From positions 2,232,001 through 2,296,000 of the forward strand of contig CP054189.1 in the NCBI GenBank assembly GCA_015709495.1: a stretch of DNA of 64,000 nt, written 5' to 3'. Below, piece by piece: positions 1 through 64,000 of this stretch (position 1 is the first letter of the stretch; every line of letters begins with the position of its first letter). The position numbers were made by a program, and so were the translations under genes. The notes under the pieces are model-generated. The model searched no databases, was not told the DNA's origin, and saw only the letters and a list, made by a program, of their open reading frames with translations. Source of the stretch: Chthonomonadaceae bacterium. GTDB lineage: Bacteria > Armatimonadota > Fimbriimonadia > Fimbriimonadales > Fimbriimonadaceae.

Positions 1-332
1 TGGTGAAAGGCGTCGTGGCCGTGGAAGTTGAAGCTGAGGCTGGCCATTCCTTGCCGGGTTCCGAAGCCGTTGGGAAGGACTGACTCCCGGCCATACGGCG
101 CGAGCCACAGAAACGAAGGGCACCTGCGAACTCCTGGAGGAAACGCGAACCACCCCGACACGCTCTGGCCAAACATGCCTCGAAACGAGATCCGCTCGAC
201 GTGGTGAGTGGGGTGCAGAGAGTCCGACTGGAACGAGCGATGGAAGTCCAACGGCTCGGCCATCGCTTCTTGGATCGCTTCGTCCCAGAACGCCTCGAAG
301 TCGTCAGGAACGTAGGGTTCGAAAAGGCTCAT
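1..332 (-). CDS. Acetyl xylan esterase / cephalosporin deacetylase-like hydrolase (3' end outside window)
   Basis: Only the N-terminal ~110 residues are inside the window. I read the minus strand from the ATG at 330-332: MSLFEPYVPDDFEAFWDEA, then an R-I-S-F-R-G...GW-F-A-F-P-P segment and SFLWLAPYGRES. The order 'DFEAFW', 'G..V.GWFAFP' and a loop near 'PYG' matches the N-terminal region of the AXE1 (acetyl xylan esterase / cephalosporin-C deacetylase) alpha/beta-hydrolase family. The catalytic Ser-His-Asp would lie beyond the edge, so activity cannot be judged. Its ATG overlaps the stop of the NIL-domain gene (ATGA), so the two are probably translationally coupled. Confidence 0.6.
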   Translation of the reverse strand, partial: MSLFEPYVPDDFEAFWDEAIQEAMAEPLDFHRSFQSDSLHPTHHVERISFRGMFGQSVSGWFAFPPGVRRCPSFLWLAPYGRESVLPNGFGTRQGMASLSFNFHGHDAFH

Positions 333-571
333 GCGCCGAGTGCGCGCTCGTGAGATTCGACGTGCAGACCGGTGGTCATGAGCCAAGCGATCGCCCGTTG
401 AATCTCTTCGATCGGCCCATCGAGTTCGACCAGCGCCCAAGCGCGATCCTCGTCGATGCTGGCCTGCTTGATATTGACGACAACGTTGAAATCTCGGGCC
501 AGCCGCCAAATCCAGGGCTGGCGTGCCGCCGAATTGGCGGCGACAAGGGTGACATCGACTTTGGCAACCAT
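329..571 (-). CDS. NIL-domain small protein (ACT/ferredoxin-like fold)
   Basis: An 80-residue protein starting MVAKVDVTLVAANSAARQPW. The pattern of a beta strand, 'P.I.RL.RDF.V.VNI..A.I', a Leu-Asp-Gly turn, then 'I..AI.WL...G.HVE' is that of the NIL domain. That domain occurs at the C-terminus of methionine ABC-transporter ATPases and as free-standing small proteins, and is thought to sense amino acids or sulfur compounds. Here it stands alone. It is divergent from leuA, with about 117 bp between the two start codons, and overlaps the downstream esterase-like gene by 4 nt. Its ligand is unknown. Confidence 0.7.
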   Translation of the reverse strand: MVAKVDVTLVAANSAARQPWIWRLARDFNVVVNIKQASIDEDRAWALVELDGPIEEIQRAIAWLMTTGLHVESHERALGA

Positions 572-648
572 GACTTTCCGCCGGGATTGTACCGAACAGG
601 GGCAGCGCCAGGGCGTCCCGTTCGCTACGAACTTTCGCGGACCGGACG

Positions 649-654
649 TATAAT
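649..654 (+). promoter_or_regulatory. -10 box (TATAAT) for leuA
   Basis: A perfect TATAAT sits 35 nt before the leuA ATG, giving a predicted leader of about 28 nt. No convincing -35 hexamer is visible at 16-18 nt spacing. No leader-peptide or T-box structure is seen in this short leader. Confidence 0.5.
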
Positions 655-688
655 GAATCTGGAACTCCCCAAAACGAAAGAGGACATC

Positions 689-1837
689 ATGAGCCAGCGA
701 GTCTACGTTTTCGACACTACTCTACGGGATGGCGAACAGAGTCCCGGCGTGCGACTCTCCACCGACGAAAAGCTGGAAATTGGCCGCCAACTGGTGCGGC
801 TCGGCGTCGACGTTATCGAGGCCGGGTTCCCCATCAGCTCCCCCGGTGACTTCGAGGCTTGCCAAACTCTCGCCCGCGAACTGAAAGGGGTGACGATTTG
901 CGGCCTGACCCGTGCGCGAGACAAGGATATCGAGGTCGCGGGCGAAGCGCTGAGGGGCGCAGAGAGGCCGCGGATCCACACGGGGCTCGGAGTCTCCGAC
1001 AACCACCTTCAATTCAAGCTGAAGATGAGCCGAGATGAGGCCCTCGAAACCGGCGTCAAAGCGGTCAGGCTCGCCCGTCAGTTCGCCGACGACGTGGAGT
1101 ACTTCATGGAAGACTCCGGGCGAGCGGACCGAGACTACGTCTACCGCGTGGTCGAGAACGTCATCGCCGCGGGAGCGACCGTCGTCAACGTGCCCGACAC
1201 GACCGGCTACACCTACCCCGAGGAGTACCGCTCACTAATCCAGGGCATCATCGAAAACGTCCCCAACAGCGACAAAGCGATCTTCTCGTGCCATTGCCAC
1301 AACGACCTCGGCATGGCGACAGCGAACACGCTCGGAGGGGTGCTGGGCGGCGCGAGACAGGTCGAGGTGACGGTCAACGGCATCGGCGAGCGGGCTGGAA
1401 ACACTTCGCTCGAAGAGGTCGTCATGGCGCTCGTGATCCGCAAGGACTACTTCGAATGCGAGACCGGCATCGACTCCCACCTCCTCCTGGAAACGTCCAA
1501 GCTGGTTTCACGGCTGACCGGGATGATGGTCCAGCGCAACAAGGCGGTGGTGGGCGCGAACGCCTACGCTCACTCGAGCGGAATTCACCAAGACGGGGTT
1601 CTAAAGGAGCGAACCACCTACGAGATCATCGATCCCCACCTCGTCGGCGCGGAAAAGAGCGAGATCATCCTGACGGCGCGGTCGGGTAGGCACGGGCTCA
1701 AGCACCGTCTGGCGGAGATGGGGTTCAGCTTCAGCGATAGCCGGTTCGAGGACATCTACGAAGAGTTCCTCAAGGTGGCGGACGAGAAGAAAGAGGTCAC
1801 GTCCGAGGACTTGCAGGAACTTGTGGGGGCGAGCTAA
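689..1837 (+). CDS. leuA: 2-isopropylmalate synthase, short form without the leucine regulatory domain
   Basis: Condenses acetyl-CoA with 2-oxoisovalerate, the first step of leucine synthesis. The start ATG at 689 follows AAAGAGG. The HMGL-like catalytic barrel opens with [13 protein letters not shown] (metal-binding Asp), contains the [11 protein letters not shown] metal-binding His-x-His, the GIGERAGN loop and the HSSGIHQDG subdomain. The protein is 382 residues and ends just after the communicating region ([15 protein letters not shown]). Usual LeuA proteins are ~510 residues and carry a C-terminal LeuA allosteric dimer domain, which is absent; downstream DNA in all frames does not resemble it. 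Homocitrate or citramalate synthase activity cannot be excluded by sequence alone, but the motif set is most LeuA-like. The enzyme may be insensitive to leucine feedback. Confidence 0.88.
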
Positions 1838-1948
1838 CTTGCCGTTGTTGGGTCGCCCTGGCGAAGGGAACGTAGCGGGTGGGTTCGCCAGGATAGGCTG
1901 ATGGGTCGTGCCGTTTGTCTCGGATGTATAGGCCCTTTCCCTCCCATA

Positions 1949-2010
1949 GCGGCGGGTGGTCCTCCTTGCGGCCCAATTTGGGTACCACCCCAAACTTGCT
2001 TTGGGGTGAT
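1949..2010. repeat. Dispersed palindromic element, copy A
   Basis: Contains GCGGCGGGTGG, then CCCAATTTGGGT, then the hairpin CCACCCCAAA / TTTGGGGTG with a 5-nt loop. The same building blocks recur at six other intergenic places in the window. Confidence 0.75.
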
Positions 2011-2131
2011 GCTCGCCCGCATCCTCGCGTGACCCTGCATCCGGGAGGTTAGGGAGTCCCATCGCCGGGTGCCCCGGTCTGACCCGCAGGGCAAACCGGG
2101 ACGACTCGGCCGAGTGAAGCGGGGGTCGGTA

Positions 2132-2175
2132 CGACCCAATTTGGGTGCCACCCCAAACTCGCTTTGGGGTGTGGC
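2132..2175. repeat. Dispersed palindromic element, copy B
   Basis: GACCCAATTTGGGTGCCACC followed by CCAAACTCGCTTTGGGGTG: hairpin arms CACCCCAAA / TTTGGGGTG with loop CTCGC. The loop is in the opposite orientation relative to the flank compared with copy D. Confidence 0.8.
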
Positions 2176-2463
2176 TCGTCAGAGGGAACGGGGTCTGCTT
2201 CGTGGCCGCCCTGCGAATCAGACCCGGCCACAGGGTTGCGAAGTTGAGAGTCGCGGCCATACAGGCCGCCTTCATTGTGGGGGCCGGTTTCGACCAGGGC
2301 GTTGCCCTTCGCTCTAACCCTTCGGCCCGTTGGGCCTGTCGGATCACCGACGCAGACCTTACGAAGGAGTTCGGTTCCCTAGGCCTGAAAGGCCGCAAGC
2401 CTATAGCGAAGGCCGAGGGCCTGGAACCCGTGCCATCCGGCCAGATTTCCTGGGCCTGTAGGG

Positions 2464-2471
2464 CGGAGACT
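2464..2471. repeat. Target site duplication, left (CGGAGACT)
   Basis: CGGAGACT occurs directly outside both ends of the IS256-family element (2464-2471 and 3775-3782). This is the 8-bp duplication expected for the family. Confidence 0.85.
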
Positions 2472-3774
2472 GGTCGTGTCCCAGGACGTGGTGTAGTGGG
2501 CGCCATCCGCCTGTTCCATGATATCACCATCCGCTTGCTCTTGCGAGCAGCGCGTCGTTTTTCGTGCTCGGCAGCCCGAGGCTCTCCTTGGGAGCCTGCC
2601 GCCGGGAGACTTGCCATTCGTCGTGCTGCTCCATGAGGATCGCTCCCACCAGCCGCACCACCCCGGATTCGTTCGGGAATATCTGCACCACGTCCGCGCG
2701 GCGCTTCACCTCCCGGTTGAGCCGCTCCAGCCCGTTGGTCGAGGCCAGTTGCGGCCACAAACCCGGCGGATGCGCCCGGTGGGCCAGCACGTCCTCCATC
2801 GCCTCCCGCATGAGCCGAACCGCCTCCGGAAAGGTCTCCTCCAGATGCGCGGCGACCTCCAGCCACTTGGCCTTGGTGGTCTCTATATCGGCCTGAGCCA
2901 GAGCCGTGCGGATCAGGCAGGCCACCATCTCCTTGCGCCCTTTGGGAACCCGCGCCAGCACATTGCGCATGAAGTGCACCCGGCAGCGCTGCCACTGGCA
3001 GCCCATGCAGCGCTCGATCGCTTTCTTGAGCCCCGAGTGGGAGTCTGAGACCACCAGCCTCGTCCCCCGAAGGCCCCGGTCGAGGACCGAGCGCAGGAAC
3101 TCCGTCCAGAACTCCTCCGTCTCGGCGTGCCCGACGCGCATCCCCAAAACCTCGCGGCGCCCCTCTTCGTTCAGTCCGATCGCCACCACCGCCGCCTTCG
3201 ACACGATCCGAGAGCCGTCGCGAACCTTCACGTAGGTAGCGTCCAGCCAGAGGTAAGGGAAGCTCCCCTCGAGCGGACGCTCCAGGAACTCCCGAACCCG
3301 CCCCTCGACCTCCAGGCAAAGGCGAGAGACCTCGCTCTTGGAGATCCCGGAGCCTCCCAGAGCCTGCACCAGATCGTCCACCGCCCGGGTGGAAACCCCT
3401 TGCAGGTACGCTTCCTGAATTACGCTCACGAGAGCCTTCTCCACGCCCCGGCGAGGCTCAAGAAAGCTCGGGAAGTAGCTGCCCGTGCGGAGCTTGGGAA
3501 TCCGGAGTTCTACGTCTCCCACGCGCGTCTTCCAACTGCGGTCGCGGTACCCGTTTCTCCAGGTCTTCCGGTCTGAAGCCTCCCTTTGAGCCTCCACCTC
3601 GAGTTCCATCAGCTCCGAAAGTGCGTCTTTGACCAACTCTCGAAGCATGTCCCTAACTTCCGCGCCCTCCAAGAGCGCTATGCTATTGTTTGCCATTCTC
3701 GTCCTCCGTTGACTTCTCACAAAGCAACCGGACGGAATGGCGCCTCTTTCTACACCACGAGCCGGGACACAAAC
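2472..3774. mobile_element. IS256-family insertion sequence, complete
   Basis: A 1303-bp element bounded by related inverted ends. The left end reads GGTCGTGTCCCAGGACGTGG; the right end on the other strand reads GGTTTGTGTCCCGGCTCGTG. Both share GTGTCCC, then CGTGGTGTAG, then CGCCAT and CCG. It carries one transposase gene on the minus strand. The intact ends, intact 8-bp target duplication and uninterrupted transposase indicate a recent, possibly active insertion. Confidence 0.9.
2524..3696 (-). CDS. IS256-family (mutator-like) transposase
   Basis: A 390-residue DDE transposase. The start is set at ATG 3694-3696 because GGAGG lies 7 nt before it; an upstream in-frame start lacks a ribosome-binding site. 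The N-terminal helical DNA-binding part includes a '[25 protein letters not shown]' type segment, the family hallmark. The catalytic residues are visible as [10 protein letters not shown] (D), [13 protein letters not shown] (D) and [15 protein letters not shown] (E). The characteristic Cys/His segment [15 protein letters not shown] is present. The length matches the family. Confidence 0.95.
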
Positions 3775-3782
3775 CGGAGACT
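3775..3782. repeat. Target site duplication, right (CGGAGACT)
   Basis: Right copy of the 8-bp direct repeat flanking the IS256-family element. Confidence 0.85.
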
Positions 3783-3934
3783 CCGAATCCCGTCGTCGGA
3801 ATCGCAGGAGAGACGCCTACGGGAAAGGCCCCCGATTCGTTCTCCTGCTTCAGAAAAGCAAAACCTCTCCCGATGCCTCCCTCTATTGAGTGCGGGAAGC
3901 TTGCTTCGTGCCTTGCAACCGCCCGGCCCCAGAG

Positions 3935-3974
3935 CTCCCCAAAGCGAGTTTGGGGTGGCACCCGTGCGAAGAAG
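3935..3974. repeat. Dispersed palindromic element, copy C
   Basis: CCCCAAAGCGAGTTTGGGG hairpin followed by TGGCACCCGTGCGAAGAAG, which matches the GTGGGAAGTAG flank of copies D and F. It lies in the spacer between the IS256 element and the gene at 4071; the rest of that 290-bp spacer shows nothing recognisable. Confidence 0.75.
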
Positions 3975-4070
3975 ATCGACTCCATCGGTTGGCCACCCGA
4001 CCGATCCCAGGGTCTGACCGGCACGGTAATCTACGCCAGGAGCCTTCGAGGGTCACGGGGAGCAGGAGCG

Positions 4071-4442
4071 ATGTGGATCTTTTGTAAGCACGGGTTCTTC
4101 AGCGCGGTGTGCGCTCGCCAAGGGGATGGTAACCACGGACAACCTATCGATCGGAACCTCTTTATGGTGCGGGCGCGGGTCCGCGGCCACCTTGAAGCCC
4201 TACAAGCGCGCTTTCCTGAACTCCTGGGAACGTGCCCGATTCGGGAGTTCGCCGGAACCGATTATGCCTTTCGCGTCTTTGTGGCGAAGGCCGTTTGGTC
4301 ACAGGTGCTGGCCGCCCTGGCCGAAGAGGTCGATTACGACAACTTCAAGTCGGAAGTCTCCCGCTCTCAGGGATCGGCAGGAGCAACCTACGTCAAAGCG
4401 TTGCATGACGTGTGGTCGGTGATGGTCAAGCTGCAAAGGTAA
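4071..4442 (+). CDS. Conserved hypothetical protein, MWIF(C/T)KHGFFS family
   Basis: A 123-residue soluble protein. The ATG at 4071 follows AGGAG with good spacing. It begins MWIFCKHGFFSAVCARQGDG and contains RNLFMVRARVRGHLEAL, IREFAGTDYAFRVFV and VDYDNFKS, ending in HDVWSVMVKLQR. I recognise this as a widespread single-domain family of unknown function, but I know no biochemical role. Length and both ends fit a complete member. It stands alone between the repeat-rich spacer and a strong hairpin at 4451-4494. Confidence 0.8.
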   Translation: MWIFCKHGFFSAVCARQGDGNHGQPIDRNLFMVRARVRGHLEALQARFPELLGTCPIREFAGTDYAFRVFVAKAVWSQVLAALAEEVDYDNFKSEVSRSQGSAGATYVKALHDVWSVMVKLQR

Positions 4443-4450
4443 TTTGGGAG

Positions 4451-4494
4451 CCGGGGCAGGCGATGCAGCGCACAACCTGCATCGTCTGCCCCGG
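4451..4494. terminator. Long perfect hairpin after the 4071 gene
   Basis: CCGGGGCAGGCGATGCAG pairs with CTGCATCGTCTGCCCCGG over 18 positions (one G-U), with an 8-nt loop, starting 8 nt after the stop codon. There is no U-tract, so it may be a transcript-end stabiliser or a weak bidirectional terminator; the opposing PEP-CTERM gene ends at 4558. Confidence 0.55.
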
Positions 4495-4557
4495 CCCGAC
4501 CGACCGGGCAAGGGCCCCTGGACCCCACGGAGGGTCCCGGGATTGCCCATGGGAGCC

Positions 4558-5226
4558 TTATCGGACTCGGCGACGGCGAAGGAGGGTCGCCACTCCAAGC
4601 CCGAGACCGTACAGACTCAGCGACACCGGTTCCGGGACCACTTCGATCGTGGCATCCAGAGGGGTCGAGTCGTAGTGGTAACCGTCGTAGGTCCCGACCA
4701 CGAAGTCGATCGTATCGCCCGCGCTGACGGCGAAGTCGAAATCGAAAGCCTGCGCCGCATAGGTGCCGTACGTCGAGAGCAGGCTGGACCCGTTGTGGAC
4801 GACGTGCACTTCGACCGCGCCGCTGTCGCCGGCTCCAAAGGCTCCAGAGACGCTCGCCGTGCCGCCGTTCTCGACCGTCAAACGGGCGACGCTCATCTCA
4901 CCGTAGTAGCCACCATGCAGGCCCGCTTCTCCGTCCAGAACGCCGTTGATGGTCCCACCAGAGTGGTTGAGAAACGCGCTAGGGGTGTTATCTCCCGACA
5001 TTCCGGTCGTGTACCAAAGGGTATGGCTGCCGTTGTCCAGCGAGTCTGCGTAGGCGGTGAATGCGCTGCCCAGACCGGTCTGCCACCCGTAGGTCCAGGC
5101 CCCGTTCGGGTTGCCATTCGTGATCGAGAAATCACTGCGAAAGTTGTAGATTTGCGCAAACGCGCCCATAGTGCTGCCGACGCCTACAAGAACGGCGGCC
5201 AATCGAATTCCCTTGTTCAATGTCAT
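4558..5226 (-). CDS. PEP-CTERM sorted exported protein
   Basis: 222 residues. The N-terminal signal peptide is MTLNKGIRLAAVLVGVGSTMGAFAQ with an AFA-Q-type cleavage site. The middle is Gly/Ser/Thr-rich beta structure with no recognised domain. The C-terminus is VPEP, a hydrophobic helix (SLSLYGLGLGVATLL) and RRRRVR, the PEP-CTERM signal recognised by exosortase-type enzymes for sorting to the envelope. GGGAG precedes the ATG. It lies downstream of the SARP-like regulator (5339-7183) on the same strand. Heptamer direct repeats spaced like a SARP site lie just upstream of its start, which suggests that regulator controls it. Confidence 0.85.
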   Translation of the reverse strand: MTLNKGIRLAAVLVGVGSTMGAFAQIYNFRSDFSITNGNPNGAWTYGWQTGLGSAFTAYADSLDNGSHTLWYTTGMSGDNTPSAFLNHSGGTINGVLDGEAGLHGGYYGEMSVARLTVENGGTASVSGAFGAGDSGAVEVHVVHNGSSLLSTYGTYAAQAFDFDFAVSAGDTIDFVVGTYDGYHYDSTPLDATIEVVPEPVSLSLYGLGLGVATLLRRRRVR

Positions 5227-5266
5227 GTCTCCCTTGCCTTCCTTTCGGAGGCTTTTTGGGTTTCAC

Positions 5267-5298
5267 GATAACCGACGATGCGCTAGCAATCCGCTAGC
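5267..5298 (-). promoter_or_regulatory. SARP-type direct repeat and -10 region upstream of the PEP-CTERM gene
   Basis: On the minus strand the heptamer GCTAGCG occurs twice, at 5298-5292 and 5287-5281, an 11-bp pitch. A -10-like GTTATC begins at 5272, exactly 8 nt after the second copy. SARP/BTAD regulators are known to bind heptameric direct repeats spaced by 11 bp (or multiples), with the last repeat 8 bp from the -10. The neighbouring upstream gene encodes such a regulator. Confidence 0.6.
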
Positions 5299-5338
5299 GA
5301 CGCGGGAGATTGTCCGCGCCGCACGAATAGTCCGGCAA

Positions 5339-7183
5339 TTATGCTCGCGCGACGGCCTCGGCGATGAATTCCTGGATCCCTTCGAGCGTGTAAATGGGGT
5401 CTTCGGTGCCAGGTATTGGCGCAAATTCAGGTCGCGAGGCAAGCGTATCGAGCGCCTTCTTCGCGAGCGGTATCGCCTCGGCGACCCGTCCCTCCGCCCG
5501 CCTGAGATGAGCGAGAATCACGAGGCTCATCATAGCGCCAAGTTCATCGGAGCAAGCCGTCGAGAGCGAATAGGACTCCCTGACCCGACGCTCCGCCAGT
5601 TCGAATTCCCCAAGCGACAAGTGGCATCTCGCCAAGCACCGCGTGGATGTCGCGAGGCCGCGCGTGTCCCCGCAAAGCCTCCGCTCGGCCAGGGCAAGGC
5701 GGTGCGCAGCAAGGGCTTGAGGCAATTCGCCGCTCCTCATATGCAGGTCGCCGAGATAGGAGAGGACGATGGCCCGTGGGTGCCGCGCTTCGCGGCCTTC
5801 GTAGTGCCGCTGGGCTTCTTCGTAGCACCGGAAAGCCGACCGAGAGTCGCCGACCGCTTCGAGCACACGGCCCAAGCTCGAGTAGGCATGGCCTGTGCGG
5901 ATTCCGATGCCATGATCCCTCCCCACGGCGCATGCCCGCTCGAAACACTTTCGTGCCTGTTCGAACTCGCCCGACTTGAAGTGCAAGCTGCCCTGAAGAG
6001 AGACGGCGAGAACCTCCTGAAACGGCAACCCTGCTTGCCTGCACAGCCGGAGCGCACGCTTGACTTCGGACGACGCTTCAGCGAGGCGGTTCTCGAAGTA
6101 CAACCCAGTTCCCAATAAGACGTGCGCCTCGACGACGAACTCGGGGTCGAGCTGCCGCCGTGCAGAAAGCGCCGCTTCGCAATGGGCTTGAAGCTCGGCG
6201 AACGGAGCTTGGAAGAAGGTCGCACGGGCCACAGCGAGGTGAGATAGCGCCACGTGTCGCCGACTTCGAGCCAGACCGACAAGCGAACGCGCGCATTCGA
6301 GTGCGTCCGCCAGGTCGCCTCCCTCTGCAGAAAGGCGGCCGAGCCAGAACCAGAGATCGGCTCGATGCGATGGCGAAAGCCGCGGCTGCTTGAGCGCGAG
6401 TTCGAGTTTTGCGCGGCCCAGTTGGAGTTGCGACCTCGCCAGCCACCCCGGCGCGTGAGCGATGGCAAGCCGCGCGGCCTGACTGGGGCTCAGCGCGGCG
6501 AACTCATTTGTGGGGCTTTCAGATTCCGAAGACCGGGGCCAGCCCATCTGTTCCAACAGTTCTGCCTCGACGTCCATTCCCAGTTCGCCCTTGATGAACT
6601 GCGCGTATTGCAAGATGACGGCCCGGGCCTTGACGGGCGAGTTCTGAGAATCCCACGCGGCGGCCTTGAGCAGGGGAATCTTCTCGAGGTAGGGGTCGAG
6701 GCGGCCAAGGGCGTCCAGCAAACGAAGGGCGGTATCCGGGCGCTCAGGAATCCAGTTCTCCGCGACTCCAAGGGTCCCGTCGATGATCTTCTGCTCCCAA
6801 AGCCGCCGGCGGGAGCTTGCCCAATCGTAGTCCAAGCCGGGAAGAAACCCGCCTTCGACGGCTGAGGGGACTTCGTCCGGTTCGAGGCTCATCCAATCGC
6901 CCTCGATCCGCGCGCCGACGACCGACAGTTGGCCGCCCGACTCTCGAAGGGCTTCGCCCAGGGCTCGACGCACGTACGTCAACTCTTGGCGAACGCACTT
7001 GCGTTGGTCTTCCGGAGGGAGTTCCGGCCAGAGCTCCTGGCCAATCCGCTCGCGCGAAACGGAACCCTCAAACGCCACGAGCAGCACGATATCGCGCGCC
7101 TTCTGAGTGCGAAAGCGGACCTCGTTGCCACCGAGGCGAACGCGGGGACGTCCGATCGCGATGATGTCGAGTGTGGATTCCAA
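5339..7183 (-). CDS. SARP/BTAD-type transcriptional regulator with TPR domain
   Basis: 614 residues. Residues ~1-95 form an OmpR-like winged helix (LRTQKARDIVLLVAFEG-type start, SRERIGQELWPELPPEDQRKCVRQELTYVRRALGEAL). Residues ~100-225 form the bacterial transcriptional activator (BTAD) helical domain (LPGLDYDWASSRR...LGMDVEAELLEQMGW). From ~250 to the end are tetratricopeptide-like helix pairs (e.g. AYSSLGRVLEAVGDSRSAFRCYEEA, YLGDLHMRSGELPQALAAHRLAL). No ATPase (NB-ARC) module is present. The only usable start is a TTG at 7183 with GGGAG almost touching it, so the exact N-terminus is uncertain. Its likely target is the PEP-CTERM gene 112 bp downstream. Confidence 0.8.
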   Translation of the reverse strand: MESTLDIIAIGRPRVRLGGNEVRFRTQKARDIVLLVAFEGSVSRERIGQELWPELPPEDQRKCVRQELTYVRRALGEALRESGGQLSVVGARIEGDWMSLEPDEVPSAVEGGFLPGLDYDWASSRRRLWEQKIIDGTLGVAENWIPERPDTALRLLDALGRLDPYLEKIPLLKAAAWDSQNSPVKARAVILQYAQFIKGELGMDVEAELLEQMGWPRSSESESPTNEFAALSPSQAARLAIAHAPGWLARSQLQLGRAKLELALKQPRLSPSHRADLWFWLGRLSAEGGDLADALECARSLVGLARSRRHVALSHLAVARATFFQAPFAELQAHCEAALSARRQLDPEFVVEAHVLLGTGLYFENRLAEASSEVKRALRLCRQAGLPFQEVLAVSLQGSLHFKSGEFEQARKCFERACAVGRDHGIGIRTGHAYSSLGRVLEAVGDSRSAFRCYEEAQRHYEGREARHPRAIVLSYLGDLHMRSGELPQALAAHRLALAERRLCGDTRGLATSTRCLARCHLSLGEFELAERRVRESYSLSTACSDELGAMMSLVILAHLRRAEGRVAEAIPLAKKALDTLASRPEFAPIPGTEDPIYTLEGIQEFIAEAVARA

Positions 7184-7485
7184 CTCCCTTGATTATTGGA
7201 GGAACCCGGGAGAACCCGATCCAGTGTCCACGAACAACCCTTCTGCCCTGCGGAGCAACACGGCATTGAGCGCAACGATTACGGAGGACATCGACATGAG
7301 CAAGGCGGCTATCGGAGCTTCGTGCGAGCCAATCTGGGTGCCATCCGTGGGAAGTAGATTCGTCCCGTGGCTTGAAATGCCCGCCGACGAACCTCGCCCG
7401 TATCCGCATTCCGGTAGACTTTACGTGCATGTGCAGTATGCGGGTTCACAAGCCCCGCTTACGCCCAGCGATTGGGAGGTTCAAA
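7184..7485. other. Non-coding spacer with a degenerate palindromic repeat
   Basis: About 300 bp between the divergent SARP-like regulator and cupin genes. Positions 7317-7357 carry the two flanks of the dispersed palindromic element without its central hairpin. The rest shows no gene. Confidence 0.55.
7317..7357. repeat. Palindromic element remnant lacking the central hairpin (copy D')
   Basis: GCTTCGTGCGAGCCAATCTG then GGTGCCATCCGTGGGAAGTAG. This is the same left and right flank as copy D (7871-7939), but the ~27-nt CCCCAAA...TTTGGGG hairpin is missing. It looks like a deletion of the hairpin between its arms. Confidence 0.7.
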
Positions 7486-7845
7486 ATGGACAAGGCAGAA
7501 CTGAGGAGTTTTGGAGAGCCGGACGAGGTTCGGGAGTTTCCGATGGGCCGGCTGGAACTGGTGAAGATTGGGGGCGCAACCGTCGGGCGCGCAATCTTCG
7601 AGCCCGGCTGGAGATGGGCAACGTCGGTACAGCCCTTGGCTCAGACGAAGAGCTGCGAAGCTCCCCACTTTCAATACCATGTCGCCGGTGTGTTGAAGGT
7701 TGTGATGGACGACGGAACCGAGCTTGAGTGCCGACCGGGCGATGTTTCGCTTCTGCCTTCTGGGCACGACGCCTGGACGGTTGGAGACGAGCCCGCGGTG
7801 GTCGTCGACTTTCAGGGAATGCTCGATTACGCGATGCAACGGTAG
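7486..7845 (+). CDS. Cupin-domain protein
   Basis: 119 residues, start ATG 7486 with GGGAGG upstream. The small beta-barrel is recognisable from HFQYHVAGVLKVVMDDGTELECRPGDVSLLPSGHDAWTVGDEP: a conserved H, the G(X)5HX-like turn replaced by PHFQYHVAG, and the second cupin motif PGDVSLLPSGH. It probably binds a metal or a small ligand. Similar stand-alone cupins are common and their substrates cannot be inferred. It is followed by a copy of the palindromic repeat, so it is likely a single-gene transcript. Confidence 0.75.
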   Translation: MDKAELRSFGEPDEVREFPMGRLELVKIGGATVGRAIFEPGWRWATSVQPLAQTKSCEAPHFQYHVAGVLKVVMDDGTELECRPGDVSLLPSGHDAWTVGDEPAVVVDFQGMLDYAMQR

Positions 7846-7870
7846 TCGTTCGGCAACAGAAGCGGCGGGT

Positions 7871-7939
7871 GGGGCTTCGTGCGACCCAATTTGGGCGCCA
7901 CCCCAAAACGAGTTTGGGGTGGCGCCCCGTGGGAAGTAG
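7871..7939. repeat. Dispersed palindromic element, copy D (best-preserved)
   Basis: Flank GCTTCGTGCGACCCAATTTG, then a 15-bp stem GGGCGCCACCCCAAA / TTTGGGGTGGCGCCC around ACGAG, then CGTGGGAAGTAG. Outside lie GCGGCGGGTGGG (7862) and its complement-like ACCCGCCG (7967), making a larger imperfect palindrome of ~110 bp. Confidence 0.85.
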
Positions 7940-8041
7940 CCTTGCCCCATGGGATTGCGACCCGCCGAACACATCGATAAGTCCCGGCGACTCCCTCTGC
8001 GAGGGCAAAGGCGACATCAGGTTCGGCCACGCCCACTGGAC

Positions 8042-8047
8042 TATACT
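8042..8047 (+). promoter_or_regulatory. -10 box (TATACT) 7 nt before the EVE-domain gene
   Basis: TATACT ends 7 nt before ATG 8055, so transcription would begin at or next to the start codon (leaderless mRNA). No clear -35 element is visible. Confidence 0.45.
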
Positions 8048-8054
8048 CTCGCGT

Positions 8055-8513
8055 ATGCGGAGCTGGCTGATGAAGTCCGAACCGGACTGTTACGGCATCG
8101 ACGACTTGGAGCGCGAAGGAGTCGGGATGTGGGAGGGCTGTCGCAATTACGCCGTGCGCAATTTCCTCAGGGACTCGATGGCAGTAGGCGACCGGGCGTT
8201 TTTCTATCACTCGAACGCCGCGCCTACGGGGATCGTGGGTTGGATGGAAGTCGCGTCGGAGGCCTACCCCGACCCGACCCAGTTTGACCCGAAAAGTGAA
8301 TACTTCGACCCGAAGGCAACTCCTGAGAGCCCGCGTTGGTACGCTCGGGACATGCGCTTTCGGGAGCGTTTCCGCGGAGTCGTTACCTTGGCTCAACTCA
8401 AGGCGACGCCAGGGCTCGAAGACATGGCCGTCACCAAGAAAGGCCAGATGCTCAGCATCACGCCGGTCACCGATGCCGAGTGGGAGATCGTGATGGGACT
8501 CGCGAGCGGTTGA
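8055..8513 (+). CDS. EVE-domain protein (modified-base-binding, PUA-like fold)
   Basis: 152 residues. It opens MRSWLMKSEPDCYGIDDLER, the classic start of the EVE/thymocyte-nuclear-protein family, followed by WEGCRNYAVRNFLRD, VGDRAFFYHSNAAPTGIVGWMEV (binding-pocket strand), and D(P)KSEYFDPKA...W. EVE domains bind modified cytosine or adenine in DNA or related small molecules. There is no ribosome-binding site, but a TATACT box lies 7 nt upstream. It converges with pgk with no gap: its stop ends at 8513 and the pgk stop starts at 8514. Confidence 0.9.
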   Translation: MRSWLMKSEPDCYGIDDLEREGVGMWEGCRNYAVRNFLRDSMAVGDRAFFYHSNAAPTGIVGWMEVASEAYPDPTQFDPKSEYFDPKATPESPRWYARDMRFRERFRGVVTLAQLKATPGLEDMAVTKKGQMLSITPVTDAEWEIVMGLASG

Positions 8514-9692
8514 TTAGCGGTCGAGCAGCACCGCCACACCCGGAAGTTCCTTGCCCTCAAGGAACTCCAGGCTCGCTCCTCCACCCGTGCTAACGTGAGA
8601 GACCTTGTCGGCGTACCCAAATGCCTCGATGGCGGCCGCTGAGTCGCCTCCGCCCACGATCGTTACCCCTTTGCAAGACGCCATGCCTTTGGCGACCGAC
8701 CGTGTTCCTTCGGCAAAGGGTTCGAGTTCGAATACCCCCATGGGGCCGTTCCACAGAACCGTTGCGGCATTGGAAGCCAGGTCGGCGAAGGCCCGCGCGC
8801 TTTCAGGGCCGATGTCGAGTCCGAACTGGTCCGGGGGAATCGAGTCGGCGGAAACGACGGTAGCGGGCGCCTCGGCTGTGATGTTGGGTGCGACCACGAC
8901 GTCCGTTGGAAGGACGAGACGGTCGCCGGCTCGCTGAATCACCCCTTTCGCGAACTCGAGATTCGCCTCGTCGAGCAGCGAGCGTCCGATCTCGTACCCC
9001 TTGGCCTTGAGAAACGTGAAAGCCATCCCACCTCCGAGGAGGAGTTGATCGACCTTGCCGAGGAGCGACTCGATGACGAGGATTTTGTCGCTCACTTTCG
9101 CGCCCCCCAGAATCGCCACAAACGGCCTGCTGGGGCTTTCGAGCATGGCCCCCAAGAACTCGATTTCTTTCTCCATGAGGAAGCCGGCGACGGCGGGAAG
9201 GTAGCGCGCGATCCCCTCGGTCGAGGCGTGTGCCCGGTGAGCCGTGCCGAACGCGTCGTTCACGTAAACCTCCGCCAGTCCTGCCAGCGACTTTGCGAAT
9301 GTGGGGTCGTTCGCCTCCTCGTCCGGGTGAAACCGAAGGTTCTCGATCAGTACGATCTCGCCAGGCCGGAGGGCGGAGGCCGCACTTTCGACCTGATTTC
9401 CCACACAGTCCGGCAACAGCTCGACGGGCCGTTCCAGCAGTTCGGAGAGCCTTTTTGCGATAGGGCCGAGCGAGTACTTCGGGTTCGGAGCGCCCTTAGG
9501 TCGCCCGAGGTGGCTCGCCGCAATCACCGAGGCTCCTGACTCAAGCAGGTATCGAATCGTGGGGAGCGCGGAACGGATTCGGCGGTCGTCCGTGATCTCG
9601 CCGTCCTCAAGGGGAACGTTGAAATCACAGCGCACAAACACCCTCTTGCCCGTGACTTCGACGTCCCGGACGGTCTTTTTCTGAAACGGCAT
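8514..9692 (-). CDS. pgk: Phosphoglycerate kinase
   Basis: Glycolytic/gluconeogenic enzyme transferring phosphate between 1,3-bisphosphoglycerate and ADP. 392 residues, the normal length. Seen: the N-terminal substrate signature RVFVRCDFNVPL, the SHLGRPKG loop, IENLRFHPDEEAND, the hinge and ATP-domain motifs GGAKVSDKI, NGPMGVFELEPFAEGT and VGGGDSAAAI, and the C-terminal ST-GGGASLEFLEG loop. It appears complete and monocistronic; no glycolytic neighbours are present. Confidence 0.97.
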   Translation of the reverse strand: MPFQKKTVRDVEVTGKRVFVRCDFNVPLEDGEITDDRRIRSALPTIRYLLESGASVIAASHLGRPKGAPNPKYSLGPIAKRLSELLERPVELLPDCVGNQVESAASALRPGEIVLIENLRFHPDEEANDPTFAKSLAGLAEVYVNDAFGTAHRAHASTEGIARYLPAVAGFLMEKEIEFLGAMLESPSRPFVAILGGAKVSDKILVIESLLGKVDQLLLGGGMAFTFLKAKGYEIGRSLLDEANLEFAKGVIQRAGDRLVLPTDVVVAPNITAEAPATVVSADSIPPDQFGLDIGPESARAFADLASNAATVLWNGPMGVFELEPFAEGTRSVAKGMASCKGVTIVGGGDSAAAIEAFGYADKVSHVSTGGGASLEFLEGKELPGVAVLLDR

Positions 9693-9884
9693 GTCAGCTT
9701 CAATTGTACCGGGATGACCTGCGCGAAGCAGCTTTCCGAAGGGAACGGCCTTGGCGTGGACGAAAGTACGGCCCGCCTTAGCGAAGCCGGGAGCGGGGTC
9801 GAGGGGGCAAAGAACCTGTTCATTTTGAGAAAAACAGTGCTATATTGGAATTGGAGAGTAGGCTCTCTGGAGAGGTACCCATTC

Positions 9885-10688
9885 ATGAACCATCGAAAAT
9901 CCCGAGCATTTACGCTCATCGAACTTCTGGTAGTCATCGCTATCATCGCCATTCTCGCGGCCATCCTGTTCCCTGTGTTTGCGCAGGCGAAGGAGCAGGC
10001 CAAGAAGACCACGTCGATCTCGAACATGAAGCAACTGCTGCTGGCGGCGATCATGTACATGACCGACGCCGACGACAAGCATCATCGGATCCGGAACGGT
10101 TATCAGACCTATGTTCCCCCCACGGGAGACCCGAACTGGGCCATCGGTGCCGAAGACATGCTGGTCCCCTATATCAAGAACTCCGGGTTGTTCAAGAACC
10201 CGAGCGACCCCATCGAGCGCGACGACTGCGACGCGACCTATGGATTCCCGATCAGCTACTCCTGGACGCACTATCAGTCGGGGACCTGGGAGGACAGCGC
10301 GACGTTCGGTGTCCACGCTTATTACAACACCCAGGACTCTCGGCCCGAAGCGGCCATCGGCAAGCCCGCGCAGACGATCATCCTTTACGACCTGTGGACG
10401 ACGGCCTCGTACAGCGAGGGTTATTCCTACTGGCGTTGGGATAACACGGGAATCGCGGTCGGAATCCCGCTCCACCCACAGCAACTTTCGTTCACTTGGT
10501 GTTCTGCCAAGCCGGGCGCGGCGAGAATGTCGATCGGTAGCCACAACAGCAACAGCAACTGGGGCTTCGACGATGGGCACGTCGCGACCATGAGGCGAGA
10601 GCAGATCATGCATCGCCCGTGGGATGCGACCGCCATCGCCAACCGAGAGCGGAACCTTCTGCACTGGAACGAGGAATTCAAGAAGTAG
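9885..10688 (+). CDS. Type IV pilin-like protein (N-methylation/cleavage signal, H-X9-DG motif)
   Basis: 267 residues. The prepilin leader is [32 protein letters not shown]: cleavage after the Ala/Gly-type site before F, Glu5 of the mature protein, then a long hydrophobic helix. The C-terminal part contains H-NSNSNWGFD-DGH, the H-X9-DG motif of the large pilin-like families common in Planctomycetes and Armatimonadota. Start ATG 9885 has GAGAGG upstream, and TATATT at 9841 may be a -10. Its stop directly abuts the ATG of the next small membrane protein, so the two are co-expressed. It is probably exported and membrane-anchored; assembly into a pilus is not shown. Confidence 0.85.
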   Translation: MNHRKSRAFTLIELLVVIAIIAILAAILFPVFAQAKEQAKKTTSISNMKQLLLAAIMYMTDADDKHHRIRNGYQTYVPPTGDPNWAIGAEDMLVPYIKNSGLFKNPSDPIERDDCDATYGFPISYSWTHYQSGTWEDSATFGVHAYYNTQDSRPEAAIGKPAQTIILYDLWTTASYSEGYSYWRWDNTGIAVGIPLHPQQLSFTWCSAKPGAARMSIGSHNSNSNWGFDDGHVATMRREQIMHRPWDATAIANRERNLLHWNEEFKK

Positions 10689-10937
10689 ATGTCTAAGGCA
10701 GATTCATCGGACCTTCTGAAGATCGTGGGATTGGTCGTGGTGATTGTTGCCGCGGTCGTATTCCTCGTGTTCTACGTATTCAAGGCATCGGGCGGTCAGA
10801 CCGAGGTCGTCGGCACGATCGAAATGGGTGGAAAAGACGCGGAAACTCGCGTTGCGCCCAACGAGCGTGGAGCGGCCCCAGAGACCTTCGATCCTCAGAT
10901 GCAGCAGGAGCAGGGGGGCGGAGGCCGAGGCAACTAG
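10689..10937 (+). CDS. Small single-span membrane protein
   Basis: 82 residues, beginning immediately after the stop of the pilin-like gene (0-nt gap, likely translational coupling). Residues ~10-33 form one hydrophobic segment (LLKIVGLVVVIVAAVVFLVFYVF). The remainder is polar and ends in a QQEQGGGGRGN low-complexity tail. I do not recognise the family. Its position suggests a partner of the pilin-like protein. Confidence 0.7.
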   Translation: MSKADSSDLLKIVGLVVVIVAAVVFLVFYVFKASGGQTEVVGTIEMGGKDAETRVAPNERGAAPETFDPQMQQEQGGGGRGN

Positions 10938-10962
10938 GCCCCTGATCTCCCAAGCCAAGCCA

Positions 10963-11004
10963 AATCGGCGTCTCCTCACGCAGGGGTCGCCGATTCTTGC
11001 TTTT
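10963..11004. terminator. Bidirectional hairpin terminator between the pilin operon and pstB
   Basis: AATCGGCG pairs with CGCCGATT (8 bp) and CTCCT with AGGGG inside, loop CACGC, followed by CTTGCTTTT. It lies between the convergent ends at 10937 and 11024. Confidence 0.75.
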
Positions 11005-11023
11005 CTGGTCCCCCTTCTCGGGC

Positions 11024-11818
11024 CTATCCAAACCTACCGGATATGTAATCCTCGGTTTCCTTCTTTTGCGGAAAGAGGAAGAGATCTTGCGTCGAATTGA
11101 CCTCGACGAGCTTGCCCATCATGAAGAACCCCGTAATGTCGCTGGCGCGCTGCGCCTGCTGCATGTTGTGGGTCACGATGATGATGGTGTACTGCTGCTT
11201 CAACTCGAAAATGAGGTCCTCGATGCGGGCGGTGGCGATGGGGTCGAGCGCCGAACACGGCTCGTCCATCAGGATGATCTCCGGGTCTACCGAAAGCGTT
11301 CGGGCGATGCAGAGCCGCTGCTGCTGGCCCCCAGAGAGCGCGAGCGCGTTGTCGAACTGCTTGTCTTTGACCTCGTCCCAGAGGGCGGCCTTGCGGAGGC
11401 ACGTTTCCACGACGCCCTCCAACTCGTCCCGCTTGCGGATGCCGTGGATGCGCGGGCCGTAAGCGATATTGTCAAAGATCGAAGTGGGGAAGGGGTTGGG
11501 CTTCTGAAACACCATCCCGACCGACTTGCGGAGCTCCACTGGATCGATGTCGGGGGCGTAAATGTCGTGTCCGTCGATCAGCACCTGCCCCTCGATTCGG
11601 GTGTTCTCGATCAGGTCGTTCATCCGGTTGAGGCATCTCAGAAACGTCGACTTCCCGCAACCTGAGGGGCCGATCAACGCCGTGACTTGGTTCGGCGGAA
11701 TGTCGAGGGTGATCCCTTTGAGGGCCTGAAACGACCCATAGAAAAAGTCGACGCTACGCGCCGAAATCTTAGCCTCTGTGGCGGTCACGGGGGGCGTTTC
11801 AATCATCGACAGTGCCAT
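11024..11818 (-). CDS. pstB: Phosphate ABC transporter ATP-binding protein
   Basis: 264 residues. ATPase of the PstSCAB phosphate importer. Walker [20 protein letters not shown], the PstB-typical Q-loop region, ABC signature [15 protein letters not shown] and Walker [14 protein letters not shown] are visible. The chosen start is ATG 11818, preceded by AGGAGG; an upstream in-frame extension has no support. The stop codon of aroC overlaps this ATG (TGATG), so translation is coupled to aroC. No pstS/A/C or phoU is adjacent, an unusual location for pstB. Confidence 0.93.
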
Positions 11819-12936
11819 CAACCTCCTGAGCTTACTCGGCCCAATTGTTGCGAAAAGGTTAAGGTGGACGCCTGCCGCAACGCGTGGTCGGCGAGCACGA
11901 GGTTGACCATCGCTTCGACCACGGGAACCGCCCTGGGCAATACGCAAGGGTCGTGCCTCCCTTTGCCCTTGAGAGTGGTGTTCTCCTTTTGGATCGTGAC
12001 GGTGTGCTGTTCCTTTAAGATGGTCGAGGTCGGCTTGAACGCGAGCCTCATGAGAATCGGCATCCCGTTCGAGATTCCGCCTTGGACCCCCCCGCTGAAA
12101 TTGGTCGAGGTGTAGACCCGCCTCTCGTCGTCGGCATAGAAGGGATCGTTGTGTTCAGAACCGCGCAGGTGCGTACCGGCGAAGCCCGAACCGATCTCAA
12201 AACCTTTGCAGGCGGGGATCGAAAGCGCCGCTTTGGCGAGGTCGGCTTCCAGCTTATCGAAAACCGGCTCTCCCCATCCTGCTGGGACGTGCTGGGCGAC
12301 GCACCCCACGACTCCTCCCAGCGAGTCGCCTTCCTTCCGAGCGTGCTCGATAGCCTCGATCATCTGAAGGGCCGCGTCGGGGTCGGGGCAGCGAACGGGA
12401 TTGGCTTCGATTTTGTCCCTCGTCAGGGTTAGGGGATCGACCTCAGACTCGATGCCGTAGACTTGGGATACCCACGCGATCACTTCGACGCCAAAGAGCG
12501 CGGAAAGCAGCTTGGCAGCCACCGCGCCTGCCGCGACCCGGCCGAGTGTTTCTCGTGCGGAAGCTCGGCCGCCTCCCGAAAGCGGAGGCACGCCGTATTT
12601 CTCGTGGTAGGTGTAGTCGGCGTGGCTCGGACGGTACTTCTGGCGAAACTCATCGTAGTCTCTGGGCCGGGCATCTTCGTTTCGGACGACGATCGTGATC
12701 GGAGTGCCCACCGTAACGCCTGAGTCCACGCCGCTCAGGAGGGCTGCGACGTCAGGCTCCTTCCGCTGAGAAACGAGCGAGCTTTGGCCGGGCCTGCGCC
12801 GGTCCAGCTCCCTTTGGATGTCCGCCTCCGAAAGGGGCAGCCCGGCGGGGCACCCATCGATGACGACGCCGACTCCCACTCCGTGAGATTCGCCAAACGT
12901 CGTCACTCGGAAGAGCGCCCCGAAAGTGCTCGCCAC
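11818..12936 (-). CDS. aroC: Chorismate synthase
   Basis: Makes chorismate from EPSP using reduced FMN, the last shikimate-pathway step. 372 residues, normal size. Signatures: [34 protein letters not shown], the [20 protein letters not shown] motif and [13 protein letters not shown] near residue 285. It overlaps pstB by one base and lies five genes after aroA in the same leftward run, so two shikimate genes share the cluster. Confidence 0.97.
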
Positions 12937-12975
12937 GCAGGTGAGTGTACCTACGTGGCTTCTCGAATCCAGACC

Positions 12976-14385
12976 CTACCAGCGGGTGGTCACGGTGTAG
13001 GTCACCTTGATAACCTCCCCGGCCTTCAGGTTCACGACGTACTGCATCGTGTTCGCATCGAGCTTCTCGAAGGGCAGGGAGGTCTGGCCCACCGACCAGT
13101 CGCCATAGTGCCGTTCCAGGACGAAGACGGTCTCAGGAACCTCCTTGCGATTGCGAAGCTCGATCTGAAACGTCTGCTCGAACGCTCGCGTGCCCAGTTG
13201 CCGGAAGTTCAGCCGCTTGCGCTCGGCGACGACGTCGAACGACTGCCCGACCACGAGCGACACCTTCTCATCCCGCGGCGTGTGCTGGATGCGGTCTTCT
13301 CCCAGCATCTGAACGGAGCCGGATTTGTCGCGCTGATACACCTTGACGTTGCCGGCCGGGAGCGCCATTCCCATTTGGTTGGTTTTCGTGTTTTCGAACT
13401 CCACTCGAACCTGGGGCTTCAGCACACCCGTTCCGATTTCGCCCTCGTTCGGATAGTAGATTCCGTAGTTGCGAAGCGAATCGAGGATCAGCTTCTTGGT
13501 GTATTTGAGTCCGCTGGCTTCGAGCAACGATAGCTGCTTGATCTCGTTGTTGCGGACGGTCGCAGGGCGCTGAAGCGTGTATAGGTGGTACTCGAACAAC
13601 GCCTCCTCCTGGAATCCCAGGTCCTGGCGTCTTGCCTCGGCAGCGCCCCCTCTCATGCCTGCGGTCGCGGGGGGACGAGGGCGGTTGACGTCGCCTGCGA
13701 GCAATTTGAGCGTCGCGTTTTCAAAGGTCGCGCCCGAGTTGTTGGTCAGCGTCACCCATCCCTTCAGCCCTGCAAGCGACTCGTCCTCCAGAAGGAGAAC
13801 GTAGTCGGCGTTCCAAGTCATGCCCCGCGTGAGATAGCTGAGTTCGACGGTCGTAGCACCAGCTCGCTCGGCCATGAGGTCCCAAAGCAACGTGGGCTTG
13901 CTGATCATCCCAGTTGGGATCGAACTGACCTCAATTTCACCGCTTGGGTTCAGGAGAATGCGCCCGTCGGTGGTCTGAATGACCATTCCGTTCCAGGTCA
14001 TCGAGCCCCCGCCCTGCTGGTTGCCGACGACCGCGGTCGGGGAACTCACAAGCGTTCCGGTTACGGTCTCCTTGACGCCGTTCGGCAACACGCGATGGAA
14101 CTTGATCTGCTGTCCGACTGCCTTGTTCAGGATTGCCGTGGGGTTGATCAAGTCGTACTGGTAGTTCTGCTCAAGGACCTCGATGCCACCCGAAAGCGAG
14201 CGGATGCCGACGCTGTTGGTTTCGATCTGCTGCGCCACGTCTTCAACAGAAATCGATTGTCTTCCATTCCGAAGCTGGAACGTGCGGACTTCTTTCACAA
14301 GTGCGAAGCCCTGATTGTAAACCGTGATCTGAGGCTGTGCCGAACCTTGGCTGAGCGCCAAGCCGACGGCCAGTGAAATGTACAT
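12976..14385 (-). CDS. DUF4139-domain exported protein
   Basis: 469 residues with an N-terminal signal peptide (MYISLAVGLALSQGSAQ). It begins the mature part with ITVYNQGFALVKEVRTFQL, then ISVEDVAQQIETNSVGIRSL, and has the DUF4139 core (ELSYLTRGMTWNADYVLLL..., GWVTLTNNSGATFENATLKLLAGDVN) and a C-terminal VTYTVTTRW strand. DUF4139 proteins are beta-rich exported proteins of unknown role. It sits between dapA and aroC in the biosynthetic run but is not obviously metabolic. Confidence 0.82.
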   Translation of the reverse strand: MYISLAVGLALSQGSAQPQITVYNQGFALVKEVRTFQLRNGRQSISVEDVAQQIETNSVGIRSLSGGIEVLEQNYQYDLINPTAILNKAVGQQIKFHRVLPNGVKETVTGTLVSSPTAVVGNQQGGGSMTWNGMVIQTTDGRILLNPSGEIEVSSIPTGMISKPTLLWDLMAERAGATTVELSYLTRGMTWNADYVLLLEDESLAGLKGWVTLTNNSGATFENATLKLLAGDVNRPRPPATAGMRGGAAEARRQDLGFQEEALFEYHLYTLQRPATVRNNEIKQLSLLEASGLKYTKKLILDSLRNYGIYYPNEGEIGTGVLKPQVRVEFENTKTNQMGMALPAGNVKVYQRDKSGSVQMLGEDRIQHTPRDEKVSLVVGQSFDVVAERKRLNFRQLGTRAFEQTFQIELRNRKEVPETVFVLERHYGDWSVGQTSLPFEKLDANTMQYVVNLKAGEVIKVTYTVTTRW

Positions 14386-14460
14386 GGGTTGTCCCTCCTA
14401 GCGGATTTCCATTGGTTTGGACGCTCCGGAGGGACCGGTGGTTTTACGGGCGAGCAATGG

Positions 14461-15372
14461 CTAAACGGGACTTGCGCTCCGAAGGGCGTGAAACGCGCGC
14501 TCGACGCCTTCTGCTTCTGATTCGGAAAGGGGAACCAGTGGCAAGCGTACGCGCCGGGTCCTGAACCCCAGCAGCGCGAGAGCAAGTTTGACGGGCGTCG
14601 GACTGGGCGCGGCAAAGAGCGCATTGATGAGCGGAAGCAGTTCTTGGTGGAGCCGGGCGCTTTCGGCGACGCGCCCCTGGAGAAAGGACTCGATCATCCG
14701 AGCGATGCGGTCTCCCACGATGTGGCCAGCGACGCTTACCACGCCGTAACCGCCCACGCTGAGGATTGGAAGCGTGAGGCCATCGTCGCCACTGTACACA
14801 CGAAAGCCCGAAGGGACCCTCGCGCAAACGTCGCTGATCTGTCCGAGGTTGCCGCTCGCTTCCTTGACGGCGACAATGTTGGGCGTCTCAGCGAGCCGGA
14901 GCAGCGTCTCGGTCTCCAAGTTGATCGCGGATCGCGGCTGGATGTTGTAGAGAAGGATCTGCAGGGAAGTCGATTCGGCGATGGCGCGGAAGTGGGCTTC
15001 GAGACCGCGCTGTCCGGGCTTGTTGTAATACGGATTGACCAGCATCAGCCCGTGCGCCCCCAAGTCCTCGCCCATCCTTGCGAGACGGATGGACTCCTCG
15101 GTGTTGTAGGTTCCCGCGCCGAACAGCACAGCCGCGCGGCCGCCGACCTCGTCGAGTATCTCCGAGAGCAGTCCCCTTTTCTCGTCCGTCGAAAGCGTGG
15201 GAGACTCTCCCGTCGTGCCGCTCACGACGAGGCCGCTGTTCTTCTGCTCATCGACCACGTACGCTGCAATCCTGCGAGCCTCGGCGAAATCGACGTTGCC
15301 GTCGTCGTCGAACGGCGTTACGAGGGCCGTCAGCAAGCGGCCCCAATCCCTTGATGATTCAAACGTTCCCAT
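14461..15372 (-). CDS. dapA: 4-hydroxy-tetrahydrodipicolinate synthase
   Basis: Condenses pyruvate with aspartate semialdehyde toward lysine and diaminopimelate. 303 residues. Motifs: LVTPFDDDGNVD, GTTGESPTLSTDEK (substrate loop), the catalytic Tyr in ILLYNIQPRSAI and the Schiff-base Lys in IVAVKEASGNLGQI, then YSGDDGLTLPIL and the GGYGVVSVAGHI segment. Intact. It lies 27 bp after cmk and 75 bp before the DUF4139 gene on the same strand. Confidence 0.94.
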   Translation of the reverse strand: MGTFESSRDWGRLLTALVTPFDDDGNVDFAEARRIAAYVVDEQKNSGLVVSGTTGESPTLSTDEKRGLLSEILDEVGGRAAVLFGAGTYNTEESIRLARMGEDLGAHGLMLVNPYYNKPGQRGLEAHFRAIAESTSLQILLYNIQPRSAINLETETLLRLAETPNIVAVKEASGNLGQISDVCARVPSGFRVYSGDDGLTLPILSVGGYGVVSVAGHIVGDRIARMIESFLQGRVAESARLHQELLPLINALFAAPSPTPVKLALALLGFRTRRVRLPLVPLSESEAEGVERAFHALRSASPV

Positions 15373-15399
15373 GCGTTGCTCCTTCCCGTTTCTACCTGA

Positions 15400-16095
15400 T
15401 CATGCAGTCGTCGAACGGGAACCGGCCTCCAGCGCGTGGCGCCTAATCTCTTCTACGACTTGGACGGGAGTCATGTCGGTTGAGTCGATGAGGATGGCGT
15501 CCGGAGCTACGGTGAGGGGTGAGGCGTCTCGCTCGGAATCCCGTTGGTCGCGCTCGACGATGGCTCGAAGCACCTCTTCGTAGGCAACCACCTGGTCCCG
15601 ATTGCGAAGCTCGGCGTGTCTCCTCCTCGCCCGCTCTTCGGCCGTGGCGGTGAGAAACACCTTGAGGCAAGCGTGAGGAGCGATGACAGTCGTCGCGTCG
15701 CGACCCTCGAGGACGCAGCCTCCCTTGGCGACAATCTGCTGCTGCAGCTTCACCAGAACCGCCCTCACGCCGGGATGCACGCTCACCGCGCTCGCCATGT
15801 CACCCACCTGAGGCTCCCGAATCGCCGTCGTCACCTCTTCGCCGTTCAAAAACACGCGTTGCGGGTCGCCGTCCGCAAACTCGATCTCGCATTCTTGGGC
15901 CAGAGCTTCGAGAGGCCCGGCGTACTCGGAACTTAGGCCCCTACGAATCGCCAAGAGCGCCATGCAGCGATACATGGCGCCAGAGTCCAGGTATCGCAGG
16001 CCCATTTCCTTAGCGAGCATCTTGGTGACGGTGGACTTTCCTGCGCCGGCAGGTCCGTCGATGGCGATCACGTCGCAGGGCGCTCTCGAACTCAT
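15400..16095 (-). CDS. cmk: Cytidylate kinase
   Basis: Phosphorylates CMP/dCMP. 231 residues. P-loop IAIDGPAGAGKSTVTKMLA; YLDSGAMYRCMAL; the NMP-binding segment INGEEV-like FLNGEEVTTAIREPQV; KVFLTATAEERARRRHAEL lid; and a C-terminal DRDSERDASPL-like QRDSERDASPLTVAPDAILIDST. The start overlaps the aroA stop by 4 nt (ATGA), a common aroA-cmk arrangement. Confidence 0.95.
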   Translation of the reverse strand: MSSRAPCDVIAIDGPAGAGKSTVTKMLAKEMGLRYLDSGAMYRCMALLAIRRGLSSEYAGPLEALAQECEIEFADGDPQRVFLNGEEVTTAIREPQVGDMASAVSVHPGVRAVLVKLQQQIVAKGGCVLEGRDATTVIAPHACLKVFLTATAEERARRRHAELRNRDQVVAYEEVLRAIVERDQRDSERDASPLTVAPDAILIDSTDMTPVQVVEEIRRHALEAGSRSTTA

Positions 16096-17369
16096 GACTG
16101 CAATTTCCTTAGGTCGTCGAGGAACCCGGGGTAACTCGTCTCAATGGTCTCGGCATTGCGGATGACGACTTCAGACTCGGCGAAGCCGGCAGCGATCGCA
16201 AAGGCCATCGCGATTCGGTGATCACCTTCGGGGTCGATGACCGCGCCCGAGAGGCTTGCGGGTCCTTCGATGTCCAAGCCGTCGGGGTATTCCTCAACCT
16301 TTGCGCCCATCGCCCGCAGCCCCTCGGCCGACTTGCGAATCCGGTCGCTCTCCTTGACCCGCAACTCCCCGGCGTCGCGAATCGAACTGACGCCGTTCAG
16401 TTGGGTGGCGAGGACGGCGAGGACGGGGATTTCGTCGATGAGTCGAGGGACCAGGTGGCCGGACAGACGATATGGGCTGAGGGACTCTTTCCCTTCGACC
16501 CAGAGGTCGCCGACAGGCTCACCGAGAGTGTCGCGAAGGTCGCGGACCTCATAGAGAGCCCCGATCTGGTCAAGAACATCGAGAAGCCCGGTCCGTGTCG
16601 GGTTGAGTCCGACGCCCTGAAGAAGCACTGCCGAACCCTCAAGGACGGCGGCAGCGCAGGCAAAAAAGGCCGTGCTCGAAAAGTCGGCGGGAACCACGAA
16701 CTCGAAGCCGGGAACTGGGGAGCCCCCCGTCACGCGCACCTTCGTCTCGGACTCACGCCGAACCGGCACCCCCAGCCCTGACAGCATCCGTTCGGTGTGG
16801 TCGCGGGTGGGTAGAGGCTCCTCGACCGAAGTAGAGTCTGAGGCCCGGAGCCCGGCCAAGAGCACACACGACTTCACCTGCGCGCTGGCGACGGGAGACC
16901 GGAAGTCGATGCCCTTCAGGTTGGCGCTGCCCATGATTCGAAGGGGCGGGGTGTCTCCCTCGACCCCGGCGCCCATCGCCCGAAGCGGGTCGGCGATTCG
17001 GCGCATCGGCCGCCTGGAGAGGGATTCATCGCCGACCATCACCGCTTCGAGGGGACGGCTCGCCGCTACACCTGCTAGGAGCCTCATCGTGGTGCCGCTA
17101 TTGCCGCAGTCGAGAGGAGACTCGGGCTGCGACCAAACCGTCGGCGGATGGACGATCAAGCTGCCGCCCGCATCGGTTTCAAAGCCAACGCCAAGACATC
17201 TGAGGCAACCCAGGGTGCTCTTGCAGTCGAGCGAAAGCAAAGGTTTCTGAATGCGCGAGGGGCCCTCTGCGATTCCCCCGAGCAGCAAGGCGCGGTGAGT
17301 CAGGGACTTGTCGGAGGGGCAGCGCAGCTCACCTCGAATCGGACCCGAACGGCCAAGTGACAAGTCCAT
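16092..17369 (-). CDS. aroA: 3-phosphoshikimate 1-carboxyvinyltransferase (EPSP synthase)
   Basis: 425 residues. Adds enolpyruvate to shikimate-3-phosphate. Seen: PSDKSLTHRALLLGGIAEGPS, DCGNSGTTMRLLAG (the glyphosate-sensitivity region, here NSGTTMRL), SLSRRPMRRIADPLRAMG, QVKSCVLLAGL, and RVKESDRIRKSAEGLRAMGAKVEE. Complete. It begins 6 bp after the UPF0182 stop and overlaps cmk by 4 nt. Confidence 0.96.
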   Translation of the reverse strand: MDLSLGRSGPIRGELRCPSDKSLTHRALLLGGIAEGPSRIQKPLLSLDCKSTLGCLRCLGVGFETDAGGSLIVHPPTVWSQPESPLDCGNSGTTMRLLAGVAASRPLEAVMVGDESLSRRPMRRIADPLRAMGAGVEGDTPPLRIMGSANLKGIDFRSPVASAQVKSCVLLAGLRASDSTSVEEPLPTRDHTERMLSGLGVPVRRESETKVRVTGGSPVPGFEFVVPADFSSTAFFACAAAVLEGSAVLLQGVGLNPTRTGLLDVLDQIGALYEVRDLRDTLGEPVGDLWVEGKESLSPYRLSGHLVPRLIDEIPVLAVLATQLNGVSSIRDAGELRVKESDRIRKSAEGLRAMGAKVEEYPDGLDIEGPASLSGAVIDPEGDHRIAMAFAIAAGFAESEVVIRNAETIETSYPGFLDDLRKLQS

Positions 17370-17375
17370 AGTGGG

Positions 17376-20210
17376 CTACCGGGGCCTGAGCGACTCTTCC
17401 AACCTGCTTCGAGCTTCGCGCATCTTAGAGGCGTAGGTGGCCAGATCGCCCTCCCTCAGCGCGGCCTCGGCTTCGTCCATGAGCTTCAGGACGTTTCGAA
17501 TCTCGGAAAGGCCGGTCGTGTCGACCTGGGGTTCGGCAGGCTTGGACGGTTGTCCCTTGGGCTCCTCAGATGGGCGCTGCGTCTCGGCCGTTCCCAGAGC
17601 GGATGTATCGCCGAACAGCCTGGAGAAGGCTTCTTCGTAAGTGTTGCCCACGACGACCCGGCCCCTCACCGCGAGGATCACCTTCCGAAGCTGCGGAATC
17701 GGCTGAATCCCTGCGGATTTCGAGCGAAGGAAGAGCGGTTTGACGTAGAGGACGCTTTTGCCGACCGGCATGACGATGAGGTTGCCGGGCACGATCTCGC
17801 TTTGCTCGGTATTTAACAGCTTGTTGATGTTGGCGATTTCGGCATCTTGATTGAAGTCCGCCTCCATCTGGGCGGGGCCGTACATATTGCTCCCCTTGGG
17901 ATACTTGTACAGGATCATCTTGCCGTAGTCATCGGGATCGCAAAGGGCGGTGAGCCACCCGCTCATGTTTTGCTTCAGCCTCGGTGTGAAGGGCAGGATC
18001 AGGGCGAATTTCAAGCGTTCGGAATCGCTTTGCTGAAGGAGAACGTAGTACGCCTCCATGTTCACTCGCGCGCCCGATCGTCCGATCTCAGTCGGCATCT
18101 CCCAAGCGTCCGAGTTGTTCAAGAACTGGACGGGGTCAGTGACGTGGTATTGAGTGAGCTGGTAAGCCTGAAGCATGAACATATCTTCCGCGTACCGAAT
18201 GTGGCTGTAAAGGCCCGAGGGCATCTTGTCCACGTCGCTGATGAGCTTGGGATAGATCATGCGGTACGCCTTCAGAATCGCGTTATCCGGCTCCATGGCA
18301 TACGCGGTGGTGTTTCCGGTGTAGGCGTCGATCGTGACTTTCACGGAGTTTCGGATGTAGTTGATCGGACCGCCGCTGCCCTGAATCCGCGCGCTGTAGG
18401 GGACCATCCCCGTCGTGATGTAGGCGTCGAGAATCCAAACGATCCGCCCTTCGTGGATGACGATATAGGGATCGTCGTCGAACTGGAGGAATGGGTAGAT
18501 GAGTTGGCATCGCTGGATGACGTTTCTGCGGTAAAGGAGCCTGGTTTCGGGGGTGATGTTGGGAGAAACGAGCAAGTTCCCGTCCGCGTTCACCAAGCTG
18601 AAGGCCAGACGCGAGAGCATCCCGCTGACGGGGACCCCGCGTCCCGAGGTCGAGCGGGTGTACTTATCCCCCTCTTCGCTGGGGTATTCGAACTCTTCGA
18701 CCTTCGTATTGACCAATGCGTAATCGTCGCGAAGGCCCCCAAAAGCGTCCCGCTTGTCGCTGAAGTAAAGCTGAGGCCGGTCGAGCTTGAGTTCGGGCGG
18801 CGCCTTGGGAGGCATGTCCTTCACGAGGAACGTGGGCTCGCCGCTCGGAGTCGAGGTGTTGACGGGCGAGACGGTCACCCCATATCCGTGGGTGTACTGG
18901 AGCGTGGTGTTGAGCCACGCCCGAGCGGAGGTCGCGAGGCCGTCGATGTCGATGTCGCGCGGCGAGAGCATGACTAGAGTCGGCTTACCGTCGATGATAT
19001 AGCGGTCGACGTCCACATCGTGAAACTTGTAGTAGGGCCGCAAGGTCTGGATGGTCTCGATGCACTGGCGCAGAACCTCCGGGTCCCACAGCCTCATGCC
19101 CTGAAGCGTAGCCTGCGATGCTACGAGCTCATCGGGGGTCGGCTCCTCTCGCACATCCGTCTGGCGTACGTCGATCTGGTCGAGCCCGTAGGCCCAGCGA
19201 GTCATCTTGATGGCCCGTTCCGCGTAGGGGCTCTCCACCTGGAGCTTGTTGGGCTCGACATAGACCCGCTGGAGGATCGCGGGAGTCATCTGCAGCCCCA
19301 GCAGGTACACCGCCGCGATGCCCCCGAGTCCGTACACCGGAATGCGGTAGTGGCGAACGAACTTCGCCGAAACGATCGTTGCGGCTCCCAAAAGGACGGT
19401 GAGAGCGGCAAGGGCGTAATGCACCTTCATCTTGAACGCCGCGGCGTACCCTGCGCCGGTGAATTGGGGGCTGTCGATCAGCCCGTACTCGTACACCGAG
19501 AGCAAGTTGTACGCGCCGAAGGCCATGAGCGTGAGCCCAATCAGCGCACCGATGTGCAGCCGTACGGCAGGCTTGCTGAGTTCGACCTTGGCAAGGCGAG
19601 CGATGCCCGCGATGCCAGCATAAATCCCCAAAGTCGCAAGCGCGCATAGCAACAGGACGCTGCTGAGGAAGCTCAGGACCGCCAGCCACCACGGAAGCTG
19701 GAACACGAAGAAACCGATGTCTTTGCCAAACATCGGGTCGTCCATCCCGAAGGTCTGGGCGTTGCGCCAAAGGAGGTACGTCGGCCATTCCCGCGAAAAC
19801 CCGATTGCGGAAAAGAAGGCGAGCACGACCGCAGCGAGCTTGGTCGCCCCGGCTGCATGAGCCTGAATCCATCCGAGAAGTTGGGCGCTGACGTTCTCGG
19901 AAAGACTCGCGGGCATTCGAAGGTACACCATGCCCACGCTGAGGGCCCTGCCGAAGCTCAGGGCGAACAGCAAGACGCAAAACACGAAGGAGAGCGAAAA
20001 CAGCACGCCCCGCGTTTGGTAGGCGAGGGTGAAGACCTCAGGGTGCCCAGCATCATGGACGTACCAAAGGTAGTCGGTGTAGGGCTTAGCGAAGGAAGAG
20101 ATCAAGAACACGAGCGCAATGAGCCCGATCCCGGCGATCAGGAACCAGTTCCTCCGGCGGCCCCGTCCCGGGTGCAAAAGGCGTTCTCTGGGTTCGTAGT
20201 CTCCGTTCAT
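17376..20210 (-). CDS. UPF0182-family large membrane protein
   Basis: 944 residues when started at ATG 20210, which has AGGAG upstream; a TTG 24 nt earlier is less likely. About seven hydrophobic segments occupy the first ~320 residues (e.g. NWFLIAGIGLIALVFLISSF, GVLFSLSFVFCVLLFAL). A large extracytoplasmic region follows, with the family motifs PERAIKMTRWAYGLD-like, GYGVTVSPVN, YFSDKRDAFGGLRDDYALVNT and LDAYITTGMVPYSARI. The C-terminus is a charged coiled-coil-like tail. Function is unknown for the family. It leads the aroA-cmk-dapA run. Confidence 0.9.
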   Translation of the reverse strand: MNGDYEPRERLLHPGRGRRRNWFLIAGIGLIALVFLISSFAKPYTDYLWYVHDAGHPEVFTLAYQTRGVLFSLSFVFCVLLFALSFGRALSVGMVYLRMPASLSENVSAQLLGWIQAHAAGATKLAAVVLAFFSAIGFSREWPTYLLWRNAQTFGMDDPMFGKDIGFFVFQLPWWLAVLSFLSSVLLLCALATLGIYAGIAGIARLAKVELSKPAVRLHIGALIGLTLMAFGAYNLLSVYEYGLIDSPQFTGAGYAAAFKMKVHYALAALTVLLGAATIVSAKFVRHYRIPVYGLGGIAAVYLLGLQMTPAILQRVYVEPNKLQVESPYAERAIKMTRWAYGLDQIDVRQTDVREEPTPDELVASQATLQGMRLWDPEVLRQCIETIQTLRPYYKFHDVDVDRYIIDGKPTLVMLSPRDIDIDGLATSARAWLNTTLQYTHGYGVTVSPVNTSTPSGEPTFLVKDMPPKAPPELKLDRPQLYFSDKRDAFGGLRDDYALVNTKVEEFEYPSEEGDKYTRSTSGRGVPVSGMLSRLAFSLVNADGNLLVSPNITPETRLLYRRNVIQRCQLIYPFLQFDDDPYIVIHEGRIVWILDAYITTGMVPYSARIQGSGGPINYIRNSVKVTIDAYTGNTTAYAMEPDNAILKAYRMIYPKLISDVDKMPSGLYSHIRYAEDMFMLQAYQLTQYHVTDPVQFLNNSDAWEMPTEIGRSGARVNMEAYYVLLQQSDSERLKFALILPFTPRLKQNMSGWLTALCDPDDYGKMILYKYPKGSNMYGPAQMEADFNQDAEIANINKLLNTEQSEIVPGNLIVMPVGKSVLYVKPLFLRSKSAGIQPIPQLRKVILAVRGRVVVGNTYEEAFSRLFGDTSALGTAETQRPSEEPKGQPSKPAEPQVDTTGLSEIRNVLKLMDEAEAALREGDLATYASKMREARSRLEESLRPR

Positions 20211-20251
20211 GCTCCGCTCCTCGTTGGTGGTCAAGGGTACCCGTCTCGAAG

Positions 20252-21340
20252 CTACCGGGGCCGGGGCAAGCCGGGAAAGACGTCCGAACGTAGGAACTCG
20301 ATCACCTTTTCAGCTTCTCTGCGGCCGCTCCCCGAAGGCCCCGGCGGAGAAGGGTCAAAGAACGAAGGCATCTGCCATCGCTCGGCGAGAGGGTCGGGAA
20401 CGGAGTCTTCGAAAGGCACGCCTGCAAGAGTCAGGCAGGCCGAAGCCCACATGCGGGGAACAGTGTCGAGGCTGTAGCCTCCCCCGCCGAGGGCGACGAT
20501 CGGGAGCCCGGTCTCCTTGACGAGCCGGACCGCTTCCAGCCAATCCTGGGCGGCGACGTTGAGGTGGGCGAGCGGGTCGAGGAAGTGGGCGTCCGTTCCC
20601 ATTTGCAGCACAAGGGCTTCGGGCGCGAAGGCTTCGAGAGCAGGAAGAATGCCCCGTTCAAACGCCCACAGCCAAGTGTCGCCGGTCGTACCGGGGGCGA
20701 GTGGCACGTTGACGGCGGCGTTCGCGGGACCCGTTTCCTCTACTGCGCCAGTGCCAGGGTAGAGGTACCGCCCGTCCTCGTGGATGCTGCACGTCAAGAC
20801 GGACGGGTCGTCCCAAAAGAGGAACTGCACGCCGTCGCCGTGGTGAACGTCGATATCGACATAGGCGACTCGATCGAATCGCTCCCGCAGGATGTGGAGG
20901 GCGATCGCGGGATCGCTGAACACGCAAAACCCGCTGGCGAACGATCGTTGGGCATGGTGCAGCCCCCCGCCCAGCGAAAAGGCCAGGGTCGCCCCGGCGC
21001 ATACATCCTTCGCCGCCTGTGCTGAGCAAGCGCAATAGGCGCGAGCGGAGGGAAACATCCCCTCGAAGGCCGGGTTATCGCCGGGGCCCAACCCATATCG
21101 TGTGGCGCCCGCCGAATCGAGGTCGGGCTGCTCGCTCAGTTCGCGAACGGCTTGGATGTAGTCAGGACTGTGGACCCGTTCGAGATCGGAGAGCGCGAGG
21201 TCCCCAGGAGGGAAATATCCCCCGTGGCCAAGCGCTTCGAGAAGCGCCAGCGTTCGTTCGAGCCTTTCCGGCAGCAGAGGATGGCTAAGCCCGAAGGAGT
21301 ACTTCAGAATCTCCGGATCGAAGTAGAAGTTCGGAAGCAC
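20252..21340 (-). CDS. Histone-deacetylase-superfamily protein (AcuC-like)
   Basis: 362 residues beginning at a GTG (21340); no ATG is available near. Class I HDAC fold: F-G.SHPLLPERL start, GGGLHHAQRSFASGFCVFSDPAIA (catalytic His pair), YVDIDVHHGDGVQFLF (zinc ligands Asp and His), SIHEDGRYLYPGTG, LVLQMGTDAHFLDPLAHLN and LGGGGYSLDTVPRMWA with the catalytic-Tyr-like loop. Such proteins deacetylate acetyl-CoA synthetase or small acetylated amines; the substrate cannot be assigned. It starts 4 bp after the VPS10-like gene ends, so is likely co-transcribed. Confidence 0.88.
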   Translation of the reverse strand: MLPNFYFDPEILKYSFGLSHPLLPERLERTLALLEALGHGGYFPPGDLALSDLERVHSPDYIQAVRELSEQPDLDSAGATRYGLGPGDNPAFEGMFPSARAYCACSAQAAKDVCAGATLAFSLGGGLHHAQRSFASGFCVFSDPAIALHILRERFDRVAYVDIDVHHGDGVQFLFWDDPSVLTCSIHEDGRYLYPGTGAVEETGPANAAVNVPLAPGTTGDTWLWAFERGILPALEAFAPEALVLQMGTDAHFLDPLAHLNVAAQDWLEAVRLVKETGLPIVALGGGGYSLDTVPRMWASACLTLAGVPFEDSVPDPLAERWQMPSFFDPSPPGPSGSGRREAEKVIEFLRSDVFPGLPRPR

Positions 21341-21344
21341 CGCG

Positions 21345-24300
21345 CTAGGGCGCTACCCCTCCTCCGCTCGTATCGGGCGCCACGCGTTCGATCCCGAGTG
21401 CCTGGAGCTGCGTGTTGAGCGCATTTAGGTCCTTGGTGAGGAGCGATTCCAGGCGGTCGAGGTGAGTCTGCAACTCGCCCGAAAGAGCGTTGAACACCTC
21501 ATAAGCGGCATCGGTCGGGCGGAAGTCGCCAGACAGCACCACTCCGAGCAGGGCCGCGATCTTGTTGTTCAGCCGAATCGGGTAGTTGAGAGGGTCTTGC
21601 CCGCTTCGGTTCTTCACCTGATAGATTGCCTCTTCGATCTCCGTGAGTTGAGCCCCCAGGCGTGATGCGCCTTCTTGAGCGCTCGCTATCGCCTTCGGAT
21701 CCTTTCCGCTCTTTCCCGCATCCTCAGAGGCATCGGCCACCTTCTTTCGAACGTCCCGCACCTTCAATACCGCTTGATTGGCGTCATCGACCCGGGCGGA
21801 GATTCGTCGGGCGAGGTCGCACTGCAACACCGCGTCTTCTTCAGTCGCCTCGCTGTTCGGAGGCAGAACGAACCTGCCATCCACCGTTTGAGCGGCGCCG
21901 TCTACAACGAGGCGGATCGTGTACGTCCCGGGAGGGGCAGGGATCGGCCGCGAGCCCGCAGCCCAAAAAATCATCCCCGGAATCGAGCGATAGGAGGAGT
22001 ACTGGAGCCGGATCGGGACCTTGTGGAGGCCCTTCGCGCTCGGCGCGCCTTCTCTTCGGCCCACGATGACGCCCTGCGCATCGGAGACCTCGATCAGTAC
22101 GGATTCAGCCGGTTCTTGGATTGAGTAGGTGACCACAAACCCCATCGGTGGGTTCTCACCCGTAGGCTCGGGCTCTTCCTCGCGAGCTTGAGGGCGTCTG
22201 CCGAAACCCCCTCCGCCGGACACGCGGTAGTTGTCGCGTGGCTTGAAAAGCCGAGTGGCGAGTCCGCCGGATGGGTTCGCTTGTCGCAGCAGCGAAAGGT
22301 CGTCGAGAATCCAAATCGACCTTCCGTGTGTGGCGGCGATCAGGTCGTCGTCTTTGATCACCAGATCATGGACGGGCACGACGGGCAAATTGAACTGCAA
22401 GGGCTGCCACAGAGCCCCGTCGTTGAAGCTCACCCACACTCCGGTCTCGGTGCCCGCATAGAGCAGCCCTCGCATCTTGGGGTCTTCGCGCACGACCCGG
22501 ACGTAGGAATCCTCTGGCAACCCGCTGACAATCTTCGTCCAGGACTTGCCGAAGTCGTGCGTGCGGTAGATGTAGGGGGCAAGGTCGTCGTTTTCGTGGT
22601 TGTCCACGGCAAGATACGCCGTCCCTTCGGCGTGGGCTGAGGCGTCGATCATGCTGCAAAGGCCCCATTCCGGCATCCCTGCGGGCGTGACGCGCTGCCA
22701 CGCTTTACCTCCGTCGAGGGTGACGCTGACCCACCCATCGTCTGAGCCGGCCCACAGCACCCCCGGTTTCTTCGGTGATTCGGCAAGGGTGAACACCGTG
22801 CCGTAATACTCAACGCTCGTATTGTCCTTCGTGATCGGCCCGCCGCTCGGACCCATTTTCGACTTGTCGTTCTTCGTCAGGTCGGGGCTGATCTTTTGCC
22901 ACGTCTGGCCTTCGTTCGTCGACTTCATGACGAACTGGGAGCAGCTATAAAGAACTTTCGGGTCGTGGGGCGAAAACACGATCGGGAAGGTCCACTGAAT
23001 GCGGTGCGCGAGGTCAGCCGCGCCGTGTCCCATCGGGTTATCGGGCCAGAAGTTGATGTTGCGGCTGGAATTGAGCCTGTGGTTGAGCCGCTGCAGATAG
23101 CCTCCATAGCTGCCTCCGAACACGATTTCCGGGTCATCGGGCTTGGCCACGACGTATCCACTCTCGCCTCCGGCGGTCGAGGTCCAGTCGCTGCTCGTGA
23201 TGCCCGCGCCCGCCGTTCGGCTGGGAATCCGGACCGTGCTGTTGTCCTGCTGGGCGGCGAGGACTCGATAGGGAAACGCGTTGTCCGCGGAGACATGGTA
23301 AAGCTGAGCCGTCGCATAGTCCTGCCGAGTCCATGTGCGGCCTCCGTCCTGCGAAACGTTGGCCCCTCCATCGTTGGCGTTCGCCAAACGGTTCGGGTCG
23401 TCGGGGTCGATCCAAAGGTCGTGGTTGTCGCTGTGAGGCGTGCCGACTCCCCGGAAGGTCTTGCCGCCATCGGTGCTGCGTCCCATCCCAACGTTCAGAA
23501 CGTACACTGTGTCCTTGTTCTTCGGGTCGGCCGCGATGTGAGTGTAGTACCAGGCCCTCTGACGGTAGTTGCGGTCGGAATTGGTAAGAGTCCATGTGGT
23601 CCCGGCATCGTCGGAACGAAACACCCCGCCCTCGAGCGCCTCGACGATCGCATATACGACGTTCGAGTCGGCCGGAGAAACGCTGACGCCAATCCTCCCC
23701 AGAGGGCCGACCGGCATCCCTCGAGCCTGCGAAAGGTCAGTCCAATTCCTGCCCCCATCCGTCGTCTTAAACAGCTTCGATCCCGGGCCGCCGCTGTTTA
23801 AGGAGTAGGCTGTCCGCCAAGCCTCCCAGGTCGCGGCGTACAGCGTTTCGGGGTTGTGGACATCCAAGGAAAGATCGACCGCGCCCGCCCGCTCAGAAAC
23901 GTAGAGCACTTGGCGCCAAGTCTTGCCGCCATCGGTGGTCTTGTAGACCCCTCGCTCCTTGTTGGCGCCGTAAATATGGCCCAAGGCCGCCACGTAGACG
24001 ATGTCGGGATTGGTGGGGTGGACAACGATCCGTCCGATGGTCTGGGTTTCCTTGAGGCCGACATGGCTCCAGGTCTTGCCTCCGTCTGCGGACCGATAAA
24101 CGCCGTCGCCGTGGGAGATGTTGCCCCTAATGCAGGCCTCCCCCATCCCGGCGTAGACGATATCGGGGTTCGAGCGGCTGGCGGCGACCGCGCCCACCGA
24201 CCCCGTGCGAAAGTATCCATCCGACACGCTCTCCCAATTCACTCCCGCGTCGATCGTTTTCCAGAGCCCCCCGCCCGTGGTGCCCATGTAGAACTCAGAG

Positions 24301-24485
24301 GGCCGCCCGACGACACCGCAGACCGCCGTAGACCGGCCTCCGCGGAAGGGCCCGATCGGCCTCCACTTGAGGCCCTCGAACTGCCCCATGTCGATCGCCT
24401 GGGCCGCAAGAACCGGTGCGAAAACCCCAGAGGCAAGAACGGCGAGGCTTGCAGCAACGAAGTGACGGGTGAATCGAAGCATCAT
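21345..24485 (-). CDS. VPS10/sortilin-like beta-propeller exported protein
   Basis: 1046 residues with a signal peptide (MMLRFTRHFVAASLAVLASGVFAPVLA). It contains many Asp-box/BNR-type blades (S-D-G-G-K-T-W: GKTWSHVGL, GKTWRQVLY, GRNWTDLSQ, GTTWTLTNS, GKTFRGVG, GRTWTRQDY, GQTWQKISP, GKAWQRVTP), i.e. a VPS10/sortilin-type propeller of about ten blades. The C-terminal third has an Ig-like strand region (PPGTYTIRLVVDGAAQT) and a helical tail. Similar bacterial proteins are annotated as glycosyl hydrolases or sortilins without proven activity. It is the first gene of the leftward run. Confidence 0.85.
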   Translation of the reverse strand: MMLRFTRHFVAASLAVLASGVFAPVLAAQAIDMGQFEGLKWRPIGPFRGGRSTAVCGVVGRPSEFYMGTTGGGLWKTIDAGVNWESVSDGYFRTGSVGAVAASRSNPDIVYAGMGEACIRGNISHGDGVYRSADGGKTWSHVGLKETQTIGRIVVHPTNPDIVYVAALGHIYGANKERGVYKTTDGGKTWRQVLYVSERAGAVDLSLDVHNPETLYAATWEAWRTAYSLNSGGPGSKLFKTTDGGRNWTDLSQARGMPVGPLGRIGVSVSPADSNVVYAIVEALEGGVFRSDDAGTTWTLTNSDRNYRQRAWYYTHIAADPKNKDTVYVLNVGMGRSTDGGKTFRGVGTPHSDNHDLWIDPDDPNRLANANDGGANVSQDGGRTWTRQDYATAQLYHVSADNAFPYRVLAAQQDNSTVRIPSRTAGAGITSSDWTSTAGGESGYVVAKPDDPEIVFGGSYGGYLQRLNHRLNSSRNINFWPDNPMGHGAADLAHRIQWTFPIVFSPHDPKVLYSCSQFVMKSTNEGQTWQKISPDLTKNDKSKMGPSGGPITKDNTSVEYYGTVFTLAESPKKPGVLWAGSDDGWVSVTLDGGKAWQRVTPAGMPEWGLCSMIDASAHAEGTAYLAVDNHENDDLAPYIYRTHDFGKSWTKIVSGLPEDSYVRVVREDPKMRGLLYAGTETGVWVSFNDGALWQPLQFNLPVVPVHDLVIKDDDLIAATHGRSIWILDDLSLLRQANPSGGLATRLFKPRDNYRVSGGGGFGRRPQAREEEPEPTGENPPMGFVVTYSIQEPAESVLIEVSDAQGVIVGRREGAPSAKGLHKVPIRLQYSSYRSIPGMIFWAAGSRPIPAPPGTYTIRLVVDGAAQTVDGRFVLPPNSEATEEDAVLQCDLARRISARVDDANQAVLKVRDVRKKVADASEDAGKSGKDPKAIASAQEGASRLGAQLTEIEEAIYQVKNRSGQDPLNYPIRLNNKIAALLGVVLSGDFRPTDAAYEVFNALSGELQTHLDRLESLLTKDLNALNTQLQALGIERVAPDTSGGGVAP

Positions 24486-24634
24486 TGGACTCTACTCCCA
24501 AACGGCCGAAGATCGTCTACGGTGTTGTATCTTTCGCCGTCAACGACTCGATCCCCTCCCCGATTCTTCGTAAAGCCTCTGAGGCTTGCCCCAAAGTTCT
24601 CTCCGCCCATTCTCGCTTGGGGCATACTGATTGT

Positions 24635-24946
24635 ATGGTGCGAGGAGTTTGGGGTCTGTCGATCGCGTGCGCCCTCCTTGGGTTGTGGGGGTGCTCCGCG
24701 GGTGCGTCGAACGAAACGGAGGACGCGAAGCCCGGAAGCGAAGCGGCGCAGTCGAGCGGGAGCGCTTCGGACGAGGGCGTTCAAGTGATGTCACCCGCAG
24801 CCGGCCCGATGTCGCCCGTAACCGGTTCGGACACGGTAACGGGAACCGGCGGCGGTGTCGGGGACGCTATGAAGAGTAAGGCGAGGGACGTGGCCGCAAG
24901 CTCCCCGAGCAGTTTGGATTCCGCCGGATCGGAGGACGGTCCTTAG
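24635..24946 (+). CDS. Small Ser/Gly-rich lipoprotein
   Basis: 103 residues. The N-terminus MVRGVWGLSIACALLGLWGC has a hydrophobic core and a lipobox-like L-W-G-C. The mature part is low-complexity and polar (GSEAAQSSGSASDEG, MSPAAGPMSPVTGSDTVTG), so no fold is recognised. The start ATG 24635 lacks a ribosome-binding site, but CATACT ends 6 nt before it, compatible with a leaderless mRNA. Divergent from the VPS10-like gene. Confidence 0.6.
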   Translation: MVRGVWGLSIACALLGLWGCSAGASNETEDAKPGSEAAQSSGSASDEGVQVMSPAAGPMSPVTGSDTVTGTGGGVGDAMKSKARDVAASSPSSLDSAGSEDGP

Positions 24947-24983
24947 CCGAAACAAGCCGTAGCAATTCGAACCGAGAAAGCAA

Positions 24984-25175
24984 ATGGAGTCAAACGGGGC
25001 GACCTTTACTTCGATTCTCATGGCTCTGGGGCTGATGGTCTTGGTCTCCCTCTGCTCGGCTGTCGATTTTTGGGCGCGCCTTGTGGCGGAGGCCAAAGCG
25101 CCGAAGCTCAGAGTCCGCGAGCGGAGGGCGCTGACTCCCGTCCGACCTCAGCGAGATCGATTCAGTCTGAACTAA
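24984..25175 (+). CDS. Small single-span membrane protein
   Basis: 63 residues, MESNGATFTSILMALGLMVLVSLCSAV..., with one hydrophobic segment at residues ~9-27 and a basic, Arg-rich C-terminal half (RVRERRALTPVRPQRDR). It follows the lipoprotein gene by 37 bp. Only a weak GAGAAAG precedes the ATG. No known family. Confidence 0.45.
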   Translation: MESNGATFTSILMALGLMVLVSLCSAVDFWARLVAEAKAPKLRVRERRALTPVRPQRDRFSLN

Positions 25176-25181
25176 GCCGCC

Positions 25182-26105
25182 CTAAAAGGGATCGAGGGCA
25201 TCGATGTCTTTCGCGTCCGCCTCCATGTCGACCGGCGGCAGGGCCGTAAACGTCGCGCGCTCGCCTGTTTCTGGGTGATCGAACGCTAGGAACGCAGCAT
25301 GGAGTTGGAGGGGGCCTTGAAATCCCCGCCGATCGCCATAGAGGGGATCTCCCAGCACGGGGTGGCCCGCCAGCAGCGCGTGAACCCTTATCTGGTGAGT
25401 TCGGCCGGTTTCGAGCCTTGCCCCCACCAAGACCCCGCGCTCAGTGAGCCGGATTCTCTTGAAGTGGGTGCGAGCGGGTTTACCCCGCGAGGTCGCGGCC
25501 ATCTTTCGCCGGTCTGAGGGGTCGCGGCCGATCGGGGCGTCCACGAGGAGCCGGTCTCGGCTCAAGTCCCCCGAAAGCACCGCAAGGTACCTTCGTTCGG
25601 CGGTCTTCTTTTCAAACTGCCGAGCAAGGGCACTGTGAGAGCGGTCGTCCTTTGCCACGACGATCAGACCCGAGGTGTCCTTATCGAGTCGGTGTACGAT
25701 TCCCGGACGGAACGCCCCGGACCCTTCGCTGAGCGGTTGGCCCCGTGCCAAGAGCGCATTCACAAGGCTCGGCGCTTTGAGGGAGCGGGCCGGGTGCGTC
25801 GCAAGGCCTCGTGGCTTTTCGACGACCAGCAGGTGCTCGTCTTCGTAGAGGACTTCGATCGGAATCTCTGCAGGGGCGATGTTCGGCGCTTCCGGCGCAG
25901 GCGGAGGGCCAAAGATCTCAACGACGGCCCCACGGCGAAGCTTGCGCCCCGCTTTGGCGAGCTTGCCGTCGACCCTCGGACGGCCCGCGGCGATCCACTC
26001 CTGGACCTTCGCGCGGCTCATTGCGGGAAACGCCGCCGCAAGAAACCGGTCCAAGCGATCCTCGGCGTCCGCAGTTCCGACCCAAGTTGGCTGTTCATCC
26101 ATCAT
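25182..26105 (-). CDS. RluA/RluD-family 23S rRNA pseudouridine synthase
   Basis: 307 residues. N-terminal S4 RNA-binding domain (RLDRFLAAAFPAMSRAKVQEWIAAGRPRVDGKL...RGAVVEI) followed by the synthase domain with the catalytic Asp motif GIVHRLDKDTSGLIVVAKDD, ALARQFEKKTAERRYLA, and the C-terminal LETGRTHQIRVHALLAGHPVLGDPLYG. The S4 plus HRLDKDTSG arrangement is RluD-like, but the exact rRNA position is not provable from sequence. It converges with the small membrane gene with a 6-bp gap. Confidence 0.92.
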   Translation of the reverse strand: MMDEQPTWVGTADAEDRLDRFLAAAFPAMSRAKVQEWIAAGRPRVDGKLAKAGRKLRRGAVVEIFGPPPAPEAPNIAPAEIPIEVLYEDEHLLVVEKPRGLATHPARSLKAPSLVNALLARGQPLSEGSGAFRPGIVHRLDKDTSGLIVVAKDDRSHSALARQFEKKTAERRYLAVLSGDLSRDRLLVDAPIGRDPSDRRKMAATSRGKPARTHFKRIRLTERGVLVGARLETGRTHQIRVHALLAGHPVLGDPLYGDRRGFQGPLQLHAAFLAFDHPETGERATFTALPPVDMEADAKDIDALDPF

Positions 26106-26169
26106 CGAACGGTTTCATTGTGGCCCGCCGAGCGAAGGGAAACGCCCCCTCGCAAAAATCGGGACATCG

Positions 26170-26196
26170 TTGGCACTCTCGGCGGTATACTGCTAA
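26170..26196 (+). promoter_or_regulatory. CIRCE operator of groESL (HrcA site), overlapping the -10
   Basis: TTGGCACTC - 9 nt - TACTGCTAA, compared with the consensus TTAGCACTC-N9-GAGTGCTAA: 8/9 and 7/9 matches with exact 9-nt spacing. TATACT (26186-26191) inside it is a plausible -10, so bound HrcA would block the promoter. hrcA itself is not in the window. Confidence 0.8.
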
Positions 26197-26268
26197 CACC
26201 GATCCAGGGCTTCCCAAAGGACGCCTTCGGAATGAGGATTTCAAACTCAAACAGAAGTAGGAGAAGAG

Positions 26269-26595
26269 ATGAAACTGACACCGTTGCATGACAGAATCGT
26301 CGTTCAATCGGCTCCCGAAGAGGAGAAGACCGCAGGAGGAATCCTGCTCCCCGATACCGCCAAAGAGAGGCCCTCGCGAGGCACGGTGCTCGCCGTCGGG
26401 CCAGGTAAGAGGCTCGATTCAGGAAAGCTGGTCTCGATGGAGGTGAAGGTCGGAGACGTGGTGCTTTACGGCAAGTACAGCGGGACGGAAGTGACGGTCG
26501 GCGGAGAGGAGTACTTCATTCTGCGCCAAGACGACGTGCTCGCTGTTCTCGAAGGAGCGAAGGCCGAGAAGAAAGAGAAGGTCGGAGCGAAGTAG
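26269..26595 (+). CDS. groES: Co-chaperonin GroES
   Basis: Heptameric lid of the GroEL folding chamber. 108 residues: MKLTPLHDRIVVQSAPEEEKTAGGILLPDTAKERPSRG, mobile loop EEKTAGGILLPD, then VGDVVLYGKYSGTEVTVGGEEYFILRQDDVLAVLE. A short charged C-terminal extension (GAKAEKKEKVGAK) exceeds the usual ~95 residues. AGGAG precedes ATG. First gene of the CIRCE-controlled operon; groEL follows after 9 bp. Confidence 0.97.
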   Translation: MKLTPLHDRIVVQSAPEEEKTAGGILLPDTAKERPSRGTVLAVGPGKRLDSGKLVSMEVKVGDVVLYGKYSGTEVTVGGEEYFILRQDDVLAVLEGAKAEKKEKVGAK

Positions 26596-28200
<1,605 letters not shown>

Positions 28201-28229
28201 AGCCTATCGAACTCTGCCGAGGACTGCGC

Positions 28230-28268
28230 GTATCCCTGCGGGCTTCGAGCCTGCGGGGATACTCTTTT
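28230..28268 (+). terminator. Rho-independent terminator after groEL
   Basis: GTATCCCTGCGGGCT / AGCCTGCGGGGATAC stem of 15 pairs (two G-U) with TCG loop at 28230-28262, followed by TCTTTT. Confidence 0.85.
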
Positions 28269-28275
28269 GATCTTC

Positions 28276-28911
28276 ATGGCCGCGACCGTCGTTTCCGTTC
28301 AAGTAGGTCAGCCGAAGTGGCTTTCCTGGAAGGGCCGTAGCGAGCCTTCGGCGATTGCCAAGAGCCGGGTCGAGGGCAGGGTCAGGGCGACAGCGGAAGG
28401 GCTGGCCGGCGACCGACAAGGCGACCCGATACACCACGGCGGGCAGTTTCAGGCGGTGTACGCCTACTCTCTCGAAGACTACGCTTGGTGGCAAGAAGCT
28501 CAGGGAGTCGAAGTCGAGCCTCCGCTGTTCGGGGAGAACCTCACGATCAGCCAGCTCGACCTCCGCAGCCTGAGGGTCGGGCAGCGGATGAGAATTGGTA
28601 CGGCAACCCTCGCAGCGACCGTTCCTCGGATTCCATGCTGGAAGTTAGGCGCGGTAATGGGCGATCAGGGATTCGTCGAGCGATTCCGAGACGCGGGAAG
28701 GCCCGGGGCTTATTTTCGGGTCGTCGAAGAGGGCGAGATCGGGGCGGGCGACGAGTTCACCCTCGAACCAGCTCTGAGCGCGGGACCGACCCTATCCGAC
28801 CTCTTCCGCATTCGAACCTCCGAACTCCACCGTGCCTCCGAGTTGCTCGAACTTCCAGGACTTCATCCAAGCTGGCAGACGTGGGCGGCTCGCGTGACAG
28901 CCGCCCCTTAA
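28276..28911 (+). CDS. MOSC-domain protein
   Basis: 211 residues, started at ATG 28276. MOSC beta-barrel signs: EGLAGDRQGDPIHHGGQFQAVYAYSLEDYAWW (HGG motif), FGENLTISQLDL, VGQRMRIGTATLAATVPRIPCWKLG with the conserved Cys, and a GRPGAYFRVVEEGEIGAGDEF motif. MOSC proteins such as YiiM/YuaD reduce N-hydroxylated compounds or bind molybdenum cofactor; the exact reaction is unknown. It starts just beyond the groEL terminator, so must have its own promoter or depend on read-through. Confidence 0.85.
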   Translation: MAATVVSVQVGQPKWLSWKGRSEPSAIAKSRVEGRVRATAEGLAGDRQGDPIHHGGQFQAVYAYSLEDYAWWQEAQGVEVEPPLFGENLTISQLDLRSLRVGQRMRIGTATLAATVPRIPCWKLGAVMGDQGFVERFRDAGRPGAYFRVVEEGEIGAGDEFTLEPALSAGPTLSDLFRIRTSELHRASELLELPGLHPSWQTWAARVTAAP

Positions 28912-28926
28912 ACCGCGGGCGAGTCC

Positions 28927-30459
28927 TTACAGCTCCACGCTCAGGCCCTGAGCCATCTTGATCTCGCGGGCATGATTGACGGTGAAGGCCACCCGGTGAG
29001 TGACTGCGTCCATCAATCCTTCAGCGGAGGGATGCCCGTTTCCGGAGTTCTTAACGCCGCCAAAGGGCAGATGAACCTCAGCGCCGATGGACGGAAGGTT
29101 GACATATCCCAGTCCGTATTCGGCGTGGTCTCGTACATACCGCCACTTGCGATAGTCCTCGGTAATGACCGCCATCGCGAGCCCATAGTCGGTGTCGTTG
29201 TACACCTTCACCGCCTCGTCGAGGCCGTTGACTGGGATGATCGCGCAATGCGGGCTGAACGCCTCTTCCCGAAGGCAGAAGGTCCCCGGCCTGTAGTTCA
29301 TGCGATAGACGAAAGGCTTGACAAACCAGCCGTTGGCGTATTCGCCTCCGGTAAGCACGCCCCCCTCTCGCAACACTTGAGCGCCTTCTTCGGTGGCCTT
29401 CTGGTTGTGGAGCTCGTACTTCTTGATGCTCTCTTGCTCGATGAGCGGGCCCATGAACACGTCTTCACTGAGCCCGTTGCCGATCTTGATGCGATCGACC
29501 ATTGCGAGGAACCGCTCCTGAAACTCGTCGACGATCTTTGCGTCGACGATGAGCCGCCCCGAGGTTACGCACCGCTGGCCGGTGGTTTTGAACGCGCTCA
29601 GCACGCACGCCGGGACCGCGATTTCGAGGTCGGCGTCTTCGAGGACCATCACCGCGTTCTTGCCGCCCATTTCGGTCGCGACGAACTTGTGAGCTTCGTT
29701 GGCGGCTTGGCGCTGGATGGCCTTGCCGACCTGGTAGCTGCCGGTGAATACGACGACGTCGACGTCAGGATGAGCCGAAAGAGGGCGCCCGGCGTCGGCG
29801 TCCCCATGAACGATGTTGATCACTCCGGGGGGGAACCCGGCCTCCGCCATCAGCTGGAACAACTTGTGGGCGACGATGGGGGTCTGCTCGGCTGGCTTGA
29901 GCACAATCGTGTTGCCGCTGACGAGGCTCGGCGTCATCTCCCAGAGCGGAATCGCCATCGGGAAGTTCCACGGGGCGATGCAGGCGATCACGCCCTTGGG
30001 CTTGCGTCGGATATAGGCGTCCTTTTCGGGGATCTCGCTGCTGATGCACTCCCCGACCGGCATCCGGCCCAATCCGGCGGCGTACTGCACCATGTGGAGG
30101 CTCTCCACCACGTCGGCCCGGCCCTCGTTGATCGGCTTGCCGCACTCGCGGGTGACCAGCCGACTGCACTCTTCGAGGTCCCGTTTGATGAGTTGGGCGA
30201 GGTTGTCCAGAAGTTCTGCCCTGCGGACCCAACTCAGCGTGGCCCACGAGGGGGAGGCTGCTCGCGCAGCGGCGACGGCGGCCTCGACGTCCTTCTCACC
30301 CGATTGGGGCGCAGTGCCGACGACTTCGCGCGTGTCTGCGGGATTCGTAGACTCGAATCGGGCCCCGGTCGAGGACTCATTCCACTCTCCGTTGATCAGG
30401 TTGAGGGCGTAAACAGGTCCCGCCTCGGTCTTGTATTTTTCGGGTGCTAAGGTAGCCAT
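28927..30459 (-). CDS. Aldehyde dehydrogenase family protein (NAD(P)+-dependent)
   Basis: 510 residues, full length. Rossmann NAD-binding and catalytic domains with IAPWNFPMAIPLWEM (oxyanion Asn), VLKPAEQTP, FTGSYQVGKAI, the catalytic Glu in ATEMGGKNAVMV and the nucleophile Cys in TTGQRCVTSGRLIVD. The pattern resembles the AMADH / ketoglutarate-semialdehyde / 1-pyrroline-5-carboxylate group; the substrate is undetermined. Convergent with the MOSC gene, 15 bp apart. Confidence 0.93.
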   Translation of the reverse strand: MATLAPEKYKTEAGPVYALNLINGEWNESSTGARFESTNPADTREVVGTAPQSGEKDVEAAVAAARAASPSWATLSWVRRAELLDNLAQLIKRDLEECSRLVTRECGKPINEGRADVVESLHMVQYAAGLGRMPVGECISSEIPEKDAYIRRKPKGVIACIAPWNFPMAIPLWEMTPSLVSGNTIVLKPAEQTPIVAHKLFQLMAEAGFPPGVINIVHGDADAGRPLSAHPDVDVVVFTGSYQVGKAIQRQAANEAHKFVATEMGGKNAVMVLEDADLEIAVPACVLSAFKTTGQRCVTSGRLIVDAKIVDEFQERFLAMVDRIKIGNGLSEDVFMGPLIEQESIKKYELHNQKATEEGAQVLREGGVLTGGEYANGWFVKPFVYRMNYRPGTFCLREEAFSPHCAIIPVNGLDEAVKVYNDTDYGLAMAVITEDYRKWRYVRDHAEYGLGYVNLPSIGAEVHLPFGGVKNSGNGHPSAEGLMDAVTHRVAFTVNHAREIKMAQGLSVEL

Positions 30460-30510
30460 AGTGAACCCATTTTACCTTCAGTTCGCTGCATCGAGCGGCC
30501 GCGGGGCGGG

Positions 30511-31275
30511 GTGGAACCGCTAGCCCAGGAATGCTCAACCTTGCCACCCGTCGCGCAACTCTTCGGGAGCCTCGACCCGGTTCGAAGAACTTATTCTGTG
30601 GGACCTGATCCGGTTATTCTTTGGAGCCACACGGTCGCGCCGTCGAAAGTTGCGGGCGCAGTGTATGAATTCGACGTAGAAGTACTGGGAGTGGGCACTT
30701 TGGACGTGCGGACGTATGCGACGAGATCGGACGAGACGGGAAGTTTCGACGATCCCGTGGTCCCGGTGAATCAGCATGTGAGAGGCTGGTGGCCTTACAG
30801 TGAGATTACGGTTTACGCCGAGCGGAAGTTCAACCCCCAAGTCGAAAGTCCCTTACCGGTTTCCGTGTGCGAATCCCTTGGCCCCGAGCATGGCCCAGAG
30901 GCCTTCGGCAAGCTATCGGGCCCCTCCCACCAATACGATCGGGCTAACAAAGGTTGCTACGGAGCGAATCTATACTATGAGATCACTGTTGAGAACACGA
31001 GCGGGACGACCGCCACCCTCGTGGTTCCTTACATCAAAGCTCGCAACACGGGAGCCCCGTATTGGGGCGCCGCGCAGACCGGCCTTTCCGCGGGCAAGGG
31101 GATTGTCCGGCTTCCGCTGAATGGCCAAGACCTCGACCACAACAACGCGATCAGCCCGTCGAACGGCGTCGGTACAACCTTGAACCCTGGAGAAAAGAAG
31201 ATCATGCTCATCCGCATCGCAAATGGGGGAGCGGCGACGCTTCTAGTGTCCTTACACCTCAAGTTGGGAGAGTGA
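30511..31275 (+). CDS. Hypothetical protein, upstream partner of the interrupted ankyrin gene
   Basis: 254 residues from a GTG at 30511 without a clear ribosome-binding site, so the N-terminus may be wrong or truncated. It is beta-rich with segments such as AVYEFDVEVLGVGTLDVRTY, GCYGANLYYEITVENTSGTTATLVVPYI and LNPGEKKIMLIRIANGGAATLLVSLHLKL, which look like an immunoglobulin- or jelly-roll-like fold. I do not recognise the family. Its stop is 2 bp before the ATG of the ankyrin gene at 31278, so both were probably one operon before the ISL3 insertion. Confidence 0.6.
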   Translation: MEPLAQECSTLPPVAQLFGSLDPVRRTYSVGPDPVILWSHTVAPSKVAGAVYEFDVEVLGVGTLDVRTYATRSDETGSFDDPVVPVNQHVRGWWPYSEITVYAERKFNPQVESPLPVSVCESLGPEHGPEAFGKLSGPSHQYDRANKGCYGANLYYEITVENTSGTTATLVVPYIKARNTGAPYWGAAQTGLSAGKGIVRLPLNGQDLDHNNAISPSNGVGTTLNPGEKKIMLIRIANGGAATLLVSLHLKLGE

Positions 31276-31298
31276 TTATGGGATCGATACTCCTGTCC

Positions 31299-31306
31299 GT
31301 AATACT
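31299..31306. repeat. Target site duplication of the ISL3 element, left (GTAATACT)
   Basis: GTAATACT lies immediately outside both inverted repeats (31299-31306 and 32548-32555). Confidence 0.9.
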
Positions 31307-32547
31307 GGCTCCTCGCTGTTTGGTGTGGGTTGGCGTAATCTGATGGGATGCAACCGACCGAGTTATTTGCTCTTGGCCTTGGGCTAACGCCCCCTTGGAA
31401 GATCGTGGACATCGAGTTCATTGACGGTGAGGTTCACATCAAGGTGGACTTTGAACGCGGGGCCAGGTTTGGCGGGCTTGAGGTTCACGACACTTCCGAG
31501 CGGAAGTGGCGGCACCTAAACTTCTTCAAGTATCCGTGCTTCATTCATGCCAGGGTGCCTCGGGTCATCGGCAAGGACGGGAAGGTGGCCACGGTTCAGG
31601 TTCCCTGGGCCCATGCGGGCAGCGGCTTCACGATGGACTTTGAAGCGCATGCGATCGGCTCGTTTCCCAGATGCCTGTGGCGCCGGCGGCCAGGCTCCTG
31701 AGACTGTCTGACACCCGGCTCTGGCGGCTCATCCATCAATACGTGAAGCGAACCCGAGACGCCCTGGGCATCGGCCAGCCGACAAGGATCGGGGTGGACG
31801 AGACGGCGGCAAGGCGCGGCCACGACTACATCACGGTCTTCGTGGACTTGGATGCCCGGCGCGTTCTGTATGCCTGCCAGGGAGAAGCGGTTCTGCCCTT
31901 TTCGAGTTCAAAGCGTTCCTCAAGGCCAAAGGCGCGGACCCCGCCAAGGTGCAGGCCTTCACCTGCGACATGGGACCGGCGTTCCTTGGCGGCATCGCGC
32001 AGGCCTTCCCCAAGCAAGCGTGACGCTCGACCGCTACCACCTTGTGGCCCTTCTGACAAGGGCGGTCGATGAAACGAGAAAAGCCGAAACCAAGAAGGCG
32101 ACGAAGTTCAAACGAACCCGCTGGCTCTGGCTCAAGAACCCAACCAACCTCTCAGAGAAAGAGAAGCTGAGCCTCCAAGAGCTTCTGGAAGAGAACGCCT
32201 TTCCCCTCACCGGAAAAGCCTACGGTCTCAGACTGGCTTTCCAGGAACTCTTCAAAGTCCCCAGATGCCAGGCGCAGACCGCATTCTACGAGTGGATCGG
32301 CATGGCCCTCGCCTCAGATATCCACGCCGTCGTCGAGGTCGCCGTCACCTTCTTCAATGCGGCGGACAAGATCTTGAGGTGGTTCGAAACCCGAATCTCC
32401 AACGGATTCCTGGAAGGCCTCCACAGCGTTCTGCAGGCAGCCAAAAACAAAGCGCGAGGCTACAGCAACCCTCAAAACCTCATCGCCATGAGCTACCTGC
32501 TGCACGGAAAGCTACGACCCGCTACCCACACCAAACAGCGAGGAGCC
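31307..32547. mobile_element. ISL3-family insertion sequence
   Basis: 1241 bp with perfect 24-bp terminal inverted repeats: GGCTCCTCGCTGTTTGGTGT plus GGGT at 31307-31330, and the complement at 32524-32547. It is flanked by the 8-bp duplication GTAATACT, as expected for ISL3. Its ends are intact although its transposase gene is frameshifted. Confidence 0.92.
31348..32541 (+). pseudogene. ISL3-family transposase, broken by three frameshifts
   Basis: The first segment (31348-~31660) starts MQPTELFALGLGLTPPWKIVDIEF. The second (~31660-31895) is QMPVAPAARLLRLSDTRLWRLIHQYV...RIGVDETAARRGHDYITVFVDLD. The third (~31898-32010) is FEFKAFLKAKGADPAKVQAFTCDMGPAFLGG. The fourth (~32012 on) is ASVTLDRYHLVALLTRAVDETRK... 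ending ISNGFLEGLHSVLQAAKNKARGY. The D, D and E residues (GVDETA, TCDMGP, GFLEGLHS) are all still encoded but in different frames. The shifts lie near short homopolymers (TTTCCC, CCCTTTT, TTCCCC), so sequencing error is an alternative to real decay. Confidence 0.85.
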
Positions 32548-32555
32548 GTAATACT
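32548..32555. repeat. Target site duplication of the ISL3 element, right (GTAATACT)
   Basis: Right copy of the 8-bp direct repeat. Confidence 0.9.
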
Positions 32556-33456
32556 GTTGTTCGCTCCCGTTCAAGTCAAGAGTGAAGACTATGAGGCGTT
32601 GATCTCAGCCGTTCGAGCGAGGGACGTACAGCAAGTACGCCGGCTGTTAGAGTCCGGAGTGCATCCGGATTTAGTCCCTAACAACGTGCACCGGGACCAA
32701 ACAGCGCTTATGAAACTCGTTTATTGGGGTAAAGACCCGGAAAAAGATGAGGCTATTGCCTTTCTGTTAATCACTCACGGTGCGTCACTGTACTCCTCAA
32801 GTTCTTCTTTCCTGCACAGGGCCGGATTTGCAGGGAATTTGGGCGTTTTCCGCGCATGTCTCAAAGCCGGAAGCGATCCCAACGAAATGCTGGTAGAGCA
32901 ACGCCCCCTGTACGCTGCCTTGGGTCGATACCAAAAACACGCTCATGTGAAGTCCAGGGACGTTCCTTCGGAATCTAGAGTTCCCGAGCGCCCCCTCATG
33001 GTCAAGGAACTGATCGAGGCCGGGGCGGACGTGCATCTCCCCGTCAAGGAAAACGGCAGCAAGGCACTTCACATCGCGGCGTACTACGCCTTTCCTCATT
33101 GCGTGAACATCCTTCTCGACGCCGGGGCGGACCTCAACGAACAGACCTTTGACGATGGATACACGCCCTTGCATTGCGCTCTCTTGGACGACAGCCCGGA
33201 GTGCTTGCAGACCGCCCGCATCCTTCTCGACCGGGGCGCAAGGCTCGACCTCGAAGACGTCTACAACCGCACGGTTGAGCAGATGGTCCGGCAGAAGCGC
33301 TATTAAGCCGCGATCGAACTGATCGAGGAGTACAAGAAGAAGCGCTCGCAAGCCCCTCCTCAAGGTCATTGACGGCACGGCCACGAGAAACGCCGAATTG
33401 CCCCGACGCCCGCGGGCGGCCGAGGCAATTCGTTCGCGAGATCGCGCAGGCGACGC

Positions 33457-33575
33457 TTACTTGACTTCGACTTTGCCACCGACTTCGGCGATCGTTGCCG
33501 CGATCTTGTCGGCTTCTTCCTTCGGAACGCCCTGGAAAAGCGCATCTTCGGTGCTCTTGAATTCTTGTTCATGCC
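33457..33575 (-). pseudogene. Fragment resembling the C-terminus of ribosomal protein L7/L12
   Basis: The minus strand ending at TAA 33457 reads FKSTEDALFQGVPKEEADKI then AATIAEVGGKVEVK. The GVxKEEAxxI...GxKVEVK ending is typical of the L7/L12 C-terminal domain. The upstream two-thirds of that protein is absent and no start codon is in frame. It is probably a relic; the rest of 33373-33668 holds no gene. Confidence 0.4.
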
Positions 33576-33668
33576 CGTGGACAGAGCAGGTCCTGCTCGA
33601 TGGGTCGGACGCAGGGTGTGGAGCGCTGGGAGTCGCGGACGCGAATTCTGAATTATGAAGTTGGGGCC

Positions 33669-33700
33669 TTGACTCTCAACCGAGGTTCAGGCTTCACACT
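33669..33700 (+). promoter_or_regulatory. MerR-type promoter with dyad in a 20-bp spacer
   Basis: -35 TTGACT (33669-33674), -10-like CACACT (33695-33700), spacer 20 bp. A dyad CTCAACC-GA-GGTTCAG (33675-33690) fills the spacer, with one mismatch. An elongated spacer containing the operator is the hallmark of MerR-family control. The predicted transcription start falls 1-2 nt before the ATG at 33709, so the mRNA would be nearly leaderless. Confidence 0.8.
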
Positions 33701-33708
33701 ACCATTCG

Positions 33709-34356
33709 ATGAAGATCGGCGAGCTTTCCCATCGAACAGGGATCAGCGTCTCCGCGATCCGCTACTACGAACGCCAAGGACTCCTTGGCGAGCCTGAACG
33801 GAGCGAGTCGGGGTACCGCAGCTACGGCGAGAGCGACGTTGAGCGGGTGCTCTTGATCGCTTCGGCCAAGAGGCTAAGGTTTCCGCTGAAAACGATCCGG
33901 CTTTGCCTAGAAGTTCTCGATGGCGGGGAAGAGCCCTGCAGGGAGGTCGCAGCCATTGTTCGCAAGCGACTTGCCCAAATCGAGTCTGAAGTCGCGGAGT
34001 GGAATCGGCTCCGAATGGCCCTGCGCCAACGGCTTCAGGCGTACGAAAGCGGTTCGCTGGACGCCGAGAACGCCCTTTGCGCGATTCTGGGGGCTGGCCC
34101 GATCTTCCCTAAGGAGAACACCATGAGCACAATCGAAGTCTTTACTGCCGGATGCACGAACTGCGACGAAGCGGTGAGCATCGTCAGAGAAGCCGTCTCG
34201 ACCTGCGGATGCGAGATTCGCGTGCTACCGGCCGATGGACCCGAGGCCAAGTCGCGGGGGGTTACGCTAGCGCCCTGCATTTGGAAGAACGGCGAACGCG
34301 TCTTCTGCGGAGTGCCTTCGAGAGCAGAAGCGATCGCCCTGTTGCGGGAGGAGTGA
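33709..34356 (+). CDS. MerR-family regulator fused to a thioredoxin-like CxxC domain
   Basis: 215 residues. Residues 1-70: MerR winged helix (MKIGELSHRTGISVSAIRYYERQGLLGEPERSESGYRSY). Residues ~80-125: dimerisation helix (CREVAAIVRKRLAQIESEVAEWNRLRMALRQRLQAY). EEPC and ENALC could be two of the three mercury ligands of MerR; the middle Cys is replaced by Gln. From residue ~140: a thioredoxin/glutaredoxin-like fold with GCTNCDEAV (CxxC), TCGCEIRVLPAD and a conserved APCIWKNGERVFCG. An ATG at codon 139 (34123) is preceded by AAGGAG at 6-nt spacing, so the second domain may also be made alone. Autoregulation is suggested by the promoter at 33669. Confidence 0.88.
   Translation: MKIGELSHRTGISVSAIRYYERQGLLGEPERSESGYRSYGESDVERVLLIASAKRLRFPLKTIRLCLEVLDGGEEPCREVAAIVRKRLAQIESEVAEWNRLRMALRQRLQAYESGSLDAENALCAILGAGPIFPKENTMSTIEVFTAGCTNCDEAVSIVREAVSTCGCEIRVLPADGPEAKSRGVTLAPCIWKNGERVFCGVPSRAEAIALLREE
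34111..34116 (+). promoter_or_regulatory. Internal ribosome-binding site before the thioredoxin-like domain
   Basis: AAGGAG followed by 6 nt and ATG (34123) exactly at the start of the second domain of the MerR fusion. This suggests a former gene boundary or dual translation. Confidence 0.6.
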
Positions 34357-34360
34357 GTCA

Positions 34361-34576
34361 ATGGGTGAGCGCATTTCCAACCTCGTGTGCCCAAGCTGCG
34401 GCTCGGTCCGGCTGGCGATCGTCCCTCCGGACGTCTGAGTGCTGGCTTTCGAATGCGTCGCGTGCGGCGCGGTTTCTCGACCCTTGCCTGGCGATTGTTG
34501 CGTGTTTTGCTCGTATGGGGACGTGCCGTGCGATTCCCAGCCGCCGTCAACCTCTTCAGAACGGACGGACGAGTGA
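34361..34576 (+). CDS. GDCCVxC-domain protein, probable selenoprotein (Sec at codon 26)
   Basis: Read through the TGA at 34436-34438 as selenocysteine, the protein is 71 residues: MGERISNLVCPSCGSVRLAI, PPDV-Sec-VLAFECVACG, PGDCCVFCSYGDVPC. The zinc-ribbon-like CPxCG and the GDCCVFCSYG signature define the family. Its usual members read TDAC-x-x-x-Y-EC at this place, so the TGA replaces a conserved Cys. GGGAGGAG precedes the ATG and overlaps the merR stop. A hairpin CGTCG-CGTG-CGGCG (34454-34471 with outer pairs) has its loop 22 nt after the TGA and a G at loop position 2, fitting bacterial SECIS rules. The alternative is a nonsense mutation. Confidence 0.72.
34454..34471 (+). promoter_or_regulatory. 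Candidate bacterial SECIS hairpin (GDCCVxC gene)
   Basis: Stem TGCGTCG / CGGCGCG (7 pairs including G-U) with tetraloop CGTG, loop starting 22 nt after the in-frame TGA. Confidence 0.5.
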
Positions 34577-34604
34577 CCTGCGTGCGGACGATCTCGGCTT
34601 GGGC

Positions 34605-35156
34605 TCACCTGGGCGGCATGTCGTCTTCGAGCTCAACCCCAAGGCCGTCGGCCACCCGATTGATGTAATTGAAGTAGCCTACGACCTGCACGATGTCGGA
34701 AATCGCCCGGTCGGACAAGCCTGCAGCTTTCAGCTGCGTGACGTCGCTCTCAGCGATCGATCCGGGCGACAGAGTCAGCTTTTCCGCGTAGGCGAGCATG
34801 GCCGTCTCGGCAGCGGAAAGGGTTTCCGCGCCTCGCCAATCCGTGCAAAGCGCTTGAACCGTGGATTCGTCGACGCCCTCCGACCGGAGGTCCTCCGCAT
34901 GGGCCCACACTCAGTAGTGGCACGCGTTCGCCCGAGAGACGGCCACCGCGATCATCTCGCGCTGGGCTCTGCTGAGGGGTGAATCCCCGAACATGACCTC
35001 TCGGTAGATGCCCATCGACGCTCGAAGCTGGCGCGGGGCCAAGCTAGCCGCTTGGACGACGTGAAACACCTTGCCGGCCCGTTTGCGCGCCTCCTCATAG
35101 AGCCGGGCGAGCTCGCCCTCGGCTTCTTCCTCAGGCACGAATCGGATGTAGGGCAT
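34605..35156 (-). CDS. AhpD-like peroxidase-related protein, probable selenoprotein (CxxU, Sec at codon 82)
   Basis: 183 residues if TGA 34911-34913 is read as selenocysteine. Start ATG 35156 (MPYIRFVPEEEAEGELARLY). The N-terminal half has FHVVQAASLAPRQLRASMGIYREVMF and LSRAQREMIAVAVSRANACHY. The TGA follows, then VWAHAEDLRSEG and, further on, LSAAETAMLAYAEKLTLSPGSI and IVQVVGYFNYINRVADGLGVELE. This is the carboxymuconolactone-decarboxylase/AhpD peroxidase-related family, whose redox motif is CxYC-x-x-H. Here it reads C79-H-Y-U82-V-W-A-H, i.e. CxxU. Both halves are strongly conserved and in the same frame. Convergent with the GDCCVxC gene (28 bp between stops). Confidence 0.8.
34885..34897 (-). 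promoter_or_regulatory. Candidate bacterial SECIS hairpin (AhpD-like gene)
   Basis: On the minus strand CGGAG-GAC-CTCCG, loop beginning 18 nt after the TGA with G first. GCCC and GGGC further out could extend it. Spacing and apical G agree with bacterial SECIS elements. Confidence 0.5.
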
Positions 35157-35339
35157 AGGGCGAAGATACCTGGGCGGGTAGGAAGCTTGCGGTCCACTGG
35201 AGCGAGTCTGGCGGCCCTCGGTAGGGGGCTTCGCAGAGGCGCCCCGGCGCAATTTGGCAAACAAGAACGGGAAGGGAAGCACTCTCCCCCTCCCGTCAGG
35301 CGACTCCTGGAAGCGAATCCAGAGAGAAGCTCGGCTTGA

Positions 35340-35849
35340 TCAGTTCTTGCGGCGGCGAATGAGCGCCAGAGCGCCAAGCCCAAGCGCTGCCATGCTGGCA
35401 GGCTCCGGCACGACCGTCACGCCAAAGAACTCATTGTCCGAGGCGATGCTGGTGCCGTCCGAAGCATCGACGATGAGTTCGGAAAGGGGCGACATGCCTG
35501 AAGTGGAGCCGTTCAGCCAGTAGAACCCGTCTGCGTCGGTGCTCGCGACCTCGACGATGATCAGATCACCTGCGTAGTCAGCGCCGGGAGTAGCTGCAGT
35601 CACGTACGTCAGGAAACTCGGCGCGAACGTCGTCGAAAGGAAGGCCGACCCGTTGCCCGGCCACTCGACGACCGCTCCCGAAGCAAAGAACGAGGGCAAC
35701 AAGATGTCCACCGTTCCCGTGAAAGTGACGAACACGCTACCGGAACTGGGCTTCAGAACCGTTTGGTAGTTGAGGTCGAAATTGATGTTGATGGCGGCGT
35801 AAGACGCGGCGGATACACCAACGAGCGCAGCAAGCGCGAGCTTCTTCAT
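35340..35849 (-). CDS. PEP-CTERM sorted exported protein
   Basis: 169 residues from ATG 35849, which follows GGAGGAG; an upstream ATG lacks such a site. Signal peptide MKKLALAALVGVSAASYAA. Beta-rich middle (INFDLNYQTVLKPSSGSVFV, WPGNGSAFLSTTFAPSF). C-terminus VPEP + ASMAALGLGALALI + RRRKN, the PEP-CTERM signal. No domain recognised. Monocistronic by spacing. Confidence 0.85.
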   Translation of the reverse strand: MKKLALAALVGVSAASYAAININFDLNYQTVLKPSSGSVFVTFTGTVDILLPSFFASGAVVEWPGNGSAFLSTTFAPSFLTYVTAATPGADYAGDLIIVEVASTDADGFYWLNGSTSGMSPLSELIVDASDGTSIASDNEFFGVTVVPEPASMAALGLGALALIRRRKN

Positions 35850-36142
35850 AAACTCCTCCAATTCAAACATAGCACCCGGCCTTCAGCCGGAAGCACGAAG
35901 ACATTGTATCAGAAGCCGGGCCATCCGCGCCGCAAAGTCCGCAAACCCGGCAATCCTACTTGGAGTCGAGCGTCGCGAGGTCCATCGTCCCAGTTTGCGT
36001 CCGCTCCAGTTTCGCGGCGACCTAGGAGCCAGTCTTGCGGAATCGCTTGAGAAGCGGGATGCGTTCGCACCGTGGCCATCGAACCCATACCACTATGACG
36101 AATCTCATTCCCGCTGGACGCCGGGTGGGGAACAATGGAGAC
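35850..36142. other. Spacer between divergent PEP-CTERM and DsrE-like genes
   Basis: About 290 bp. Both strands have open frames, but none with a recognisable domain, ribosome-binding site or family resemblance. No repeat element is seen here. Confidence 0.4.
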
Positions 36143-36493
36143 ATGAAGGTCCTGATCATCCTCAACGACGCCCCGTACGGGGGGGAGCGCGCCTACAACG
36201 GCCTCCGCACGGCAATGACGCTCCAGAAGGAGCACGGCGCCGATGTGCGCGTGTTCCTCTTCGCCGATGCGATCTGGGCGGCGGCCTCCGGCCAGAAGAC
36301 TCCCGACGGTTACTACAACGTCGAGCGAATGCTCAAGGCGATCGTCGCCAAGGGCGGGCAGATCAAGCTCTGCGGCTCGTGCGCCGACGCTCGCGGGTTT
36401 GACCGGGAGAAGGCGGTCCCCGGGGTCCTGATCGGCAGCATGCCCGAACTCGCCGACTGGGTCGTGGAAGCCGAGAAGTCGCTCGTGTTTTAG
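36143..36493 (+). CDS. DsrE/DsrF-like family protein (YchN type)
   Basis: 116 residues from ATG 36143 (TGGAGAC upstream). Starts MKVLIILNDAPYGGERAYNGLRTA, contains VRVFLFADAIWAA, a Y-Y-N-V-E-R-ML helix, and the conserved Cys motif KLCGSCADARGF, then GSMPELADWV. This is the DsrE-like sulfur-relay fold. Single-gene members like this are of unknown partner. The two Cys in LCGSC are the likely reactive residues. Confidence 0.88.
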   Translation: MKVLIILNDAPYGGERAYNGLRTAMTLQKEHGADVRVFLFADAIWAAASGQKTPDGYYNVERMLKAIVAKGGQIKLCGSCADARGFDREKAVPGVLIGSMPELADWVVEAEKSLVF

Positions 36494-36616
36494 CCTCACT
36501 TGGGCTTCCCGGCGGCATGTACTGGAGCCACGGGCTGGGTTTTGTCGCCTTATAGGGGCGCAGAACTTGTTCTCGTGTCAATACTCCAAGTCAAAGCTTC
36601 GCTCGAAACTTGCCAG

Positions 36617-37590
36617 CTATTCGCGCATGTTCGGCGTGATCGGTGACTTGCTCATCCCCTCGTCAGCTCGACGTGCGGCGTCTCCCTTTTCGCTAAGGCC
36701 CTCCGGATCAGCCCATTTCAGAGGATTGTTCTCGAAGTAAGAGTACCAATTCCTCCCGTCCTTGATCGGATCCCGAGTAAGAAACCGCCCAGTCGAAGGA
36801 TCGTAGTACCTATGCCCCAGGAGTTTCAGACCGGAGTCGGGGTCTTCTTGGTAGCCCCAAGCCCCAGCGAAGCCGAAGGGGGTAGGCGTGCTACCCGAGG
36901 AGTTCGTGAGGAGTCCGAAGGCGTCGTACTTCCGGGTGTCGGTGGTGGACTGGTTGGTGTCGGTGAGCCTCTCGGTCGTTCCCAGGCGGTCGGGGTGGTA
37001 GAACTTGGTTACGCTCGACCTGCGCTCCGAGATCCCAGGCGTGTAGGTGGCGGCCCCGTCAGTGAGCACGGGATCTGTCACATACGCCCCGTCCCTGAGG
37101 TAGGTTCTGGTTCCGGTCGAATCCACCTTGCTCACCCTGGTATCGAGTCCATTGTACGCGAAAGTATTCGTGCTCTGGTTAGGATACGTAATCTGCGTGA
37201 TGCGGGATTCATAGTCGTAGGCGATGCTTGTCGTATCGTTGCCGACGGTGACCGCGGTCGTCCTCCCGGCCGCATCGTAGGTGAATGACTTCACCGTATT
37301 CCCGCCCTGGGTGATGCTGGTGAGCTTATCGGCATCGTCCACCACGTAGCTCTGCGTCGTGCCGTTCAGCGTCTTCGAAGTCCGGTTCCCGTTCGCATCA
37401 TAGGTATAGCTCGCCGAGTACCCGTTTCTGACCTCGGAAACCAACTGGTCGATATCGTCGTACGCGTACTCCGTCGTCACCGAGTTCACGGTCTTTTCCA
37501 TCAGGTTCCCCGCAGCGTCATATTCGTAGCTTTCCGACGAAATCGTCGCGTGTGCAGAGTTTGCTCCGCGCTTTGCTCCCGGCTCCGAAA
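36617..37590 (-). pseudogene. Orphan RHS C-terminal module 1 (5' truncated, short tip)
   Basis: YD repeats and the RHS core (YDDIDQLVSEVRNGYSASYTYDANGNRTS, PDRLGTTERLTDTNQ, then the DPDSGLKLLGHRYYDPSTGRFLTRDP junction) followed by a 43-residue tip (GRNWYSYFENNPLKWADPEGLSEKG...PITPNMRE). The frame is open back to a TAG inside palindromic repeat copy E at ~37595, with no start codon before ATG 37501 and no signal peptide, so it is an orphan tip. The tip looks truncated. No downstream immunity-like gene follows (next is DsrE, opposite strand). Confidence 0.85.
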
Positions 37591-37630
37591 CACCCTAAAA
37601 CGAGTTTGGGGTGTCACCCGGGGGATGTAG
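37591..37630. repeat. Dispersed palindromic element, copy E
   Basis: CACCCTAAAACGAGTTTGGG then GTGTCACCCGGGGGATGTAG; a CACCCGCCGCT block follows at ~37651. It sits exactly at the 5' breakpoint of orphan RHS module 1. Confidence 0.75.
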
Positions 37631-37680
37631 ACCTATCTCATAGTATGACCACCCGCCGCTCTGCAGTTCATTGCTTCCCG

Positions 37681-38658
37681 CTACCATTTTTGAAGCGCTC
37701 TCCAGGCCGTCCTCCAACGCCCGGACAAGGTACAGCTAAATACGAAGGTCCGGCGCAACCGACGACTCCTTTGTCCCAGCGTGGTCGCTTCGCGAGCTAG
37801 GGATGCCGCCTCTCGAAGCTTTCCCCGCATCATGAGCACCTCGGCGAGTAGCTGAAGGACAGGGCCCCGGTCATTCGTTTTTTCAAGCGCGGTCCTCAAG
37901 AAGCCCTCGGCGCGCTTATACCGAAGGAACCTCATGTGGTAGTAGCCCAAATGAAAGGCCACGAGAAACGATCCGTCTTCGAGGCACTCCGAAAGCAATC
38001 CAGCCGCAATATCGGCTTCGCCGTACTTCCGGTCCTTCATCGCAGCATGCAGCCTTACGCAGAGGACCTCCGGTGATCGATTCCCTCTGGGGATGAGCGC
38101 AAGGGCTCTGCGCACAAGCTCGAAGTCCTTGGTATGTAGTGCGCCGTAACAAGCCGCAGTAAGCAGCGCACTGTCGATGTCCTTTGTCTCCAATATCTCA
38201 AGAATGACCTCGCTTAATGCCTCTATATCTCTGCACGCATTTGATACTGATAATTGGACGTAAAGCGATAGGTTGTTGTCGACCGACCGGCGCACTCCTA
38301 ACGCCATTCGCATAGCGTTTTCGCAGTCTCCAAGATCGGCACGGAGAACAGCCTTAAGGGCTTTGGTCTGCCCGATTAAGGAAGGGTCGCAAATGACCTC
38401 CAGGAGCGCTTCCGCCTCCCGAAAGGAGGATGACGCTTTCAGAGCCCATGCGAGCTGCAACCGGTCTTCGTCGCGATTTGTTGCTTCGACCCTTCGCTGA
38501 GCAAAGTCCACTGCTTGGTAGTTCAAGCCCAATGAAATGAAGGCATAGCAAACGGCATCGGCTTCCTGAAAAGTCAGTTCTTCGGGCGGCCGCCCTACAA
38601 ACGCATCGAGAACGGACTGCCCTCGACCTTCAAACACTACGTTCCGAAGATTCCTCAC
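37681..38658 (-). CDS. Helical-repeat (TPR-like) protein, candidate immunity partner of RHS module 2
   Basis: 325 residues, no signal peptide. Repeated helix pairs (TFQEADAVCYAFISLGLNYQAVDFAQRRV, ALKASSSFREAEALLEVICD, LVAFHLGYYHMRFLRYKRAEGFLRTAL, LLAEVLMMRGKLREAASLAREAT) suggest a TPR/SEL1-like solenoid. It begins 21 bp after orphan RHS module 2 stops. It is homologous along its whole length to the protein at 60269-61261 (shared starts G-Q-x-VL--F--P-EL, A-DFA, LAW; shared C-terminal 'REA..LA.E...L...S...RR..F......W..A..AL'), which also follows an RHS tip of the same type. It is lower in GC than the rhs core. Inferred role: neutralises the adjacent RHS tip. Confidence 0.75.
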   Translation of the reverse strand: MRNLRNVVFEGRGQSVLDAFVGRPPEELTFQEADAVCYAFISLGLNYQAVDFAQRRVEATNRDEDRLQLAWALKASSSFREAEALLEVICDPSLIGQTKALKAVLRADLGDCENAMRMALGVRRSVDNNLSLYVQLSVSNACRDIEALSEVILEILETKDIDSALLTAACYGALHTKDFELVRRALALIPRGNRSPEVLCVRLHAAMKDRKYGEADIAAGLLSECLEDGSFLVAFHLGYYHMRFLRYKRAEGFLRTALEKTNDRGPVLQLLAEVLMMRGKLREAASLAREATTLGQRSRRLRRTFVFSCTLSGRWRTAWRALQKW

Positions 38659-38679
38659 AAGTTTGGCAAACCAAGAATT

Positions 38680-39732
38680 TCACCGCGGTGGATTCTCGGA
38701 ATCCGGTGACATCCACCATTCAGCGATCCTCCTTCTCTTATCGATCTTCTCTCTCACCCAAGGATCGACGACCGTTGAAATGGCGTCGCCAACGTCACGG
38801 CCGATCCCGACCGGCGTTGGGTCTATCGATTCAACGAGTTCCTTGATCCGCTTCCAGAAGCCCCCACCTATCAGCAGGCCCGCCCCTCCTGGGGCATCGT
38901 CATCGGGCAGTATAATCCGTTTGTCCAATCCGTGACTGGGCGGAAGCCCTCGGGAAATTCCCGGTGGGGGTTTGATACTGTCAATGGGCAAGTCGGGAAT
39001 TTCCTCCCCGTGAATTCCTGCGCCGATTCGACCAATGATCTCACGACTGTTCTCTCGAAGACCGGCCCATACCTCCTTGAGCCACTTCCAAAGTCGCGCT
39101 CGACCATCGGGATCGCTCCAGGTTATGGGATTATTCCCACAATACCCATACCAATTCCGCCCATCCTTTACCGGATCCCTAGTCAAGAATCTCCCAGTCG
39201 AGGGATCGTAATACCTATGCCCCAGGAGCTTCAGGCCGGAGTCGGGGTCGGATTGGTAGCCGTAAGGTCCTCCGTAGGCGAAGGGGCCTTGCCAGGTACC
39301 GGAGGACGAGGTCACGTTGCCGAACGCGTCGTATTGGGTTGAAGCGGTGACGCTCTCAGAGGTGTTGGTCTGGGAGTCCCCGTTCTTGATCCCGGCGTGG
39401 TAGAAGGTGGTGGAGGAGGAGCGCCGCTCCGAGATCGCGGGCGTGTAGGTGGCGCTGCCGTCCGAAAGAACCGGCGAGGTCACCGAAACCCCATCCCGAA
39501 GGAAACTCTTCGACCCGCCCGAGTCCGACATCCCCACCCTGGTGTCGAGCCCGTTGTACGTAAACGCGTTGGTAGACTGGTTCGGGTAGGTGATCCCCGT
39601 CACCCGCGACTCATAGTCGTAGGCCAGCAAGGTCGTCCCGGCCGAAGTCTCGACCGCGGTCGTCCTGCCCGCAGAATCGTAGGTGAACTCCTTGACCGTT
39701 TGCTGGCCGATCTTCACCTCTTTCCCCAGTAA
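38680..39732 (-). pseudogene. Orphan RHS C-terminal module 2 with ELVE..DPTPV tip
   Basis: RHS core from KIGQQTVKEFTYDSAGRTTAVE to DPDSGLKLLGHRYYDPSTGRFLTRDP, then a ~140-residue tip: WSDPDGRARLWKWLKEVWAG, PPSHGLDKRIILPDDDAPGG, GLLIGGGFWKRIKELVESID, PTPVGIGRDVGDAISTVVDP, WVREKIDKRRRIAEWW. The core joins unrelated sequence at ~39732 (normally ...DKLLEVKIGQQ), and there is no start or export signal, so this is a displaced module. The tip is homologous to the one at 60040-60236. No catalytic motif is recognised. The core is close to the full rhs gene at 44-47.8 kb, allowing recombination. Confidence 0.82.
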
Positions 39733-39825
39733 GAACCGATTTCCATGTCTTCCGCTGCGCAGGTCGCAAACTACATGGGCGAATTCCGTCCAAGCCGAAT
39801 ATCCACAATTATCTGATAGATCACT

Positions 39826-40227
39826 TCATGGACGTTGAGCACCCTCGTGCTCGTTCAGCCACCTGCTCAAGATCTCCTTGGTTTTGAAGTCCCGAGCAAC
39901 ATCGAAAGCATTCAGGCCATTGTTGTCGCGAATTCGTGGATCGGCACCTTCAGTCAGTAGGAATTCCAAGATGTGATACTGGCCGCTCGCGGCAGCAACT
40001 CTTACTGCAGTGCGGCCTTCGTCTGTCTGAAAGTCCTTGCTTATTCCTAGTCCGATCCAAACGGCGACCCCCCCCATGTCCCCTTCGGATGCACGCTCGA
40101 CCATTGTCTCTCCAGCCATGTATCGCAATTGTGAGAATATCGGACAGCAGCAGCAGAGGAACAATAGACCAGCGGTCACCCAAGGCCATACGTTGCGCTT
40201 TCGCGCGTCAGCGGATTGTCCAGACAT
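39826..40227 (-). CDS. Membrane-anchored ankyrin-repeat protein, candidate immunity partner of RHS module 3
   Basis: 133 residues from ATG 40227, which overlaps the end of RHS module 3 by 20 nt. One N-terminal transmembrane segment (WPWVTAGLLFLCCCCPIFSQ), then ankyrin-type repeats (GRTAVRVAAASGQYHILEFLLTEGADPRIRDNNGLNAFDVA). The overlap with the toxin-module stop and a close AGGA suggest coupled translation, as expected for immunity genes. Inferred function only. Confidence 0.75.
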   Translation of the reverse strand: MSGQSADARKRNVWPWVTAGLLFLCCCCPIFSQLRYMAGETMVERASEGDMGGVAVWIGLGISKDFQTDEGRTAVRVAAASGQYHILEFLLTEGADPRIRDNNGLNAFDVARDFKTKEILSRWLNEHEGAQRP

Positions 40228-41383
40228 ATTCCTGCTTCGTCGCACCGAGCGGGCCAGTTTGATGATCCTTCAAGCCAATGATCTCCCAAAGGTGATAGAA
40301 GAAGGAAGTGGGACCGGTGGTATTCTGAATAGTAATGATCCACTCCCGATTCCTGCCGTCGTAGCGACCGACCCACGTATAACCTCCCGTAAACGCCTGC
40401 ACTCCGTTCCAGGGCTCCAGCAAGGTGTTTATGAAGGCCTCTTCCGAGCGCACGCTTCCGTCGTCAATGATCTGACCGTCGCTGGGGCTGGAGGGAAGTT
40501 CGTCCAGGATCGAGAGTCCTCCGCGGCTCTTTGTCAACTCATCGAAAGGCAGATCGCCTTCGCCATAAGTGTGTGTCTGTCCGGCCTCGTCGCCCCTGAT
40601 CCATTTCTTGAACTTGTCAATTGCCCAACCCCAACTCTTAACTGGAGTTGGTATGCCGTTCACGAACTTTCTAAGTCCCTCCCAAAAGGGATGCGGGTCG
40701 ATGAACTTGCGACCCGTCGCATCGATGTAACGCGCAGGATTGTTCCCACAATACCCATACCAATTCCTCCCATCCTTCACCGGGTCCCGAGTGAGAAACC
40801 TCCCAGTCGAAGGATCGTAGTACCTATGCCCCAGGAGTTTCAGACCGGAGTCGGGGTCCTCTTGGTAGCCCCAGGCCCCTGCGAAGCCAAAGGGAGTAGA
40901 GGTGCTACCTGAGGAGGAAGTGAGCAACCCGAACGCGTCGTACTGCCGGGTGTCGGTCGTGGACTGGTTGGTGTCGGTCAGGCGCTCGGTCGTGCCCAGG
41001 CGGTCGGGGTGATAGAACTTCGTGGCGCTCGACCTGCGCTCCGAGATCCACGGGGTGTAGGTGGCGGCCCCGTCCGTCAGAACAGGGTCGGTCACATACG
41101 CCCCGTCCCTGAGGTAGGTCCTGGTTCCGGTCGAATCCACCTTGCTCACCCTGGTATCGAGTCCATTGTAGCTGAAACTGTTTGTGCTCTGATTCGGATA
41201 CGTAATCTGCGTGACACGGGATTCATAATCGTAGGCAAGCGTCGAGGTGCAGCTCCACGAGCGGTATTGATGCCGCTCCGTGATTCCATGGGACCGCGCC
41301 ACGCTCGCGATGCTGGCGCCCGCATCGATCTCCTGGAGGACCTTGATGATCTGGTCCTCGCTGTAACGTTTTCCTCTGCTCAT
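40208..41383 (-). CDS. Orphan RHS module 3, chimeric with an IS3 OrfA N-terminus
   Basis: The open frame starts MSRGKRYSEDQIIKVLQEID then AGASIASVARSHGITE, an IS3-family OrfA helix-turn-helix start. It switches at ~41262 to RHS core (STLAYDYESRVTQITYPNQ... DPDSGLKLLGHRYYDPSTGRFLTRDP). The tip is ~175 residues: NPARYIDATGRKFIDPHPFW, then GEGDLPFDELTKSRGGLS and a C-terminal beta-rich part (GGYTWVGRYDGRNREWIITI). No enzymatic motif is recognised. The insertion element gave the orphan a start codon, so the chimera could be translated. The ankyrin gene follows with 20-nt overlap. Confidence 0.78.
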   Translation of the reverse strand: MSRGKRYSEDQIIKVLQEIDAGASIASVARSHGITERHQYRSWSCTSTLAYDYESRVTQITYPNQSTNSFSYNGLDTRVSKVDSTGTRTYLRDGAYVTDPVLTDGAATYTPWISERRSSATKFYHPDRLGTTERLTDTNQSTTDTRQYDAFGLLTSSSGSTSTPFGFAGAWGYQEDPDSGLKLLGHRYYDPSTGRFLTRDPVKDGRNWYGYCGNNPARYIDATGRKFIDPHPFWEGLRKFVNGIPTPVKSWGWAIDKFKKWIRGDEAGQTHTYGEGDLPFDELTKSRGGLSILDELPSSPSDGQIIDDGSVRSEEAFINTLLEPWNGVQAFTGGYTWVGRYDGRNREWIITIQNTTGPTSFFYHLWEIIGLKDHQTGPLGATKQEYVWTIR

Positions 41384-41434
41384 AGGCGTCTCCGTGACTC
41401 CAGGCGGAAAGAGTCAAACTCGAGGCTGGTCAGT
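41263..41434 (-). mobile_element. IS3-family element remnant (orfA start only)
   Basis: About 40 codons of OrfA (41263-41383) and an upstream end-like stretch with TGACCAGCC and GAGTTTGACTC. No orfB, no matching second end and no target duplication are visible. It is joined directly to RHS core. Confidence 0.55.
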
Positions 41435-41503
41435 TCTTGGGGAGCCAGGCAATGGTGCGGCGTCTACTTGCCCGGGATCCACTATGTCTCCTACTCACAA
41501 CCG

Positions 41504-42088
41504 TCAAGCTGCAATCCAACCTCTCTTGCAACACGCTGCCCTGATGTCTGCATGCAATAGAAACTCCGGATTCTTGCGCACTATGTTCCATGCAATGAAG
41601 GATACGCGGGCTCCCATCCGCCAATCCTCGAATCCGGGCGTAAAAGTCAGTGGTGCCCAATCGGGAGGTACACGATATATCGGCACACTACCATCTGGCG
41701 CAGGCATCCCTTTCGCGTTGAGCCACGTTCTTTCGTAAAGTGCATATATGGCGAGCGCTTCGATTGGGGTTTGGATCTCCTGATCGTTAAGCTCTAGGTG
41801 TGGCATGCTCCCCCCAACCACCCAGCCGGATGCGGAGCTCAGGTTATTCACCTGTGTGGCACAAAATCGAAACACAGCTACAAAGTGTGCGTGCAGTTCG
41901 AGTGTCAGATGCGGTTCACGCAGTCCTACTGCCCCTAAGAACTGCGCAGCGAGTTGCAGTGCCTCTTCTTGCGCAATAGGAGGGATGTCCGCTACCAGCG
42001 GCGGCAATGAAAACCGGAAATTATGGATACCGCCTTCCTCCCCATCGCTTAAAGTCACCAGATTCGATATGACGGCGCATATGTTCAT
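41504..42088 (-). CDS. Hypothetical protein, candidate immunity partner of RHS module 4
   Basis: About 194 residues if started at ATG 42088 (MNICAVISNLVTLSDGEEGG), overlapping the end of RHS module 4 by 68 nt. A later start just after the module stop (a TTG at Leu-Pro-Pro) is possible, since GGAGGAAGG lies within the overlap. Contains helical EEALQLAAQFLGAVGLREPH, LNDQEIQTPIEALAIYALYERTW and a Trp-rich C-terminal half (RVPPDWAPLTFTPGFEDWRMG). No known domain. Position right after an RHS nuclease-like tip suggests an immunity protein. Confidence 0.6.
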   Translation of the reverse strand: MNICAVISNLVTLSDGEEGGIHNFRFSLPPLVADIPPIAQEEALQLAAQFLGAVGLREPHLTLELHAHFVAVFRFCATQVNNLSSASGWVVGGSMPHLELNDQEIQTPIEALAIYALYERTWLNAKGMPAPDGSVPIYRVPPDWAPLTFTPGFEDWRMGARVSFIAWNIVRKNPEFLLHADIRAACCKRGWIAA

Positions 42089-42962
42089 CGTGAGGGAGAG
42101 GTTCGATATTGTCAAGAGAGTCGTCTCCACCGTCCGCTCGTGCCTTCTTGTGGGAAACGTCATAGTTGCGGCCCGCTTCCGTCTTCGGCCATGTTGCATC
42201 GTTGGCCCCCTCCCATAGCTTACGTAGCTTTTTGGGTTGAAATCGCTTGACTATCCGCTTCCCGACGTTGCCGGGCGTCGGGTCAATCACCCCCAGCGCG
42301 GGGGAGATGTAGCGGCAAGGGTCCGTCGGGTCTTCAATGATGTCCTTGATATCATTCGCAGTATCGATGATGTCAATTATCACGATGATCGCGATAATGA
42401 TCGGCACCCAAGCAATGGTTCCGGTCGGGTCTGCAAGGCTAATGGGAGCATTCCCACAATACCCATACCAATTCCTCCCATCCTTGATCGGATCTCTTGT
42501 GAGGAACCGGCCAGTGGAGGGATCGTAATACCTATGCCCCAGGAGCTTGAGGCCTGAGTCGGGGTCTTCTTGGTAGCCCCATGCGATAGCGAAGCCAAAG
42601 GGGGTAGGCGTGCTACCGGAGGAAGACGTGAGCAACCCGAATGCGTCGTAGTGGCGGGTGTCGGTGGTATTTTGGGATGTGTCGGTCAGGCGTTCGGTCG
42701 TACCCAAACGGTCGGGATGGTAGAACTTCGTGGTCCCTGAGCGGCGCTCCGAGATCCCAGGCGTGTAGGTGGCCGCGCCGTCCGAAAGCACGGGGTCGGT
42801 CACATACGCCCCGTCCCTGAGATAGGTCCTGGTTCCGGTCGAATCCACCTTGCTCACCCTGGTATCAAGTCCATTGTAGCTGAAACTGTTCGTGCTCTGA
42901 TTCGGATACGTGATCTGCGTGATCCGGGATTCATAATCGTACGCGAGCGTGGTCGTCCGTGC
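42021..42962 (-). pseudogene. Orphan RHS module 4 with HNH/SHH-like nuclease tip
   Basis: Core from TTTLAYDYESRITQITYPNQS to RFLTRDP. The tip has a hydrophobic hairpin (WVPIIIAIIVIIDIIDTAND) and then KTEAGRNYDVSHKKARADGG and DDSLDNIEPLPHDEHMRRH. The D-x-S-H...G-G...L-D-N-I-x-P...H-x-x-H arrangement is typical of HNH/Endo VII-type nuclease domains of polymorphic toxins. The core is open to ~42962 but has no proper start (first ATG 42857) or export signal. It lies upstream of the 41504 gene on the same strand. Confidence 0.8.
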
Positions 42963-43036
42963 GCGATTAATTGCGCACTACGCCGCAACGGGGCTTTTGA
43001 AAGAGCCATAGAGCAAGCTTCTTGGATTTGGCATGT

Positions 43037-43381
43037 TCACTCTCCGACTGGTTCGACGATTGCCCTGCCGAGGTCAACGTAGTCTCCGGGCCTCACAACC
43101 TGGCCTTGTCTTGGCTTGAAGCTCAACATCACCAGGTTTACCGGCAAGAAAGAAATCGGAAGGGCTTTCTCAAATCTCGGATTAGAGGAAAGGTATCGTG
43201 CCATAGCTTTTTCACGAGACATGGCATCCAGAACGATCAGTCGAGGCTGAAGAAGCTCCCAGAACACTACTAGCTCGTCACGAGTGTTTCTACCCGTTCC
43301 CATCCACTCAACGGTTAGCTTCTCGTCAGTACCATCTCGTTGAATTATGTACTTGTAGCTTTGCTCGATTGACTGACTCAT
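43037..43381 (-). CDS. Hypothetical protein 3 of the rhs downstream operon
   Basis: 114 residues, MSQSIEQSYKYIIQRDGTDEKL..., starting 3 bp after the preceding stop. It has alternating helix and strand segments (ELVVFWELLQPRLIVLDAMS, PISFLPVNLVMLSFKPRQGQ) and ends VDLGRAIVEPVGE. No known family. It is lower in GC than the rhs core. Being third behind a full-length rhs gene, it may be an accessory or spare immunity gene. Confidence 0.65.
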   Translation of the reverse strand: MSQSIEQSYKYIIQRDGTDEKLTVEWMGTGRNTRDELVVFWELLQPRLIVLDAMSREKAMARYLSSNPRFEKALPISFLPVNLVMLSFKPRQGQVVRPGDYVDLGRAIVEPVGE

Positions 43382-43384
43382 CCT

Positions 43385-43702
43385 CTACCTGAAGAACCTA
43401 GGGTCCCATGGATACGTCACGGGATCGCGCACGGTGACGCCAGGATTGGGAATTACGATCTCATTATAACCGTTATTCAGTGGGTTCCCGTCGTAGTGCT
43501 TCGCTGGCCCCATGAACCAGGTCTTGCCTCCCTCGTCTAAAGGCGTGATTCGATAAAGTCGAACACGACCCAACCAAGTATTCTCTGAGTCAACCTTGAC
43601 ATTGCCTCCACTTGGCTTTGAAAATGCAGCGTCGGTTTGGCTACTAAATGCGCTTTCAGCATCCGGCTCCCTACTAGAACTCAATAATGGCCTCCATAAC
43701 AC
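43385..43702 (-). CDS. Hypothetical protein 2 of the rhs downstream operon
   Basis: About 105 residues; ATG 43702 overlaps the end of the previous gene by 29 nt. The C-terminal part, TWLGRVRLYRITPLDEGGKT then WFMGPAKHYDGNPLNNGYNE, is beta-rich and ends DPVTYPWDPRFFR. No recognised domain. A shorter start is possible but no better ribosome-binding site was found. Confidence 0.55.
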   Translation of the reverse strand: MLWRPLLSSSREPDAESAFSSQTDAAFSKPSGGNVKVDSENTWLGRVRLYRITPLDEGGKTWFMGPAKHYDGNPLNNGYNEIVIPNPGVTVRDPVTYPWDPRFFR

Positions 43703-44003
43703 GTCCAGTTAGAGTATAGCGCTCGTCAATTCGGACCTTCTTAGGCTCAATGGGGTTCTTCCGTCTACCGTCGGTCGCACGATAACCTTTTAGCGAACTG
43801 ACGCTGGGTCTATATATGTTCCCGCATTCGGTAACGGAGTCCGCCTTGCAATGACAGTATTCAACGACAATCTCAAAGGGAAGCGAATTGACTACTTTCA
43901 ATGAAATGAGATCTGGAGGAAGCCAAAAGACGATCAGAGCCCAATATACAGCGATAATGATCCCTATCGTAAAAAGCAGTCGTTTGGCAATGCGTTTGCT
44001 CAT
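43674..44003 (-). CDS. Membrane-anchored protein, candidate immunity to the RHS metallopeptidase tip
   Basis: 109 residues starting 6 bp after the rhs stop. One transmembrane segment (LLFTIGIIIAVYWALIVFWLPP), then an extracytoplasmic domain with a C-H-C motif and a third Cys (VEYCHCKADSVTECGNIYRP). The anchored topology and immediate position after an RHS tip carrying HExxH suggest it protects the cell envelope from that tip. No known family. Confidence 0.68.
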   Translation of the reverse strand: MSKRIAKRLLFTIGIIIAVYWALIVFWLPPDLISLKVVNSLPFEIVVEYCHCKADSVTECGNIYRPSVSSLKGYRATDGRRKNPIEPKKVRIDERYTLTGRVMEAIIEF

Positions 44004-44009
44004 TGGACA

Positions 44010-47000
44010 CTACTGAGTCCCAAGGTACCACTCATAGTATCCAGTCATGTCAGGTCGCCATCGTCTAGTTGTCGCAAGCTCGGCTTCGACTTCATAGGGG
44101 GCACCATCGTGACTTAATGCCAGCAGATACTGTACTATTACAGTGGCGACGAAAGATATAGCATTTCCGTCGTGGTAAGTCTCCTCTTGGTAAATGTGCA
44201 TTTTCTCGTGGCGGGACCAGTGGGAGTCGTTGAGATAGTCTACGTAGTCGTCAGGGTCATTCAAGTGAACGGTCTCGTTCACCGTCATCGCGTTCTGCTT
44301 GCGATTGAAGAGGGCTGGCCAGCCGCCTACCCTAACGGGCTCACCCCCCGGTCCAATGACGTCGATGCCAAAATACCAGTCCTTTGCTCCCTCCCAGAGG
44401 TCAGATAGGAAGCCGAGTCCAGTGGGGTCCGCCAATGATGGGCCGTTATTTCGACAATACCCATACCAATTCCGCCCATCCTTGATCGGATCCCTAGTCA
44501 AGAATCTCCCCGTCGAAGGATCGTAGTACCGATGACCGAGGAGTTTCAGGCCGGAGTCGGGGTCGGATTGGTAGCCGTAGGGGCCTCCATAGGCGAAGGG
44601 GCCTTGCCAGGTTCCGGAGGACGAGGTGACGTTGCCGAAGGCGTCGTATTGAACGCTGGCGGTGACGCTCTCAGAGGTGTTGGTCTGGGAATCCCCGTTC
44701 TTGATCCCGGCGTGGTAGAAGGTGGTGGTGGAAGAGCGTCTTTCTGAGATGGCGGGGGTGTAGGTTGCACTTCCGTCCGAAAGCACCGGCGAGGTCACCG
44801 ACACCCCATCCCGAAGGAAGGTCTTCGACCCGCCCGAGTCCGACATCCCCACCCGCGTGTCCAGCCCGTTGTACGTAAACGAGTTGGTAGACTGGTTCGG
44901 GTAAGTGATCCCCGTCACCCTCGACTCATAGTCATAGGCCAGCGAGGTCGTCCCGGCCGAGGTCTCGACGGCGGTCGTCCGCCCCGCCGAGTCGTAGGTG
45001 AACTCCTTGACCGTCTGCTGCCCGATCTTCACCTCCAGCAGCTTGTCGGCGTCGTCGTAAACGTAGTCCTCGGTGACCGAGTTCACCGTCCGCGTCAGGC
45101 GGTTGCCGTTGGCATCGTAGGTGTACGAAGCCGAATACCCGTTCCTGGACTCCGAAACGAGTTGGTCGATGTCGTCGTAGCCGTAGCTGGTCTGCACCCC
45201 GCCCGTGGTGTGGGTCAGCACGTTTGAGGCGGGGTCGTAGGTCCAGGTCTGCGTGCGGACCGTCTGGTTCGAGGAGTTCTTCAAAAGAACCTGCGTCACG
45301 CGGCTGCGGACGTCGTACGAAACCGTCTCGTACATGCCGCTGTCCAGCGTCCTTTCGGTGACCCGCCCCCCGGCGTCGTAGGCAAACGCCGTGACCTCTT
45401 CGAACGGGTTCTCCAGGCTCAGTAGACGTCCCGCGTCGTCGTAGGCATAGGTGGTCACCCCCACCCCGTCCACGTCCATGCTCGTTCTGCGCCCGGCGTC
45501 ATCGTAGGCGTAGGCGATCTCGCCCTCGGGGTCTCCAGCAGCGTGAGCTGCGAAGCGGCGTCGTAGGTCCAGTTCGTCGTGCCGGTGGCGTCGGTCATCT
45601 GGGCGCGCCGCCCGGCGAAGTCGTAGCTGAAGGCCGTGTCGGTTCCGGTGGGATAGTCCACCCCGGTCATGCGCCCCGCGTCGTCGTAGGCGTAAGAGAC
45701 GGTCTGCGAGAGGGGGTTGGTGTAGGCCGACACCTGGCCGTTGCCGTTGTAGCTCCAGGTCTCGACCGAGCTATCTGCCAGCGTGAGGGTGTAGACCTCG
45801 CCCCTTGCGGTGTAGGCGTAGTTGCGGGTCTTGCCGCGCCCGTTGGTGACGCTGGTGAGCCACCCGTTCGAGTTGTAGGCGTAGGTCCCCGACTCCTCCT
45901 CGGCGTTCGTGACCTGGGTGAGCCTGCCCGCGTCGTCGTAGGCATACGAGGTGACCTTGCCGCGCTCGTTGGTGACGCTGGTGATCCTCCCCACCTCGTT
46001 GTAGGAGCGAAGAACCTCCTCCTCGTCGTCGTGGGTGATCACCGACAGCCGCCCCCACTCGTCGTAGGCGAACGACTCGGTGATGCCGTTCGGGTCCGTG
46101 ACGCTCGTGACCCACCCCAGGGAGTTGTAGGCGATCTCGGTCAGGCCGTCCTCGGGGTCGGTGATGTCTGTGAGGTTGCCGCTGGTGTCGTACCCCAGCG
46201 TGGTGGTCTCTTCCTCGCCGTTGGTGGTGCTCAGAACCTGCCCGTACGAGTCGTAGGTGTTGGTTTGGACGACGCGCTCCAAGGGGTCCGTGACGGTCTC
46301 CAGGTTCCCGTAGGCGTCGTAGTCATAGGCGGTGAGGTTCTCCAGCGGGTCCTCGGCGCTCAGAAGGTCGTTTTCTGAGCTGTAGGTGAAGGTCCAGGTC
46401 TTGGAGAGCGGGTTGGTGACCGTCAGCACGTTGCCCCTGGAGTCATAGGTATAGCTCCAGGATTTGCCCCGGCGGTCGGTCTTGCCCGTGACCTGGTTGC
46501 TGCCGTTGTAGGAGTAGCTTTCGCTGAAGGACGCCTGGTCGGTGATGCTGACGAGCTTGCCCGAGGAGTAGTTGTGAACGATCGTCTGGCTGCCCGGCAG
46601 GGTGATCGTGGTGGCGCTGGCGGTGTAGGTATAGCCGGTGGTGTGGCTGAGCGGGTTGGTGGCGCTCGAAAGGCTCCCGTCGGAGTTGTAGCTGTAGTCC
46701 CACTCCTTGCCCCGCCGGTCGGTGTGGGTGGTGATCCGGTGAGAGGCGTCGTATTCGAACGCGTCGGCATAGGTCGTCTGGTCGAGGTCCGGCCACTCCA
46801 CGGCGTCGAGTTCGTCCGTCTGGGAGTTGAGGTCGAAGGTCCAGACCCTGCCCAAAGGGTCCTCGACGGAGGTGAAGTTGTTATTCTGATCGAGCGAGAT
46901 CGTGAGGCTGCGCCCGCTGGGGCCGGTGACCTCCGTGACGTAGTTGTACTGGTTGAGCGTCAGGGTGACCGTGTTGCCGTTTCGGTCCTCGATCTCCTGG

Positions 47001-47804
47001 CAGAACCCGTCGCCGTTGAACCGGTACTCGGTCTGGTCCTTTTGGGTCAGGGTCCAGGTGCCGTCGGTGTGCTTGACGAGCTTATCGTAGAGGCCCGCGG
47101 GCGGGTCGTAGTCGGTGTCGAAAGCGGTCGAAGGGAAAGCGATCGAGGCAAAGAGCTTCGAGAGGTCCCCAACCTCTCCGCCTCCCCCGCCCATCGACTG
47201 CGAAAACGGGATCGCCGTGCCGTCGCCCCAGTGAACGATGGCGGTGCCCATGGACTCGTAGATGTAGATGTCATAGGTCCAGGTCCAGCCGTGGCCAAGT
47301 TCGTCGTTGTAGTCCGACTGGCTGTTGTGAAACAGCGTGAAATCCACGGCCATGCCGCCCCGATCCTCCCAGGACACCAGGGGAACCCGGGTGAGCTTGT
47401 TGCCGTTGCCGCTGTTGACCTGGCCGCCGGGGAGTTGACCTGTCCCTCCCAGGGCAGCCCCGCTCCGGGGCCTCTTCGCAGGCGAGCGTGTGGGTGGAGG
47501 CGGAAGCGCGCCGCTGGTGGAGGCCAGGAGCCTTGCCATGCGGCTTTGAGCGGCGGCGGCCTTGGTGCGGGCGTTCCAGAGCCCCCGCGAGTGGCCGGAT
47601 CGCGGCTGGGATTGACCCCCGGTAGGCGGGGAGTGGCCGGTCGGTGAAAGGCCCCACCCGTGATTGCAGCGCCCTTTGGGCAAAGTCCGCCGCAGCCAGC
47701 AGAGCGCCGTTGATCCCGGCCGAACCCGAGCTGTAGGCAAGGCTCAAAACGAGCGTGATCGAGACGAGCCTGCCGAAAACCCCCTTCCGCGCACGCCCCC
47801 ACAT
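44010..47804 (-). pseudogene. Full-length RHS/YD-repeat protein with HEKMH metallopeptidase tip (two frameshifts)
   Basis: About 1264 codons. Start ATG 47804: signal-like MWGRARKGVFGRLVSITLVLSLAYSSGSAG. Then a secretory/scaffold part (VNSGNGNKLTRVPLVSWEDRGG..., DYNDELGHGWTWTYDIYIYE) and ~25 YD repeats. The RHS core is DPDSGLKLLGHRYYDPSTGRFLTRDP, and the ~140-residue tip has SRHEKMHIYQEETYHDG plus YEVEAE (HExxH with a downstream Glu: zinc metallopeptidase-like). The body is out of frame with the N-terminus (shift ~47650, near GGCCCCACCC) and with the C-terminus. The latter is a one-base loss in GGGG at 45528-45531; restoring one base gives LLETPEGEIAYAYDDAGRRTSMDVDG. It is either inactivated or affected by sequencing errors. 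A strong promoter precedes it. Confidence 0.85.
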
Positions 47805-47811
47805 GCCCTTA

Positions 47812-47840
47812 CTTATACAACACATTCTCCAAAACGTCAA
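47812..47840 (-). promoter_or_regulatory. Sigma-70-type promoter of the rhs gene, leaderless
   Basis: On the minus strand TTGACG (47840-47835), 17-bp spacer, TATAAG (47817-47812). Seven nt later comes the rhs ATG, so the transcript would start at or next to the start codon. Confidence 0.8.
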
Positions 47841-48114
47841 GACCAAAGTTGGGAGTGCTTTTTGGGGGAAGTGCCTCTTGTGATCCCGGCAAGAACGCCA
47901 TGCAGTAGTCGCTCGGAGAGCCTATGTCGGTGTGTTTCAGTCCGCCGGGCGGCCGGGAAGGGGGTGCTGGGCGTTGTCCTTTGTAGTGATTTGGAGGCCC
48001 TTTGGACCGAGGACCAGCATAGCGATGGGATCGAGAAGCATGCCTTTACAAGAAGTCGAGGAGAGGATCTCGCGGTCTTTCACTCCGCTGCGGGAGGTCG
48101 CAAAATTCGCCCCC
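47841..48114. other. Spacer upstream of rhs
   Basis: About 275 bp between the rhs promoter and the end of the nitronate-monooxygenase-like gene. No gene, repeat or structured element recognised. Confidence 0.4.
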
Positions 48115-49551
48115 TCACTTGGGCGAGGATAGAAGGTAATCGAGCACGTCGTTCGCGGAGTACGAATCTCTGCCGGGCGGGAGGAGCAAGTGAACGTTCA
48201 CCACATCGTCGCCGCTTGTGACGATCGCGGGTTCGGCCACCCCTTTGCGAACCTGGCCCATGCCAACCGTCGCGATCAAGCCGTTGCAGATGCACTTTCG
48301 GCCGACGGTGTCCTCGATCTTACCGCCCTTCTTAAGGTAGTCCTCGATCGGTTCAGCGGGGCACCGATAGCCGACCTTGCCATCGGCGGTTCGGTAGGGT
48401 TGCCGGAGGTACCCAAGATCGCAAATGCGAGTGCGCGTCTCGTAGGTCGCCGGCTCGGAAACCGTTCCCGGTAGCTGGACCACCTTGAACGGAAATCCGG
48501 TCGGCGAAGCCAGCGCGTCGGTTCGCACACACGCTGTGCCTGCGGCGCTTCGCTCCAAGACGGCCTTCTTGATCTCTTGCGCGATTCCCGACTCCTCACA
48601 AAAGGCGAACAAGGTGCCGACCTGGACTCCCGTTGCGCCGGCCGCAACGGCTTGCTGAAGCCCTTCAGGACACCCATACGAACCCGCCAGCCAAAACGGC
48701 ACGCCCAGTTGCCGGATGGCGTCCAGGTCGGGCGCGTCCTTCGGGCCGTAGATCGGCTGGGAGTGCTCGTCGAAGACGGGAGTCCCACGAGGCGGGGCGT
48801 TGTGCCCTCCGGCGGTCGGACCCTCGACGATCAGACCATCAACGGGCGGCGTACATTTCCGCACCAACGTCAGCGCGAGCGCGGTCGAAGAGACGATGGC
48901 CAAGAACTTCGGCCTTGCGAGGCTGGGGACTCCTGCGGGCTGGAATTCCCCCGGATCAAAGGTGGAGTGGAACTCCTCGCTGGCTGCGGCGTCCGCCACG
49001 TCGATTCTGAGCCGCGTCCGCTCGAACCGGGCGAGCGAGTCGAGCGCCCCTGGAATCTGGCGGGGGATGCCCGCGCCCATCAGTACGTAATCGACGCCCG
49101 CGAGCATAGCACCGAATAGCGAGGGCAAGGTAGGAAGCTGAATCTTCTCCAAAAGATTGATGCCCACCGCGCCTGCGTGGCCGCGCTTGGCGAGGTAAAC
49201 CTCGACGAAGTTCGCAAGAACGGTCAATTCGGAAAGGGCGCTCGAAAACCGGATCGTGGGGATCGGTTTGGACTTGAACGCGTCGCGCGGTCTCTTTTCC
49301 TCCGAAATGAAGTAACGGGCCCAAACCCGTTCGGCGATTTCGGGAATGGGGAAGGCGTCGAAGGCCGCGCGAAGGTGTCCGCCGACATCGCCCATCTGGA
49401 GCCTGCGGGCCAAAATGGTGTCTGCGCCAGTGCCGGAAACGACGCCCAACTGCCCCCGCATCGAAACCGCACGCGCCAGCCGCCAACTCGAAACGGCAGC
49501 CCCCATCCCACCTTGAATCACGATTGGAAGGGGCGTCGTCACTTGGAGCAT
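48115..49551 (-). CDS. Nitronate monooxygenase / PfaD-like FMN-dependent enzyme
   Basis: 478 residues, started at ATG 49551 (MLQVTTPLPIVIQGGMGAAVSSW). A TIM-barrel flavoprotein of the 2-nitropropane dioxygenase superfamily: IVIQGGMGAAVS phosphate loop, AGAVGINLLEKI, DYVLMGAGIPRQIPG, IVEGPTAGGHNAPPRG (active-site His of the family) and AAGATGVQVGTLFAFCEESG. The C-terminal ~100 residues have several Cys (CDLGYLRQ, GYRCPAEP, GRKCICNGLIA) and are longer than in small nitronate monooxygenases, as in PfaD-related proteins. The substrate is unknown. Stand-alone gene. Confidence 0.85.
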   Translation of the reverse strand: MLQVTTPLPIVIQGGMGAAVSSWRLARAVSMRGQLGVVSGTGADTILARRLQMGDVGGHLRAAFDAFPIPEIAERVWARYFISEEKRPRDAFKSKPIPTIRFSSALSELTVLANFVEVYLAKRGHAGAVGINLLEKIQLPTLPSLFGAMLAGVDYVLMGAGIPRQIPGALDSLARFERTRLRIDVADAAASEEFHSTFDPGEFQPAGVPSLARPKFLAIVSSTALALTLVRKCTPPVDGLIVEGPTAGGHNAPPRGTPVFDEHSQPIYGPKDAPDLDAIRQLGVPFWLAGSYGCPEGLQQAVAAGATGVQVGTLFAFCEESGIAQEIKKAVLERSAAGTACVRTDALASPTGFPFKVVQLPGTVSEPATYETRTRICDLGYLRQPYRTADGKVGYRCPAEPIEDYLKKGGKIEDTVGRKCICNGLIATVGMGQVRKGVAEPAIVTSGDDVVNVHLLLPPGRDSYSANDVLDYLLSSPK

Positions 49552-49670
49552 CGAACCATTATGGTACCTACCAACCGGAGGGAACTGCGTCGGCAAACCT
49601 CAATTCTCGCTGAGGGTTCGGTTTTCGAGAAGGCGGGGTGATGCTGGCGGAGTGAGATGCGGGCAACGTG

Positions 49671-50924
49671 TCACGAGCCCAATTGGGACTTCACGTCCTG
49701 AATCTTGCGGACCAGCTTTTCCATGTGCCCCGAAAGGGACTTCACCGCCGCCAAATAGCCGTCCGCGTTCTTGATGTTCTGCGTCAATCGGAGGTAGCTG
49801 CGCCAAAACGTCTCGACATCGAGCCCGAAGTCCAAGACCGCCTTCGTCCCCGAAATGACCTTGCCGTACACCCCGGCGTATCGGATCGCCTGTTGGACTT
49901 CAGGGCGGCCGAAGGCGAAGGCGGCGCTGTTCATCGCTGTATCGATCACCTTTTCGTGGGTCGGAACGTCCGACGCCGCAGTATCCAAGGTCTCCACTGC
50001 CAGCTTCTTGGCCTTGAGGGCCTCAATGATCCTAGCGTCCCACTTGAGTTCGCCGATCTGGCGCGCACGCTCGGCCGCACGCACCTTCTTGCCCATTCGG
50101 CTCGTCGCTTTGGCGATGGCGTCGAGGCGCGCCTTGTGCGCGAGTTCGAGGGAGGAGATCGCGCCGTCGAGAGCCGCGAGGCACGTCTTCTTGGCTGAGG
50201 ACCAGAGCGCGCCCACTGCGGCCGCCCTCCAACGAGCGGACTCCTTGTTCCCCTCCACAATCGACTTCTGAAGGGACCGGAGGGCCTCCTGAGTCCTCTG
50301 GACTTCGCCGCGCAAGGCTTCGAGCTGGTCCTGGAGCCTTCGCCGCTCTTCTCGAACCTCTCGTATGCTCGTCGTCGCTTCTTCGATCAGCGTTGCGAGG
50401 TCGCCAACCCCCTCGTCGAACAATTCGACCCGCTCGTCCCAGTCCAGGATCGTGCCGGAGAGCCTGCGTCGCCACTCGATCAGTTCGCGCATCCGCGCGT
50501 CGATGCGATCGGCCCATGCATTGACGTTGATGAGCTCCTGACAAGGGCACTTGTGCTGCCCCCGGCCCTCGTGAGCCCGTCCGGCGGCCACCTGCCGGTC
50601 CGCTTCGGCATTGTGTTCGACGACGGCGCGCCCTTCTTCGGCGACCTCGGCCATCAACGCCTTCCGGTCCGTTTCCAGTTGGCCGGCCTCCTCGAACAGT
50701 TCTTTCCAGGTCGCGCTGATGAGTTCGCTCAAGCCCGTAGGCGTGTCGGAACCGCCCTTGATCGCGAGCCAGTCTCGGGACGCTTGGACCCACCCCGGTT
50801 TGGCGTCGGGCGCAAGGTCTCGTCGGGCGGCGGCTTCCCATTCAGTCTGCGCGAATCCGAAAGCGGCGCAGCCGACGGCGGCTAGGTGCGCGGCGACTCG
50901 GAACCGCAAGAGGCGCCTATTCAT
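49671..50924 (-). CDS. Secreted coiled-coil protein
   Basis: 417 residues from ATG 50924: MNRRLLRFRVAAHLAAVGCAAFGFAQ is a signal peptide. Residues ~170-240 form heptad-rich coiled coil (LIEEATTSIREVREERRRLQDQLEALRGEVQRTQEALRSL). A CPCQELINVNAWADRID Cys pair lies near residue 120, and an amphipathic C-terminal region ends HMEKLVRKIQDVKSQLGS. No enzymatic motif; family not recognised. Confidence 0.7.
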   Translation of the reverse strand: MNRRLLRFRVAAHLAAVGCAAFGFAQTEWEAAARRDLAPDAKPGWVQASRDWLAIKGGSDTPTGLSELISATWKELFEEAGQLETDRKALMAEVAEEGRAVVEHNAEADRQVAAGRAHEGRGQHKCPCQELINVNAWADRIDARMRELIEWRRRLSGTILDWDERVELFDEGVGDLATLIEEATTSIREVREERRRLQDQLEALRGEVQRTQEALRSLQKSIVEGNKESARWRAAAVGALWSSAKKTCLAALDGAISSLELAHKARLDAIAKATSRMGKKVRAAERARQIGELKWDARIIEALKAKKLAVETLDTAASDVPTHEKVIDTAMNSAAFAFGRPEVQQAIRYAGVYGKVISGTKAVLDFGLDVETFWRSYLRLTQNIKNADGYLAAVKSLSGHMEKLVRKIQDVKSQLGS

Positions 50925-51141
50925 ATCTGTAAGGACGCGCAAGGGTCGGCAACGTGCTACTAATTCGGAGGATCCCATGTTGATTCGCCTGCCTTCGTTT
51001 TATCGGCAGATTCAGATTGAACAAGGAGTGAGAATGGCATACGAATTCGCGGGCCATTTCTCTCCCACATCCAGTAAATTTGCCGGTAGTGTCCTGTCAA
51101 TAATGCCGTTATGCTGAAAGAGTAAGAAGGAGGTGAAATCC

Positions 51142-51957
51142 ATGTCCGTTTCCTCTTGGGGGACCACGAGGGCCATCTTCGTGATGGGTGTTTCGCTTTT
51201 TGTTGTCGCTTCAGGTCTGGCACAGCCACGCGTTGCCATCGTGGCGGCCGCGGCGAGTAGTGGCGCCGATGCGCGCTTTACCGACCCGCAGGCAAAGTTG
51301 ACTGGCACCGGGTTCTTTAGCGCGGTGGATATCATCACGGCCAACACGACGACCCCGAGCTTGGCCACTTTGCAGAACTATGGCGCAGTGCTGGTGTGGA
51401 GCAACGTCAACTTCGCCAACGCAAGCGCGCTTGGAGACGTTTTGGCGGACTACGTAGACGCCGGAGGGGGAGTTGTCGTCGCGGTGTTCGCAAACTCGAC
51501 GACGACGGCCAACCGATTTCTCACCGGCAGGTGGTCGGCCCAGGCGGACAACTATGAAGTGATCGTCACGCAAGGAGGGAACACTTCGGGCACGGCGCAG
51601 GGCCTGGGTACGGTTCATGTTCCTGGACACGCAATCATGAACGGCGTGAGCACGTTCCTCGGAGGCTCCAGCAGCTTCAGGCCGACTTCCACAGCCCTCA
51701 GGCCAGGCGCAACGAAGATCGCCAGTTGGACGGACGGAAAGACGCTGGTAGCGGTGGGAGCGAATCCGCGTCGCGTTGACTTGGGGTTTTACCCACCGTC
51801 GAGCGCGGTCGTTGGCACCTATTGGGACCAGTCCACGGACGGCGCGAGGCTCATGGCCAATGCGCTCGTCTACTCGATGGTCCCGGAACCTGGCACGATG
51901 GCCGCCCTAGGACTTGGGGCCACGGCGGTGTTGGCCCGACGCCGCAAGCGCAAGTAG
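51142..51957 (+). CDS. PEP-CTERM protein with a GATase/ThuA-like Rossmann region
   Basis: 271 residues. A very strong AAGGAGGTGA site precedes ATG 51142. Signal peptide MSVSSWGTTRAIFVMGVSLFVVASGLAQ. The mature part PRVAIVAAAASSGADARFTD, LATLQNYGAVLVWSNVNFAN, LADYVDAGGGVVVAVFANST and LVAVGANPRRVDLGF resembles a class I glutamine-amidotransferase-like fold without the catalytic Cys. C-terminus VPEPGTMAALGLGATAVLARRRKRK is a PEP-CTERM signal. Confidence 0.82.
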   Translation: MSVSSWGTTRAIFVMGVSLFVVASGLAQPRVAIVAAAASSGADARFTDPQAKLTGTGFFSAVDIITANTTTPSLATLQNYGAVLVWSNVNFANASALGDVLADYVDAGGGVVVAVFANSTTTANRFLTGRWSAQADNYEVIVTQGGNTSGTAQGLGTVHVPGHAIMNGVSTFLGGSSSFRPTSTALRPGATKIASWTDGKTLVAVGANPRRVDLGFYPPSSAVVGTYWDQSTDGARLMANALVYSMVPEPGTMAALGLGATAVLARRRKRK

Positions 51958-52187
51958 CCACAAGTTCGATTCGGAAGGCAACAGGTTATTCCGTGACGCG
52001 GGGAATCATCGCCGGTCCGGAGCCCTGTTGCCGTGCGCGTCCGACCTGACCGCTCCTTTAGGGGGCGTGAGACCTTACGGTCTGTTTCCCGTGAGGGGTT
52101 TTGTGCGCGCTTTGCGACTTTAGTTTTGATGGCGATGACCCTCGCGTTTTTGAGGGGTCGAATTTCTCGCCTCGAAAGGAGCACATC
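51958..52187. other. Spacer with three consecutive hairpins
   Basis: CGCTCC-TTTA-GGGGGCG (~52050-52067), AGACC-TTAC-GGTCT (~52070-52083) and CCC-GTGA-GGGG followed by TTTT (~52088-52101). The last resembles a terminator for the preceding gene; the group could also be a structured leader of the next gene. No known RNA family recognised. Confidence 0.4.
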
Positions 52188-53921
52188 ATGAAAGCACAAA
52201 CCAACCCGATTTACCGGGTTTCCTGCCTATGGATTGCCGCCGCCGCTTGTTCGGCCGCGCAGGCAACTTGGATCGTCACCAACCTTCATCCAGCCGGCGC
52301 CACAAGTTCGCGCGCGTTTGCGGTCGATGGGAATCATCAAGTTGGCGACGCCACTTTCGGCAGTTCAAGGCGCGCGACTCTGTGGACGGGGACCGCCTCT
52401 TCGTCCGTCGACCTCCATCCGGGTGGGGCTACCCACTCGACCGCTTTCGCGGTCTACGGGAACCAGCAAGGGGGATCGTCGTACTCATGGCCTCAGGAGA
52501 GGGCAACCCTGTGGACTTCGACCGCGTCTTCGGCTGTGGACATGCATCCGTCATGGGCGAACTCAAAAGATTCCGTGATTCTGGGAATGAGCGCTGGCGT
52601 GCAGGTTGGCTTCGCGGAGGTTGGAATCCTTCACCACGCGGCCCTTTGGACCGGTACCGCTTCTAGCGCCATTGACCTCCATCCTTCGGACGGCGTATGG
52701 TCCGCAGCGCATGGCGTTTGGAGCGGCCAGCAAGTGGGATACTACGCCCGCATATCTGACGGCCTGTCTCAAGCTTCGCTGTGGTTGGGCACGGCAGCCT
52801 CGCTAGTCGTGCTCAACCCTGCCGGATCGCAAAACGCGAGGGCTTTTGGCATTCAAGGCGGCGAACAGGTCGGCTTCGCGCAGTTGGGCGGAATCGAGCA
52901 TGCGGCCCTCTGGCGCGGCAGCGCGAGTTCGTTTGTCGACCTGCACATTGCGGGAAAGAGTTACTCCTACGCAACGGGCGTGTACGGCGGGAGACAAGTC
53001 GGCTTCACGGCGGATCATACGGGCAGGCAAGCAGCGCTTTGGGACGGCACGGCCGCCTCGTACTTTGACCTTCACTCGCTGCTCCCCAGTCAGTACACGT
53101 GGTCCGAGGCCACCGGCATCTACAAAGACTCCACCGGAACTTGGATCTCAGGCTGGGCGCGGATCGGGTCCGGTAACGAAGAGGCATTCCTCTGGCACGA
53201 ACCGGTTCCCGAGCCGGCCACGTTCGCCGGTCTCGGACTTGGAGTGCTGACAGCCCTTCGGCGCAGACGAGCGAGGGCGCGCCTCCTCTCGCGCTCAGCC
53301 CATGCGGACCCCAGACCATCCATTAGAGCCCGCCAAGCAGGGGTCGCGCGAAGTTCTTGTTGGGGGATGAGCCGAGCCGTGGCTTCGACCAGGGGGCTTG
53401 GAGTTCTATGCCTGTCGCTACTGGCCCTCTGTGGGTCCGTTCAGGCTCAGGTTATCTACAATCCTTCCAACGATTCGTATTACGAACTCGTTGAGACGGC
53501 AAAGTCGTGGAGCAACTCCCGAGCGGATGCGGACGCTCGCTCCTACCTGGGTAGGGCAGGGCACCTTGCGACCCTGACGAGCGCCGACGAGAACGCCTTC
53601 GTGATGGCGAACTTCTCTATGCCGTTTCGTACCTGGATCGGAGGATGGCAGCCTGAGGGCGACTCGGACGTCAACGCGCCCTGGGAATGGGTCACTGGGG
53701 AGTCCTTTTCGTTCTCGAATTGGGGTCCGGGCGAGCCTAACGGGGGACTCAGCGAGAATCACCTGGACATCCTCTTCAACGGCAATTGGAACGATGAAGC
53801 GGGGTGGATCGATAACTACTTCCTCGTGGAGTATTCCGCAGCTGTCCCCGAACCGGCAACGGCGGGAGTCCTGGGCGTAGGCCTTCTTGCAGCTGCCGCC
53901 CGAAGACGAAAGGGGGCTTAG
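52188..53921 (+). CDS. Tandem PEP-CTERM protein: HAF-repeat protein fused in frame to a C-type-lectin PEP-CTERM protein
   Basis: 577 residues in one open frame. Part 1 (from ATG 52188, AAGGAG upstream): signal MKAQTNPIYRVSCLWIAAAACSAAQA, then ~7 HAF-like repeats (AFAVDGNHQVGDATF, ATLWTGTASSSVDLHP) and a first PEP-CTERM (VPEPATFAGLGLGVLTALRRRRARA). Part 2 begins at an internal Met (53367) with a second signal peptide, MSRAVASTRGLGVLCLSLLALCGSVQAQ. It has a C-type-lectin-like domain (YLGRAGHLATLTSADENAFV, WIGGWQPEGD, FSNWGPGEPNGG, NEDH-like ENHLDI) and a second PEP-CTERM (VPEPATAGVLGVGLLAAAARRRKGA). Two complete precursors without a stop between them imply a lost stop or a small indel. Confidence 0.85.
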   Translation: MKAQTNPIYRVSCLWIAAAACSAAQATWIVTNLHPAGATSSRAFAVDGNHQVGDATFGSSRRATLWTGTASSSVDLHPGGATHSTAFAVYGNQQGGSSYSWPQERATLWTSTASSAVDMHPSWANSKDSVILGMSAGVQVGFAEVGILHHAALWTGTASSAIDLHPSDGVWSAAHGVWSGQQVGYYARISDGLSQASLWLGTAASLVVLNPAGSQNARAFGIQGGEQVGFAQLGGIEHAALWRGSASSFVDLHIAGKSYSYATGVYGGRQVGFTADHTGRQAALWDGTAASYFDLHSLLPSQYTWSEATGIYKDSTGTWISGWARIGSGNEEAFLWHEPVPEPATFAGLGLGVLTALRRRRARARLLSRSAHADPRPSIRARQAGVARSSCWGMSRAVASTRGLGVLCLSLLALCGSVQAQVIYNPSNDSYYELVETAKSWSNSRADADARSYLGRAGHLATLTSADENAFVMANFSMPFRTWIGGWQPEGDSDVNAPWEWVTGESFSFSNWGPGEPNGGLSENHLDILFNGNWNDEAGWIDNYFLVEYSAAVPEPATAGVLGVGLLAAAARRRKGA

Positions 53922-54080
53922 GAAAGGGGAATATCGCGCCGCTCGCCCGGCGTCTCGTCGGGCGGCGGCCACTACTTTTCATCCCTCAACCCCCATGGGG
54001 TTGAGGGTCTATTCCGGGAAGCTGGGAACGAGAGAATCCAGCGGAGCTTCAAGCGGCTGGACAGGCCGACACCCGCCGAA

Positions 54081-54121
54081 GCACCCCAAAACGAGTTTGG
54101 GGAGGCACCCGTGGGTAGTAG
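54081..54121. repeat. Dispersed palindromic element, copy F
   Basis: CACCCCAAAACGAGTTTGGG then GAGGCACCCGTGGGTAGTAG, flanked on both sides by ACACCCGCCG. Confidence 0.8.
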
Positions 54122-54174
54122 GTTTGTTTCACGGGTTGGACACCCGCCGCAGTCCTCAAGAAGGTCGCCGTGCC

Positions 54175-54276
54175 ATGAGCGAGCGGGTTCCCCGGTTGAC
54201 CTCCTCCGAGATCGAAAAGTACATGGCCGGGGTGGCTTTGGTACCTGAACGAGACCCTCAACCCCATGGGGATTGA
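54175..54276 (+). pseudogene. Truncated hicA-like toxin start
   Basis: ATG 54175 begins MSERVPRLTSSEIEKYMAGV, resembling the N-terminus of HicA/YcfA toxins (PRLTxxEI-x-x-L-x-x-x-GF). The frame then runs into the inverted repeat of the MITE-like element and stops. The catalytic His region is missing. Confidence 0.35.
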
Positions 54277-54391
54277 GGGATGAAGAACGGAGCGAGAAGG
54301 AGGCCCACCTCGCGCTCGAGAATCCTATCGCCCCCTGAGCGAGTGCAGCTAGGCATCGCGCACTCCAGGCTCAGAGGATTTGAGAAGCGGA

Positions 54392-55138
54392 TCAGAACAG
54401 CGATGCGTCGGCGCGGCCGTTGAACCAGCCGTTGTCCTTAGCTCCGTTGCCATCGAAGTCGTCGAGCGCCTTGGGGTCCTTCACGCCCGCATGGCCGTCC
54501 GCGTACGTCAGGCAGGTCTTGCCCGCATACCATATCCCCGGCCCACTGCGGCATCCCTCAGGACCCGGACCACACTCCGACCCGCCACCGTAATAGCCGC
54601 TCGGCTTGCCGCTTCCGCGAAGGCTCGGCAGAGGCGGATCGACGGTGTACTCACCGGCAGTCAGTAAGTCGCCGTTCCGCACGCCACGCGTGTCCGAGAT
54701 GATGAGCGTCTGCGCGGGCGCTTCGATGCCGCTCTCCGTCGCCGACCAAGGGAAGCGCGAATTGCCGCAGTACTGGTAGTTGTAGCCGTACCCGCCGTAC
54801 TTGACGCTCGGGTTGTGCGCGAACGATTTGCCCTTCATCTCGTCCGGCGCGTGCGGGCTGGTGAAGATCGGCTCGTTCTTCACGTAAGTGTAAATGTGGT
54901 CCGGCCAGCGCGTGCGCGGCACTTGGTTGGACGGCGACGACATCATGGGGTAGGCGCTGTCGTTGTCGGTGACATACATCACCACGCCCATGCCGATCTG
55001 CCGCAGGTTGCTCACGTTGGTCGTTCGCTTGGCGGAAACCTTGGCCTGAGCAAAGACCGGGAAAAGGATCGCCGCGAGGATCGCGATGATGGCGATGACG
55101 ACGAGGAGTTCGATGAGGGTGAACGCGTGTCTTTTCAT
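54392..55138 (-). CDS. Type IV pilin-like protein (prepilin leader)
   Basis: 248 residues. Leader [20 protein letters not shown] then [20 protein letters not shown], with Glu5. It is homologous over the N-terminal ~60 residues to the 9885 gene ([20 protein letters not shown] versus SNMKQLLLAAIMYMTDADDK). The C-terminal part has [20 protein letters not shown], a DGH motif as in H-X9-DG proteins but without the leading His at the exact distance. Divergent from the ArsR gene with 88 bp between starts. Confidence 0.85.
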
Positions 55139-55182
55139 TGGGGTGTGCCTTGACAGGAAAGTCAGGAATCACATTACCCCAT

Positions 55183-55202
55183 TCATACGCCGCTGCGTAT
55201 GA
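55183..55202. promoter_or_regulatory. Putative ArsR operator (TCATACGC-N4-GCGTATGA)
   Basis: Perfect 8-bp inverted repeat with 4-nt spacer. A second palindrome, ATACGTAT, is at 55216-55223 next to the arsR-like start. Both lie in the short region between the divergent pilin-like and ArsR genes, so binding could control both. Confidence 0.6.
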
Positions 55203-55226
55203 TACGCACTTCTGTATACGTATGAT

Positions 55227-55598
55227 ATGATGGAAGAGATGAGCGAATGCAACGTTCTCAGTTGCCCGGCGCAGTTTTCGAGGCTTTCGGCCGAAGCCAA
55301 GCTCTTCCAGAGCTTGTCGGACGCGACTCGGCTGGCGATTCTCAAGGCGCTGGTCGTACGGCCGCTCAGGGTGGTCGACCTGTGCGCTTTAACTGGGAGG
55401 GCGCAGCCAAACGTGTCGGCTCATCTCGCTTGCTTGCGCGATAGCGGGCTCGTGATCGGGAAGCCGAAGGGAAGGGAGACCTATTACGCGATCGCGGAGC
55501 CCGAGATGATCGCGGCCCTCAAGGCGACGGAACGGGTGGTGTCGAAGGTCGGCCACCGGATCTGCGGCTGCCCCCTCCTCCCACTGCTCGAACAATAG
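55227..55598 (+). CDS. ArsR-family (metal-sensing type) transcriptional regulator
   Basis: 123 residues (119 if started at the third ATG, 55239). Winged helix: FQSLSDATRLAILKALVVRPLRVVDLCALTGRAQPNVSAHLACLRDSGLV (recognition helix QPNVSAHLACL) and a GRETYYAI wing. Cysteines in the N-terminal arm (CNVLSC) and C-terminus (ICGCPLL) resemble the metal sites of CadC/CmtR-like sensors. Several ATGs and a TATGAT lie together, so the exact start is unclear. No metal-transport gene is adjacent; likely autoregulation through the palindromes upstream. Confidence 0.85.
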   Translation: MMEEMSECNVLSCPAQFSRLSAEAKLFQSLSDATRLAILKALVVRPLRVVDLCALTGRAQPNVSAHLACLRDSGLVIGKPKGRETYYAIAEPEMIAALKATERVVSKVGHRICGCPLLPLLEQ

Positions 55599-55655
55599 CC
55601 TCGCCCGGGGCGCCGGCCGCGCCTATAGAACACGAAGGCCGCAATAAGTTCGACG

Positions 55656-58448
55656 ATGAGCGATCCTCACATTATTGCGCCCCCGCCGACACGATCCCCT
55701 GCTGGGAAGAACGCCTGCCCAGCTCCAATTCAGCCTGAATCGCACTCCAAGCGCAGGAAGTCGCCCATAATGCCGCAGGGAGGAAATCGGACGGTGGCAG
55801 CCGCCTCGACGAAGATGTGCGCACTCCTTCTGACGGATGTCGAAGGCAGCACGGTGTTGTGGGAAAGGGACCGTCGAGGAACGGCCGCAGCGTTGGAGCG
55901 CCATGACACGCTCGCCGCAGCAACCGTCGCTCGCCACCAAGGAACCCTCGTCAAACCTCGAGGCGAAGGCGACAGCTTGTTCTGCGTCTTTGATCGAGCC
56001 TCCGATGCCGTTGCCGCTGCATTGGACCTGCAGATTGCCTTTCGTGAGGTCCCAGCGTCGGGTGGAGCCCCCCTCCGGGTCAGGATCGCCATCCACACCG
56101 GAGAGATGGACGCTCGCGAGGGCGACTATTACGGCCCAGCGGTGAATCGCTGCGCGCGCATCCGATCGGCAGCGCATGGAGGACAAGTTCTGGTTTCGCA
56201 TGCCGTGCAGCAACTTGCCTCGGAAGCCTTGCCTGTGGGCTCCCACCTTGTCGATCTGGGCGTACACCGTTTGCGCGACCTCTCTCGCCCCGAGCGCATC
56301 TTTCAGTTGGCTCACCCCGACCTTCCGTCTGTGTTTCCTCCGCTTCGAACCCTCGACCACCAGGTTCATAACCTCCCGGTGCTTCTGACCAGCTTCGTCG
56401 GTCGCGAACACGAGGTCTCGGAAGTGCTGGCGCTGTTTGAGAAGACGCGCCTTCTCACTCTGGTTGGAGTGGGCGGAACAGGGAAGACCCGAATGGCGCT
56501 GGAGGTCGCGGCCCAGGTGGCGGATCGGTTCAGCGATGGCGTCTGTTTCGTGGATTTGGCGCCGCTCCGGGACGCGCACCTGACGGAAAGAGCGCTGCTG
56601 TCTGCGATCCAAGAGACGAATCCCGACCTGGCCGGCACGCTGGATGCGGCGCTTGCCGATCGAGAGCTTCTCCTCGTGCTCGATAACTGCGAGCACTTAC
56701 TGCGGGCGACCTGCGCGTGCGCGGACCGAGCGCTCCGGATTTCCCCTCGGCTGAAAGTGATCGCAACGAGCCGCCGGCCATTTGGGCTGAGTGGGGAGCA
56801 GATCTATCCGGTGCCGCCGATGAACTCTCCCGCTCCGGGCTCGAAAGGACTTGTGCGAAGGCTGTTCGCCTCCGATGCAGGCAGCTTGTTCCTCGAACGC
56901 GCCCGCGCCGTACAACCCACCTTCGATCTCCATTCGGCCAACGCGGAGGATGTCGCGGCCGTGTGCGCAGCCCTGGACGGAATCCCACTCGCGATCGAGC
57001 TCGCTGCCGCGCGGCTTCGGGTCCTTTCGCCTGGGCAGATCAGGGAGCGGTTGCAGGACCGTTTCGCGCTGCTCACCTCGTCGGCGAGTGCCGGTGACGA
57101 GAGACACCGTACGTTACGCGGCGCTCTTGATTGGAGTTTCGATTTACTCTCCGAACCCGAGCAGGTCTTGCTGGCGAGGCTCTCGGTCTTCCGCGGAGGG
57201 TGGAGCCTGGAGGCCGCGGAGGCTGTGTGCTGCGAACCTGAGTTTCCGCCGCCCAAGCTGCTGGACGTGCTCCAAGGTTTGGTCGAGGCGTCGCTGGTCC
57301 TCTATATGCCGTCCGAATCGGGACCGGGCCGTTACAGAATGCTGGAGTCGGTTCGCGAGTACGCCGCAGAGAAGCTCGTCGAGAGCCCTCAAGCCCCTAC
57401 GCGGAGTCGCCACGCCGAATGGTGCGACGATCTCGTGCGAGCGGCAGAGGCCGAGTTCACCGGAAGCGACCAAGCGCGGTGGTTTGAGCGCATCGAGGAG
57501 GACTTGGACAATGTTCGGGCGGGCATCGCCTACCTCCTCGAAAGCCGAGAAGGCGCCCTCGGAGCGCTCCAACTCGTCTTGGGACTGCGGACCTTCTGGA
57601 TCGTGCGGGGACATTTCGAGGAGGCGCGAGCGGGCCTCTTGGAGTCGCTTGCGCGGGCGGAGGACCTCGACCCAGCGTTGCGAGCCCGGGCAGAGAACCT
57701 CCTCGGCATCCTCGCGCTCCTGAGTGGTGACCTCGACGAGGCTCGCCTCAGACTCGCCGGGGCTTTGGAGTTGCGGCGCGCGCTTGAGGATTGGGGAGGT
57801 CAGGCCGCCACACTCAGCAACCTCGGCATCGTCGAGCGGTATTCGTTCCGATTCCAACAGGCGCTGGCGTTTTTTGACGAAAGCGTGCGCCTCTATCGCC
57901 GACTCGAACAACCCAACGAAACGGGCTACGCCCTACTGAACCTAGGATGCGCCTACTTTGAAACTGGCCAGTTCGAAATGGCGGAAGCGACCTACGCCGA
58001 ATGCCTCACGCTCATGACCCGACTCCAAGATCAGAGCGGCCTTTCTCAGCTAAGGGCCAACATGGCGGACGTACGGCTGTCCCTCGACGATCCCGAAACC
58101 GCCGCCGCACACATCCTCGCGGCGATCCATGAAGCTGAGGCGTGTGGGTACGTCCAGTGCCTGGGCGACGGCTTCCACGCTCTGGCTCGCCTTGCCCTGT
58201 ACAACGGTAACACCGAGGTCGCCGCGATCGCGTGCGGAGCGGCCAAGAGGGTGGCCGTGGAAGGCGGCGCAAAGCCGACCCCGATCGAAGGGCGCCGCGC
58301 GGCCCAACTAAGGAGCAAGATCGTCGCGCTTGCAGGAGAAGCGAAATACCGCTCCGGCCACGAGCAGGGCTTTGGGGTTCCCGAAAAGGGCCGATTCCAG
58401 CTTGCGCGTTCGCTATTGGACCGATTGACAGAAACGAGTGATTCTTGA
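55656..58448 (+). CDS. Adenylate/guanylate cyclase-domain protein with AAA/NB-ARC ATPase and TPR domains
   Basis: 930 residues. Residues ~50-220: class III nucleotide cyclase fold (LLLTDVEGSTVLWERD, GTLVKPRGEGDSLFCVFDRA, IHTGEMDAREGDYYGPAVNRCARI) with metal-binding Asp. Residues ~245-520: AAA/NB-ARC ATPase (FVGREHEVSEV, Walker A LVGVGGTGKTRMALEVA, LLVLDNCEHLL, TSRRPFGLSGEQIYPV). Then a winged helix and, from ~650, TPR-like repeats (LEDWGGQAATLSNLGIVERYSF, GYALLNLGCAYFETGQFEMAEATY). This architecture is a common signal-transduction ATPase of unknown target. The first ATG has no ribosome-binding site and residues 1-45 are low-complexity, so the true start may be later. Confidence 0.88.
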   Translation: MSDPHIIAPPPTRSPAGKNACPAPIQPESHSKRRKSPIMPQGGNRTVAAASTKMCALLLTDVEGSTVLWERDRRGTAAALERHDTLAAATVARHQGTLVKPRGEGDSLFCVFDRASDAVAAALDLQIAFREVPASGGAPLRVRIAIHTGEMDAREGDYYGPAVNRCARIRSAAHGGQVLVSHAVQQLASEALPVGSHLVDLGVHRLRDLSRPERIFQLAHPDLPSVFPPLRTLDHQVHNLPVLLTSFVGREHEVSEVLALFEKTRLLTLVGVGGTGKTRMALEVAAQVADRFSDGVCFVDLAPLRDAHLTERALLSAIQETNPDLAGTLDAALADRELLLVLDNCEHLLRATCACADRALRISPRLKVIATSRRPFGLSGEQIYPVPPMNSPAPGSKGLVRRLFASDAGSLFLERARAVQPTFDLHSANAEDVAAVCAALDGIPLAIELAAARLRVLSPGQIRERLQDRFALLTSSASAGDERHRTLRGALDWSFDLLSEPEQVLLARLSVFRGGWSLEAAEAVCCEPEFPPPKLLDVLQGLVEASLVLYMPSESGPGRYRMLESVREYAAEKLVESPQAPTRSRHAEWCDDLVRAAEAEFTGSDQARWFERIEEDLDNVRAGIAYLLESREGALGALQLVLGLRTFWIVRGHFEEARAGLLESLARAEDLDPALRARAENLLGILALLSGDLDEARLRLAGALELRRALEDWGGQAATLSNLGIVERYSFRFQQALAFFDESVRLYRRLEQPNETGYALLNLGCAYFETGQFEMAEATYAECLTLMTRLQDQSGLSQLRANMADVRLSLDDPETAAAHILAAIHEAEACGYVQCLGDGFHALARLALYNGNTEVAAIACGAAKRVAVEGGAKPTPIEGRRAAQLRSKIVALAGEAKYRSGHEQGFGVPEKGRFQLARSLLDRLTETSDS

Positions 58449-58499
58449 TAGGGTTTAGGCGGCCGCAAGTCAGTTGCGGCTCAATTGGGGGAGTCAAGC

Positions 58500-58898
58500 A
58501 TGGGCAACAACAAGAAGGAACGGCCGTTTTCGGGGACGAGGCCGATCCCCGCGCCTCCGCCACCGCCGCCAACCTACGCAAAGGTCACGGCGGGCGGGAG
58601 CCTCCAGTTCACATATGAACTTGAGTGGACGCGAAGACGAGGAGTGGACCGATACATTCAGGTTCAGTGTTTCCTGCTCTTGCCGCCGCGAATTCGCAAC
58701 GAGAAGTCGGTACCGCGTGTCAGGATCGAGGACGTCGTCGAGCAGCCTACGATCCGCAAGGCTGTACCGGCCGGTTCGAAGGCGATGCTGATGGAGGTCA
58801 AGACGCGGGCTGGGCTGAAGGGGGTCCACCGCGTTCTCGTCGTGGCGACTGTAGGCAGCATCACGGGGTACCGTCTGATGAAGGTGATCGGCAAGTAG
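58500..58898 (+). CDS. Hypothetical protein with proline-rich N-terminus
   Basis: 132 residues from ATG 58500, with GGGGGAG 6 nt before. MGNNKKERPFSGTRPIPAPP and PPPPTYAKVTAGG form a disordered Pro-rich arm. The rest is beta-rich (SLQFTYELEWTRRRGVDRYI, QVQCFLLLPPRIRNEKSVPR, HRVLVVATVGSITGYRLMKV). No family recognised. It is followed immediately by the 57-bp tandem repeat. Confidence 0.65.
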   Translation: MGNNKKERPFSGTRPIPAPPPPPPTYAKVTAGGSLQFTYELEWTRRRGVDRYIQVQCFLLLPPRIRNEKSVPRVRIEDVVEQPTIRKAVPAGSKAMLMEVKTRAGLKGVHRVLVVATVGSITGYRLMKVIGK

Positions 58899-58926
58899 CG
58901 GCCCCATTGCGTCGCGCAGGCGGAGG

Positions 58927-59190
58927 CTCGGCCTTGGGAACGCACGCGTCCCGCATGGCCCCGGCCGAGTGCGCCAATGTAGCCTCGGCCCCAGGAACGC
59001 ATGCGTCTCGCATGGCCCCAGCCGATTGCGCCCACGTGTTCTCGGCCTTAGGAGCGCATGCGTCTCGCATGGCCCCTGCCGAGTGCGCCCCCGTAGCCTC
59101 GGCTCCAGGAACGCATGCGTCCCGCATGGCCCCCGCCGAGTGCGCCCCCGTAGCCTCGGCCCCAGGAACGCATGCGTCTCGCCCCCGCAC
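58927..59190. repeat. 57-bp tandem repeat, about 4.6 units
   Basis: Units begin CTCGGCC at 58927, 58984, 59041, 59098 and 59155, an exact 57-nt period. Each contains the 10-bp palindrome ACGCATGCGT (ACGCACGCGT in the first). As 57 is a multiple of three, every frame gives a 19-residue repeat (e.g. minus strand [19 protein letters not shown]), but no start, ribosome-binding site or conserved gene context supports translation. Variation between units is mostly single bases. Confidence 0.9.
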
Positions 59191-59201
59191 GGAGGCTGAC
59201 C

Positions 59202-59403
59202 GTGAGTGACACGTCCCACGGATGGCTGGTTCTCAGAGGCGCAAGCGGCAACAACCTGAGGAGGATCGACGTCGCCATCCCCCGAGGCCTCTTCACCTGC
59301 GTCACCGGCGTCTCAGGCTCCGGCAAATCCACCCTTGTCCAGGACACCCTCTTCCCCCGCCTCATGTACGAGGTCTACGGCACCCGCACTACCTGGGCCC
59401 CCG
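59202..59403 (+). pseudogene. UvrA-like NBD fragment 1
   Basis: GTG 59202 with GGAGG 6 nt before. [20 protein letters not shown], then [20 protein letters not shown] (Walker A) and [20 protein letters not shown] to TWAP. The LRGAxxNNL..[22 protein letters not shown] pattern is that of UvrA nucleotide-binding domains. It ends at Trp-Ala-Pro and is then joined to the hicA upstream region; the signature and zinc modules are absent. Same end point as fragment 2. Confidence 0.75.
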
Positions 59404-59442
59404 CACGAAGGACTGATGAGTTCGGCGACGAATTGACGTATA

Positions 59443-59634
59443 ATGCAGGTTCGGGATGTCATAAAGCGTCTGGAGAAGGACGGATGGGTCCTGGATCGAA
59501 CTCGGGGCAGCCACCGGCAGTTCGTTCACGTGACGAAGGCGGGCATGGTGACGGTCAGCGGCAATCCCAGCGACGACGCGCACCCGAAAACTTTGAAAAG
59601 CATTTGGAAACAGGCAGGACTGGAACAGGAATGA
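59443..59634 (+). CDS. hicA: HicA-family toxin (mRNA interferase)
   Basis: 63 residues: [40 protein letters not shown], then a C-terminal KSIWKQAGL helix. The dsRBD-like fold with the catalytic His in GSHRQF is the HicA hallmark. It overlaps hicB by 4 nt (ATGA). A TATAAT overlaps the start codon itself (59439-59444), which is probably coincidental. Confidence 0.93.
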
Positions 59635-59846
59635 CCCAATACGCAGTGGTTTTTGAGAAAGGAAAGCGAAACTGGTCGGCCTATGTGCCGGACCTGCCAG
59701 GCTGCGTCGCAACAGGCAAGACGCGGAAAGAGACGGAGACCATGATCCGCGAGGCGATCGAGTTTCACCTGGAGGGGATGCGGCTGCGAAAGATGCCGAT
59801 CCCGCCATCGGTCTCGACCGCGGCGAACGTGAGGGTATCGGCGTGA
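59631..59846 (+). CDS. hicB: HicB-family antitoxin
   Basis: 71 residues from ATG 59631: [60 protein letters not shown]. The partial RNase-H-like fold ([12 protein letters not shown]...[10 protein letters not shown]) is the HicB signature. No C-terminal DNA-binding helix-turn-helix is present. Translationally coupled to hicA; the pair forms a type II toxin-antitoxin module. Confidence 0.92.
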
Positions 59847-60039
59847 TTGCCTTGCTCTCTCCTTTCTCCTGCCCTGGAGGCTTCCGAGTCCCGGCTTGTC
59901 GAGAAGGAAGGGGCTGGGGGATGGAGGTTCCGGGCGCGGTCGGCGACGGCGCTGACGGGCTCGATTGTGGAGCTGAACCTGTTTTTGGCGGGGTTTGGGA
60001 CCGTGGCGGTGCGCTGCCGGCGCGGCGGCGGGGCCTTCA

Positions 60040-60236
60040 CAAACCTCGGTGCGTTGTTGTTGATTCCAGAACTCGTAGAGATTCTCGATCCAACACCGGT
60101 TAGTACAATTCGTGACATTGCGCATTGGGTAGGAGACCAGATTACTCCGTACGTTGAGGAAGCCAACAGGGGCAACTGGAGGTATGGTGGAACGAGCATC
60201 AACGACATCTATCGTGAGTTTGAGAACCCTGATTAG
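60040..60236 (+). pseudogene. Detached RHS tip of the ELVE..DPTPV type
   Basis: Within an open frame from 59847. The C-terminal ~65 codons read NLGALLLIPELVEILDPTPV, STIRDIAHWVGDQITPYVEE, ending GGTSINDIYREFENPD. This matches the tip of RHS module 2 (GLLIGGG...ELVESIDPTPV..GRDVGDAIS..VDPWVRE). No RHS core is attached upstream; the sequence runs into hicB. A homologous helical-repeat gene follows 32 bp later, as in module 2. Confidence 0.65.
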
Positions 60237-60268
60237 CCGTTAGGTGCAGCGGTAGGCGATACCGATAC

Positions 60269-61261
60269 ATGAAAGACCTGTATCACTTATTCCAATCCGA
60301 AGGTCCACAGGCGGTGCTGATACGCTTTCGCTCTAAGCCCACCGAACTGCTTGATGACGACCAATTGTCGGTGGTAACCAATGCGATCCGAATAGTCGAG
60401 GGGCCTCAAGCTAGCCTTGACTTCGCAAGGCACTTATTCGATGACGCTCCCTCTGAGGGGCGCGCCTTGGCCCTTGCATGGTCCCAGCTATCTGCCCGAG
60501 ATTGGAGCGGCGCAATGGCAACAATAGAGAATGTACGTGAACCTATTCGGAATTGGGATTATGCGTGTATGATTCGATCCATTGCGTTAGCTTGCTTAGG
60601 GCTCTGTCAAGATGCTCACAGTATTGTGGCCGAATTCCCGGTTACGCGTCGATCGACGGATATAGAATTCGCAAGAATTGCTGTAGATCAGGCATGCAAC
60701 GAAAGGAAGACAGTCCAAGAATTGCTAACTCGATACGATCTAACGAGCGAGGATTACGCCTTCCGTAAGGTATTCGTTGAGCAAGCGTTAGCAGAACCGG
60801 ACATGGAGTCACTCAGGCAACTATTAAAGTTTCCACCCGTGCCCGATTGTCCCATAGACTTAGTGGCGCGATTGGTTCTTGCTCGGTCGGATGCCGACTG
60901 GCACAGATACCGAGAGTTGAAGCTCCGTGCTCAAGATATGCGCCACCTGGTGTTTGACATTTACGCAACTTCCTGGCTTGGCTACTGCCTAGAAGTCGAT
61001 GGCGAGTTGGTTGATGCCCAAAGACTGTATGTCTATGCGAAGAAATGGTACGCGCAATATGGTCCCACCAAGGGGCTGGCTGGCACGATTGCACTTCTTT
61101 CGAGAATCGCATGGAGGAGGAGGGAGTTCCGCGAGGCACTACAGCTTGCCAATGAATCCCTTGGGTTGGATCCTGAGAACAGCGTTGCAAGACGAGTTCG
61201 GTTTCGATCGTATATAGGTACGTGGCAGATCGGGAAAGCGCTGGCGTCGTTGGGCCGATGA
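60269..61261 (+). CDS. Helical-repeat (TPR-like) protein, candidate immunity partner
   Basis: 330 residues from ATG 60269; no strong ribosome-binding site. Whole-length homolog of the protein at 37681-38658 (325 residues): MKDLYHLFQSEGPQAVLIRF and LDFARHLF near the start, LALAWSQLSARDWSGAMATI, and at the end RREFREALQLANESLGLDPE followed by SVARRVRFRSYIGTWQIGKAL. Both follow the same kind of RHS tip. GC content is visibly lower than the flanking genes, consistent with horizontal acquisition. Inferred immunity or regulator of the tip. Confidence 0.75.
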   Translation: MKDLYHLFQSEGPQAVLIRFRSKPTELLDDDQLSVVTNAIRIVEGPQASLDFARHLFDDAPSEGRALALAWSQLSARDWSGAMATIENVREPIRNWDYACMIRSIALACLGLCQDAHSIVAEFPVTRRSTDIEFARIAVDQACNERKTVQELLTRYDLTSEDYAFRKVFVEQALAEPDMESLRQLLKFPPVPDCPIDLVARLVLARSDADWHRYRELKLRAQDMRHLVFDIYATSWLGYCLEVDGELVDAQRLYVYAKKWYAQYGPTKGLAGTIALLSRIAWRRREFREALQLANESLGLDPENSVARRVRFRSYIGTWQIGKALASLGR

Positions 61262-61334
61262 GCGGGCCATTACCTCTGGGGATTGGCTGTCTGGCACTTA
61301 GGAGATCGCTCCTAAGCAGAGCGTTTCAGATCCG

Positions 61335-61412
61335 GAGACGCTGAACGGGACGACGCAGAGCTACGTGGTGGACGATGCCGATAAGCTCACCAGCATCACG
61401 CAGAACGGCGGG
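61335..61412 (+). pseudogene. Short RHS core fragment
   Basis: ETLNGTTQSYVVDDADKLTS then ITQNGG, nearly identical to RHS module 1 (KTLNGTTQSYVVDDADKLTSITQGG). Plus strand, opposite to the main array, and cut near the left end of the IS3 element. Confidence 0.85.
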
Positions 61413-61461
61413 TGGCCATCCCATGAGTTGGGTCTGGCCAGCCCCCATTGTTGAAGACATC

Positions 61462-62292
61462 TTAAGAGTAGACCTCCGCTGATGATATCCCAGCAGGGTT
61501 GGGGGGCAGGCAGGGCGTAGCCCGACTGAACTCCAGACTCTGCGCGGCCACCGCCGGGGGGCGATAGCCAAGCGACGAATGCGGCCGAACCTCGTTGTAG
61601 TAGCGACGGTAGATCGCCGTCTTCATCTGAGCGTCGGCCAGATTGACAAAGACCTCGACGTCGAGGTGATCCCGGCGCAGGGTCGAGTGGAACGACTCCA
61701 CGAACCCGTTCTGCCAGGGTTTGCCCGGATCGATGAAGCGGCTGTTCGAACCGGATTCAGAGAGAAACACCGCGAGCAGCCGGGCAACGAACTCGCCGCC
61801 GTTATCGCTCCGAACGAACCGGGGAGCCCCGCGATCGGCAAAGAGCGGAGCCAATACGTCGCGCACCTTGCGAGCATTGATCCGCGTCGCCACCTCCAGA
61901 GCCAGGCACTCCCGAGTGAACTCATCCTCCACCGAAAGCACCTTGAGCTTCGTTCCGCTCAGGCAGGAATCATGGATAAAGTCCACCGTCCACACGTGGT
62001 TGGGATGCTCCGCCGACAGGGGAACCGGGTTCCCGGTCCGCTTCTTGCGATATCGCGTCTTGCGGCCGAGCCGCTCCTGTTTCCAGATTCGATGCACCCG
62101 CTTGAGGTTCAAGGGAGCGAACTCCTCCTTCACCAGGGCTTGCGCCATCCGGTAGCCCATGTTGGGCCGCCAGACCCTCCTGAGTGCTTCCCTGAGCGCA
62201 GCGTCCCGGTCCGGCCCTGGCTCCTCATAAACAGCGCGAGTCGAGATCCCGGTCATCCAGCAAGCCCTGCGGACCGTCATGTTCCGCTCCAT
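61462..62292 (-). CDS. IS3-family transposase OrfB (integrase core)
   Basis: 276 residues. N-terminal HTH_21 (ALREALRRVWRPNMGYRMAQALV...RIWKQERLGRKTRYRKK), then the rve DDE core: WTVDFIHDSCL (D), FVRSDNGGEFVA (D), PWQNGFVESFHSTLRRDHLD (E), and YNEVRPHSSLGYRPP at the C-terminus. Intact. It is normally made as an OrfAB fusion by -1 frameshifting; its ATG abuts the orfA stop. Confidence 0.93.
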   Translation of the reverse strand: MERNMTVRRACWMTGISTRAVYEEPGPDRDAALREALRRVWRPNMGYRMAQALVKEEFAPLNLKRVHRIWKQERLGRKTRYRKKRTGNPVPLSAEHPNHVWTVDFIHDSCLSGTKLKVLSVEDEFTRECLALEVATRINARKVRDVLAPLFADRGAPRFVRSDNGGEFVARLLAVFLSESGSNSRFIDPGKPWQNGFVESFHSTLRRDHLDVEVFVNLADAQMKTAIYRRYYNEVRPHSSLGYRPPAVAAQSLEFSRATPCLPPNPAGISSAEVYS

Positions 62293-62597
62293 CAGGAATC
62301 GCGCCCCCGCGACGGGTTCGGGAGCGCGAGTCCGTTTTTTCGGAACAGCGCCCGTACCGCGTCGATCTCAAGGTCTCTTTCGGCAAGAAGACGCTTGAGC
62401 TGAGCGTTCTCCCGCTCGAGCTCGCGCAGATGCCGCACATCGTCGGTCTGCATCCCCGCATACTTGCGCTTCCACACGTAGAACGTGTTGGCGCTGACTC
62501 CGTGGTCGCGGCAAAGCTGGGCCTGCGTCTTCTGGCCCGATGCTGCCTCCTGCAGAATCCTCACGATCTGCTCCTCGCTGAACTTCGATCTCTTCAT
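62292..62597 (-). CDS. IS3-family transposase OrfA
   Basis: 101 residues from ATG 62597: MKRSKFSEEQIVRILQEAAS, GQKTQAQLCRDHGVSANTFY (helix-turn-helix), WKRKYAGM, then a leucine-zipper-like LRELERENAQLKRLLAERDLEI and RALFRKNGLALPNP. Complete. Confidence 0.93.
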   Translation of the reverse strand: MKRSKFSEEQIVRILQEAASGQKTQAQLCRDHGVSANTFYVWKRKYAGMQTDDVRHLRELERENAQLKRLLAERDLEIDAVRALFRKNGLALPNPSRGRDS

Positions 62598-62661
62598 GAT
62601 TGCCTCCAGTTTGAACCAGAGAACTACTTTTCTGACGTCTTCAATTTTGGGGGGCAGACCA

Positions 62662-63030
62662 GGAGCCCTTGACATGCGTGGGGCGCGCCCCGAGTTTGAC
62701 ATCGGTGAGGAGCAGACCCGAGAACAGCATCCCGGCCTTTGACATCAGGTCGTAGTGTTCAGCGTCCAGGATGTCGGGCTTGTCTGAGGGAGCATGAGCA
62801 ACGATAAAGAGGTCCGCCTCATGCAAGTCCTCAAGGCGCAAGGGGCCAAGCCACTCTTTCCAATGGTCCTTGATCCATTCCCCGAGATTCCCAAAGACGA
62901 ACATCTCGGCGTCCACGATTTTCGGGAGACTCGCTGTCAGAAACGGAACATGCAAGCCAATACACGCGAACTTCTCTCCTTCTTTCAGTTCGAAGGGATT
63001 CTCCACAGACTCTGTGAACGCTTCCATCAT
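62662..63030 (-). pseudogene. Hypothetical protein truncated by the IS3 element
   Basis: About 120 codons remain from ATG 63030: [20 protein letters not shown], then [60 protein letters not shown], ending LTDVKLGARPTHVKGS before entering the IS. No stop codon of its own remains. Family not recognised. Confidence 0.6.
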
Positions 63031-63034
63031 GGTG

Positions 63035-63063
63035 TTGCAGGAGGATACCGGATCAGCTATACT
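63035..63063 (+). promoter_or_regulatory. Promoter upstream of UvrA-like fragment 2
   Basis: TTGCAG (63035-63040), 17 nt, TATACT (63058-63063), then 9 nt to ATG 63073: a very short or absent leader. Confidence 0.55.
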
Positions 63064-63072
63064 CTTGTCCAC

Positions 63073-63267
63073 ATGTCAGGTTCGGGTTGGCTCATCCTGC
63101 GAGGCGCTTCCGGGAACAACCTCCAATCGCTCGACGCGGCGATCCCCGTCGGCCTGTTCACCTGCGTGACCGGCGTCAGCGGGAGCGGAAAGTCCACGCT
63201 GATCCAAGACACCCTGTATCCCCGGCTGCTCTATGAGCTTTACGGAACGAGGACGACCTGGGCACCG
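63073..63267 (+). pseudogene. UvrA-like NBD fragment 2
   Basis: [40 protein letters not shown] (Walker A), [25 protein letters not shown]. Homologous to fragment 1 but with many silent and some amino-acid differences, so not a recent duplicate. It stops resembling UvrA at the same Trp-Ala-Pro position. Confidence 0.75.
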
Positions 63268-63277
63268 CAAATGCTAG

Positions 63278-63649
63278 TCAGATCGAGCAACACTCCTCCC
63301 CGTTCTGGCCCGAGCCCTTGAATGCAGCAAATGCCTTCAAAGCCCACGTCTCACCCACACAGCCGCCCATGGTAGAAGCGACCGCGCAAATCTCCCCGAT
63401 CTCTTCCTCGTTCGCGCCCATCTCGCGCGACTTGAGCGCGTAATACTTCACGCACGGCTCGCACCGTGCGCTGATGGACCACAGCAACGCGGAAAGCACT
63501 TTGAACTTGGACGGAAGTGCGCCGTCGCTGTAGATCGCCTTCTGCCGCATCCCTTGAATTGCGCCCGTCGTGCCGTGAGTCGCTTTCGCGAAGTCGGTAA
63601 GGTGCTGATAGGCTGGTTCGATGTCCGTGAGTTGATGGCTCATTCTCAT
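63278..63649 (-). CDS. Carboxymuconolactone decarboxylase / AhpD-like protein
   Basis: 123 residues. [60 protein letters not shown] with the CxxC redox motif (CEPC) followed by Y-Y-A-L-K in place of the usual proton-relay His, then [20 protein letters not shown]. Ends with a CC pair (GEECCSI). The start overlaps the MerTP-like stop by 4 nt (ATGA), so the two are coupled. Thiol-disulfide role inferred. Confidence 0.85.
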
Positions 63650-64000
63650 TGCTCCTTGATCTCTTGGGCCTTGAAGCCCGCTTTCTCAACCGCGGCCAAT
63701 ATCGCCGCCGCTTGGGGTCTGGGTTTGGCGACGATGACCGCGAGCCTCTTCTTCTCTAAGTCAACCCGCGCGGTGGTAACGCCCGGAACTCTCTCGACTC
63801 CCGCTTTGATCGGGGCGGCGCAAGCCTCGCAGTCCATGCCTTCCACACTGAAAACCAGTGTCGTCTCAAAGGCTTTGGCCGCGATCGGCGAAACCGGCTC
63901 ATTTGCATGAACTTTCGCCGCAAGCAAGTTCGGATACGCCGCCATCGCCACCGCGAACACCGCCACCGTCCACATGACGCCGATGTTCACCTTGCGCCGC
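63646..64000 (-). CDS. MerTP-like mercuric transporter, C-terminal part (5' end outside window)
   Basis: The visible ~117 codons read RRKVNIGVMWTVAVFAVAMA then AYPNLLA, a transmembrane helix, a short linker, and a heavy-metal-associated domain FETTLVFSVEGMDCEACAAP with the metal-binding GMDCEAC motif, ending [18 protein letters not shown]. The frame is open to the window edge, so the last membrane helix of a MerT-like protein is fused to a MerP-like domain (MerTP arrangement). Coupled to the downstream AhpD-like gene. A free MerP with signal peptide starting at a GTG near 63990 is less likely. Confidence 0.72.
   Translation of the reverse strand, partial: RRKVNIGVMWTVAVFAVAMAAYPNLLAAKVHANEPVSPIAAKAFETTLVFSVEGMDCEACAAPIKAGVERVPGVTTARVDLEKKRLAVIVAKPRPQAAAILAAVEKAGFKAQEIKEQ

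Follow-up and report, generated by a model that had tools for sequence, protein, structure and literature searches.

Boxes and gene starts in the window

The window (the whole stretch of DNA that was analysed, 64,000 nucleotides) corresponds to bases 2232001-2296000 of a single-contig genome of 2,897,187 bases that is 99.6% complete and has one 16S gene match. It contains an EVE-domain gene whose closest named relatives come from metagenome-assembled genomes labelled Armatimonadetes, Fimbriimonadaceae, Fimbriimonas and, in one case, Chthonomonas. This gene and a phosphoglycerate kinase gene are convergent, with stop codons that abut at 8513-8514 with zero gap. The initial annotation had described -10-like boxes ahead of five genes, and all five were present with the sequences and spacings given there (posteriors are from the box model described below).

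8042..8047, plus strand: TATACT, -10 box of the EVE-domain gene, 7 nt before ATG 8055; posterior 0.92
8055..8513, plus strand: EVE-domain gene, Pfam PF01878 at residues 3-148, ATG 8055 conserved in relatives
24623..24628, plus strand: CATACT, box of a gene for a putative lipoprotein (103 aa), 6 nt before ATG 24635
33695..33700, plus strand: CACACT, weak box of a MerR-thioredoxin fusion gene, 8 nt before ATG 33709; posterior 0.61
47812..47817, minus strand: TATAAG with TTGACG 17 bp upstream, box assigned to rhs, 7 nt before ATG 47804
63058..63063, plus strand: TATACT with TTGCAG 17 bp upstream, box assigned to 'UvrA fragment 2', 9 nt before ATG 63073

The gene starts attached to these boxes were of uneven quality. 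The prediction of a leaderless-type start at ATG 8055 is solid, given that the EVE domain starts at residue 3 and that both start and box are conserved. A Pfam scan placed the MerR domain at residue 1 of the ATG 33709 frame, and this start is plausibly correct, with a weak box. ATG 24635 is likewise a plausible start, for a protein with a signal peptide and an LWGC lipobox (judged by eye) and no hit in a Pfam scan. The two remaining starts are doubtful. ATG 47804 opens a 177-aa frame that stops at 47271, gave no hit in a Pfam scan and differs from the frame of the RHS ORF at 45455-47740, and as an rhs gene start it is unproven. ATG 63073 sits within an ORF (62794-63321) that has only sub-threshold P-loop-type hits in Pfam, and is probably not a gene start.

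Two features of these last regions were observed in passing. ATG 47804 (minus strand) opens a signal-peptide-like N-terminus out of frame with the RHS-repeat ORF, and the region 45455-47804 of the minus strand may contain either a frameshift or two genes. A transposase helix-turn-helix domain (HTH_Tnp_1) at 62292-62702 on the minus strand adjoins the P-loop-like fragment at 62794-63321, which suggests an insertion-element neighbourhood.

The genes at 51142, 35849 and 3696, which had been set against the boxed genes as users of Shine-Dalgarno (SD) sites, do have strong SD sites. Candidate leaderless genes that are better examples than the five cited start at 9692, 12936, 30459 and 49551 on the minus strand and at 36143 on the plus strand.

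8514..9692, minus strand: phosphoglycerate kinase gene, Pfam PF00162 at residues 8-381
9703..9708, minus strand: TACAAT preceded by GG, -10 box of the phosphoglycerate kinase gene, 10 nt before ATG 9692; posterior 0.95
12944..12949, minus strand: TACACT preceded by GG, -10 box of a chorismate synthase gene, 7 nt before GTG 12936; posterior 0.99
30469..30474, minus strand: TAAAAT preceded by GG, -10 box of an aldehyde dehydrogenase gene, 9 nt before ATG 30459; posterior 1.0
36131..36136, plus strand: AACAAT, box of a DsrE-family gene, 6 nt before ATG 36143; posterior 0.86
49558..49563, minus strand: CATAAT, box of a gene for a nitronate monooxygenase-like protein, 6 nt before ATG 49551; posterior 0.96

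The DsrE-family gene also has GGAG 2 nt before its ATG, which is nearer than usual SD sites.

The box as a probable promoter at the start codon

We examined a sample of 864 kb (30% of the genome, including 40 evenly spaced 20-kb stretches), in which 686 genes were called with a home-made coding-potential caller that ignored upstream signals ('blind' starts). Operon classes (first, mid, operon-internal and edge) were assigned from intergenic gaps only, and d denotes the number of nucleotides between the end of the box and the start codon. A genome-wide plot of TANNNT relative to start codons, proposed as a check by the initial annotation, gave a sharp peak. At d=6-10 there were 95 hits upstream of 663 genes with blind starts against 21.3 expected from positions 16-65, and 49 against 4.5 for the stricter TANA[AC]T. 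Counted once per gene, TANNNT preceded 94/663 genes as compared to 18, 24 and 15 in three control windows.

The box emerged from a mixture model as GGTAnAATC (G 71%, G 55%, T 68%, A 95%, T 35%, A 75%, A 55%, T 93%, C 51%), most commonly at distances of 6 (0.38), 7 (0.20) and 9 (0.18) nt and ranging up to 12 nt. Expectation-maximization on shuffled data also yields a 'leaderless' class (27%), whose motif carries little information and whose spacing is flat, and hence significance was judged from nulls with fixed model parameters (five dinucleotide shuffles and five rotations) and not from raw class sizes. A posterior above 0.9 was obtained for 99 of 681 genes, as compared to 6-9 in shuffles and 10-20 in rotations, and a posterior above 0.5 for 154 genes, as compared to 37-46 and 54-60, respectively. 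Subtraction of the null counts leaves an excess of about 12-17%, such that approximately one gene in seven in this genome looks leaderless. The earlier proposal that the organism probably uses leaderless initiation widely is thus supported, with 'widely' meaning about one gene in seven, and does not need the two doubtful starts.

It is exceedingly improbable that the boxes are random matches within intergenic DNA of higher AT content. TANNNT is somewhat commoner before genes than before internal ATGs at most distances, but the peak spans only about d=6-12 and has flat counts on either side, shuffles and rotations yield 6-20 genes instead of 99, and an excess was present in counts from 201 genomes in which a 10-nt longer spacer served as the control (see below).

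SD sites are also in use. SD cores at d=4-10 were found for 161/663 genes against 55, 67 and 76 in control windows, and for 69/185 operon-internal genes against 17, 24 and 20. Given this excess and the presence of the anti-SD sequence GGATCACCTCC at the 3' end of the 16S gene, the genome is not of the SD-less (Bacteroidetes-like) type. The SD-site excess is about 13-16% of genes, similar in size to the box excess, and for most genes neither signal is clear at blind starts. We do not claim that SD genes form the majority, as the model had seemed to indicate: its SD class exceeded 0.5 in 491/681 genes but in 505-531 in shuffles, and because this class is uninformative SD use was judged from core counts alone. 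None of the 99 boxed genes had an SD core at -16 to -5, a result that is partly by construction, the two signals being competitors in the model. Posteriors above 0.9 were distributed among the operon classes as 60/324 first genes (rotated mean 9.4), 25/121 mid genes (1.7), 12/185 operon-internal genes (0.7) and 2/51 edge genes (1.0), an enrichment at possible operon heads (85/445) relative to operon-internal genes (12/185; p=3e-5).

A match to the box of at least 7 bits was present within 70 nt upstream of 7/10 sampled tRNA genes, with 8-34 nt between the end of the match and the tRNA, as compared to an average of 0.4 and a maximum of 4 in 300 shuffles and to 1 for the reverse complements. This indicates that the box is a promoter element. 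The rRNA operon is preceded by a TTGACA-18-TATAAT promoter. TTGACA-like hexamers (at least 4/6 matches) occurred 3, 3 and 0 times at spacers 16-18 in the 99 boxed genes, with no enrichment of a -35 element. Alternatively, the box could serve translation initiation or mRNA stability, as an AT-rich unstructured stretch or as a site for ribosomal protein S1, within a longer 5' leader, and not be a promoter. According to the main text of Nakagawa et al. 2017 (PMC5397173), AT-rich bias before starts is not separable from S1 sites by composition alone. We regard this alternative as very unlikely, because the signal is a specific word, GGTAnAAT, and not general AT-richness; because it lies upstream of untranslated tRNA genes more often than in any of the 300 shuffles, with TATAAT and a TTGACA 18 bp upstream preceding the rRNA operon; and because it is rarer inside operons and was not seen before TTG starts.

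The start codons also bear on where transcription would begin. TTG starts were absent from the 94 boxed genes with blind starts as compared to 34/569 of the others (p=0.009), and from the 99 genes of the model set as compared to 31/241 (p=1.6e-5; the model has its own codon term). An absence of TTG is expected if transcription begins on the initial purine of an ATG or GTG codon. By the usual rule for the distance from -10 element to +1, a box ending 6 nt before the start codon puts +1 on the start codon. The distance is variable, however, and part of the mRNAs may carry leaders of 1-5 nt; with the box 9-12 nt away, a few nt of leader would be expected. A broader form of this idea, that many transcripts have leaders of 2-6 nt and that initiation occurs on very short leaders, agrees with the frequency of boxes at d=9-12, the own-genome peaks at 6, 7 and 9 and the range of d=5-12 for phosphoglycerate kinase. 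We consider it possible but rather unlikely, as the commonest distance, 6, puts +1 on the start codon and TTG, which would place a T at +1, is absent.

The box is conserved at individual genes. For EVE, 41 loci gave 38 upstream regions, that of this genome included, after removal of two without the conserved motif and one repeat. A -10-like hexamer ended 4-10 nt before the start in 30/38 regions and an SD core was present in 2/38; box distances clustered at d=5-7 (9, 11 and 5 regions), with at most two per position from d=10 on. Among 30 family loci of phosphoglycerate kinase, one of them from the same species, the box was found 5-12 nt before the start in 25, with GG directly before it in 19. 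Absence of the box from 8/38 EVE regions and 5/30 phosphoglycerate kinase loci counts against the leaderless interpretation, as does its presence at 12/185 operon-internal genes.

Distribution in Armatimonadota

Control genomes were run through the same pipeline, and Armatimonadota families are labelled f1 (the family of this genome), f2, f3, f5, f8 and so on. TANNNT at d=6-10 was positive relative to expectation for the Deinococcus deserti plasmid (12 vs 2.6, x4.6) and flat for Escherichia coli K-12 (10 vs 10.1, x1.0) and f9 (G078, 7 vs 6.3, x1.1). There was an excess in two f1 genomes (G008, 21 vs 2.2; G027, 12 vs 3.2), in f2 (G041, 22 vs 8.8) and in f17 (G072, 23 vs 7.0), and a weak one in f26 (G116, 10 vs 5.6); counts were 11 vs 9.5 in f12 (G081) and 1 vs 8.8 in f8 (G100). 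GG before TA was learned independently in G008 (54%, 55%), G041 (95%, 99%) and G072 (83%, 68%), and the G027 motif has G then C in place of GG. SD cores were enriched x5.8 in f8, x6.3 in f12 and x2.0 in f9. As a separate observation, TANNNT is raised a second time in G041, at 16-18 nt upstream of starts (7, 5 and 3 hits), perhaps reflecting short-leader genes.

We then surveyed 201 evenly drawn genomes, at least 80% complete, for TANAAT-N6-9-ATG against the control TANAAT-N16-19-ATG. An excess at one-sided p<0.001 was detected in 51/201 genomes, all in six families (51/63), and in 0/138 elsewhere. The significant genomes were 33/42 in f1, such that 9/42 genomes of this family miss the threshold, 1/1 in f2, 1/1 in f3, 1/2 in f5, 10/11 in f17 and 5/6 in f26. 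On an rpoB tree of 29 of 30 genomes, from families picked before the tree was built (G172 of f26 was omitted as its rpoB is fragmented, and G158 covers 40% of columns), the six signature families form two clades: f1, f2, f3 and f5, which belong to one order, and f17 with f26. A single joint clade, and with it one origin in the phylum, was rejected (p-AU 9.6e-5), and the tree requires no fewer than two changes. The closest sampled relative of the order that includes this genome is f8, which is rich in SD sites and lacks the boxes.

Loss of ribosomal protein bS21 was considered as a cause and rejected as unlikely, since PF01165 is present in all 42 f1 genomes, in all 6 f26 genomes and in each of the four genomes from f2, f3 and f5 that were searched. 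It was found in 9/11 f17 genomes, G148 and G167 not being among the matches listed. bS21 was not found in 53/201 genomes, and the 20 of these that were listed are all from non-signature families (e.g. f9, f24 and f34).

Compact divergent pairs and known systems

Compact divergent leaderless pairs are a new element of the present analysis. Among 100 divergent pairs in the sample of this genome, the 15 with both genes of the leaderless type had a median of 50 bp between start codons, as compared to 258 bp for the 44 with no leaderless gene (p=1.3e-5, or p=3.2e-5 without one miscalled pair). That pair, from the window (9692 minus and 9714 plus, 21 bp), was rejected as a gene-caller error: a prepilin-type N-methylation motif at residue 61 of ORF 9714-10688 places the real start near 9885, and the called start is probably about 171 nt too early. 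Of the 14 others, nine were at 17-63 bp and five at 119-1194 bp. Distances for both-leaderless pairs elsewhere were 41, 64, 86, 87, 90, 187 and 852 bp in G008, 76, 92 and 338 bp in G027, 33, 82 and 262 bp in G041 and 27, 77 and 208 bp in G072; D. deserti, which has leaderless genes too, had five such pairs at 177-1139 bp. With blind starts, divergent gaps below 100 bp were more frequent in five leaderless-rich samples (47/195) than in those without the signal (f9, f12, f8 and E. coli; 5/76; p=0.0004), with D. deserti (2/19 below 100 bp) and f26 (0/21) excluded; the difference for gaps below 45 bp (8/195 vs 1/76) was not significant (p=0.23).

Both proteins were scanned against Pfam for ten of the 13 pairs at no more than 65 bp, the window pair apart. 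All 20 proteins had a domain, and the first domain began no more than 13 residues from the called start in 15/20, the five exceptions being a biotin carrier, a CBS protein, an amidohydrolase, a beta-helix protein and SpoIIM. Both starts pass in the first five of the following pairs, listed with the distance between start codons.

greA and a glycosyltransferase gene (L126), 17 bp
lumazine synthase and DUF4127, 27 bp
DHDPS and CNNM, 38 bp
DNA ligase and an acetyltransferase, 48 bp
SNO amidotransferase and an arginase-family protein, 50 bp
formiminotransferase-cyclodeaminase and an amidohydrolase, read as imidazolonepropionase, 49 bp

Whole genomes were searched for CAT, a reversed box, at most 30 nt, a forward box, 6 nt and RTG, with both boxes turned in the control. 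Back-to-back boxes numbered 529 against 135 controls in the 63 genomes of the signature families and 397 against 460 in the other 138 genomes. Pairs with fitting distances on both sides contributed one count per strand, both in the target and in the control; the p-value of 6e-56 is thus too small, and the contrast between the family groups is the result. Individual significance (p<0.01) was reached by 16 genomes, all in f1, f2 and f17, and this genome had 6 against 1. Some families depart from a uniform rule: f5 had no excess (4 vs 5), f26 had little (46 vs 25) and f30, without the leaderless signature, had the same leaning (20 vs 11).

Taken together, we consider it highly probable that this genome has -10 promoters at start codons and leaderless translation, mixed with SD genes, that this regime occurs in two Armatimonadota clades and that it includes compact divergent packing. 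The boxes would be housekeeping -10 elements of a sigma-70-like RNA polymerase with the consensus GGTAnAAT and no enriched -35. Transcription would start at the start codon or within a few nt of it, leaving an mRNA without room for an SD site, which would be translated by leaderless initiation. The remaining genes, above all the operon-internal ones, would use SD sites, and the mixed regime would be a property of this order and one other clade. Divergent genes could then lie head to head, their start codons separated by two -10 boxes and little more, and some neighbours would share a promoter region of only a few dozen letters. In a compact pair the polymerase could presumably occupy only one of the two sides at once.

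We tentatively extend this to a further possibility, for which the chances are somewhat below even: that the two clades adopted -35-less GGTAnAAT leaderless transcription together with a minimal bidirectional either/or switch element. The start codons of such an element would be separated by a few dozen bp (17-63 in the sample of this genome), each with its own nearby box, and in the tightest pairs each upstream promoter region would fall inside the opposite coding sequence. One RNA polymerase would then block the other, making each compact pair a built-in either/or switch.

These results add a lineage of Armatimonadota to the bacteria rich in leaderless genes, with the other sampled families of the phylum lacking the signal. 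The close contrast between this order and the SD-rich f8 makes it possible to ask which changes in promoters, ribosomes or sigma factors accompany leaderless use, start calls in signature genomes should make use of the -10 box, and the compact divergent pairs provide a testable case of promoter exclusion. Our literature searches found no relevant report on leaderless genes or transcription starts in Armatimonadota or Fimbriimonas, and none that combined leaderless genes with divergent transcription and bidirectional promoters.

In an extended -10 element, TGnTATAAT, a -35 is dispensable and there is a T at -15 and a G at -14. The box described here is alike in needing no -35 and in having a G just upstream of the -10, but differs in having GG directly before TA (71%, 55%) and not TGn, T being present at the third position before TA in only 14%. 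The D. deserti plasmid run gave a weaker motif without GG. Leaderless initiation is known in Actinobacteria (19%) and Deinococcus-Thermus (39%), and the TA-led genes described in the main text of Zheng et al. 2011 (PMC3160421) have a TANNNT core with its first T about 12 bp before the start and occur in genomes with SD sites in use as well, as is the case here. The term 'armatimon' is absent from the main texts of that study, of StartLink (PMC9581028) and of Nakagawa et al. 2017 (PMC5397173). Bidirectional promoters, as described by Warman and colleagues in the main texts of PMC12825309 and PMC10268837, have start sites 7-25 bp apart, most commonly 18 bp, and a symmetric shared -10; 'leaderless' occurs 0 times in these texts, and in our compact pairs the start sites would coincide with the start codons. 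The greA/glycosyltransferase pair, with 17 bp between start codons and first bases 18 bp apart, matches this commonest spacing, whereas the other compact pairs that we read (at least 27 bp) have two separate boxes, unlike the shared symmetric -10.

What the first reader, a model, noticed from the sequence alone, without database searches (positions are those of the whole stretch)
34605..35156. AhpD-like peroxidase-related selenoprotein with CxxU redox motif
Two strongly conserved halves of one family member lie in the same frame, separated only by TGA. The TGA falls exactly on the second Cys of the family CxYC-x-x-H motif (C-H-Y-U-V-W-A-H). A small hairpin (CGGAG-GAC-CTCCG) has its apical loop 18 nt after the TGA with a leading G, as known bacterial SECIS elements do. 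A random nonsense mutation would rarely hit this one codon with this codon type.
Basis: partly seen in the sequence, partly recalled or inferred. Interest (0 to 1): 0.8.

Follow-up and report, generated by a model that had tools for sequence, protein, structure and literature searches.

The report
AhpD-like CxxU selenoprotein gene
This is a real gene for a selenocysteine-containing, probably antioxidant protein in an Armatimonadota bacterium that has the full selenocysteine machinery, but this selenoprotein family was already catalogued, so it is a sound but ordinary new member.

Summary
Confirmed. On the minus strand, 35156-34605 is a 183-aa peroxidase-related (TIGR01926, AhpD/CMD superfamily) gene with an in-frame TGA at 34913-34911 (codon 82), exactly on the second Cys of E-x11-C-x-x-C-x3-H. 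The genome has tRNA-Sec(UCA), selA, selB and selD, and selD itself carries a TGA at its catalytic residue. The same codon is TGA in 38 of 80 homologous loci fetched from public genomes across several phyla, including every one above 38% identity; more distant members have Cys. Both halves are under purifying selection, and in this order the TGA form occurs only in selA-positive genomes (8 of 8, against 60 of 113 overall). The overlapping hairpin CCTCC-GGTC-GGAGG, loop 25 nt after UGA, is kept with compensatory changes. A 2026 review already lists 'AhpD-like protein, TIGR01926, CxxU' as a selenoprotein family: new member of a known kind. A second selenoprotein gene, GDCCVxC (NF041374, TGA at 34436-34438), lies next to it, convergent. 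Decoding and enzyme activity are inferred, not shown.

The parts
34605..35156 (-). CDS of AhpD-like peroxidase-related selenoprotein, 183 aa, ATG start, TGA (Sec) at codon 82, terminal TGA stop
34911..34913 (-). in-frame TGA read as selenocysteine (U82), second Cys position of E-x11-C-H-Y-U-x3-H
   Evidence: TGA or Cys codon at this site in the homologues that align over the motif
34875..34892 (-). best-supported bSECIS-like hairpin: GACCTCC-GGTC-GGAGGGC; core stem CCTCC/GGAGG, loop GGTC 25 nt after the UGA
   Evidence: register kept in 24 homologues, with compensatory changes
34361..34576 (+). neighbouring convergent selenoprotein gene, GDCCVxC domain-containing (seleno)protein, 71 aa, TGA at codon 26 (34436-34438)
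   Evidence: NF041374 69.6 bits; TGA conserved in a second genome of the same species

Best explanation
A chromosomal gene for a small AhpD/CMD-type thiol oxidoreductase of the TIGR01926 'peroxidase-related' family, whose second active-site cysteine is selenocysteine (Cys-His-Tyr-Sec). UGA at codon 82 is decoded by SelB with Sec-tRNA(UCA), helped by a SECIS hairpin just downstream. The Cys-x-x-Sec pair most likely reduces hydroperoxides or passes electrons through a selenenylsulfide, with the conserved Glu and His of the E-x11-C-x-x-C-x3-H motif as proton relay. Shown here: gene structure, conserved TGA/Cys position, purifying selection on both sides, presence of the decoding machinery, conserved hairpin. 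Inferred: actual decoding, the redox chemistry, the substrate and the electron donor.
For: Machinery: tRNA-Sec with anticodon TCA (74 bits), selB (351 bits), selA (443 bits), selD (349 bits), whose own catalytic residue is encoded by TGA (MVRCAGUAAKLGP, read by hand). Family: TIGR01926 E 2.7e-45, CMD Pfam domain, solved relatives 6k40, 3c1l, 2oyo. Conservation: TGA at the same codon in 38 of 80 public-genome loci, including all above 38% identity, Cys in the more distant ones. Selection: against a second genome of the species dN/dS is 0.016/0.053 before and 0.027/0.302 after the TGA. Co-occurrence: 8 of 8 genomes of the order with the TGA form have selA against 60 of 113 overall (Fisher p = 0.005), and a congener without selA (G071) lacks the gene. 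Hairpin.
Against: No protein-level evidence. The folding energy of the SECIS region is ordinary for its composition and no Rfam SECIS family is hit. No clear Shine-Dalgarno is visible before the ATG; the start is assigned by homology. The co-occurrence test ignores shared ancestry, and two of the eight genomes are one species. Some of the paired changes in the hairpin fall within one phylum and may be single events.
Confidence: 0.96

Rival explanations
1. A nonsense mutation or sequencing error: a pseudogene of a Cys-containing AhpD-like protein.
For: TGA differs from TGC/TGT by one base; a single genome alone could not exclude it.
Against: The same TGA is present in an independent genome of the species and in dozens of homologues in many phyla, and the 3' half is under purifying selection with dN/dS about 0.09.
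Confidence: 0.01
2. UGA is reassigned to an ordinary amino acid throughout the genome (e.g. Trp), so the codon is nothing special.
For: None found.
Against: This gene and its neighbour both end in TGA; long genes around are open under table 11; homologues have Cys, not Trp, at the site; a complete Sec system is present.
Confidence: 0.01
3. The protein is a selenoprotein, but its role is not peroxidase-like: for example another CMD-family reaction, or a metal- or selenium-handling role linked to the adjacent MerR and GDCCVxC genes.
For: The function of TIGR01926 is untested here ('peroxidase-related'); a metal-type MerR regulator with a thioredoxin-like tail and a Cys-rich selenoprotein lie next door.
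Against: The neighbours are convergent, not one operon; the GDCCVxC gene is not found elsewhere in the order whereas the AhpD-like gene is; the E-x11-C-x-x-U-x3-H spacing is that of AhpD.
Confidence: 0.2

Closest known systems
AhpD-like selenoprotein, TIGR01926 'peroxidase-related enzyme', CxxU (listed in PMC13188914, example MCB9421940.1)
   Same: Same NCBIfam family, same CxxU motif
   Different: This copy is in Armatimonadota, a phylum that review does not mention
AhpD-like selenoproteins of the Sargasso Sea and GOS surveys (PMC1088965, PMC2398784; COG2128, CxxU)
   Same: AhpD superfamily, CxxU, predicted SECIS downstream
   Different: No direct sequence comparison was run with those records
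AhpD (TIGR00777) of the AhpC/AhpD peroxidase system
   Same: E-x11-C-x-x-C-x3-H spacing, AhpD core domain (TIGR00778, 52.8 bits)
   Different: Only 29 bits to TIGR00777 against a cut-off of 192; Tyr in place of AhpD's inner His (from general knowledge of AhpD); Sec in place of Cys
NF041238 alkylhydroperoxidase-related (seleno)protein with CFYUT motif
   Same: Sec family of the same superfamily
   Different: 74 bits against cut-off 175; that model is 357 positions long and is matched only over 136-339

Membership tests
TIGR01926 peroxidase-related enzyme | whole-protein score above the curated cut-off | tested here: met
   154.3 bits against 81.8, model positions 2-176 of 178
TIGR01926 peroxidase-related enzyme | E-x11-C-x-x-C/U-x3-H active-site motif | tested here: met
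   QREMIAVAVSRANACHYUVWAH, aligned to solved relatives
bacterial selenoprotein | selA, selB, selC, selD in the genome | tested here: met
bacterial selenoprotein | Cys or Sec codon at the TGA position in homologues, coding selection on both sides | tested here: met
bacterial selenoprotein | bSECIS: loop 3-9 nt, stem 4-16 bp, G in first two loop positions, 16-37 nt after UGA, energy at most -7.5 kcal/mol (model of PMC13188914) | tested here: met
   CCTCC-GGTC-GGAGG, loop GGTC at 25 nt, -12.0 kcal/mol for the 25-nt stretch; conserved with compensatory changes
bacterial selenoprotein | selenium in the expressed protein | not testable with these tools
   needs 75Se labelling or mass spectrometry
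AhpD (TIGR00777) | score above curated cut-off | tested here: not met
   29.1 bits against 191.95

The most novel reading that the evidence does not exclude
The close relatives form a subfamily that is Sec-only (no Cys form found above about 38% identity, spread over at least six phyla), so its chemistry may need selenium; and the adjacent convergent pair of selenoprotein genes with a MerR-thioredoxin regulator may be a small selenium- or metal-responsive locus.
Probability: 0.15. Interest if true: 0.4.

Novelty: new member of a known kind. Interest (0 to 1): 0.22.

Why it matters
It adds a secure selenoprotein to Armatimonadota (no paper holding both 'selenocysteine' and 'Armatimonadota' was found in the library), in a gene that ordinary annotation would split in two at the TGA. 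The apparent Sec-only distribution of the subfamily makes it a usable case for asking when Sec cannot be replaced by Cys.

Tried and rejected
Plus-strand reading of 34605-35156: not the coding strand. Rfam search for a SECIS match: none. RNA folding energy against shuffles: uninformative. A second tRNA-Sec model hit (428304) is tRNA-Ser(CGA). L027 (G066) and L124 show TGA in the aligned frame but not in the motif and were not counted. Pseudogene and code-reassignment readings rejected (see rivals).

Full report
Observation. The gene lies on the minus strand, complement(34605..35156), 183 aa with one in-frame TGA at codon 82 (34913-34911) and a terminal TGA stop. Under table 11 it appears as two abutting ORFs. 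The protein scores 154.3 bits to TIGR01926 'peroxidase-related enzyme' (cut-off 81.8), 52.8 bits to the AhpD core domain TIGR00778, and matches the CMD Pfam domain. It aligns to solved relatives 6k40, 3c1l and 2oyo with the TGA on the second Cys of the CxxC motif.

Decoding machinery. The genome (2.9 Mb, one contig, 99.6% complete) has a tRNA-Sec with anticodon TCA, selB at 351 bits, selA at 443 bits and selD at 349 bits. The selD frame contains one TGA; read by hand from the sequence it lies in MVRCAGUAAKLGP, the catalytic Cys/Sec position of SelD (identity of that position from general knowledge). UGA also serves as the ordinary stop of both this gene and its neighbour, so the code is not globally reassigned.

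Homologues. Of 80 homologous loci from public genomes, 38 have TGA at this codon within the C-x-x-U motif, among them every locus above 38% identity; the rest, more distant, mostly have Cys there, and a few do not align well over the motif. The TGA forms come from MAGs titled Armatimonadetes, Marinimicrobia, Planctomycetes, Chloroflexi, Gemmatimonadetes, Latescibacterota and Acidimicrobiales. The window's order includes a genome (G006) whose homologue matches L049, titled Armatimonadetes, so the source is taken to be Armatimonadota. In a second genome of the same species the TGA is kept, with dN/dS of 0.016/0.053 upstream and 0.027/0.302 downstream; against three relatives from other genera of the order (L021, L022, L049) both halves are 62-70% identical with near-saturated synonymous change. 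In 113 genomes of the order the TGA form occurs in 8, all with selA, against 60 of 113 with selA overall (p = 0.005, relatedness ignored). The congener G071 lacks both.

SECIS. An overlapping, mutually exclusive hairpin with stem GACCTCC/GGAGGGC and loop GGTC, 25 nt after the UGA, is kept in register: 90.3% of cells paired, 4 of 6 pairs with changes on both sides, covariation 0.250 against 0.138 in shuffles (0 of 500) and at most 0.109 when slid; RNAalifold on its own picks the same core. It satisfies the bSECIS rules quoted in PMC13188914: loop 3-9 nt, G in the first two loop positions, 16-37 nt spacing, at most -7.5 kcal/mol (-12.0 for the stretch). The 24 were chosen because their best hairpin lies in this register; another subset of homologues (e.g. 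L024, L025, L070-L072) has its hairpin nearer the UGA, loop at 17-20 nt.

What is known. PMC13188914 lists 'AhpD-like protein, TIGR01926, CxxU' as a prokaryotic selenoprotein family, and AhpD-like CxxU selenoproteins with predicted SECIS elements go back to the Sargasso Sea and GOS surveys (PMC1088965, PMC2398784). This locus is therefore a new member of a known kind; the likely function (peroxide reduction or redox relay) is inferred from the family and is untested.

Neighbour. Ending 28 bases from this gene's 3' end and convergent to it, 34361-34576 (+) encodes a 71-aa GDCCVxC domain (seleno)protein (NF041374, 69.6 bits, cut-off 40) with TGA at codon 26, kept in the second genome of the species and not found elsewhere in the order. 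Just upstream of it is a MerR-family regulator with a C-terminal thioredoxin-like domain (33709-34356).

Noticed in passing
window 34361-34576 (+): Second, unreported selenoprotein gene: GDCCVxC domain (NF041374), TGA at 34436-34438, with a hairpin whose loop starts 22 nt after the UGA; TGA conserved in another genome of the species, gene not found elsewhere in the order.
   Followed up: partly
window 33709-34356 (+): MerR-family (Zn/Hg/Cd-type) regulator fused to a C-terminal ArsE/MTH895-like thioredoxin domain, 4 bases upstream of the GDCCVxC selenoprotein gene.
   Followed up: partly
L017 (G000:C1:924933-925838): selD of this genome is itself a selenoprotein gene: TGA in MVRCAGUAAKLGP at its N-terminus.
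   Followed up: partly
L023 and L042 (genome G006): A genome of the same order carries two different TGA-containing AhpD-like paralogues (64% and 40% identical to this one), with SECIS hairpins at different distances from the UGA.
   Followed up: no
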